Shown piece by piece: positions 1-35,278 of a stretch of DNA of 35,278 nt. The DNA lies in assembly GCA_028697145.1 (NCBI GenBank), contig JAQVFR010000014.1, forward strand, positions 33,406 to 68,683, in the 5' to 3' direction. The stretch is from Actinomycetota bacterium (GTDB taxonomy: Bacteria > Actinomycetota > Geothermincolia > Geothermincolales > RBG-13-55-18). The notes beneath the pieces are model-generated. The model saw only the letters and a list, made by a program, of their open reading frames with translations, made no database searches and had not been told where the DNA came from. The number at the start of each line of letters is the position of its first letter. Position 1 is the first letter of the stretch. The translations under genes were made by a program, and so were the position numbers.

Positions 1-2484
1 GGCACGGTGCCCTCGCTCCTGGCCAAGCTCGGCGCCGACGCCGCGACCATGGCGGCGGAGGTGCAGGCCGCGCTGGAGAACGTCCCCAGGGTAACCGGGG
101 CCGTGGGCCAGGTGCAGATATCCCCTCGCCTCTCGGGTCTATTCGAGACGGCGCTATCCGAGGCCGACGCCATGAAGGACGAATACATCTCAACAGAGCA
201 CGTCTTTCTGGCCATGGCCGAGGAGAAAAAGGGCGCCTCGGCGGAGGTCCTGCGCGCCCACGGCATCGACCGCGAGCGCGTGCTCAAGGCCCTGACCGAG
301 GTGCGCGGCACCCAGAGGGTCACCGACCCGGAGGCGGAGGGCCGCTACCAGTCGCTGGCCCGCTTCGGGCGCGACCTCACCGACCTGGCGCGCCGCGGCA
401 AGCTCGACCCGGTCATCGGGCGCGATGCCGAGATAAGGCGGGTCATGCAGGTGCTGTCGCGGCGCACCAAGAACAACCCCGTGCTCATCGGCGAGCCCGG
501 CACGGGCAAGACGGCCATCGTGGAGGGACTGGCCCAGCGTATCGTCGAGGGCGACGTGCCCGAGGGCCTGCGCAACAAGAAGGTGGTGGCCCTGGATATC
601 GGGGCCCTGGTGGCCGGGTCCAAGTACCGCGGCGAGTTCGAGGACCGCTTGAAAGCGGTGCTCAAGGAGATCATCGAATCGGAGGGGGAGATCATCCTCT
701 TCATCGACGAGATGCACACCCTGGTGGGAGCCGGTGCGGCTGAGGGCGCGGTGGATGCCTCCAACATGCTCAAGCCCGCCCTGGCCCGCGGCGAGCTGCA
801 TGCCATCGGCGCCACGACCCTGGACGAGTACCGCAAGCACATCGAGAAGGACGCCGCCCTGGAGCGGCGCTTCCAGCCCATCCTGGTGGGGGAGCCCGAC
901 GTGGAGGACACCATCGCCATCCTGCGCGGGCTCAAGGAGCGCTACGAGGTGCACCACGGCGTGCGCATCCAGGACTCGGCCCTGGTGGCGGCGGCGGTGC
1001 TGTCGGACCGCTACATCTCCGACCGCTTTCTGCCCGACAAGGCTATCGACCTCGTGGACGAGGCGGCCTCGCGCCTGCGCATCGAGATCGACTCCATGCC
1101 CACCGAGATCGACGAGGTGGAGCGGCGCATCAAGCAGCTGGAGATCGAGAAGCAGGCGCTCAAGAAGGAGAAGGACAAGGCCTCGAAGGAGAGGCTGGAG
1201 AAACTGGAGGCCGAGCTTGCGGACCTGGTGGAGAAGTCCACGGAGATGAAGGGGCACTGGCAGGCGGAGAAGGAGAGCATCGGCCGCATCCGCGAACTGA
1301 AGGAGCGGCAGGAGCAGGTGAAGACGGAGGAGCTGAAGGCGGAGCGCGAGGGCGACCTGGAGAGGGCGGCCCGCCTGCGCTACGGCGAGACCGGCGAGCT
1401 GCAGGCGGCGCTGGAGGAGGCGAACCAGCGCCTGCAGGAGCTGCAGAAGGAAAGGAAGATGCTCAAGGAGGAGGTGGACGACGAGGACATCGCCGAGGTG
1501 GTCTCCACGTGGACCCACATCCCCGTATCCAAGCTGCTGGAAGGCGAGGTGGAGAAGCTCATCCGCATGGAGGACCGCCTGCGCCAGCGCGTGGTGGGGC
1601 AGGAGGAGGCCCTGGAAAAAGTATCCAACGCCATCCGGCGCGCCCGCGCGGGTCTGCAGGACCCCAACCGCCCCATCGGCTCTTTCCTCTTCCTGGGCCC
1701 CACCGGGGTGGGGAAGACCGAGCTGGCCCGCGCCCTGGCCGAGTTCCTCTTCGACGACGAGAAGGCCATGGTGCGCCTGGACATGAGCGAGTACATGGAG
1801 CGCCACACCGTCTCCCGCCTCATCGGGGCGCCGCCGGGATACATCGGCTACGAGGAGGGCGGCCAGCTCACCGAGGCGGTGCACCGCCGCCCCTACAGCG
1901 TCATCCTCCTGGACGAGATAGAGAAGGCCCACGGCGACGTCTTCAACCTGCTGCTGCAGATCCTGGACGACGGGCGGCTCACCGACGGCCACGGCCGCAC
2001 CGTTGACTTCAAGAACACGGTGATCATCATGACCTCCAACGTCGGCAGTCATCTCTACGGCGAGATGGCGGACGGGGTGGGCGACGAGGTGAGGGATATG
2101 GTGCTGGAGACGCTCAAGGTGCATTTCCGGCCCGAGTTCCTCAACCGCCTGGACGAGATCATCGTATTCAACGCCCTGGGCATGGACGAGATCAAGCTCA
2201 TCGTGGACATCCAGGTGGAGAACCTGCGCGCGCGGCTGGCCGACCGCAAGCTGGACATCCAGCTCACCGACCGCGCCAAGGAGAGGCTGGCGGCGGAAGG
2301 CTTCGACCCCAATTACGGCGCGCGGCCGCTCAAGCGGGTCATCCAGCGCGAGGTGCAGGACAACCTGGCGCGACGGCTGCTGGAGGGCGAATTCGCCGAG
2401 GGTGACCTCATCGAGGTGGACGCGGGCGCAGACGGGGACTTCACCTTCGCCCGCCTCGGCGCCTCCGCCTACACCGAAACCTAA
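1..2484 (+). CDS. clpB: ATP-dependent disaggregase ClpB (5' end outside window)
   Basis: This is a Hsp100 AAA+ chaperone that threads aggregated proteins through a hexameric pore, working with DnaK in the cytoplasm. The reading frame is open from base 1. A GTG at base 7 could be called a start, but the protein there begins in the middle of the Clp N-domain, so roughly the first 40 residues lie upstream. Visible parts in order are the second half of the N-domain, NBD1 with Walker A GEPGTGKT near base 492 and Walker B LFIDEMH near 700, a long charged coiled-coil M-domain (about 1110-1480), and NBD2 with Walker A GPTGVGKT near 1697 and Walker [11 protein letters not shown]. The C-terminal D2 small domain closes at the TAA. 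The M-domain separates ClpB from ClpA and ClpC. A palindromic repeat starts 5 bases after the stop. No anomaly is seen inside the gene. Confidence 0.96.
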
Positions 2485-2489
2485 CAGAA

Positions 2490-2613
2490 GGGGTCAGGTC
2501 TTGTTTTTTGCATACTCCGGTATGTAATAGTTATTTTACATATGCTCCTGCAGTAACCTGGCATTATTCACGCATATCTCCGTTTACGTATGCAAAAAAC
2601 AAGACCTGACCCC
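2490..2613. repeat. 124-bp palindromic element with 26-bp perfect terminal inverted repeats
   Basis: The arms at 2490-2515 and 2588-2613 are exact reverse complements. They begin GGGGTCAGGTCTTG and contain six consecutive T (or A) residues. The 72-bp centre is much richer in A+T than the flanking genes and encodes nothing. The element fills nearly all of the space between clpB and the next gene. GGGGTCAG-type ends recall the short palindromes mobilised by REP-associated (RAYT/Y1) transposases, but no transposase is present here, so a non-autonomous element is an inference. Transcribed, the arms would form a very stable stem that could also shield the clpB mRNA 3' end. Confidence 0.8.
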
Positions 2614-2646
2614 CAAAGTTACGCGATGTTAGAATAGGTGGTGCAT

Positions 2647-4023
2647 ATGAACAACTACGACGTCGTCATCATCGGGGCAGGGCCTGCCGGGATCTTCGCC
2701 GCGCTGGAGCTGGTGAAGAGGGACGGCGTGCGCGTCCTCATGCTGGAGAAGGGCCCGGACATCGAGAAGCGGGACTGCCCTGCGCGCGTGGGCAAGTGCA
2801 GGCGCTGCGAGACCTGCGCCATCACCAGCGGCTGGGGAGGGGCCGGCGCCTACAGCGACGGCAAGCTCTCCCTCTCGCCAGACGTGGGGGGCTGGCTGGG
2901 CGAGTACGTGGGAACGAGCACATTGCGCGACCTCATCGACCGCGTGGACCAGCTCTACCTGGAGTACGGGGCGCCCAGGCAGATCTACGGGGACGATGAT
3001 TCCAAGGTCGCGGAGTGGAGGAAGCAGGCGGTGCTCGTGGGCCTCGTGCTCACCCCCTGCCCCTTCCGCCACATGGGCACGGAGCGCTGCCGCGAGCTGC
3101 TGGTGAGGATGCGAGACTTCCTCACCGGCAAGGTCGAGGTGAAGACCAACGCCGACGTGGAGTCCATACTCACGGACGGCGGCAGGGTGCGGGGAGTAAG
3201 GACCGCGGACGGGGAGGAATACCTCGCGCGAAACGTGGTCGCCGCCCCCGGCAGGGAGGGGGCCGACTGGCTGGCGGAAGAGATGGAGCGCCTGGGAGTG
3301 AGCGTGCAGAACAACCAGGTGGATATAGGCCTGCGGGTGGAGGTGCCGGCGCCGGTGCTCGAGAGCATCACCAACGACCTCTACGAGCCCAAGCTTCATT
3401 ATTTCACGCGGCGCTTCGAGGACCGCGTGCGCGTCTTCTGCATGAACCCCTACGGCCAGGTATGCATGGAGCGCTACGGCGACGTGCTCACGGTCAACGG
3501 CCACTCCTACGCCGAGCACCGCACCGAGAACTCCAACTTCGCCCTGCTGGTGAGCACCACCTTCACCGAGCCCTTCAAGGAGCCCATAGCCTACGGCAAG
3601 TACATCGCGCGCCTCGCCAACCTCCTGGGGGAGGGCATACTGGTGCAGAGGCTGGGCGACCTTACGGCGGGACACCGTTCCACCCCGAGCCGCATCGCGC
3701 GCTCCTCGGTGGTGCCGACGCTCCCGGACGCCACCCCCGGCGACCTCAGCTTCGCCCTGCCCTACCGCTACATCAGCGACATCCTGGAGATGCTGGAGGC
3801 CCTCGACCACCTCACTCCCGGCCTCTACGCCCGCGACACCCTGCTCTACGGCGTGGAGGTCAAGTTCTATTCCTCCCGCCCCAGCCTCGGGGCGGACCTG
3901 CAGTCGGAGATAGAAGGCCTCTATGCCATCGGCGACGGCGCAGGCATCACCCGCGGCCTGGTCCAGGCCTCGGCCTCGGGCATCGTGGTCGCCCGCTCCA
4001 TCCTGCACTCGCCTGACCACTGA
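2647..4023 (+). CDS. FAD-dependent dehydrogenase, COG2509 type
   Basis: This is a flavoprotein of the uncharacterised FAD-dependent dehydrogenase family (COG2509), probably a cytoplasmic oxidoreductase; the substrate is unknown. The N-terminus carries the dinucleotide-binding motif GAGPAG, followed at about residues 45-60 by a Cys-rich stretch (CPARVGKCRRCETC) and then GWGGAGAYSDGKL, both characteristic of this family. A second FAD-contacting segment near the C-terminus reads YAIGDGAGITRGL. The length of 458 residues is usual. The ATG at 2647 is chosen because GGTGG at 2637-2641 sits five bases ahead of it. The GTGs at 2638 and 2641 lack a ribosome site. The gene stands alone between the palindromic element and the purA promoter, so its neighbours give no clue to its role. 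Confidence 0.88.
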   Translation: MNNYDVVIIGAGPAGIFAALELVKRDGVRVLMLEKGPDIEKRDCPARVGKCRRCETCAITSGWGGAGAYSDGKLSLSPDVGGWLGEYVGTSTLRDLIDRVDQLYLEYGAPRQIYGDDDSKVAEWRKQAVLVGLVLTPCPFRHMGTERCRELLVRMRDFLTGKVEVKTNADVESILTDGGRVRGVRTADGEEYLARNVVAAPGREGADWLAEEMERLGVSVQNNQVDIGLRVEVPAPVLESITNDLYEPKLHYFTRRFEDRVRVFCMNPYGQVCMERYGDVLTVNGHSYAEHRTENSNFALLVSTTFTEPFKEPIAYGKYIARLANLLGEGILVQRLGDLTAGHRSTPSRIARSSVVPTLPDATPGDLSFALPYRYISDILEMLEALDHLTPGLYARDTLLYGVEVKFYSSRPSLGADLQSEIEGLYAIGDGAGITRGLVQASASGIVVARSILHSPDH

Positions 4024-4093
4024 CATCCGACAGCCTGGCGTTCTGCGTATCGGTTGTGGAGTGCCGGTTAACTGCGCAAACCGGATTAACAAG

Positions 4094-5487
<1,394 letters not shown>

Positions 5488-5498
5488 TCGTTGGGAGT

Positions 5499-5628
5499 CA
5501 CAGGCATTGGGGTCAAGCCCCGCCTCGTGCCGTCGAGTCCGTTTGTCCTTTTGAAGCATCCCGCACAGGCATTGGGGTCAAGCCCCGCCTCGTGCCGTCG
5601 AGTCCGTTTGTCCTTTTGAAGCATCCCG
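5499..5628 (+). repeat. Two identical 65-bp tandem repeats
   Basis: Copies at 5499-5563 and 5564-5628 match at every base. Each starts CACAGGCATTGGGGTCAAGC and ends AAGCATCCCG. The first part, CAGGCATTGGGGTC plus a CGTGCC stretch, recurs twice more at 6214 and 6250. Perfect identity points to a recent duplication. No protein is encoded. Confidence 0.9.
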
Positions 5629-5641
5629 GGCCTATATGGTG

Positions 5642-5647
5642 TATAAT
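5642..5647 (+). promoter_or_regulatory. Candidate -10 box (TATAAT) for the Rnk-like gene
   Basis: A consensus TATAAT lies 80 bases before the ATG at 5728, just after the second 65-bp repeat. The nearest -35-like hexamer, TTGAAG at 5616-5621, is inside that repeat but 20 bases away, which is long for sigma70. The promoter is plausible but not certain. Confidence 0.4.
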
Positions 5648-5727
5648 CTGTTGCATATATACCGCGCCATTTCCCCCACATTCGGCAAGAGGTCGATGAT
5701 GGGGTTTGATTCGTGGAGGAGGAAGGG

Positions 5728-6141
5728 ATGGACAAGAGAGGTATTTTTATCACGCAGTTCGACCTGGACCGCCTGAACCTGCTCATCGCAGAGAAGAGGG
5801 CGACCGGCGGCGAAAACGCCTACCTGACCGAGCTGGAGACGGAGCTGGGCCAGGCCGAGGTCGTCGACTCCAAGGACATCCCCGGCGACGTCATCACCAT
5901 GAACTCCAAGGTGCGCATGGAGGACGCAGAAACCGGCGAGGAGATGATATACTCTCTTGTCTTCCCCCAGGACGCAAACATCGATGAGGGCAAGATCTCC
6001 GTACTGGCCCCCATAGGGACGGGTATGATCGGCTACAAGGAGGGCGACATCATCGAGTGGCCCGTCCCGGCCGGGATAAGGAAGATCAAGATCCTCGAGA
6101 TCCTCTACCAGCCGGAGGCCTCCGGCGACTTCGACCTCTAA
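5728..6141 (+). CDS. Rnk / GreA-GreB C-terminal domain protein
   Basis: The 137-residue protein resembles nucleoside diphosphate kinase regulators of the Rnk type. These share the FKBP-like C-terminal domain of transcript-cleavage factors GreA and GreB and bind RNA polymerase near the secondary channel. Residues 1-45 form a short charged helical part (DRLNLLIAEKRATG...LETEL) where GreA would have a longer coiled coil. From about residue 50 the Gre C-domain pattern is visible: DVITMNSKVRMED, SLVFPQDA, ISVLAPIGTGMIGYKEGD. There is no long coiled coil with the acidic tip needed for RNA cleavage. The ATG at 5728 is fixed by GGAGGAGGAAGG immediately before it; an upstream GTG at 5713 would lie ahead of that site. 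Members of one short repeat family flank the gene on both sides. The exact role is not known. Confidence 0.85.
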   Translation: MDKRGIFITQFDLDRLNLLIAEKRATGGENAYLTELETELGQAEVVDSKDIPGDVITMNSKVRMEDAETGEEMIYSLVFPQDANIDEGKISVLAPIGTGMIGYKEGDIIEWPVPAGIRKIKILEILYQPEASGDFDL

Positions 6142-6146
6142 TCCCC

Positions 6147-6187
6147 GGGGCCAAACCTCCATTCTCCACATCGAGGGTCAGGCCTCC
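6147..6187 (+). repeat. Degenerate GGGG-CTCCATTCTC repeat element
   Basis: This stretch runs GGGGCCAAACCTCCATTCTC, then a GGGTCAGGCCTCC unit. It aligns with 28906-28945 at about 17 of 20 bases across the central CCTCCATTCTC. It begins six bases after the stop of the preceding gene and is non-coding. Confidence 0.5.
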
Positions 6188-6213
6188 ACGGGATGATCAC
6201 GGCTCGCCATCAT

Positions 6214-6278
6214 CAGGCATTGGGGTCAAGCCTTGCCCCGTGCCTCAGTCAGGCATTGGGGTCTCGCCTCGTGCCTGG
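6214..6278 (+). repeat. Two further partial copies of the CAGGCATTGGGGTC repeat
   Basis: CAGGCATTGGGGTC occurs at 6214 and again at 6250, each followed by a diverged form of the GCC..CGTGCC segment found in the 65-bp units at 5499-5628. These copies are shorter and more degenerate, which suggests they are older. The remaining bases up to purD (6279-6387) include a possible weak promoter (TTGTCA at 6329, A+T-rich 6344-6353) that I cannot confirm. Confidence 0.75.
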
Positions 6279-6387
6279 AGAGGGACGTTAGCTCAAAAAG
6301 TGGGGCCATTATCCCCTCCCGGGCAGGATTGTCACTGCCGCCCATAAAATATAGAGGTGTAGGCGGGGCAGGAACAGGGAGGTTCAC

Positions 6388-7662
6388 ATGAGGATCCTGG
6401 TGGTAGGAGGAGGGGGCCGCGAGCACGCCCTTACCTGGAAGATCGCGCAGTCCCCCCTGGTGGACGCGATATGGTGCGCGCCCGGCAACGCGGGCATGGC
6501 CGCACTGGCCGAATGCGTGGACATCGGCGCCGAGGACATCGAGTCCCTCGCGCGTTTCGCCGCGGAGAAGAAGATCGACCTCACCGTGGTGGGCCCCGAG
6601 GCCCCCCTGGTGGCGGGCATCGCCGACCTCTTCCAGGAAAAAGGCCTTCCGGTCTTCGGCCCCGTCCGGAAAGCTGCCCAGATGGAGGGGAGCAAGGATT
6701 TCGCCAAGCGGCTCATGCTGGAGGCGGGCGTGCCCACCGGAAAGGCCGAGGCCTTCACCGACTACGACGCGGCCGAGGCCTGTATAAGAAACAACAGCGC
6801 TCCCTACGTGGTCAAGGCCGACGGCCTCGCGGCCGGAAAGGGCGTGGTCATCGCCCAGGACGACCGCGCCGCATACGAGGCCCTTAAAACCTGTTTCGTG
6901 AAGCGCTCCTTCGGGGCTGCGGGCGACAAGGTGCTCATCGAGGAGTTCCTGGAGGGGCAGGAAGTGTCCATAATCTGCTTCGTGGACGGCGAGGACATCC
7001 TCCCCATGGAGCCCGCCCAGGACTACAAGCGCGTGGGGGACGGCGATACCGGGCCCAACACCGGCGGAATGGGCTCCTATTCCCCCGTGCCGGTGCTCTC
7101 GCGAGAGGACTACCAGCGCGCGGTCGAGGAGATACTGCGCCCCACCGCCCGCGCCCTCGCCGGGAGGGGCATCCACTACAAGGGCATACTCTACGCCGGC
7201 ATCATCCTCACCGCGGGCGGCCCCAAGGTGCTGGAATACAACGTGCGCTTCGGCGACCCGGAGACGCAGGCGGTGCTGCCGCGCCTGCGCAGCGACATCG
7301 TGGAAGCCATGCTCGCGGTGGTGGAGGGAAGGCTCGCCCAGGCAAACCTGGAATGGCACGACGACCCGTGCGTCACCGTGGTCGTGGCCTCCGGGGGCTA
7401 CCCCGGCGATTACGCCAGGGGTTACCCCGTCACCGGGCTGGAGGAGGCCGGCTCCATGGACGGCGTGACCGTCTTCCACGCCGGCACCAGCCTCGACGAA
7501 AAAGGGGAGGTCGTGACCAGCGGGGGGAGGGTGCTGGGCGTAAGCGCCCTGGGCAAGGACTTCGCCGCCGCGCGCGAAAGGGCATACGAGGCGGCGGCCA
7601 GGATAGCTTTCACCGACATCTACTATCGCAAGGACATCGCCCTGAGGACGCTGGAGGTGTGA
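6388..7662 (+). CDS. purD: Phosphoribosylamine-glycine ligase (GARS)
   Basis: It joins 5-phosphoribosylamine and glycine with ATP to give glycinamide ribonucleotide, the second step of purine synthesis. It is an ATP-grasp enzyme of 424 residues, the normal bacterial length. The N-domain shows GGGGREHAL, then CAPGNAGMA and VVGPEAPLVAGIAD. The ATP-grasp part shows MEGSKDFAK, YVVKADGLAAGKGV, EEFLEGQEVS and GMGSYSP, and the metal-binding end has LEYNVRFGDPETQ. GGGAGG lies just ahead of the ATG. The stop TGA overlaps an ATG (TGATG), so purE translation is probably coupled. This is the start of the contiguous pur block. Confidence 0.96.
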   Translation: MRILVVGGGGREHALTWKIAQSPLVDAIWCAPGNAGMAALAECVDIGAEDIESLARFAAEKKIDLTVVGPEAPLVAGIADLFQEKGLPVFGPVRKAAQMEGSKDFAKRLMLEAGVPTGKAEAFTDYDAAEACIRNNSAPYVVKADGLAAGKGVVIAQDDRAAYEALKTCFVKRSFGAAGDKVLIEEFLEGQEVSIICFVDGEDILPMEPAQDYKRVGDGDTGPNTGGMGSYSPVPVLSREDYQRAVEEILRPTARALAGRGIHYKGILYAGIILTAGGPKVLEYNVRFGDPETQAVLPRLRSDIVEAMLAVVEGRLAQANLEWHDDPCVTVVVASGGYPGDYARGYPVTGLEEAGSMDGVTVFHAGTSLDEKGEVVTSGGRVLGVSALGKDFAAARERAYEAAARIAFTDIYYRKDIALRTLEV

Positions 7663-7667
7663 TGAAC

Positions 7668-8126
7668 ATGTCCGTATCGACCGTCGCCCTGCTCATGGGG
7701 TCCAAGTCGGACCTGAAAAAGGTGACCCCGGCCGAGGAGACCCTCGCAGAGATGGGAGTGCGGGTGAAGACCGCCGTCATCTCCGCCCACCGCCAGCCGC
7801 AGAAGTTGCGCGATTTCGTTGACGCGGCCGCCGCAGAGGGAGTGGAGGTGTTCATCGCGGCGGCGGGCAAGGCGGCGCACCTGCCCGGCGTGGTGGCTTC
7901 CATGACCACCCTGCCCGTCATCGGCCTGCCCATTTCCTCGCCCGACCTGGGGGGGATGGACGCCCTGCTCTCCATGGTGCAGATGCCGCGCGGGGTGCCC
8001 GTGGCCACGGTGGCCATCGACGGGGCGGAGAACGCCGCCCTGCTGGCCTGCGCCATCCTCGCCCTCAAGTACGGAGAGGTGTCGAAGGCCCTCGCGGCCT
8101 ACCGCCAGCGCCTGGCGGAGGCGTGA
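7668..8126 (+). CDS. purE: PurE, N5-CAIR mutase or AIR carboxylase
   Basis: PurE makes CAIR, either from N5-CAIR (class I, with PurK) or directly from AIR and CO2 (class II). The 152 residues show LLMGSKSDL, ISAHRQP, the AAGKAAHLPG loop, PVIGLPI and LLSMVQMPRGVPVATVAIDGAENAA. This is the general bacterial arrangement, but GKAAHLPG replaces the common GAGGAAHLPG, and no purK is found in the cluster, so the class is open. The ATG at 7668 lies ten bases after GGAGG (7653-7657). The ATG at 7662, which overlaps the purD stop, is an alternative adding two residues. A single ATP-independent octameric-type domain fills the whole protein. Confidence 0.93.
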   Translation: MSVSTVALLMGSKSDLKKVTPAEETLAEMGVRVKTAVISAHRQPQKLRDFVDAAAAEGVEVFIAAAGKAAHLPGVVASMTTLPVIGLPISSPDLGGMDALLSMVQMPRGVPVATVAIDGAENAALLACAILALKYGEVSKALAAYRQRLAEA

Positions 8127-8133
8127 AAAAGCC

Positions 8134-8163
8134 CTGTCAACGCCGGGTCCCATGAGGCATAAT
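8134..8163 (+). promoter_or_regulatory. Possible promoter before purB
   Basis: CTGTCA at 8134-8139 and CATAAT at 8158-8163 are separated by 18 bases in the 78-base gap between purE and purB. The match is 4/6 and 5/6 to the sigma70 consensus. It would split the pur block into two transcripts or add a secondary start. Confidence 0.4.
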
Positions 8164-8204
8164 ATACATGTGCCGGACGAGATGACTGGTAAAGGTTGGA
8201 AATT

Positions 8205-9506
8205 ATGATCTCGCGTTACACCCTGCCCGAGATGGCCTCCGTGTGGAGCGAGCGCAACAGGTTCCAGAAATGGCTCGATATCGAGATCCTGGCCGTGGAG
8301 GCGCGGACGGAGCGGGGCGAGGTGCCGCGCGAAGCCCTGGAGGAGATAAAGAGCAAGGCCTCCTTCGATCCAGCGCGCGTCCTCGAGATAGAGGAGACGG
8401 TCAACCACGACGTCATCGCCTTTCTCACCAACGTGGCCGAGAACGTGGGGGAGAGCTCCCGCTTCATCCATTACGGCATGACCTCATCCGACGTGCTGGA
8501 CACCGGCCTGGCGCTGCAGATGCGCGACGCCATGGACCTCATCATCGCCGAGGCGCAGGCCCTCGCCCGCATGCTGCGCGAGAAAGCGCTGGAGTTCCGC
8601 GCCCAGGTCATGGTGGGCCGCACCCACGGCGTGCACGCCGAGCCCATGACCCTCGGCCTGAAGTTCGCGCTCTGGACCTTCGAGATGGCGCGCGACCTGG
8701 AGCGCCTGCGGCGCGCGCGCGAGGTGATCGGCTACGGCAAGATCTCGGGCGCCGTGGGGACCTACGCACACCTGGATCCCTACGTCGAGGCCTACGTATG
8801 CGAGAAGCTGGGCTTGATGCCGGCCGAGGTCTCCACCCAGGTGCTGCAGCGCGACCGCCACGCCGAGTACATGGCGGCCATCGCCATCACCGGCTCCAGC
8901 CTGGACAAGTTCGCCCTGGAGATAAGGGGCCTGCAGAAGACGGAGGTCCGCGAGGCGGAGGAGCCTTTCCACAGAGGCCAGAAGGGGTCCAGCGCCATGC
9001 CCCACAAGAGAAACCCCATCCTGTGCGAACGCATCTGCGGCCTGGCCAGGGTGCTGCGGGCCAACGCCATGGCCGCCCTGGAGGACGTGGCCCTGTGGCA
9101 CGAGAGGGACATCTCCCACTCCTCGGTGGAGCGGGTCATCGTGCCCGATTCCACCACCCTCCTCCACTACATGCTGGTCAAGTTCCAAGGGGTGGTGCGC
9201 GACCTGGCGGTGCACCCCGAGAACATGCGGCGAAACCTCGAGCTCACGCGCGGACTGGTCTATTCGGAGGGGGTGCTGCTGGCCCTGGTGGACAAGGGGC
9301 TCACGCGCGAGGAGGCCTACGCCCTGGTGCAGCGCAACGCCATGCTGGCCTGGGAGGGCGGGGAGGACTTCCGCTCCCTCCTGGCGCGGGATGAAGATGT
9401 GGCCTCGCTTCTGGGCGGGGGCGAGATAGCAGCCTGTTTCGACCTGGAGAAACATCTGGACAACCTGCAGGAGGTCTTCATCCGCCTGCAGGCGCTGGAG
9501 TTATAG
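8205..9506 (+). CDS. purB: Adenylosuccinate lyase
   Basis: It removes fumarate from SAICAR (to AICAR) and from adenylosuccinate (to AMP), so it serves both the main pathway and the AMP branch. It belongs to the fumarase/aspartase superfamily and acts as a homotetramer. The 433 residues show the N-terminal [13 protein letters not shown], the region [27 protein letters not shown] with the catalytic-site His, and the superfamily signature [12 protein letters not shown] near base 8990. The ATG at 8205 is preceded at nine bases by AAAGG. The frame opens at a TTG three codons earlier, but the family normally starts at this Met. The next gene starts 107 bases later, which is where purC often lies in other genomes; nothing resembling purC is in that gap. 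Confidence 0.96.
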
Positions 9507-9613
9507 GAGGGAACGCCAGGCGAGCGATGAGCTCATTGTGAGGGCAAGGCCGGGCTAGTCTGTGCCACGGTGACGCCGATATGCTCGGGCGCATTGAAGA
9601 GGAGGAGATCGGC

Positions 9614-9856
9614 TTGAAGGTATCAATCTACGTGTCCCCCAAGAAGGGCGTGCTCGACCCCGCGGGGCAGGCCGCCCTGGGGGCCCTGAAGTCGCTGGGT
9701 TTCGGGGAAGTGGCCGACGTACGGATCGGAAAGTACATAATCCTGCGGCTGGAAGACATCGATGCCGGCAAGGCCGAGGATCGCGTGCAGGAGATGTGCG
9801 AGAGGCTGCTGGCCAACCCGATCATCGAGGATTACCGCATTGAGATGGGAGACTGA
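9614..9856 (+). CDS. purS: FGAM synthase subunit PurS
   Basis: PurS is the small structural subunit that holds PurQ and PurL together in the three-part phosphoribosylformylglycinamidine synthase. The protein starts [20 protein letters not shown], typical of the family, and is 80 residues, the usual size. The start is TTG at 9614: GGAGGAGA at 9601-9608 gives a proper spacing, and the family N-terminus falls exactly here. The ATG at 9581 would add eleven unlike residues (with GRIEEEE), which are really the ribosome-binding region read as protein. purQ follows after 29 bases. The 107-base gap before it contains a 10-bp palindrome (ATGAGCTCAT, 9527-9536) of unknown meaning. Confidence 0.92.
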
Positions 9857-9885
9857 CCCGTAAGCGAGATAAGGAGAGGAGCCAG

Positions 9886-10584
9886 ATGAGATTCGGTGTG
9901 GTGGTTTTTCCAGGTTCCAACTGCGAGATGGACTGTCACCACGTCATCGACAAGGTGTTGAGGGAGGACGTTGACTACGTCTGGCACCAGCAGACCGACG
10001 TCTCCGCATACGACTGCCTGGTGCTCCCGGGAGGGTTCTCTTACGGGGATTACCTGCGCTGCGGGGCCATCGCCCGCTTCAGCCCGGTGATGGAGGCGGT
10101 GGCGGACTTCGCAGCGGAGGGAGGGCTGGTCATCGGCATATGCAACGGTTTCCAGATCCTGCTCGAGGCAGGGCTATTGCCCGGGGCCATGCTGCGCAAC
10201 ACCAGCCTCTCCTTCATCTGCCGTTTCTCGAGCGTGCGGGTGGAGAACGCGGACACCCCCTGGACCAACGCCGCCCGGCAGGGCCAGGTGCTGCGCGTAC
10301 CCATCGCCCACGGCGAGGGCAACTATACCGCCGACGAGGCGACCCTGGCCGCCCTGGCGGAGGAGGGGCGCATAATCCTGCGCTACTGCGGCGAGGACGG
10401 CGAGGTCACCGCGGCGGCCAACCCCAACGGCTCCGTGGACAACATCGCGGGCATCTGCGGGGAGGGCTTCAACGTCTTCGGGCTCATGCCGCATCCGGAG
10501 CGCGCCTCCGAGGAGATCCTGGGCAGCACGGACGGGCTGCTCATATGGGAGTCCGTCATGGCGCATTACCGCTCGAGAGGGTAG
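9886..10584 (+). CDS. purQ: FGAM synthase glutaminase subunit PurQ
   Basis: PurQ is the class I glutamine amidotransferase that releases ammonia for PurL. The triad is visible: nucleophile Cys in VIGICNGFQ near base 10135, and His-Glu in LMPHPERA near 10489. The N-terminal [10 protein letters not shown] and [17 protein letters not shown] segments are family hallmarks. It has 232 residues, as expected for the stand-alone subunit. AGGAGAGGAG precedes the ATG by a few bases. It lies 29 bases after purS and 9 bases before purL, consistent with one translational unit and one complex. Confidence 0.96.
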
Positions 10585-10593
10585 GGTGAGGAC

Positions 10594-12777
10594 ATGACGG
10601 AGCTTTACGAGGAACTGGGCCTGACGGAGGACGAGTACCGGGATATCATCCGCATCCTCGGCAGGGAGCCGAGCAAGGTCGAGCTGGGGATGTATTCCCT
10701 CATGTGGAGCGAACACTGCTCCTACAAGAGCTCGAAACCGGTGCTCTCACAGCTCCCTACCCGCGCCTCCTACGTGCTGCAGGGGCCGGGGGAGAACGCG
10801 GGCATCATCGATATCGGCGGCGGCCTCGCGGCGGCCTTCAAGATGGAATCCCACAACCACCCCAGCGCGGTGGAGCCGTACCAGGGGGCGGCCACGGGTA
10901 TCGGCGGCATCGTGCGCGATATCTTCACCATGGGCGCCCGACCCATCGCCTGCCTCGACCCCCTGCGTTTCGGCTCCCTGGAGAGCCCCCGCCAGCGCTA
11001 TCTCTTCAGCGGCGTCGTCGCCGGCATAGCCGGCTACGGCAACTGCCTCGGCATCCCCACCGTGGGCGGGGACATATATTTTGACGAGTGCTACGACGGC
11101 AACATCCTGGTGAACGTGATGGCCATCGGCATCATGCCCAAAGAGAACCTAATCCGCGGCCAGGCCACCGGGGTGGGCAACGCGGTCGTGCTCATGGGCA
11201 ACCGCACCGGGCGCGACGGCATCGGCGGCGCCTCCATCCTGGCCTCGCAGGAGTTCGACGAGACCAGCCAGGAGAAGAGGCCCAGCGTGCAGGTGGGAGA
11301 CCCCTTCACCGAGAAGTTGCTCATCGAGGCCTGCCTGGAGCTCCTGGAGAAGAACCTCCTGGTGGGGCTGCAGGACCTGGGGGCCGCCGGCATATCATGC
11401 GCCTGCTCGGAGACGGCGGCGCGCGGAGGGGTAGGGATGAAGATCGAGCTCAAGAACGTCCCCCTGCGGGAGGAGATGGATCCCTTCGAGATCATGATCT
11501 CCGAATCCCAGGAGCGCATGCTGGCCATCGTTGAGCCGCGAAAACTGGACGAGGTCCTCGCCACCTGCGAGAGGTGGGGGCTTCCCGCCGTGGTCATCGG
11601 CGAGGTGACCGAAGGCGACATGCTGGAGATCTACTGGTACGGAGAGAAAGTGGTCGAGGTGCCGGCCTCATCCCTCGCCAGCGGACCCGTCTACGAACGC
11701 GCCGCCGAGAGGCCCGCATACCTCGACGAGGTGCAGTCGGCGGACCTCGCGGCTCTCGAGCATCCCTCGGATTTGAACCGGGTGCTCCTGGACCTGGTGA
11801 GCGGCCCCAACCTCTGCGATAAGAGGCTGGTCTACGAGCAGTACGACCACATGGTGCAGCTCAACACGGTGGTATATCCGGGCTCCGACGCGGCGGTGCT
11901 GCGCGTAAAGGGCACCAGCAAGGCGCTGGCGGTATCCGTTGACGGCAACTCTCGCTATGTCTACCTGGACCCCTACGGCGGAACGCAGATAGCGGTGGCC
12001 GAGGCGGCGCGCAACGTGGTGGCGGCCGGGGGCGTCCCCATGGCGCTCACCAACTGCCTGAACTTCGGCAACCCGGAGCGTCCGGATATCTTCTGGCAGT
12101 TCAAGGAGTCGGTGCGCGGCCTGGCCGACGCGGCGCGCCATATGGAGCTGCCCGTGGTGAGCGGCAACGTGAGCTTCTATAACGAGTCCTTCGGGACCGC
12201 CATCTACCCCACCCCGGTGGTGGGGATGGTCGGGCTCATCGGCACCCTCTCCACCCGCCGCACCATCGCCTTCCCGGAGGAGGGACTCGTGGTGGCGATG
12301 CTGGGCGATACCCTGGACGAGCTGGGCGGGTCGGAATACCTCAGGCTTGTGCACGGCATGACCGCGGGCCGCCCGCCCGCCCTCGACCTGGAGGTAGAGA
12401 AATCGGTCCAGACCACCTGCATCGAGGGTATAAGGCGCGGCATCATCCTCTCCGCCCACGACTGTTCCGAGGGAGGAGCGGCCGTGGCCCTCCTGGAGTG
12501 CTGCTGCGCTGGGGGCGTGGGGGCCACGCTCGAAGTGGACACCCCCCTCCAGCCCGTGAGCTGGCTTTTCAGCGAGAGCCAGTCGCGCTTCGTGGTCACC
12601 CTGCGGGAGGAGGACCTGGGGGCGCTGGAGGACCTGGCCGCATCGCGCCAGGTGCGGGTATACGCCCTGGGCCGCACGGGCGGGAGCCGGCTCATCGTGG
12701 GAGATTGGATAGACCTGGGCGTGGACGAGATGAAGGCGGTCCGGGAGGAAGCCCTCGGGCGGCTGCTCAAGGGGTAG
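10594..12777 (+). CDS. purL: FGAM synthase large subunit PurL (small-type)
   Basis: It uses ATP and ammonia to convert FGAR to FGAM. At 727 residues it is the short PurL that needs separate PurS and PurQ, both encoded directly upstream. The N-terminal linker shows GMYSLMWSEHCSYKSSK, with ATP- and substrate-binding elements ESHNHPSAVEPYQGAATGIGG, GGDIYFDECYDGN, QDLGAAGI and SESQERM. The second half repeats the AIR-synthase fold with GNSRYVYLDPY, NVVAAGG, SGNVSFYNES and HDCSEGG. GGTGAGG lies just before the ATG. purF begins 49 bases after the stop. Confidence 0.96.
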   Translation: MTELYEELGLTEDEYRDIIRILGREPSKVELGMYSLMWSEHCSYKSSKPVLSQLPTRASYVLQGPGENAGIIDIGGGLAAAFKMESHNHPSAVEPYQGAATGIGGIVRDIFTMGARPIACLDPLRFGSLESPRQRYLFSGVVAGIAGYGNCLGIPTVGGDIYFDECYDGNILVNVMAIGIMPKENLIRGQATGVGNAVVLMGNRTGRDGIGGASILASQEFDETSQEKRPSVQVGDPFTEKLLIEACLELLEKNLLVGLQDLGAAGISCACSETAARGGVGMKIELKNVPLREEMDPFEIMISESQERMLAIVEPRKLDEVLATCERWGLPAVVIGEVTEGDMLEIYWYGEKVVEVPASSLASGPVYERAAERPAYLDEVQSADLAALEHPSDLNRVLLDLVSGPNLCDKRLVYEQYDHMVQLNTVVYPGSDAAVLRVKGTSKALAVSVDGNSRYVYLDPYGGTQIAVAEAARNVVAAGGVPMALTNCLNFGNPERPDIFWQFKESVRGLADAARHMELPVVSGNVSFYNESFGTAIYPTPVVGMVGLIGTLSTRRTIAFPEEGLVVAMLGDTLDELGGSEYLRLVHGMTAGRPPALDLEVEKSVQTTCIEGIRRGIILSAHDCSEGGAAVALLECCCAGGVGATLEVDTPLQPVSWLFSESQSRFVVTLREEDLGALEDLAASRQVRVYALGRTGGSRLIVGDWIDLGVDEMKAVREEALGRLLKG

Positions 12778-12826
12778 AATGGACGTAGAATCCGCATACT
12801 GCAATGACGCGAGGTGAAACGGGAAC

Positions 12827-14245
12827 ATGAGTTTTGAGATCAACGAATCCTGCGGCGTGTTCGGGATCTATACCCGCGAGGACGACGTGGCCAAGCTGAC
12901 CTACTACGCCCTCTACGCCCTGCAGCACCGCGGGCAGGAGAGCGCGGGCATCGCCGTGTCCGACGGCAGGGAGACGCTGATGCTCAAGGACATGGGCATG
13001 GTGTCGCAGGTCTTCAGCGAGAGGGACCTCAACAACCTCAGGGGCCACATCGCCATCGGCCACGTCAGGTACTCCACCACGGGCTCGACCTTCTGGGAGA
13101 ACGCTCAGCCGGTGCAGGTGCCGCGTCGCGGCGGCTCGGTGTTCGTCGCCCATAACGGCAACCTCATCAACACCGTCGAGCTGCGCAACGCGCTGAAGGA
13201 GGAGGGGGTGCGCTTCCGTTCCACCTCGGACACAGAGGTGGTCGCCGTCATGCTGGCACGTTCATCGCAGCAGTCGATAGTGGACGCCGTGAAAGAGGTC
13301 ATGCCCCGCCTCACCGGCGCTTACGCCTTTGTCGTCATGACCGAAGACCGCCTCATCGGTATCAGGGACCCCCACGGCATCAGGCCGCTCTGCGTCGGCA
13401 GGTACATGGACGGCTACGCCCTCTCCAGCGAGAGCGCCGGACTGGACATCATCGGCGCGGAATACATAAGGGAGGTGGAGCCGGGAGAGATGGCGATCAT
13501 AGACGACGACGGCCTCGGGTTCGAGACGGCCGTCACCGCCGCCAAGCCCTCCCTGTGCATCTTCGAGTACATATACTTCGCCCGCCCGGACTCCATCATG
13601 TACGGCACCTACCTCTACCACGCCCGCAAGCACATGGGCATGAGTCTTGCCGACGAGGCTCCGGTGGAGGCGGACGTGGTCATGCCCATACCCGACACAG
13701 GGGTCCCGGCGGCCATCGGTTACTCCCAGGCCTCGGGGATCGCCTTCGGCGAGGGATTGATCAAGAACCGCTATATTGGACGCACCTTCATCCAGCCGAC
13801 GCAGGCCATACGCCAGCTCGGGGTGCGCCTCAAACTGAACCCGCTCATCCACGACATAAAGGGAAAACGGCTGGTGGTGGTGGACGATTCCATCGTGCGC
13901 GGCAACACCACCAAGGAGATAGTGAAGATGCTCAGGGACGCCGGGGCGAAGGAAGTGCATATGCGCATCAGCTCTCCTCCCGACATGTACCCCTGTTTCT
14001 ACGGTATAGACACGTCCATCCGCAAGGAACTCATCGCCTCCTCCCGCAAGGTGGAGGAGATCCGCCGCTTCATAGGGGCGGACAGCCTGCATTACCTGAG
14101 CATGGAGAACCTGGTGAAGGCCACGCGCAGGCCGAAAGAGGATTTCTGCACCGCCTGTTTCGACGGCGAATATCCCGTGCCGGTACCCGACGAGATGATG
14201 ATGACCAAGTGCAGGCTGGAGAAGGGCAAGGTGGGGGTACAATAG
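12827..14245 (+). CDS. purF: Amidophosphoribosyltransferase, Fe-S type
   Basis: It catalyses the committed first step, PRPP plus glutamine to phosphoribosylamine. The Ntn glutaminase domain begins after an eight-residue propeptide MSFEINES, so Cys9 (CGVFGIY) should become the N-terminal nucleophile by self-cleavage. The PRTase domain has the PRPP loop VVVDDSIVRGNT near base 13885. Four cysteines match the [4Fe-4S] ligands of the Bacillus subtilis enzyme: CIFEYIYFARPDS, YPCFYG and the pair in FCTACF. The E. coli-type enzyme lacks them. The 472 residues are normal. The cluster makes oxygen-dependent inactivation and turnover likely, by analogy. The 178 bases after it (14246-14423) hold no recognisable gene or terminator. 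Confidence 0.95.
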   Translation: MSFEINESCGVFGIYTREDDVAKLTYYALYALQHRGQESAGIAVSDGRETLMLKDMGMVSQVFSERDLNNLRGHIAIGHVRYSTTGSTFWENAQPVQVPRRGGSVFVAHNGNLINTVELRNALKEEGVRFRSTSDTEVVAVMLARSSQQSIVDAVKEVMPRLTGAYAFVVMTEDRLIGIRDPHGIRPLCVGRYMDGYALSSESAGLDIIGAEYIREVEPGEMAIIDDDGLGFETAVTAAKPSLCIFEYIYFARPDSIMYGTYLYHARKHMGMSLADEAPVEADVVMPIPDTGVPAAIGYSQASGIAFGEGLIKNRYIGRTFIQPTQAIRQLGVRLKLNPLIHDIKGKRLVVVDDSIVRGNTTKEIVKMLRDAGAKEVHMRISSPPDMYPCFYGIDTSIRKELIASSRKVEEIRRFIGADSLHYLSMENLVKATRRPKEDFCTACFDGEYPVPVPDEMMMTKCRLEKGKVGVQ

Positions 14246-14423
14246 GCCTCGCCGGGATGCCCCGGTCTTCTTTACCCGGTGGCTCTCTTGCGGGCCGGAT
14301 GCCGGTTTGGGCCGGGTGCGGATGGGAGGACTCCCGGCTGGATACGGGAACGGACGAGGCAATCCCGGCGCCCATCGAGGGCGGTGGCGCGGGTGGAAAT
14401 GGGTAGAGAGAAAGGCTGTTTAA

Positions 14424-15491
14424 GTGGCGAATGAAAGAGAGGACAACGGCAATTCCTGCAAGCCCTTGACTTACCGGGACGCGGGGGTGGACATCGAGGC
14501 GGGCAACAAGGCGGTGGACATGATCAGGGAGGACGTCGCCTCCACCTCGCGGCCGGAGGTGCTGTCGGATTTGGGGGGTTTCGGCGCCCTTTTCTCCGGC
14601 AGCCTCGAAGGGTATGAAGATCCCGTGCTGGTGTCCTCGGTCGACGGGGTCGGGACCAAGCTCAAGGTGGCGCAGATGCTCGATCGCCACGATACCATAG
14701 GCATCGACCTGGTGGCCATGTGCGCGGACGACATCGTGGCTTGCGGGGCCGAGCCCCTGTTTATGCTGGACTACCTGGCCATGGGAAAGATCGATCCGCC
14801 CAAGGTCAAGAGCATCGTCTCCGGCATCGCGCGCGGCTGCCGCCGCTGCGGATGCGCCCTCATCGGGGGCGAGACGGCGGAACACCCGGGCGTCATGGAG
14901 GAGGACGATTACGACCTGGCCGGCTTCATGGTGGGGGTCGTGGACAGGGGCAGGATCATCGACGGCTCGCGCATCGTGCCCGGGGACGTCATCATCGGGC
15001 TGCTGAGCAGCGGCCTGCATTCAAACGGCTACTCGCTGACGCGCAAGATCTTCTTCGAGATAAACGACTTCGATCCCGGCGACCGCCTGAGGGGCCTGTC
15101 CGCTACCCTGGGGGAGGAGCTCCTCACCCCCACCGAGATCTATGCCCCCGGCGTCCTGCAACTCGCGCGCGAGATAGACGTCAAGGGCGTGGTGCACGTG
15201 ACCGGGGGCGGGCTCATAGAGAACGTGCCTCGGGTGCTGCCCGAGGGCGTCGACGTGACCATAGACGTGACCGCCTGGCACCCGCCGAGCATCTTCAAGA
15301 TAATCAGGGACATGGGCGACATCGACGAGGCGGAGATGCTGCGGACCTTCAATATGGGGGTGGGCATGGCGGTGATCGTGGACCTGGGGGATTTTCGCCA
15401 GGCCATAAGCGTACTCGGACTGGCAGGATACCGAGCCGTCCGAATCGGCGAGATGCACGAGGGCACGGGCGGCATCTGCATCACCCGCTGA
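14424..15491 (+). CDS. purM: AIR synthetase (FGAM cyclo-ligase)
   Basis: It closes the imidazole ring, FGAM plus ATP to AIR. Family motifs are LTYRDAGVDIEAGN at the N-terminus, SVDGVGTKLKVA, MCADDIVACGAEPLFMLDY, GGETAEHPG, GLLSSGLHSNGYSL and HVTGGGLIENVPR. The product is 355 residues. The start is GTG at 14424, eight bases after GAGAGAAAGG; a nearby ATG at 14431 is out of frame. purN follows after 22 bases. It shares its fold with PurL, but the two are clearly different genes here. Confidence 0.95.
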   Translation: MANEREDNGNSCKPLTYRDAGVDIEAGNKAVDMIREDVASTSRPEVLSDLGGFGALFSGSLEGYEDPVLVSSVDGVGTKLKVAQMLDRHDTIGIDLVAMCADDIVACGAEPLFMLDYLAMGKIDPPKVKSIVSGIARGCRRCGCALIGGETAEHPGVMEEDDYDLAGFMVGVVDRGRIIDGSRIVPGDVIIGLLSSGLHSNGYSLTRKIFFEINDFDPGDRLRGLSATLGEELLTPTEIYAPGVLQLAREIDVKGVVHVTGGGLIENVPRVLPEGVDVTIDVTAWHPPSIFKIIRDMGDIDEAEMLRTFNMGVGMAVIVDLGDFRQAISVLGLAGYRAVRIGEMHEGTGGICITR

Positions 15492-15513
15492 GCGGGAAGA
15501 AAGGGGACGGGAT

Positions 15514-16134
15514 TTGGGCAAGCTCTGCGCGCTGGGCGTTCTCATATCCGGCAGCGGTACCAACCTGGAGAACATCACGGTTGAGATAGAGGAGGGCAGG
15601 CTGCCCGCGAGCGTCGCGGTGGTGATAAGCGACAACCCGGACGCCTACGGGCTGGTGCGCGCGAGGAAGCACGGCCTCAACGCGGTCTTCGTCGACCCCG
15701 CGTCGTTCCCGGACCGCGCCGCCTACGACCGCGAACTCGTCCGCGTTCTCAACGAGAACGACGTCTCCCTGGTCGTGCTGGCGGGTTACATGCGCCTGGT
15801 AGGGCCGGAGTTCGTTGAGGCCTTCCGCGACCGCATCATGAACATCCATCCCGCGCTGCTGCCATCTTTTCCGGGCACCTCGGGAGTCGCCGACGCCCTC
15901 GCCTACGGGGTCAAGGTGACCGGGGTGACGGTTCATTTCGTCGACGAGGGGCTGGACACCGGGCCCATAATCCTGCAGGAAGCGGTCCCCGTCATGTCCG
16001 GGGACGACGAGGAGGTGCTGCACCAGCGCATCCACGAGGTGGAATACAAGCTCTATCCCCAGGCCGTCCGCTGCTTCTGCGAGGGGCGGCTGCGCGTGGA
16101 GGGCAGGCGGGTGCGCATCCTCGAGGAAGAGTAA
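15514..16134 (+). CDS. purN: Phosphoribosylglycinamide formyltransferase 1
   Basis: It transfers the formyl group of 10-formyl-THF to GAR, the third step. The 206 residues show LISGSGTNLENI, NIHPALLPSFPG with the catalytic Asn and His, and VTVHFVDEGLDTGPII with the catalytic Asp. A Pro replaces the usual Lys in the motif after LPSF (FPG for FKG), which I regard as a tolerated variant. The start is TTG at 15514, with AAAGGGGACGG before it; the protein then begins GKLCALGVLISGSGTN, as expected for the family. It lies between purM and purH in a classic order. Confidence 0.94.
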   Translation: MGKLCALGVLISGSGTNLENITVEIEEGRLPASVAVVISDNPDAYGLVRARKHGLNAVFVDPASFPDRAAYDRELVRVLNENDVSLVVLAGYMRLVGPEFVEAFRDRIMNIHPALLPSFPGTSGVADALAYGVKVTGVTVHFVDEGLDTGPIILQEAVPVMSGDDEEVLHQRIHEVEYKLYPQAVRCFCEGRLRVEGRRVRILEEE

Positions 16135-16165
16135 GACCCAGAAGACGCCTGAGGAGGGATAATCT

Positions 16166-17710
16166 ATGGCCAGGATCGAGCGGGCGCTGATCAGCGTCTC
16201 CAACAAGGCCGGGATAGTCGGCTTCGCGAAGGAGCTGAGGGAGATGGGTGTCGAGATCATCTCCACGGGGGGGACGGAGGCGAAGCTGCGCGAGGAAGGC
16301 ATCGACGTCATCCCCATCTCCGAGGTCACCGGTTTTCCCGAGATGATGGACGGGCGGGTGAAGACCCTGCATCCCCACATCCATGCAGCCCTCCTCGCCG
16401 ACCGCGACAATCCCGCGCACATGCGGGAGATCGAGGACAAGGGCATCAAGCCCATCGATCTCGTGGTGGTCAACCTCTACCCGTTCGCGGAGACCATCGC
16501 CCGCCCCGAGACCACCCTGGCCGAGGCGGTGGAGCAGATAGACATCGGCGGGGTGACCCTCATCCGCGCGGCGGCGAAGAACTTCGCCGGCGTGGCTGTC
16601 GTCACCAACCCCAAGCGTTATTCGTCCATCCTCCTGGAGATGCAGCGCACGGGCGGGGACCTCACGGCGGAGACGCGTCGCTCGCTGGCCGCGGAGGGTT
16701 TCCGCCACACCGCCGCCTACGATGCGGCCATCTTCGCCTACCTGTCCCGGGCTTTCGAGGAGTTCCCGGAGACCCTCAACCTGGTGTTCAGGAAGAAGGC
16801 GGAGCTGCGCTATGGGGAGAACCCCCACCAGAAGGGCGCCCTCTACCAGGAGATAGGCGCCCCTGCCACCGCCCTGGTATTCGCGGAGCAGTGGCACGGC
16901 AAGGAACTCTCCTTCAACAACGTCCTGGACACCGACGCGGCCTGGTCCCTGGTCAAGGAGTTCCCGCTCCCGGCGGTGGTGATGATCAAGCACAACAATC
17001 CCTGCGGGGTGGCCACGGCCGAGAAGCTGTCCTTGGCGTGGCAGCGCGCCTACGAGTGCGACAAGGTGAGCGCCTACGGAAGCGTCATGGCCTTCAACCG
17101 TCCCGTGGACGAGGAGACGGCGGCGCTGATCAACTCCATCTTCGTGGAGGTGGTCATCGCCCCCGAGTACTCCGAGGCTGCCCGCAAGGTCCTGCAGGCA
17201 AAGGAGGACATCCGCCTGCTGACCCTTCCCCTGGAAGACGGCGTGTATTCCGCGCTCAAGGACCTCAAGCGGGTGGACGGGGGTCTCCTGGTGCAGGACT
17301 ACGACGCCGGAGAGGACGACCTCAGCGGGGTCACCTTCGTGGGCGACCGCAAGCCCTCGGACCGGCAGCGGGAAGACCTCGTCTTCGCCTGGAAGGTGGC
17401 CAAGCACACGCGCTCCAACGCCATCGTCCTCGCCAGGGACGGGGCCACCGTCGGCATCGGCGCGGGGCAGATGAACCGCCTCGATTCCGCCTACCTCTCC
17501 CTGCGCACGGCGGGCGACAAGGCCATGGGTTCGGTGTGCGCCAGCGACGCCTTCTTCCCCTTCCCCGACTCGGTGATACTGTGCGCGGACGCGGGCGTCG
17601 TGGCGTTCATGCAGCCCGGGGGGTCCATGCGCGACGAGGAGACCTTCCAGGTGGTGCTCGAGCGCGGGCTGGTAATGGCCCTTACCGGCAAGCGCCACTT
17701 CCGCCACTGA
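16166..17710 (+). CDS. purH: Bifunctional AICAR formyltransferase / IMP cyclohydrolase
   Basis: It performs the last two steps to IMP. The N-terminal MGS-like cyclohydrolase domain shows ALISVSNKAGI, STGGTEAKL, and MDGRVKTLHPHIHAALLADR. The formyltransferase domain shows RYGENPHQKGALY, GKELSFNNVLDTDAAW, the catalytic KHNNPCGVA near base 16988, GAGQMNRLDS and ASDAFFPFPDSV. It ends with the family C-terminus LTGKRHFRH. The product is 514 residues, the normal length. GAGGAGGG precedes the ATG. Only 14 bases separate its stop from the next gene, which has its own -10 box there. Confidence 0.96.
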   Translation: MARIERALISVSNKAGIVGFAKELREMGVEIISTGGTEAKLREEGIDVIPISEVTGFPEMMDGRVKTLHPHIHAALLADRDNPAHMREIEDKGIKPIDLVVVNLYPFAETIARPETTLAEAVEQIDIGGVTLIRAAAKNFAGVAVVTNPKRYSSILLEMQRTGGDLTAETRRSLAAEGFRHTAAYDAAIFAYLSRAFEEFPETLNLVFRKKAELRYGENPHQKGALYQEIGAPATALVFAEQWHGKELSFNNVLDTDAAWSLVKEFPLPAVVMIKHNNPCGVATAEKLSLAWQRAYECDKVSAYGSVMAFNRPVDEETAALINSIFVEVVIAPEYSEAARKVLQAKEDIRLLTLPLEDGVYSALKDLKRVDGGLLVQDYDAGEDDLSGVTFVGDRKPSDRQREDLVFAWKVAKHTRSNAIVLARDGATVGIGAGQMNRLDSAYLSLRTAGDKAMGSVCASDAFFPFPDSVILCADAGVVAFMQPGGSMRDEETFQVVLERGLVMALTGKRHFRH

Positions 17711-17712
17711 AA

Positions 17713-17718
17713 TATAAT
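17713..17718 (+). promoter_or_regulatory. -10 box placed for leaderless transcription
   Basis: TATAAT lies three bases after the purH stop, and six bases separate it from the ATG at 17725. Transcription would therefore begin at or next to that ATG. No ribosome site is present for the ATG, which supports a leaderless mRNA. A clear -35 box is not seen. Confidence 0.45.
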
Positions 17719-17724
17719 GGTCTT

Positions 17725-18036
17725 ATGAACAAGTTCTTTTTGACGGTACGCATCATAGTCCTGGTGGCGCTGCTCATACTCCTGGCCGCCGTTTTCTGGG
17801 GGGTAGCGAACCGCGAGAGCACCCATGCCGACGACAACGTCGCGGAAGCATACGAGGAATACCAGAGGTCCATGCCGGCCGGCTACACCTCGATCCTGCT
17901 CATCGCCCTGGTGGTGGTGGGCATCTTCGTCACGCTGGCCTCGATATTTTTCGAGTACCATCAACTTCGCAAGGGCACGCCGCGCATGGCGGCCCGCATT
18001 CCACGGGAGGAGAACCAGAAGACCGACTGGCAGTAA
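17725..18036 (+). CDS. Small two-helix membrane protein
   Basis: This is a 103-residue protein of unknown family. Residues about 7-29 (VRIIVLVALLILLAAVFWGV) and 54-74 (TSILLIALVVVGIFVTLASIFF) are strongly hydrophobic and predict two membrane helices. A polar, acidic loop between them contains ESTHADDNVAEAYEEYQRS. The C-terminal tail is basic and soluble (HQLRKG...PREENQKTDW). The hairpin shape would place both ends on the same side, probably the cytoplasm. It follows purH by 14 bases but seems to have its own leaderless promoter, so a purine role is not implied. The 200 bases after it hold no other gene. Confidence 0.7.
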   Translation: MNKFFLTVRIIVLVALLILLAAVFWGVANRESTHADDNVAEAYEEYQRSMPAGYTSILLIALVVVGIFVTLASIFFEYHQLRKGTPRMAARIPREENQKTDWQ

Positions 18037-18236
18037 GGCTTCTCGCCCGGCCGTTCATTGTAATCCCCGACGGCACCGTGCAGTACTTCAGCCAGGCTCG
18101 ACTCACCGCGCCCGCGTGCAGCTCGCGGGTACCCCTGGCCCTTCGAGTAAAAGCAAGCATTTTTCCCGCGGGTATTGGGCATAATAGCAGGCGTGAGAAG
18201 GAGATATAAGGCGAGCGACAGGGGAGTGATCGCGGC

Positions 18237-18713
18237 ATGGATAAGGAGATGATCGTGCAGGTGGTGGAGAAGGGCTGCCCCTTCGCCCAGAGGACGCATA
18301 TGAAGCTGCGGGAGATAGACGAGGGCGGGGGCCGCGCCACCCTGGTCATGGAGGACGACCACGCCAACTATAACGCCTTCGGGCTCATCCACGCCGGCGC
18401 AATGTGCGGCCTGGCGGAGACCGCAGGCGGCATGGCCATCTTCAGGTACCTGGATCCGCGCGAGGTCATCGTCCTCAACACCGTCTTCAACATCCGTTTC
18501 ACCGCTCCACCCCGGGGGGAACTGAGGTGCTCGGCGCAGGTGGTCGAGGCGGAGGCCGCGGCCCTCGTAGAGGAGTTCAAGCGCGAGGGCAAGGCGGACA
18601 AGGCCATGGACCTGAAGCTCTTCGATGCCTCGGGCACGATGGTGGCCGAGGCCCAGGCCACCTTCCGGCTCATCAAGACCCCGCAGGAGTACAAGAAGTA
18701 CTTCAGCGGCTGA
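18237..18713 (+). CDS. Hotdog-fold protein, PaaI/DUF4442-like thioesterase
   Basis: The 158-residue protein matches the hotdog thioesterase pattern. The central helix and active-site region reads YNAFGLIHAGAMCGLAETAGG, with the His-Ala-Gly-Ala arrangement of the PaaI and DUF4442 groups, and is followed by strands FNIRFTAPPRGELRCSAQVV. Such proteins hydrolyse acyl-CoA or related thioesters, but the substrate cannot be read from sequence. An AGGGGAG at about 18219-18225 precedes the ATG. A CATAAT at 18180 may be its -10 box. No partner gene is adjacent apart from a short dehydrogenase-like remnant, so its pathway is unknown. Confidence 0.75.
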   Translation: MDKEMIVQVVEKGCPFAQRTHMKLREIDEGGGRATLVMEDDHANYNAFGLIHAGAMCGLAETAGGMAIFRYLDPREVIVLNTVFNIRFTAPPRGELRCSAQVVEAEAAALVEEFKREGKADKAMDLKLFDASGTMVAEAQATFRLIKTPQEYKKYFSG

Positions 18714-18736
18714 AGCCGGAACGCACGGGAAGGCGA

Positions 18737-18817
18737 GACCATGCGGAGGGCACCCTCTATGTATCCGACGACGGGCTCGGGGTCATCTACCGCGTTGAGC
18801 CGCCGCCGCGCCGCTGA
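18737..18817 (+). pseudogene. Remnant: C-terminus of a glucose/sorbosone dehydrogenase-like protein
   Basis: Only about 26 codons and a stop remain. They encode GTLYVSDDGLGVIYRVEP, which closely resembles the last strands of PQQ-type sorbosone/glucose dehydrogenase beta-propellers, where LYVSDDG.G.IYR is common. No start, ribosome site or upstream blades are present: the bases before it belong to the end of the hotdog gene. A decayed gene end is the best explanation, though chance similarity is possible at this length. Confidence 0.4.
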
Positions 18818-18862
18818 AGGCCACCCCTCTACTCCTCGGTTTCCTTGCCGGGATTACGCCCC

Positions 18863-20194
18863 TTAGGACTCCGCCCTGCCCTTCGCCTTGGGCCCGGTCT
18901 CCTTCACCCAGATGATGACCACCCCGATCGCCAGCGCTCCCAGGGCCATGAGGAAGATGATGGCCCAGCGGTAGTCGGGTACGCCCGCCGCCGTCTCCGT
19001 TTTGAAGACCTCCATGAGCATGGGGATCATGAAGGACCCAATGCTGCCGATGGCCATGAGCGTGCCTACCGCCGCCCCCGCCAGGCGCGGCCCTATCTCC
19101 TTCATCTCCCCGGCGATGGTGAATGTCACCGGCAGCGCGGAGAGGAGGAAGAAGCCCAGCAGGGCCGCGGCGATGACATCGACGGCTTTGACCCCGATGA
19201 AGCCCGTCAGGAAGAGCATGGGGATGGGGATCAACCCGGCGAGGATGAGGAACGGTTTGCGCAGGCCGATCTTCTCGGAGACGCCGGGGAGTGTGCCCGC
19301 CCCCACTATGCCGCCGACGATGACGGCGGTCGAGACCCAGGCCGCGAACTTGGGGGTGAAACCGGCGCCGTGATAGGTGATGATCTTCTCCATGGTCACC
19401 ACGAGCCCCATGTATATGCCGTAGCCGACGAGGGACACCGTGGCCAGGGCGCGGAACACGGAGGAGCTCATGAACCTGCGCAGCGATTCCATGGCCCCCA
19501 GCTTGACCTCCTCCGGCAGCGGCCCGGAGGGCGTGCGGGGCTCCTCCCGGGTCAGGAGCATGAAGAGGACGGTCGCCACCACCATGACGATGGCGAACAC
19601 GGTGAGCACGTTGTTCAAGCCCGACTGGATAACCGCCGCGTTGCCCGTCTCGACGGCGTCATCGGGGATGCCGGCGATGGTGGTGACCAACTGGAAGCCG
19701 ACGGCGGTGCCCAGGTAGAAGAACATGGTGGCCAGGCCGATGCCCAGGGCCCGGTCCTTTTCGATGAACCACTTGATGGGCATCTTGGACATGTTGGTGA
19801 TGATGAAGACCGCGGCCGCGCCGATGATGGCCTGGCAGACGAGGTAGATCCAGAACTGCGCCGTGCCAGAGTCGATGACGTGGGGGACTATGGCACGGAT
19901 TATGCCCAGGACGGAGCAGATGATGGCCCCCAGCCCCGCCGCGAACTTGAAGCCCCGCCGATCGGCGAGGTCACCCGCGTAGGAGCCGAAGAACACGAAC
20001 ATCAGCGGGCCCACCAGGGCCAGCGACCTGATGGCGGTCGAGCCCATGCCCAGGGCGAACTGCACGTCGCTCTCGATGGGGGCGAAGCTGACCCACAGCA
20101 TGGCCTGGGCGACCAGGATAAACCCGTAGAGCAGGAGCACCACCCAGCGATAACCGTATTGCCTGTATTCCTCCGTACCCAGCGTCTCCTCCAT
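18863..20194 (-). CDS. MFS transporter
   Basis: This is a 443-residue major facilitator with about twelve hydrophobic segments. The first begins near residue 16 (RWVVLLLYGFILVAQAMLW). The loop between helices 2 and 3 has the MFS signature in the form GDLADRRGFK, and the central cytoplasmic loop is charged (REEPRTPSGPLPEEVKLG). The overall pattern suggests a sugar-, organic-acid- or metabolite-type porter; the substrate is not deducible. AAGGGGGGAG lies just before the ATG. It is downstream of, and co-directional with, the YdcZ-like and Gfo/Idh genes, with 148 bases between that contain an AT-rich palindrome. It converges with the hotdog gene. Confidence 0.88.
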   Translation of the reverse strand: MEETLGTEEYRQYGYRWVVLLLYGFILVAQAMLWVSFAPIESDVQFALGMGSTAIRSLALVGPLMFVFFGSYAGDLADRRGFKFAAGLGAIICSVLGIIRAIVPHVIDSGTAQFWIYLVCQAIIGAAAVFIITNMSKMPIKWFIEKDRALGIGLATMFFYLGTAVGFQLVTTIAGIPDDAVETGNAAVIQSGLNNVLTVFAIVMVVATVLFMLLTREEPRTPSGPLPEEVKLGAMESLRRFMSSSVFRALATVSLVGYGIYMGLVVTMEKIITYHGAGFTPKFAAWVSTAVIVGGIVGAGTLPGVSEKIGLRKPFLILAGLIPIPMLFLTGFIGVKAVDVIAAALLGFFLLSALPVTFTIAGEMKEIGPRLAGAAVGTLMAIGSIGSFMIPMLMEVFKTETAAGVPDYRWAIIFLMALGALAIGVVIIWVKETGPKAKGRAES

Positions 20195-20273
20195 AACAAC
20201 TCCCCCCTTAAAGAGCAGGCCGCTTTACGTCCCTGGCGGCATTACACGCCCGAACGCCGCTTCTTCATTCGAC

Positions 20274-20290
20274 TGTTTAATAATTGAACA
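20274..20290. promoter_or_regulatory. AT-rich 17-bp palindrome upstream of the MFS gene, candidate operator
   Basis: TGTTTAATAATTGAACA is a palindrome with one mismatched pair (TGTT-N-AAT-A-ATT-N-AACA). It lies about 80 bases before the MFS start. It is very A+T-rich for this genome and lies in a non-coding gap. Its size and symmetry fit a dimeric helix-turn-helix repressor site, but no regulator gene is nearby. Confidence 0.5.
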
Positions 20291-20342
20291 AACACGTCTA
20301 CTCTTCCTTCGTGACCCTTGCCGCGACGCGCGGCGCCCGTCA

Positions 20343-20783
20343 TCAAGCCACCGCCATGTATGCCCCGCCCACCATGACCACCACTCCCACCACCTTGAGT
20401 ATGGTGATGGATTCCTGGGGCGAGCTCCACAGCGCCAGCTGGCTGATGAGCACCCCGGCGACGACCTGGCCGGCCAGCTGCATGACGTTGGTGGGTCCGG
20501 CCCCGATCCTGGGGATGATCACCGCGATGGCCAGCACCAGGGCCGCCCCCATGGCCCCCGCCAGCAGGAGCAGGGGGTTCACGTCCTTGAGCCTGGTGAT
20601 AGCGCCGCGGTTGGGGCTGGCCAGCCAGATGATGATGGCCACCACTGCCCCGATGGTCCAGAACACGGCGTTGGCGGCGCGGGCGTTCTCTATCTTCTCG
20701 CCCACGTCGGCGTTCATGGCCAGGTGCAGGGCGATTATGAAACCGACCACGAAGGCCAGCGCGAAATAAAAGGTCTTGTTCAC
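20343..20783 (-). CDS. DMT-superfamily YdcZ (DUF606)-type membrane protein
   Basis: The 146-residue protein has about five hydrophobic segments: residues 5-22, 37-57, 70-92, 98-117 and 124-145. The segment GPTNVMQLAGQVVAGVLISQLALW is typical of the YdcZ/DUF606 group in the drug/metabolite transporter superfamily. These half-size carriers often work as pairs, but only one copy is seen here. It starts with GTG, overlapping the TGA of the upstream Gfo/Idh gene (GTGA), with GGAGGAAG ahead of it, so the two are translationally coupled. The role may be export or uptake of the substrate or product of that oxidoreductase (inference). Confidence 0.8.
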   Translation of the reverse strand: MNKTFYFALAFVVGFIIALHLAMNADVGEKIENARAANAVFWTIGAVVAIIIWLASPNRGAITRLKDVNPLLLLAGAMGAALVLAIAVIIPRIGAGPTNVMQLAGQVVAGVLISQLALWSSPQESITILKVVGVVVMVGGAYMAVA

Positions 20784-21868
20784 TGGCTTCCTCCTTTGAT
20801 CTCGTCCGGGCGGACCTCGCGGCCCTCGCGCGCCGAGGTTAAGGCCGCCAGGGCGAACTGCAGCACCCGCCGCCCTTCTTCCGGCGTGAGGTGCGCCTGC
20901 TCGCCCGCGCGTATGGCTTCCAGGAGGTGGCGGGTGCAGTCGCGGAAGCTGGCGCCCCAGTCCGCCTCCAGGTCGGTGAAGGCGGTGAGTCTTCCCTCCC
21001 GGTAGAGCAGGAGGGGAGGGACGTCCAGCATGTTGCCGTGTCCGCGCGTGACCCAGATAATGCCCTCCGTACCGGTCACCTCCACGCGGTCGTCCGCGGA
21101 GTAGTAGTCAGACTTTATGTACATGTCGTAGGCCCAGGTGAAATCGATGCTGCCGAATGCGCTCCCCCGCGAGTGCTTCCACATGCATATGCTGGGGGCG
21201 TCCACGCACATCCCCTCTCCCAGATCCAACCCCTCCATCCAGGCGAAGACCTTCTCCACCTCCCCCAGGAGGAAGAGGGCGATGGAGAACTTGTGGTAGC
21301 CGTCGTCGAAGACGAAGGGGCCTCCCCCGCAGGTCTCCTCCTTCACCCGCCATGCCCAGGCCTCCAGGGGCACCTCCCATCCGCCCGCGGCCGAGCCCGC
21401 CACCGAGCGCATGCGGATGTTCAGCGGGGTGCCGATGGCTCCCTCCTCGATGAGCTCTTTCGCCTTGACGATGGGTGGGTAGAAGACGAAGTTCTCGTAG
21501 ACGCGCAGGGTGACGCCGGCCCGTTCCGCCGCCCCCGCCACGGCGTCGAAATCGCCGACGTTCAAGGCAGGTGGTTTCTGCAGGGAGACGTGCTTGCCCG
21601 CCGCGATCGCCTCCAGGGCCATGTCGCGGTGCAGGTGATGGGGGGTCAGTATCTCGACTAAGTCGATGTTCTTGTTCTCCAGCATCTCGCGGTGGTCGTC
21701 GTAATGCCAGGGGATGCCGTACCGCTCCGCGCGCTCGCACCGCCGCTCCTCCGAGATGTCCGCCACCGCGAGCACCGCGGCGTCATCCCGGCCCTCGTAT
21801 CCCAGCATGTGCATGTCGAAGATGCGCCCGCACCCGATGATGCCCACCCCGATGTGATCTCCTGGCAT
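20780..21868 (-). CDS. Gfo/Idh/MocA family oxidoreductase
   Basis: This is a 362-residue NAD(P)-dependent dehydrogenase of the type acting on sugars, inositols and related polyols. The Rossmann motif GIIGCGRIF lies at residues 9-17. The family lysine appears in HVSLQKPPALN near residue 96 (family form EKP). A catalytic-His region DDGYHKFSIAL lies near residue 190. The C-terminal half is the usual alpha/beta dimerisation domain. GGGAGGGGG precedes the ATG. It is the first gene of a minus-strand group with the YdcZ-like carrier and possibly the MFS transporter. The 136 bases separating it from trpA hold no recognisable gene. Confidence 0.9.
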   Translation of the reverse strand: MPGDHIGVGIIGCGRIFDMHMLGYEGRDDAAVLAVADISEERRCERAERYGIPWHYDDHREMLENKNIDLVEILTPHHLHRDMALEAIAAGKHVSLQKPPALNVGDFDAVAGAAERAGVTLRVYENFVFYPPIVKAKELIEEGAIGTPLNIRMRSVAGSAAGGWEVPLEAWAWRVKEETCGGGPFVFDDGYHKFSIALFLLGEVEKVFAWMEGLDLGEGMCVDAPSICMWKHSRGSAFGSIDFTWAYDMYIKSDYYSADDRVEVTGTEGIIWVTRGHGNMLDVPPLLLYREGRLTAFTDLEADWGASFRDCTRHLLEAIRAGEQAHLTPEEGRRVLQFALAALTSAREGREVRPDEIKGGSQ

Positions 21869-22004
21869 GACCCCCTCCCTCCGTCCGATCGGCTACCGCC
21901 ACCTCTTCCGGTTATTTCGCCGCCACCACCATGCCCTCCTTGCCCTGGAGCGGCAACAGCGCCGGGGCACGCAGCGCGCCCTCGGATGCGCGCCGCTGCC
22001 AGGG

Positions 22005-22796
22005 TCAGTACATTGCCGCCTTCAGTGCGCGGGCGAGTTCGCCGGCCCGCGCGGCGGGGTCGTCACCGCTGTCCAGGGCATCCATGGCCGCTTTCACCAG
22101 GGCGCTCCCCACCACCACGCCCTCGGCCAGCCTTCCCGCCTGGCGGCACTGTTCCGGGTCGGAGATACCCAGCCCCAGCGCCAGCGGGACGTGGCTGCAG
22201 GCGCGGACCCGCCGCATAAAGGGGCCGACCTCCGCGTCCAGTCCTTCCCTTAAACCCGTGGTCCCGCGCACCGCGAAGCAGTAGAGGAAGCCCCGGGTAA
22301 GCCCACCAACAGATCGCAGCCGGTGCTCGGGGGTGCTCATGGAGGCGAAGAGCACGTTATCCAGGCCCTCGCCCTCCGCCGCCGCCATCCACGCCTCTCC
22401 CTCCTCGGGAGGGAGGTCGGGTACGAGCACGCCGTCCACTCCGGCGTCCGCCGCCGCCGCGGCGAAGGCCCCGTGCCCCATGCGGTGCACGTGGTTGTAA
22501 TAGGTCATGAGCATCAGCGGCTTGCCGCTTCTCTCCCGCAGGGTGCCAGTCATGTCGAAGACGTCCCTCACCCTGAACCCTGCTTCCAGGGCGCGGCGCG
22601 AAGACTCCTGGATGACCGGTCCGTCCAGTACCGGGTCCGAGAAAGGGATGCCCAACTCGAGGGCGTCGCAGTGCTCGAGCAGCGCGGCGGCAATGCGCAG
22701 CGAGACGCGGGGGTCGGGGAAACCCGCCGTGGCATAGGCGATGAGGGCGGCTCCGTTTCCGTGCACCGTCTCGAACATGGCGTCGATGCGGCTCAT
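22005..22796 (-). CDS. trpA: Tryptophan synthase alpha subunit
   Basis: It cleaves indole-3-glycerol phosphate to indole, which is channelled to TrpB. The 263 residues show [12 protein letters not shown], the catalytic Glu in [18 protein letters not shown], the second catalytic Asp in [11 protein letters not shown], and the phosphate-binding [10 protein letters not shown] and VVVGSALV. Its ATG overlaps the trpB stop (ATGA), so the two are coupled, fitting a 1:1 complex. It is the last gene of the operon. The codons after its TGA stay open for 29 more in-frame codons, but I do not regard them as part of the gene. Confidence 0.96.
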
Positions 22797-24004
22797 GGCG
22801 CGCACCCCCTGGCATGCATCAGCGTGTCCACGTCCTTGTCGCCCCGGCCCGACAGGCACACGATCAAGGAGCTTCCGCGCGGCATCTCCGCCGCCAGCCG
22901 CGCGGCATGGGCCACGGCATGGGCGCTCTCCAGGGCGGGCAGGATGCCCTCGGTGCGGCACAGCGCCTCCACCGCCTCCAGCGCCTCCGCGTCGCTTATC
23001 TTCACGTACTCGGCCCGGCCGCTGTCCTTGAGGTGGGAGTGTTCGGGGCCCACCCCCGGGTAGTCCAGGCCCGCCGAGACGGAATGGGTCTGGAGCACCT
23101 GGCCGTCGCCGTCCTGCAGGAGATAGCTGCGGGCGCCGTGCAGCACGCCCGCCGAGCCCAGGCACAGGGTGCTGCCATGGCGCCCCGGCCCGTCGCCCCT
23201 GCCGCCCGCCTCCACCCCCACCATGCGCACGCCGTCGGCGAGGAAGGGGTGGAAGAGTCCCATGGAGTTACTGCCGCCGCCCACGCAGGCCACCAGGCAG
23301 TCCGGCAGGCGCCCCGTGCGCTCCAGGTGCTGCCCGCGCGATTCCCAGCCGATGACGGACTGGAAGTCCCTCACCATGGTAGGGAAGGGGTGGGGGCCGA
23401 CCACCGAGCCCATGCAGTAATGGGTGTGATCCGAGGTCGCCACCCAGTCGCGCAGCGCCTCGTTCACCGCGTCCTTGAGGGTGCGCGAGCCGGTGGAGAC
23501 GGGGACCACCCGCGCTCCCAGCAACTCCATGCGGAAGACGTTGAGCGACTGCCGGGCCATGTCCGTCTCCCCCATGAAGACGTCGCACTCCAGCCCCAGC
23601 AGGGCGGCGGAGGTGGCGGTGGCCACACCGTGCTGGCCCGCCCCCGTCTCCGCGATGACGCGCCGCTTTCCCATGAGGCGCGCCAGCAGGCACTGTCCAA
23701 GGGTGTTGTTTATCTTGTGCGACCCTGTGTGGCAGAGGTCCTCGCGCTTGAGGAAGATAGTCGCGCCGCCCGCCTCGAGGGAAAGGCTGCGCGCCTGGTA
23801 GAGCGGGGTGGGCCGCCCCGCGTAGTCGCTCAGGTAGGAGTCCAGCTCCTCACGGAAGGCGGGGTCGGCCGCGGCCTTCCTGTAAACTTCTTCCAGCTCA
23901 CTCAACGGGGCAATGAGCGTCTCGGGCACGTAGCGCCCGCCGAAGGCGCCGAAACGGCCGCCTGCCTTGTTTGTCTCGCTCAGTACGTCAGGCGTTCTCA
24001 TCAT
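22793..24004 (-). CDS. trpB: Tryptophan synthase beta subunit
   Basis: This PLP enzyme condenses indole and serine to tryptophan. The 403-residue protein is TrpB1-type, with [13 protein letters not shown] at the N-terminus, the PLP lysine in [14 protein letters not shown], the Glu in [14 protein letters not shown], and the phosphate loop [10 protein letters not shown]. The [16 protein letters not shown] segment and C-terminal SGRGDKD are also standard. The start is ATG at 24004, six bases after GGAGGAGG (24011-24018). A more upstream Met at 24037 would lie deep within trpF. It overlaps trpF by 17 bases. Confidence 0.96.
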
Positions 24005-24641
24005 CACTTTCCTCCTCCGAGCCTGCAAGGTATGCATCGCCAGCCGCGCGGGCGAACTCCCGCATCAACGGCCCGTCTTTCCTGCCGGGACTAGACTCCA
24101 CCCCGCTGCACACGTCCACCCCGAACGGGTGCACCATCCTCACCGCCGCGCCGACGTTGGCCGGGCCGAGCCCGCCAGCCAGGATGATGCGGCTGGAGAG
24201 GGCGGCGCGCGCGGCCAACTCCCAGTCACAGGTCCTGCCAGTGCCACCGGCGAGGAAGGGGTCCCAGGTGTCCAGGAGCACGGCGAATACCCCGCGGTAG
24301 TCCTCCATGCGCTCCAGGTCCTCGGGGGAACGGGGGCGCAGCACGGCGATGGCCCGGGCGCCGAAGCGCATGACCTCGCCGGGGTCCTCGCTGCCGTGGA
24401 GCTGCACCAGGTCCAGACCACAGTATTCCATGACGCACCGGACCTCCGTCTCCTCCTCACCCGCGAACACGCCCACCCTGAGGATGGGGGAGGGGAGATA
24501 TGAACATATCTCGCGCGCTCTTTCCGGGGTGATCCTGCGCGGGCTGTCGGTGAAGATGAGACCCACGGCCCCGTAGCCCATGGCGCAGGCCGCGGCGGCG
24601 TCCTCCTCCCGCGTGATGCCGCAGACCTTAAGCAGCAACAT
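23988..24641 (-). CDS. trpF: Phosphoribosylanthranilate isomerase
   Basis: It carries out the Amadori rearrangement of PRA to CdRP. The 217-residue TIM barrel begins [14 protein letters not shown], with the catalytic Cys in KVCGIT. It continues [31 protein letters not shown] with the catalytic Asp, and [11 protein letters not shown], and ends with [14 protein letters not shown]. The ATG at 24641 is where the family starts; the frame is open further upstream, but that is within trpC. It overlaps trpC by 14 bases. The C-terminal tail is acidic ([11 protein letters not shown]) and overlaps the trpB ribosome site. Confidence 0.94.
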
Positions 24642-25431
24642 GTCCGCCACCCGCCATTTTGCGCAGGGCACTCGCCGGGTCTTCCTCCCGCACAAGCGCC
24701 TCGCCCACCAGCACGGCGTCCACGCCCAGGGCCGCCAGGCCTGCGAGCTGGGCGCGCCCGCCGTAGCCGCTCTCACTCACCAGCGTCCTGTCGGGCGGCA
24801 CCAGCGGCGCCAGCCTGGCGGTCGTTTCCAGCTCCACCTCCAGGGTGCGCAGGTCACGATTGTTGATGCCGATGACGCCCGCCCCCGCCGCCAGGGCCGC
24901 CTCCAGCTCCGCCTCGCCGCGTACCTCGACCAGGGATTCCAGGCCCAGGGTTTCCGCCTCGGCGAGGAGCGCGGCCAGCCCATCGCCCGGCAGGAGGGCG
25001 GCGATGAGCAGGGCCGCGCTTGCCCCGTAAGCCCTGGCCTCCAGAAGCTGGTAGGGGTCGAGGATGAAGTCCTTGCGCAGCAGCGGCAGGGAGGTGGCCG
25101 CACGCGCTCTCTCCAGGTCCTCCAGGCTCCCCTTGAAGAACTCCGGCTCCGTGAGCACCGACACCGCACATGCTCCGCCTCTCTGGTAAGATTCAGCAAG
25201 TTTCTCCACGCTCAGGTCGGGACGGATGGGGCCACGTGAAGGCGAGGCGCGCTTGATCTCGGCGATGATCCTTATGCCGTCTACCGGCCTGCGGCGCACA
25301 GCCTCGCGGAAGGAAGGGGGAAGGGAGAGCTGCACGCATGTTTCCCTGAGCCTCTCCGGGGGTATCTCGGCCTTGCGCCTTTCCATGCGTCTCAGGGTCG
25401 CGAGGGTGACCTTATCCAGGAACATGCTCAT
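24628..25431 (-). CDS. trpC: Indole-3-glycerol phosphate synthase
   Basis: It closes the indole ring from CdRP with loss of CO2. The 267 residues show IIAEIKRASPSRG with the catalytic Lys, YQRGGACAVSVLTEPEFFKGS, LPLLRKDFILDPYQ with the second Lys, GINNRDLRTLEVE, VSESGYGG and AVLVGEAL. It starts at the ATG overlapping the trpD stop (ATGA). It is a single-domain enzyme, not fused to trpF, which follows as its own gene. Confidence 0.95.
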   Translation of the reverse strand: MSMFLDKVTLATLRRMERRKAEIPPERLRETCVQLSLPPSFREAVRRRPVDGIRIIAEIKRASPSRGPIRPDLSVEKLAESYQRGGACAVSVLTEPEFFKGSLEDLERARAATSLPLLRKDFILDPYQLLEARAYGASAALLIAALLPGDGLAALLAEAETLGLESLVEVRGEAELEAALAAGAGVIGINNRDLRTLEVELETTARLAPLVPPDRTLVSESGYGGRAQLAGLAALGVDAVLVGEALVREEDPASALRKMAGGGHVAA

Positions 25432-26522
25432 TCACCCCCCGTCCGCACGTCGCCGGGCGCGGCGGACATGGCCGCGGAAAGGCGTACCAGTTCCCGCAGT
25501 TTTTCCCTGGCCGCGCCGTGATCTATGGAGCGCTCGGCGAGGGCTATGCCTGCGCGCAGGCTTTCAGCCCTGCCCGCCACTACCAGCGCCGCCGCCGCGT
25601 TGAGGACGGCGATGTCGCGGCGCGGTCCGCGCTTTCCCGCCAGCACCTCGTCCCGAATGATGCGGGCGTTCTCGGCCGCGTCGCCTCCCGCCAGGTCCCG
25701 CAGCATGGCCCTGCTCATGCCCAGTTCCTCGGGGTCGAGGCGGTAGGACTCGACGCCGTGCGGGCCGATCTCCCACACGCGGCTTGGGGAAGTGGTGGAG
25801 AGCTCGTCCATGCCGTCCTCGCCGTGCACAACCATGGCCCGCTTGACCCCCATCTGCGCAAGGGCGCCGGCGATGAGGGGAGCCTTGTCACGCATTCCCA
25901 CCCCCAGCACCTGGGCCTCGGCGCCGGCGGGATTGGTGAGGGGTCCAAGCAGGTTGAAGGCGGTGGGGATGCCCAACTCGCGACGCGCCCTCATCACGTG
26001 ACGCATGGCGGGATGGAAACGGGGCGCGAAGAGGAAACCGATGCCCAGCTTTTCTATGCAGGCGCGCACGTCTTCTGGTTCCAGGTCGATGTATATCCCC
26101 AGCGCCTCGAGCACGTCCGCGCTGCCGCAGGGCGACGACACGCCGCGGTTGCCGTGCTTGGCGACGTAGGCCCCGGCGCCCGCGGCGATAAAGGCGGCCG
26201 CGGTGGAGATGTTGAAGGTAGCGAGGCCGTCTCCTCCCGTGCCGCAGGTATCCAGGAGGGGAGACACCTCCGGCCTGATCACCGTCGCCGCCTCGCGCAT
26301 GCCCTCGGCGAAGCCGGCTATCTCCTGCGCCGTCTCGCCGCGCATCTTGAGCGCCGTGAGCAATGCCGCGATCTGGGCGTCGCTTGCCTCGCCGCGCATG
26401 AGGCGCAGCATGACCTCGCGTGCCTCATCGCGCTCGAGGCTGTCACCCGCGGTCAACCTGGATATGGTATCACCCAGCGTCCTCTCCTCTCCGGGAAGGG
26501 TCCCTACAAGGTGCCCACTCAT
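25428..26522 (-). CDS. trpD: Anthranilate phosphoribosyltransferase
   Basis: It joins anthranilate to PRPP. The 364 residues show an N-terminal helical domain (SRLTAGDSLERDEAREVM), the PRPP loop DTCGTGGDGLATFNIST, KHGNRGVSSPCGSADVLEALG, and AFNLLGPLTNPAGA. GEDGMDELS follows further on. It overlaps the trpG stop by ATGA. An amidotransferase domain is not fused to it; that function is in trpG immediately upstream. Confidence 0.95.
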   Translation of the reverse strand: MSGHLVGTLPGEERTLGDTISRLTAGDSLERDEAREVMLRLMRGEASDAQIAALLTALKMRGETAQEIAGFAEGMREAATVIRPEVSPLLDTCGTGGDGLATFNISTAAAFIAAGAGAYVAKHGNRGVSSPCGSADVLEALGIYIDLEPEDVRACIEKLGIGFLFAPRFHPAMRHVMRARRELGIPTAFNLLGPLTNPAGAEAQVLGVGMRDKAPLIAGALAQMGVKRAMVVHGEDGMDELSTTSPSRVWEIGPHGVESYRLDPEELGMSRAMLRDLAGGDAAENARIIRDEVLAGKRGPRRDIAVLNAAAALVVAGRAESLRAGIALAERSIDHGAAREKLRELVRLSAAMSAAPGDVRTGGE

Positions 26523-27094
26523 GCTTCCACCTCCATGTCCAGGAAGTTGGCCAGGATCTCTACGCCGTGAGGGGTGAGGACCGATTCCGGGTGGAACTGC
26601 ACTCCCTCCACGGCCATGCGGCGGTGGCGCACGCCCATGATCAGGCCGTCCTCCGAGAGCGCGCTTACCTCCAGCTCCGCCGGGATGGACGCGAGCATTA
26701 AGGAGTGGTAACGCGTGGCCTCGAAGGGGCTGTCCAGTCCCCGAAAGATGGTCCTGGCGTCGTGGGCTATGCTCGATACCTTGCCGTGTACTGGGCACGG
26801 CGCCCGCAGCAGCTCCGCCCCGAAGCACTGCCCGATGGCCTGGTGTCCCAGGCAGACGCCCAGCACCGGCACCTTTCCCGCGAAGACGCGCACCGCGTCC
26901 ATGGTCACGCCGGAGTCGGCCGGGGTGCCGGGACCGGGGGAGATGACCAGGTGGGTGGGGGAGACAGACGGCAGCGCGCCGGCCTCCACGGCGTCGTTGC
27001 GCACCGTCACCACCTCGGCCCCCAGCGCCTCCAGCGCCTGGGCGAGGTTAAAGGTGAAGGAGTCGTAGTTGTCTATGAGCAGCACCCTCCTCAC
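26519..27094 (-). CDS. trpG: Anthranilate synthase glutaminase subunit
   Basis: It supplies ammonia to TrpE. The 191-residue class I amidotransferase begins VLLIDNYDSFTFNLAQ and has ISPGPGTP, the nucleophile Cys in VLGVCLGHQAIGQ, the HGKVSSI segment, and the His-Glu pair in GVQFHPESVLTPHG. The start is GTG at 27094, overlapping the trpE stop as GTGA, with GGTGAGG just upstream. Such subunits can also serve para-aminobenzoate synthesis (PabA). No pabB is present here, so the trp role is the visible one. Confidence 0.95.
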   Translation of the reverse strand: MRRVLLIDNYDSFTFNLAQALEALGAEVVTVRNDAVEAGALPSVSPTHLVISPGPGTPADSGVTMDAVRVFAGKVPVLGVCLGHQAIGQCFGAELLRAPCPVHGKVSSIAHDARTIFRGLDSPFEATRYHSLMLASIPAELEVSALSEDGLIMGVRHRRMAVEGVQFHPESVLTPHGVEILANFLDMEVEA

Positions 27095-28680
27095 AACCTC
27101 ACCCCCTCGCGCGCCTCCGCCAGGCGCAAGGCGCGCAGCAGGGCACGCGCCTTGTTGCGCGTCTCCTCGTATTCCCGCGCGGGATCGGAATCGGCCACCA
27201 CGCCGCCGCCAGCCTGCACGTAGGCGTGCCCGCCGTGGGCCACGATGGTGCGGATGGCGATGCAGGTGTCCATGTCCCCGCCGTAGGAGATGTAGCCCAC
27301 GGCCCCCGCGTAAGGGCCGCGCCGGTCCTTCTCCAGCTCGTCGATGATCTGGCAGGCGCGTATCTTCGGCGCCCCGGAAACCGTTCCGGCGGGAAAGGCG
27401 GAGCGCAGCAGCTCGCGGTTGCCGTATCCCGGGCGCAACTCGCCGCTCACCTCGCTTACCAGGTGCATGACGTGGGAGAAACGTTCCACCTCCATCATGC
27501 GCTCGACGCGCACCGTTCCCGGCGCGCACACCCGCCCCAGGTCGTTGCGGGCCAGGTCCACGAGCATGACGTGCTCCGCCCTTTCCTTGGCGTCGGCGAG
27601 TAGTTCCTCCGCGAGGGCCGCGTCCTCCCGCGGCGTCCTGCCCCGCGGCCGGGTGCCGGCGATGGGCCGGATCACCGCGCGGCCGCCGCGCTGGCACACC
27701 ATGGGCTCCGGCGAGGAGCCTATGAGACAGAGGTCGTCGAAGCGCAGGAAGAACATGTAAGGCGAGGGGTTCTCCGAGCGCAGGCTGCGGTAGACGTTGA
27801 AGGGGGAGCAGCACAGGGGCAGGGAAAAGCGCTGCGAGGGAACCACCTGGAAGGCGTCCCCGGCGTAGATGTACTCCTTCGCCTTCTCCACCGCCGTCTC
27901 GTATTCCTCGCGCGTGAAGTTGGACTCCACCCCCCTGAAGTCGGCGTCCTCGGAGAGGAAATAGACGTCGGGAGAGGGGTCGCGGGATATGCCCGCGGTC
28001 AGGTCGCGGGACATGGACTCCAGGGAGGCGATGGCCTGGCGGTAGAGCGCCCGCAGCTCTTCTTCGCCGGCGTCACGCGGTATGGGGACGTTGGCCATGA
28101 GGATGAGGCGACCGGCCAGGTGGTCGAAGGCGGCGCAGGTGCGGGTGAACATGAACATCATCTCGGGGAGGCCCAGGCCGCCGCTGGCCTTTAGTTCGAT
28201 GTTCTCCATACAGGGGAAGAGGTCGTAGGAGAGATAGCCCACGGCCCCGCCGCTGAAGGGTGATTCCTCCACGCTCTCGCAGGTGTCGTAGCTCCGCATG
28301 GCCTCGAAGAGGAAGTCGACGGGATTGGTCCCGGGCGCCGCAGTCCCTCCGCCCAGGGGGAGATCCAGCACGCCGCCCGAGCAGCGCAGCACCGACAGGG
28401 GCTCGCACCCGATGAAGGAATAGCGGCCCCACCTCTCTCCGCCCTCCGCGCTCTCCAGCAGGAAACCGTACCTGTCTCCGCCCAGCTTGAGAAAGGCGGT
28501 GACCGGCGTTTCGGTGTCGGCGCTCACCGTGCGCGACACGGTGACCAGGTTGTGGCGGCGCGCCAGGTCGGCGAACTCACGCTCGCCCGGGACGTATATA
28601 CCATTCGTCCTGCCGGCGACGCCGCGCGGGTAGGAAAACGCCTTCAAGTCCATCTCCTCCTTTGCCTTGGAAACATACAT
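27091..28680 (-). CDS. trpE: Anthranilate synthase component I
   Basis: It makes anthranilate from chorismate. The N-terminal domain has DTETPVTAFLKLGG, and the second of the LLES-type Trp-feedback elements reads FLLESAEGGERWGRYSFIG, so inhibition by tryptophan is expected. The chorismate-binding domain shows PSPYMFFLRF, GSSPEPMV, RPIAGTRPRG, VDLARNDLGRV, GTVSGAPKIRACQIID and YAGAVGYISYGGDMDTCIAIRT. The start is uncertain. ATG 28680 has GAGGTG seven bases ahead but inside a hairpin. TTG 28647 has a better AAAGGAGG site eight bases ahead. Family similarity begins further downstream, so the first 25 or so residues are dispensable-looking. Confidence 0.95.
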   Translation of the reverse strand: MYVSKAKEEMDLKAFSYPRGVAGRTNGIYVPGEREFADLARRHNLVTVSRTVSADTETPVTAFLKLGGDRYGFLLESAEGGERWGRYSFIGCEPLSVLRCSGGVLDLPLGGGTAAPGTNPVDFLFEAMRSYDTCESVEESPFSGGAVGYLSYDLFPCMENIELKASGGLGLPEMMFMFTRTCAAFDHLAGRLILMANVPIPRDAGEEELRALYRQAIASLESMSRDLTAGISRDPSPDVYFLSEDADFRGVESNFTREEYETAVEKAKEYIYAGDAFQVVPSQRFSLPLCCSPFNVYRSLRSENPSPYMFFLRFDDLCLIGSSPEPMVCQRGGRAVIRPIAGTRPRGRTPREDAALAEELLADAKERAEHVMLVDLARNDLGRVCAPGTVRVERMMEVERFSHVMHLVSEVSGELRPGYGNRELLRSAFPAGTVSGAPKIRACQIIDELEKDRRGPYAGAVGYISYGGDMDTCIAIRTIVAHGGHAYVQAGGGVVADSDPAREYEETRNKARALLRALRLAEAREGVRL

Positions 28681-28705
28681 GGCCGCGCACCTCGGGTACG
28701 CGGCC
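28681..28705 (-). promoter_or_regulatory. Hairpin abutting the first trpE start codon
   Basis: GGCCGCG and CGCGGCC arms enclose ACC/GGT pairs and a short loop. The 3' arm side includes the GAGGTG that would serve ATG 28680. Its 5' arm can alternatively pair with the 3' arm of the upstream terminator (8 bp, CGCGGCCT with AGGCCGCG). It may therefore control translation or anti-termination. Confidence 0.6.
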
Positions 28706-28718
28706 TCATGTGGGTGGG

Positions 28719-28759
28719 AAATATAAAGGCCGCGACCCCTTGGAGAGGATCCGCGGCCT
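28719..28759 (-). terminator. trp attenuator terminator
   Basis: On the minus strand AGGCCGCG (28759-28752) pairs with CGCGGCCT (28734-28727) around a 17-base interior that can add weak pairs. TTTATATTT follows directly. It lies between the leader peptide gene and trpE, as an attenuator should. Transcripts that stop here would be about 140 bases long. Confidence 0.7.
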
Positions 28760-28801
28760 CTTACTCGCTGCTATCCGTTATGACGAGAACGGGTGCCTGG
28801 C

Positions 28802-28825
28802 GGAGCCCTCTCTACGAGGGGCTCC
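28802..28825 (-). promoter_or_regulatory. Leader hairpin overlapping the trpL stop
   Basis: GGAGCCCCTC and GAGGGCTCC form a 9-bp stem with one bulged C and a GTAGA loop that contains the trpL stop codon. The 5' arm begins right after the three Trp codons, so a ribosome waiting there would block it. This is the position of the 1:2 pause hairpin in classic attenuators. Confidence 0.65.
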
Positions 28826-28859
28826 ACCACCATCGGTAAACGCACGTGTTCTCTTTCAT
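28812..28859 (-). CDS. trpL: trp operon leader peptide
   Basis: This is a 15-codon reading frame, MKENTCVYRWWWSPS, with three consecutive UGG codons at 28832-28824, followed by TAG. It begins about four bases after the predicted transcription start, so it would be translated from a nearly leaderless mRNA; no ribosome site is possible. Stalling at the Trp codons when charged tRNA-Trp is scarce would prevent the adjoining hairpin and, through it, the downstream terminator. The position, Trp run and flanking hairpins all agree with an attenuation leader. The peptide itself is unlikely to have another role. Confidence 0.85.
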   Translation of the reverse strand: MKENTCVYRWWWSPS

Positions 28860-28869
28860 AGTGGTTGCG

Positions 28870-28898
28870 ATTCTAGGATAAAAATCCCAACCTGTCAA
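28870..28898 (-). promoter_or_regulatory. trp operon promoter
   Basis: TTGACA (28898-28893), a 17-base spacer and TAGAAT (28875-28870) form a near-perfect sigma70-type promoter reading on the minus strand. Transcription should begin around 28863. It is the best promoter in the window. No obvious TrpR-like palindrome overlaps it. Confidence 0.85.
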
Positions 28899-28905
28899 CA
28901 CCTCA

Positions 28906-28945
28906 GGGGTCAGCCCTCCATTCTCAACGCCGGTGGTCAGATCCC
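28906..28945 (+). repeat. Degenerate GGGGTCAG-CTCCATTCTC repeat element
   Basis: It contains GGGGTCAGCCCTCCATTCTC and then GGTCAGATCCC. It is the second copy of the sequence at 6147-6187. It ends eight bases from the -35 box of the trp promoter, so insertion of such an element may have shaped the promoter upstream region. It is non-coding. Confidence 0.5.
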
Positions 28946-29156
28946 TTCTTTCATATCTGCGTTTTTTCTACTCAACACAAAGAGACATCGTGTGGCACGA
29001 ACAAGGCACCTTCGGAAGAGCCGGGATGATGCTTCGGTAATGCAAGCATAATACAGAAGACGCCACGGGCATAGGGATGTCCCCGCCACGCCGTCGCGGA
29101 CTCCTCCTCGCGATGATACTGAAGGGTCTTGGGGGAGAGGCATAGAAATAACTTTA
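28946..29156. other. Non-coding stretch between the trp promoter and the 36-codon gene
   Basis: With its neighbours this makes about 290 bases without a convincing gene. The first part is A+T-rich (CGTTTTTTCTACTCAACAC), unlike the surrounding genes. I see short possible frames on both strands, but none with a ribosome site or family resemblance. The composition suggests decayed or inserted DNA. Confidence 0.4.
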
Positions 29157-29168
29157 GAGTCCGGACTC
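29157..29168. promoter_or_regulatory. 12-bp perfect palindrome before the 36-codon gene
   Basis: GAGTCCGGACTC is exactly self-complementary and lies six bases ahead of the ribosome site of the small gene. It could be an operator or a small mRNA hairpin near the 5' end. Confidence 0.4.
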
Positions 29169-29186
29169 GATAAAGGAGTGATGCTC

Positions 29187-29297
29187 ATGAGGGGTACGAT
29201 GATCGCCGACGGCACGGTCCTGATGATCGTGGCCTTGGTCTTCATGGTGTGGGGGGATATGGGTCCTGGCCATCGCCGCCTCCGCCTGATGCGGTAA
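29187..29297 (+). CDS. 36-residue putative membrane microprotein
   Basis: A strong AGGAG at 29174-29178 lies eight bases ahead of an ATG (29187). The frame encodes one hydrophobic segment, TVLMIVALVFMVWGDMG, at residues 9-25, followed by a basic tail, HRRLRLMR. This is the usual layout of a single-pass small membrane protein with its tail on the cytoplasmic side. An in-frame ATG at 29181 is too close to the ribosome site. A 12-bp palindrome lies just upstream. It converges with the SGNH hydrolase gene. I recognise no family, and a frame this short can arise by chance. Confidence 0.5.
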   Translation: MRGTMIADGTVLMIVALVFMVWGDMGPGHRRLRLMR

Positions 29298-29313
29298 GCC
29301 AGGCCCCATCGCG

Positions 29314-30033
29314 TCAGATGGTTTCCCCCAGCGCGGCGGCAACCGTGCGGGCGTAAAGCCTCGCCCCGTAGCGGTTGAGATGCACCCCGTCCACGGTGAG
29401 CACCAGCCCCCTCCTGCCACTCAGGCGGTCGGCGCCCCGCGCCGTGAGCATGTGCGCGGTGTCGAGGAGCATGCCCGAGAGTCTGTCCAGCAGGTACCCA
29501 CTCCTCACCCCGGCCTCGGCGAGGGCCTCCCTGAACGCCCGCCCCACGTCCGCCACCGCGACCTGCCTCTCGGCCGCCACTTCACGTATCACCGCGCTGT
29601 ACTGTGAGCCGCGCCGGTTGGGGTCGCTCTCGGGCTCCTCGCCGATGCACGCGATGGTGGTGGCAACGACGCGCCCGGCCATCTCGACCGCCATGCCGAT
29701 GGTATGCGAGAAGAGGTCGCGGAAATCCTCCAGCCCGGTTGCCGCGATGCTGCCCCTGGCCTCGATGCGCTCCACCAGGGAGCGCCACAGGCCGCCCCTG
29801 GCCTCGAGGAAGGGCAGGAGGATATCGTTGGTCCCGGCCTCGATGACCAGGGCATCCGGCCGCCCCGCGCCCAGCAGCCGTTCCAGGCGCGCGTCCACTC
29901 CCGCCAGGGTGTCTCCGCCCACGGCGTCGGCGGTCACCCGCCAGTCCCGCAGCCCCCTCTGCAACAGCGTGGCGAAGTTGAGGTAGGGCAGTCCGCCCGC
30001 CAGGCTGTCTCCCACCACGAGTAGCTCTTTCAT
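29314..30033 (-). CDS. SGNH/GDSL-family hydrolase
   Basis: The 239-residue protein has all SGNH blocks. Block I is VVGDSLAGG with the nucleophile Ser, block II is the Gly in VGGDTLAG, block III is the Asn in EAGTNDIL, and block V is DGVHLN with the Asp and His of the triad. These enzymes are esterases, lipases or acyl-hydrolases. No signal peptide is present, so a cytoplasmic enzyme is likely. GGGGAGCG precedes the ATG. Its neighbours, an acetyltransferase and a microprotein, do not reveal the substrate. The 186 bases upstream (30034-30219) contain the divergent start region shared with the GNAT gene. Confidence 0.88.
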   Translation of the reverse strand: MKELLVVGDSLAGGLPYLNFATLLQRGLRDWRVTADAVGGDTLAGVDARLERLLGAGRPDALVIEAGTNDILLPFLEARGGLWRSLVERIEARGSIAATGLEDFRDLFSHTIGMAVEMAGRVVATTIACIGEEPESDPNRRGSQYSAVIREVAAERQVAVADVGRAFREALAEAGVRSGYLLDRLSGMLLDTAHMLTARGADRLSGRRGLVLTVDGVHLNRYGARLYARTVAAALGETI

Positions 30034-30182
30034 CTTTCGCTCCCCGTAACGTATCCCTTAGAGGGCCCGCATGCGTATCGACCTTCCTGTGAGATCCGCT
30101 GCCTCATCTATTACTATCGCCCCCGGGCCGCGGCTCTTTAGGGAGCACGGGGTCGGGCCGCCCTCTGGGGGGCGTAGACCGC

Positions 30183-30214
30183 TTGCATTAAGCGGGACTC
30201 TCCTTCAGTATAGG
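30183..30214 (+). promoter_or_regulatory. Possible leaderless promoter for the GNAT gene
   Basis: TTGCAT at 30183 and TATAGG at 30209-30214 lie upstream of the ATG at 30220, with five bases between the second hexamer and the ATG. No ribosome site is visible. The 20-base spacer is long, so the -35 call is weak. A CCGCTT/AAGCGG hairpin (30179-30195) overlaps it. Confidence 0.35.
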
Positions 30215-30219
30215 TAACC

Positions 30220-30651
30220 ATGACGACGATAAGATACTGCACGCGGGAGGATTTCGGGCCTGTCTTCGGGCTGCTGCGGCAGCTGTGGCCCGACATGGAA
30301 TTGGACCGCGGCGCTTTAGAGAATATGTACCATGGAAACCTGGGATGCGATTCCCAGCGCTATTTCTGCGCCGTCAATGCAGGCGAGGTGGTGGGCTTCT
30401 GCGCCCTCAGCACAAGGAGAAGCCTGTTCGGGCCGAGCACCCTGGCGTACGTCGACGAGTTGGTGGTCGAGGAGTCGCGGCGGGGGCAGGGGATAGGAGG
30501 AATGCTGCTCGACCGTGCCCGGGAGATAGCGCTGGAGGCCGGCTGCAGCCGGCTGGAGCTGGATTCCGCCATACACCGGGAGAGAGCACACCGCTTCTAC
30601 GAGAAGCGAGGCTTGAAGCTCACCGGCATGCTCTTCAGGTGGGAACTCTGA
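30220..30651 (+). CDS. GNAT-family N-acetyltransferase
   Basis: This is a 143-residue single GNAT domain. The acetyl-CoA binding motif A is clear: AYVDELVVEESRRGQGIGGMLLDRAREIA, with the R/Q-G-x-G-G/A core at RRGQGIGG, followed by motif B (CSRLELDSAIHRERAHRFYEKRGL). The N-terminus TIRYCTREDFGPVFGLLRQLWP is the usual acceptor-side start. The acceptor is unknown; GNATs modify amines in antibiotics, polyamines, proteins or metabolites. The gene seems to be transcribed alone, diverging from the SGNH hydrolase. Confidence 0.9.
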   Translation: MTTIRYCTREDFGPVFGLLRQLWPDMELDRGALENMYHGNLGCDSQRYFCAVNAGEVVGFCALSTRRSLFGPSTLAYVDELVVEESRRGQGIGGMLLDRAREIALEAGCSRLELDSAIHRERAHRFYEKRGLKLTGMLFRWEL

Positions 30652-30705
30652 CCCCGGGAGCATCGTTGCCTTAACTGCACGGTCCGGGGTTAACCCCAAG
30701 CGTGC

Positions 30706-30987
30706 CTATTCCTTGATGCGCCTGAGCGAGATGGTGACGGCGTTCTCCTTGTCCACGCAGTCGAACTCGATCTCGTCCGGATCGCCCCATTCCTCCGGGA
30801 AGTTGCCGCCGTATTCCAGCATCACGATGTAGGGGAAGATGTCGTGATAGAAGTAGCCGCACAGGCCTCCCGATGACAGACCGCTCAGCTCGATCTCGTC
30901 CCCGACCTTGTGGCCCGCCTCGCACGTACCCTTCACGGCCTTCACCGTGGCCACCAGCCGGTATCCGATGCTCTCCACCTCGGCCAT
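30706..30987 (-). CDS. TIGR04076-family protein
   Basis: The 93-residue protein has the pattern of the TIGR04076 family of unknown function. It begins with an N-terminal strand region, continues with CEAGHKVGDEIEL, then GLCGYFYHDIFPYIVMLEYGG, and ends with a C-terminal half that includes EIEFDCVDKENAVTISLRRI. Three Cys residues (in GTCEAG, GGLCGY and FDCVD) are of the kind often conserved in this family, which suggests metal binding or a redox role, unproven. GGAGGTGAGGTG precedes the ATG. It is a single gene, convergent with the GNAT gene. Confidence 0.82.
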   Translation of the reverse strand: MAEVESIGYRLVATVKAVKGTCEAGHKVGDEIELSGLSSGGLCGYFYHDIFPYIVMLEYGGNFPEEWGDPDEIEFDCVDKENAVTISLRRIKE

Positions 30988-31090
30988 TTCACCTCACCTC
31001 CAAGCACTCGCCAGACGACAATGCGAACATATGCGGCCCCGTGCCGCGCCGTAGATCCCAATCCCTATACGGGGAACTACCATAATAAGT

Positions 31091-31102
31091 CCTTGCGCAA
31101 GG
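31091..31102. promoter_or_regulatory. 12-bp perfect palindrome, CCTTGCGCAAGG
   Basis: It is exactly self-complementary and lies in the 162-base gap upstream of the TIGR04076 gene and downstream of the alpha/beta hydrolase. It is a candidate operator or a short hairpin. Nothing else in the gap is recognisable. Confidence 0.3.
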
Positions 31103-31149
31103 TATTGCCCGCGGTCTCGCATCCAGGCTCGGCAACCGCTTATCCACCC

Positions 31150-32025
31150 TCATCCCACTTCGCGCAGAAAGTCGACCATCAGGCGGTTGACGGCCCCCGG
31201 CCGCTCGATGTGGACGCTGTGGGTGCCGCCCCTCACCACCTCCATCCTGGCGCCGGGAATGGCATCCGCCGTCTCCCTGAAAACCCGCAGCGCATCGGGC
31301 CAGAGGGAGAGGTACTCGTCACGGTCGCAGCCGATGACCAGCACCGGCGCCTCGATGCGGCCCAGCTCCTCCCGGGTGAAGTCGGGCGATCCCCTCCACA
31401 TCGCGGACATCTTCTTCACGAACTCCCGGTCGCGTTCGGGCTCCGGCGTCAGCAGGCGGCGCAGGCCCCTGAGCGCCAGCATGGACGGGGAGGACGGGCG
31501 CAGGAGCCTCTCCATGCTGACCTTCGCATCCTCGCTGTAATTATCCGTGCTGTAGGGCGTGCCCAGGAGGGTCATGCTGCGCACCATCTCCGGCCGCTCC
31601 AGGGCCAGGGCCAGGCCGGCGCAGCCGCCGTCGCTCCAGCCGACGATATGCACGCGTCCGAGCCTGAGGCGTTCTATCAACGCGGCTGCGTCCCCGGCCA
31701 TGCCGCGGTAGGTGATAGGTCCCTCGCCGAGGGTGGTGCGGCCGTGGCCGCGCGAGTCGGCAGCCACGACGCGGTAGTCCCTTGCCAGCGCCGGTATCTG
31801 TCCCGCCCAGGTCTCGGCGCACATGAAACCGCCGTGCAGCAGCAGCACCGGCTGCCCCCGGCCGTAGCAGTGGTAATAGATGCAGATGTCGCCCGCCTCC
31901 ACGTAGCTTTTCATGTTCTCCGGGTTCTTGCGCAGCATCCACAGGCCGTAGGCGGCGTAGGCCCGCGCAAAGGCGAGGCTCATGCGCGTGGATTGCGCCA
32001 TCTCCGCAAGTGCAGGGTTGCTCAT
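31150..32025 (-). CDS. Alpha/beta hydrolase
   Basis: The 291-residue alpha/beta-hydrolase-fold protein has the oxyanion-hole segment LLLHGGF, ADSRGHGRT, the nucleophile elbow GWSDGG, the acid region IGCDRDEYLS and the catalytic His in GGTHSVHIERP. The triad is Ser-Asp-His. Reaction and substrate (ester, lactone or another) are not deducible. A short N-terminal extension (FARAYAAYGLWMLRKNPENM) precedes the fold and is amphipathic rather than a signal peptide. The ATG at 32025 is chosen because a TATACT -10 box ends six bases before it, which suggests leaderless expression. An upstream ATG at 32055 would precede that box. Confidence 0.88.
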   Translation of the reverse strand: MSNPALAEMAQSTRMSLAFARAYAAYGLWMLRKNPENMKSYVEAGDICIYYHCYGRGQPVLLLHGGFMCAETWAGQIPALARDYRVVAADSRGHGRTTLGEGPITYRGMAGDAAALIERLRLGRVHIVGWSDGGCAGLALALERPEMVRSMTLLGTPYSTDNYSEDAKVSMERLLRPSSPSMLALRGLRRLLTPEPERDREFVKKMSAMWRGSPDFTREELGRIEAPVLVIGCDRDEYLSLWPDALRVFRETADAIPGARMEVVRGGTHSVHIERPGAVNRLMVDFLREVG

Positions 32026-32031
32026 GCTCCC

Positions 32032-32037
32032 AGTATA
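32032..32037 (-). promoter_or_regulatory. -10 box placed for leaderless transcription of the hydrolase
   Basis: TATACT (minus strand, 32037-32032) is followed by six bases, GGGAGC, and then the ATG at 32025. The spacing is the same as at 17713-17725. GGGAGC looks like a ribosome site but is too close to the ATG to be one. The -35 match is weak (TGCATA at 17 bases). Confidence 0.45.
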
Positions 32038-32139
32038 ATCCGCTCCAGGCTTCATATGCAGGGGAGCCGGTGCATTTTAAGGGAAGACGCTCGCGGCGTG
32101 GAGGCTCTTTGCGTTCCCCGGGTCATAGCGGGGCTCGCT

Positions 32140-32376
32140 CTACCTGGAAGACGCGTCTTCCTCGATCGCCCGTATCAGCTCCAGGGCTTCCTCGTAGCTG
32201 GCGCCGCAGAAGAGGGGGTCTGGCTGGTAGGCCGAGCACACCTCCGGCCTCTCCGGCTTGCCCCACAGCCCGCACAGGTTGTCCGCGGTGAGGTGCTCGC
32301 ACCTCACCCCCGCGGGCTTGTTCAAAGACGATATGGAGAGGGCGATACAGCATGCCCCGCACCTGCGGCATTCCAC
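32140..32376 (-). CDS. YkgJ-type cysteine cluster protein
   Basis: This is a compact 78-residue protein. The N-terminal CRRCGACC gives a CxxCxxCC cluster, followed by RCEHLTADNLCGLW and RPEVCSAYQPDPLFC. That makes eight cysteines, the usual pattern for the YkgJ/Fe-S or Zn-binding family of unknown role. Most members are longer, about 100 or more residues, so it is at the small end. The start is GTG at 32376, about eight bases after GGAGGGG. The frame is open upstream to 32556, but without another ribosome site. It faces away from the sigma-factor gene, with 272 bases between them holding that gene's promoter. Confidence 0.78.
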   Translation of the reverse strand: MECRRCGACCIALSISSLNKPAGVRCEHLTADNLCGLWGKPERPEVCSAYQPDPLFCGASYEEALELIRAIEEDASSR

Positions 32377-32595
32377 GGCTGTTCCCCTCCCGCCAGCATC
32401 TCGAAATCCTCCGCTTTCAGCCCGGGGTTCACGCTCACATCGGCCAATACCCCGTGTATATTTACTCCGGGTGAGCAATGCGACGTTTCGATCATACATG
32501 GCCCCGATGGCATGATTATAACAGGGGCGCCGTCGCCCGTTCGCCGGGATGATCACTTCTCGAACAATGCAACCTTTTGGCGGAACGCAGCATAC

Positions 32596-32601
32596 TATAA
32601 T
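32596..32601 (+). promoter_or_regulatory. -10 box for the sigma factor-serpin operon
   Basis: A consensus TATAAT lies 47 bases before the sigma-factor ATG. The only nearby -35 match is TTTTGG at 15 bases. A GGAAC at 32582-32586 resembles an ECF -35 element but is too close to act with this box, so self-regulation is not shown by the sequence. Confidence 0.5.
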
Positions 32602-32648
32602 CTGGAGGGGGCATTATCGGGATTCGCGTTAGAGCGGTGGAATGTTTT

Positions 32649-33320
32649 ATGGACGAAGAGATCGCCGGGCTCGAAAAGAGGGTGGGGGATGATCCCGACG
32701 CCTTCGCACGCCTCTTCGAGCTGAACTACGACCGCATCTTCAACTTTATCCTCTACAGCACGGGGGACGTGGAGGCCTCCCTCGACTTGACCTCGGAGAC
32801 CTTCTTCAAGTCCCTGCGGGCGATCCGGCGCTTCGACCCCCGCCGGGGCTCGTTCACCGCATGGCTTTACGCCATCGCCTCGCGGGAGGTGGGCATGTAC
32901 CGGCGCAGGCTGGGCAGGACCGGGAGGCACGCCTCTACCGGCCTCACCTTCTCGACGGAGGTGGGGGAGGTGCGGCAGGCCGTCTCCACCGAGGATATCG
33001 CGGACGCCAGGCGGGAACTGGAGGAGAGCGAGGACGGCATGGTGCTGGCGCCCCTTCTACGCGAGCTGGCGCCGAAGTACCGCGAGGTCATCTTCCTCCG
33101 CTTCTTCGAGGACAAACCCTTGCAGGAGATAGCGGATATGCTCGGGCGACCCGTGGGGACGGTGAAGGCGCAGTGCCACCGTGGCCTGAAGATATTGCGG
33201 GGACTGATGCAACCCCCGGAGGGGCCGGGGCATATAGGGATATGGGAGGCGGAAAGGGAAGCGGAGGCGGAGCCGGCGGGGGAGGCCGGCCCGCGGGAGG
33301 CGGAGCGAGATGGCAAGTGA
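32649..33320 (+). CDS. ECF-type RNA polymerase sigma factor
   Basis: The 223-residue sigma70-family protein has regions 2 and 4 only. Region 2 runs from AFARLFELNYDRIFNFILYSTGD to SFTAWLYAIASREVGMYRRR, including the DLTSETFFKSL segment for core binding. Region 4 runs from LLRELAPKYREVIFLRFFEDKPLQEIADMLGRPVGTVKAQCHRGLKILR. After region 4 comes a low-complexity Glu/Ala-rich tail of about 35 residues. The ATG at 32649 follows GGTGGAA at six bases; GTG at 32637 is a possible alternative. The last 11 bases overlap the start of the serpin gene, so the two are coupled. By position, the serpin gene occupies the anti-sigma slot. Confidence 0.9.
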   Translation: MDEEIAGLEKRVGDDPDAFARLFELNYDRIFNFILYSTGDVEASLDLTSETFFKSLRAIRRFDPRRGSFTAWLYAIASREVGMYRRRLGRTGRHASTGLTFSTEVGEVRQAVSTEDIADARRELEESEDGMVLAPLLRELAPKYREVIFLRFFEDKPLQEIADMLGRPVGTVKAQCHRGLKILRGLMQPPEGPGHIGIWEAEREAEAEPAGEAGPREAERDGK

Positions 33321-34737
33321 TACAGGCGGTGCGAGGCTGAATAGGATCGAGATCCCCGCCCACCGCGAGGCCCTTGCGAAGGCGTTGCGGAAAAGATACG
33401 AGGAGATGGCGGCGGGGCCTGCGCCGGCGGGAAGGATTCTTTCCCGCCCGGGGAGCCGCGGGATCGTGAAGTACGCCGTGCCCGCCCTGGCCGCGATCGC
33501 GCTATGCGCTACCGTCCTGGCCGTTCTCGTGGTCAGCTGGCCCGGCGGCGGCGGGACGGATCGGACCACCCGGACCGTGATGACGGGCTCGCAGGCCCTG
33601 GCCGCCCGCGAGGAAGCGCGAGCCACCGGCTTCGACTTCGCGCTCTTCAAAGAGGTCTCGGGGGGGGTGCCCGGCAACGTCGTGCTCTCCCCCTTGAGCG
33701 CGCGCATGGCCCTGGCCATGGCCTACAACGGGGCCAGCGATGAGGTAGCGGGGGAGATGGCCTACGTCCTGGACTTCGAGGGCATGGACCTGGACGATGT
33801 GAACGCCATGATGCGCGGCCTCATCGATTCGCTGCTGCAGGCGGACGAGGACCAGGTCCAGTTAGAGCTGGCCAACTCCATCTGGAGCGACGACGGCATG
33901 GGGTTTACGGAGGATTTCCGCGAGCGCTGCGTCGACAATTACTTTGCAGAGGTAGCCAGCGTGGACTTCGGGGAGGGCGAGTCCGCCGGGATCATCAACC
34001 GCTGGGTGGAGGAGAAAACTCAGGGCAAGATAACCGACATCGTCGACGCTTCAGAACTGGAGGACCTCGGTGACCTCGTGGCTATGCTCATCAACACCCT
34101 CTACTTCAAAGGAGACTGGACGCGCGGGTTTGACGCTTCGATGGATGCCGAAGGCCCTTTCCGTCTCGCGGGCGGCGGGACGAAGGAGGTTGTCTTCATG
34201 CGCCAGGCGGGCCGTTTCGACTACCTGGAGAACGAGGTTTTCCAGGCGGTGAGGCTGCCCTACGGGAACGAGCGCCTGGGCATGTACGTCTTTCTACCCC
34301 GCGAGGGGAGGAGTCTCGAGGATTTCACGGCGGGACTCGACCTGGCCGGGTGGGATGAGTGGATGGCTTCGTTCTCCCGCGTGGAGGGAGAGATCGCGCT
34401 GCCGTATTTCGGTACGGATTTCGAGGCGGACCTCAGCCCCGCCCTCGTATCCCTGGGGATGGGGTCGGCCTTTGGGGGAGATGCGTTACCAGGCATGTTC
34501 GCGGGAAAGATCGACGGCCCTGGCCCCTTTATGGAGAAGGTCGTGCAGAAGACCTCCATCGGCGTGAACGGAGTGGGGACCGAGGCGGCAGCGGCAACGG
34601 TAATTCATGTACGGTGGTGTGGGCTACCCGAGCAGGTGCAGGGCTTCGTCATGGAGGTGGACCGCCCCTTCTTCTTCGCCATCAGCGACAACGAGACGGG
34701 TACCATCCTCTTCATGGGCTCCATCTACGAGCCGTAG
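33310..34737 (+). CDS. Membrane-anchored serpin, possible sigma-factor regulator
   Basis: The 475-residue protein has three parts. Residues 1-52 are basic and soluble, with a helix-like stretch IPAHREALAKALRKRYEEM. Residues 54-76 form one membrane helix (AVPALAAIALCATVLAVLVV). From about 105 to the end is a full serpin domain: NVVLSPLSARMALAMAYNGA, a breach/shutter-region LINTLYFKGDW, and the C-terminal VDRPFFFAI. The reactive loop at 34576-34620 has the inhibitory hinge GTEAAAAT (P15-P8). Counting from Gly P15 puts P3-P1 at Arg-Trp-Cys. With basic residues before the helix, the serpin should be outside. Its ATG overlaps the sigma-factor stop by 11 bases. Serpins are protease suicide inhibitors; here a regulatory role is inferred from position. 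No zinc anti-sigma motif is seen. Confidence 0.9.
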   Translation: MASDTGGARLNRIEIPAHREALAKALRKRYEEMAAGPAPAGRILSRPGSRGIVKYAVPALAAIALCATVLAVLVVSWPGGGGTDRTTRTVMTGSQALAAREEARATGFDFALFKEVSGGVPGNVVLSPLSARMALAMAYNGASDEVAGEMAYVLDFEGMDLDDVNAMMRGLIDSLLQADEDQVQLELANSIWSDDGMGFTEDFRERCVDNYFAEVASVDFGEGESAGIINRWVEEKTQGKITDIVDASELEDLGDLVAMLINTLYFKGDWTRGFDASMDAEGPFRLAGGGTKEVVFMRQAGRFDYLENEVFQAVRLPYGNERLGMYVFLPREGRSLEDFTAGLDLAGWDEWMASFSRVEGEIALPYFGTDFEADLSPALVSLGMGSAFGGDALPGMFAGKIDGPGPFMEKVVQKTSIGVNGVGTEAAAATVIHVRWCGLPEQVQGFVMEVDRPFFFAISDNETGTILFMGSIYEP

Positions 34738-34813
34738 CCCGGTGTTGACCCTTGCGTTTTTCATCTCCCGGGACGCCTTGTTTCGGCGAGCGGCTGGCTA
34801 GCGGCCTCTTATC

Positions 34814-35275
34814 CTACCCGAACGCGTCCAGCCGCACGGCGACGGTCTCGGCTCGCGCGCACTCCACGCCGTCACTGTAGAGGGAACACGCGACCACGGT
34901 TTTGCGCTCCCCCTTTTCCTTGATCCTCGCCCTCAGGGTAACGGGCTTGTCCAGCGGCGTCGGCCGCAGGTACTCGACATAGATAGAGCCGGTTACGTAG
35001 AAGACCAGGGGCTCCGTTCCCGGCTCCCTTCCCTCGTCCCGGTAAACGGCCGCGTTGGCGGTGTTCACGCTGTGGCAGTCGATGATGGTCGCGATGATGC
35101 CACCGTTGAGGTAGCCGGGGAAAGCGATATGATGCGGCTCCGCCCGCCACTCGCATACCGACTCGTCTCCGTCCCAGTAGCTCTTGATGCGCAGCCCGTG
35201 CTCGTTCCTGTCGCCGCAGCCCCAGCAGGTCTTGAATGCCTCCGGCCACTGGTCCTGGATCGCTTTTTCCTCCAT
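34814..35275 (-). CDS. Hotdog-fold acyl-CoA thioesterase-like protein
   Basis: This is a 153-residue PaaI/4HBT-type hotdog protein. It begins with the CWGCGDRNEHGLRIKSYW segment that is typical of one thioesterase group. The long-helix active-site region follows, HIAFPGYLNGGIIATIIDCHSV, and then strands GSIYVEYLRPTPLDKPVTLRARI. The start ATG is three bases from the window edge, so the ribosome site is not visible and a start further upstream is possible. It converges with the serpin gene, with 76 non-coding bases between. It is not close in sequence to the hotdog protein at 18237. Confidence 0.82.
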   Translation of the reverse strand: MEEKAIQDQWPEAFKTCWGCGDRNEHGLRIKSYWDGDESVCEWRAEPHHIAFPGYLNGGIIATIIDCHSVNTANAAVYRDEGREPGTEPLVFYVTGSIYVEYLRPTPLDKPVTLRARIKEKGERKTVVACSLYSDGVECARAETVAVRLDAFG

Positions 35276-35278
35276 ATT

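Follow-up and report, generated by a model that had tools for sequence, protein, structure and literature searches.

A membrane serpin with a putative anti-sigma module, encoded beside an ECF sigma factor gene in an actinomycetotal genome

We identified an ECF sigma factor gene that overlaps a gene for a membrane-bound serpin, within a window of 35,278 nucleotides (the whole stretch of DNA analysed here) from a bacterium of the phylum Actinomycetota. The sequence suggests that a membrane serpin, whose inside half is of the type found in the partners of sister sigma factors, controls a stress-type sigma factor, and that this pair may serve to detect proteases and relay the signal to gene expression. 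The explanation that best accounts for the observations overall, and that we regard as probable, is a serpin anti-sigma factor which senses a protease outside the cell and leads to a stepwise release of the sigma factor. The features on which this reading is based are listed below with their coordinates in the window.

32568..32594, + strand: TGCAAC-N16-GCATA promoter of the ECF type, 81 bp upstream of the sigma start (same architecture at four close sigma genes)
32649..33320, + strand: ECF sigma factor gene, 223 aa, regions 2 and 4 (Pfam)
33310..34737, + strand: serpin anti-sigma candidate gene, 475 aa, 11-bp overlap with the sigma gene
33310..33465, + strand: cytoplasmic module at the N-terminus (residues 1-52) with the motif IEIPAHREAL and a helix predicted at 17-35 (module homology, model)
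33466..33537, + strand: single membrane helix, residues about 53-76 (hydropathy peak; helix 53-72 in the model)
33538..33624, + strand: outside linker from membrane to serpin, residues about 77-105 (low-confidence stretch 74-94 in the model)
33625..34737, + strand: serpin domain, residues 106-475 (PF00079; Foldseek against solved serpins)
34570..34623, + strand: reactive loop P17-P1', residues 421-438, GVGTEAAAATVIHVRWCG (alignment with other serpins)

The 223-aa protein is a member of the ECF sigma factors. Its only Pfam matches were Sigma70_r2 (E=1.8e-14, residues 22-91) and Sigma70_r4_2 (E=3e-14, residues 136-184), with none to region 1.1 or region 3. The sigma stop codon TGA occupies 33318-33320 and the ATG of the partner gene lies at 33310, so that the coordinates confirm the 11-base overlap described in the original prediction. 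The 475-aa partner is a member of the serpin superfamily, with a full-length domain and the corresponding fold. PF00079 matched residues 106-475 with E=5.4e-87 and 367 of its 370 positions were covered (positions 4-370), and the AlphaFold2 model (mean pLDDT 81.7) showed a helix at 17-35, the membrane helix at 53-72 and a serpin fold, for which the best PDB matches in Foldseek were all serpins. Miropin (5ncs) is the closest solved relative, and conserpin is likewise near among solved chains. Together, Pfam and the model bear out the layout first read from the sequence, in which a basic N-terminus and one membrane helix precede a complete serpin domain. Membership of the zinc-binding (ZAS) anti-sigma family was rejected, since residues 1-52 contain no Cys, and with it no HxxxCxxC, and the 475-aa protein has no Pfam match to zf-HC2 or another zinc finger.

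An anti-sigma role for this protein is likely, judging from the homology of its N-terminus. When relatives were searched with the full protein, all matches were to serpins only with one exception, a non-serpin membrane protein from another genus of the same family (G009), which matched residues 9-101 and whose gene lies directly after that of a sister sigma factor (L034). A second sigma of this kind is found in the same genome as the serpin (L028), followed by a membrane protein beginning MARDVKKVYFPMVEVPSHMRSL, and a third is present in a genome of the same genus (G001, L044), where the module motif of the partner reads EIDVPTHGKSL. The L034 sigma is 51% and the L028 sigma 52% identical to the 223-aa sigma, and a further comparison put the two sister sigmas at 49-51%. 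The partners of all three have the cytoplasmic motif E-I/V-x-V/I-P-x-H-x3-L in common, and their outside domains differ, being LolA-like/DUF4367, PepSY, and PepSY-like as assigned by eye without a Pfam match.

In a profile built from the N-termini of the three sister partners, with the 475-aa protein excluded from the training set, the 475-aa frame was the top match outside that set among 4,995 frames (E=1.7e-5 including the membrane helix, and E=0.0068 without it). Its cytoplasmic segment scored 20.9 bits against a maximum of 12.5 among about 19,900 shuffles, none of which reached the real score. A search of 31 genomes of the class gave only four strong module matches, each directly after such a sigma gene, and the weaker matches aligned mostly to the membrane helix. 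The proposal that residues 1-52 act as the anti-sigma part is thus supported by sequence homology, and the conservation of the first 50 or so residues, named in advance as a check, was found as a stretch of about 52 residues plus membrane helix common to the three sister-sigma partners. The protein accordingly shows the hallmarks of an ECF-associated membrane anti-sigma factor, namely an adjacent overlapping gene, a module homologous to the partners of sister sigmas and one membrane helix. Because of this N-terminal homology and of the promoter shared with the sister sigmas, the adjacency of sigma and partner is not chance. The most economical reading of these sequences would be that of a short anti-sigma module onto which various outside sensors can be fitted.

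More distant sister sigmas of the phylum have partners with a similar MPxRxxxLRxxLL segment and Pfam RsgI_M (E=4e-23 to 9e-14). At three loci (L049, L050 and L051), RsgI_M anti-sigma proteins form pairs with ECF sigma genes, although it is for SigI that partners of the RsgI type are usually described. We also observed, directly before the sigma genes of L028 (4796-6037, - strand) and L034 (4151-5125, + strand), a near-copy of the outside sensor domain without the module, possibly a decoy or co-sensor. The L028 sigma gene seemingly begins with CTG at about 4634-4636 (- strand), preceded by the Shine-Dalgarno sequence GGGAGG and with no ATG, GTG or TTG at the expected start, and its true start would therefore escape standard gene callers.

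A 26-nt promoter architecture, TG(C/A)AAC-N16-GCAT followed by A/T-rich bases, lies 5' of all four close sigma genes within about 110 bases, and shuffled upstream DNA reached the match in 0, 3, 5 and 56 of 20,000 trials for the respective genes. Since the promoter is common to all four, these sigmas look autoregulated, and by the same sequence evidence autoregulation of the sigma-serpin pair is very likely. The pattern gave 8 matches in the genome, compared with 3 for the reversed pattern; these comprise the two autoregulatory sites, one within the sigma gene and five others. No wider regulon is claimed, as the remaining five barely exceed the background of three. One of the five, a promoter-like TGAAAC-N16-GCATT site, lies 86 bp before rpoD, the gene of the main sigma factor (G000:C22:39131-39157, L128). 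A second full TGCAAC-N16-GCATA lies at 33208-33234, within the 3' end of the sigma gene and 102 bp before the serpin start. It may be a chance match, since its first half derives from conserved Met-Gln codons, or it may be an internal promoter for extra anti-sigma factor.

The inhibitory hinge of the serpin had been described as intact, and this holds for one part of it. Residues 423-430, GTEAAAAT, form a canonical P15-P8 hinge, with the Gly at P15, the Thr at P14 and the small residues at P12-P9 that are expected of inhibitory serpins. However, the pairing of a P17 Glu with a Lys/Arg partner on s6A, as used to recognise inhibitory serpins, is lost: of 55 other serpins in the comparison, 53 have Glu at P17 and 46 have Lys or Arg at the s6A partner position, whereas the present protein has Gly421 and Tyr366, respectively. 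We take this pair to be the breach salt bridge of alpha-1-antitrypsin. In the Z variant of alpha-1-antitrypsin the breach salt bridge is broken, and the protein still inhibits but opens more easily. With both residues lost, normal inhibition is not assured; by analogy, a breach that opens more readily would be apt for a hair trigger, and would equally fit a loss of inhibition. By loop spacing, P3-P1 are Arg-Trp-Cys. The lipoprotein sister serpins share a conserved loop from which this one departs, and the target protease therefore probably differs as well. Serpins on a plain membrane helix without lipobox, likewise lacking the P17 Glu and its Lys/Arg partner, were also seen at two other loci (L087 and L093).

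The joint loss of both breach residues, unlike nearly all relatives, and the departure of the loop from that of the sister serpins would agree with a serpin that is non-inhibitory and senses a ligand or stress by conformational change, its N-terminus still being a true anti-sigma part. Against this, the small-residue hinge from P15 to P8 is fully kept, as are 38 of 42 conserved serpin columns, and we consider such a sensor unlikely. That the serpin instead senses outside proteases is, on balance, the expectation we hold, if by no great measure.

We propose that the sigma-serpin pair would be transcribed from a promoter read by its own sigma factor, as the shared promoter indicates. At rest, the sigma factor would be bound and kept at the membrane by the cytoplasmic helix around IEIPAHREALAKALRKRYEEM, which is homologous to that of the sister partners, while the serpin outside would present its reactive loop to proteases. 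A matching protease would cut the loop, and, as is known for the family, the loop would enter sheet A and the protease would be trapped. The altered serpin may then expose or strain the membrane linker, which a housekeeping site-1 protease would cut before a site-2 protease completed the cleavage. The freed sigma factor would raise its own production together with fresh serpin and the expression of its targets. The genome contains an M50 site-2 protease candidate (G000:C11:40683), and for the linker neither a site-1 cleavage site nor a site-1 protease was identified. Release by stepwise proteolysis is put forward tentatively. The pair could likewise be a one-shot detector, in which the serpin would be spent on trapping, the irreversible loop insertion would free the ECF sigma factor and the sigma factor would renew the serpin, a reading to which we give somewhat less than even odds.

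The same parts could also be arranged with the serpin as a guard that blocks the site-1 protease of its own linker, so that the sigma factor would fire only once the protease exceeds the inhibitor, in the manner of a titration timer. One chain does carry both serpin and cleavable linker, and autoregulation would renew the inhibitor and reset the system. Nevertheless, the lack of a site-1 protease candidate counts against it, as do the unrelated outside domains of the sister partners, by which inhibition is no general need of the module, and we give this reading little weight.

Serpins occur in 64 of 396 genomes of the phylum. Of the approximately 70 serpin frames in these genomes, nearly all are anchored through a lipoprotein or another signal, and none carries the module. 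The serpin domain described here forms a group (100/87 support) with lipoprotein serpins from the same family, and a sister serpin in the same genome is 48% identical, is a lipoprotein and has no adjoining sigma gene. As the domain nests among lipoprotein serpins that lack the module and are not linked to sigma genes, it appears that a resident serpin was joined to the anti-sigma module. Among the approximately 70 frames, a sigma gene lies directly upstream only here and in one other genome (G258), where a lipoprotein serpin without the module lies 58 bp downstream of an unrelated ECF sigma gene (L103, 1582-3538). This locus was rejected as a second example of the fusion, given its lipoprotein serpin and its other type of sigma. 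A scan of genome contigs gave serpins from other phyla, none of them adjoining a sigma gene. Homologous serpins without linked sigma genes had been named as grounds for doubting the anti-sigma reading. Such serpins do exist, but, anchored as they are by lipoprotein or other signals, they are without the N-terminal module and for that reason mark the fusion rather than refute the reading.

If the N-terminus were a mere membrane anchor, the serpin would be a protective surface inhibitor co-expressed with the sigma factor by happenstance. The related serpins are indeed membrane-attached lipoproteins, and the lipoprotein serpin of G258 is preceded by an unrelated sigma. Here, however, a cytoplasmic segment of 52 residues, homologous to the partners of the sister sigmas and with a conserved motif before the helix, stands in place of any lipoprotein signal, and we judge a mere anchor improbable.

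We return to the fusion of serpin and anti-sigma module, whose main weakness is that it is known from one genome, with no second example among the 396 genomes of the phylum. In G001, the neighbouring hydrolase, CxxCxxCC gene and thioesterase stand together in one neighbourhood that lacks the sigma-serpin pair, and a sister species (G002) likewise has the hydrolase and the CxxCxxCC gene but not the pair. These findings speak for a fusion that is recent and confined to one lineage, and against a joint made in assembly. An assembly chimera or chance adjacency, for which the single genome and the nearby contig end could be cited, is highly improbable in view of the single open frame with its matching start and overlap, the shared neighbourhood of the genes on both flanks in G001 and the grouping of the serpin with serpins of the same family. 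The last 127 bases of the contig (35152-35278) recur without any difference at G000:C40:19925-20051, which probably reflects an assembly overlap joining the two contigs. Elsewhere in G001, two serpin genes stand in tandem, the first encoding a lipoprotein serpin and the second broken across two frames (L004, 137-2733, - strand).

The roles known for serpins are those of inhibitor, hormone carrier and storage protein. If our reading is true, a serpin would form the receiving end of a bacterial transmembrane signal, and its conformational change, the largest known in protein inhibitors, would be put to a new use. It would also illustrate a route by which ECF systems come to sense new stimuli, namely the fusion of a local surface protein to an anti-sigma module already in place, and the arrangement would offer a ready design for protease-triggered gene switches.

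The original prediction knew of no described system of this kind, and our search of the open literature, although not proof of absence, likewise gave no serpin anti-sigma factor. Several known systems nevertheless resemble parts of it. The serpin domain is the same as in membrane-attached bacterial serpins and belongs to the clade of the lipoprotein serpins of the class, with miropin, tengpin and conserpin as solved or engineered relatives; in contrast to the lipoprotein serpins, it has an anti-sigma module in place of the lipoprotein signal, has lost the P17 Glu and is linked to a sigma gene. The SigI/RsgI systems are similar in being modular anti-sigma arrangements with varied outside domains, and RsgI_M partners accompany the distant sisters of the present sigma. 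However, membership of the RsgI family was rejected for the 475-aa protein, as the Pfam search gave neither RsgI_N nor RsgI_M, and its sigma is of the ECF type. In RsiV/SigV of Bacillus subtilis, the outside domain of the anti-sigma factor is a lysozyme receptor and itself the sensor (PMC4183432). Because its own outside domain meets the attacking enzyme, RsiV provides the best precedent for a receptor of such an enzyme that is at once an anti-sigma factor. Here the outside domain is a serpin, the ligand would be a protease, and trapping would be covalent and irreversible; RsiV-type membership was rejected, as Pfam shows the serpin as the sole outside domain. In Thermoanaerobacter tengcongensis, Tt-TolB has 39 residues ahead of its one membrane helix, and this N-terminus binds the ECF sigma factor Tt-RpoE1, whose experimentally mapped promoter, tGTTAC-N16-CGTC, is autoregulated (PMC3397946). 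Both systems have an autoregulated ECF sigma factor, very likely so in ours, followed by a gene for a short cytoplasmic N-terminus, one helix and a large outside domain, and their promoters are equal in layout with a 16-base spacer. The outside domain of Tt-TolB is TolB-type rather than a serpin, and the likeness drawn here is one of layout. For an N-terminus this short that binds a sigma factor, Tt-TolB offers the best precedent overall.
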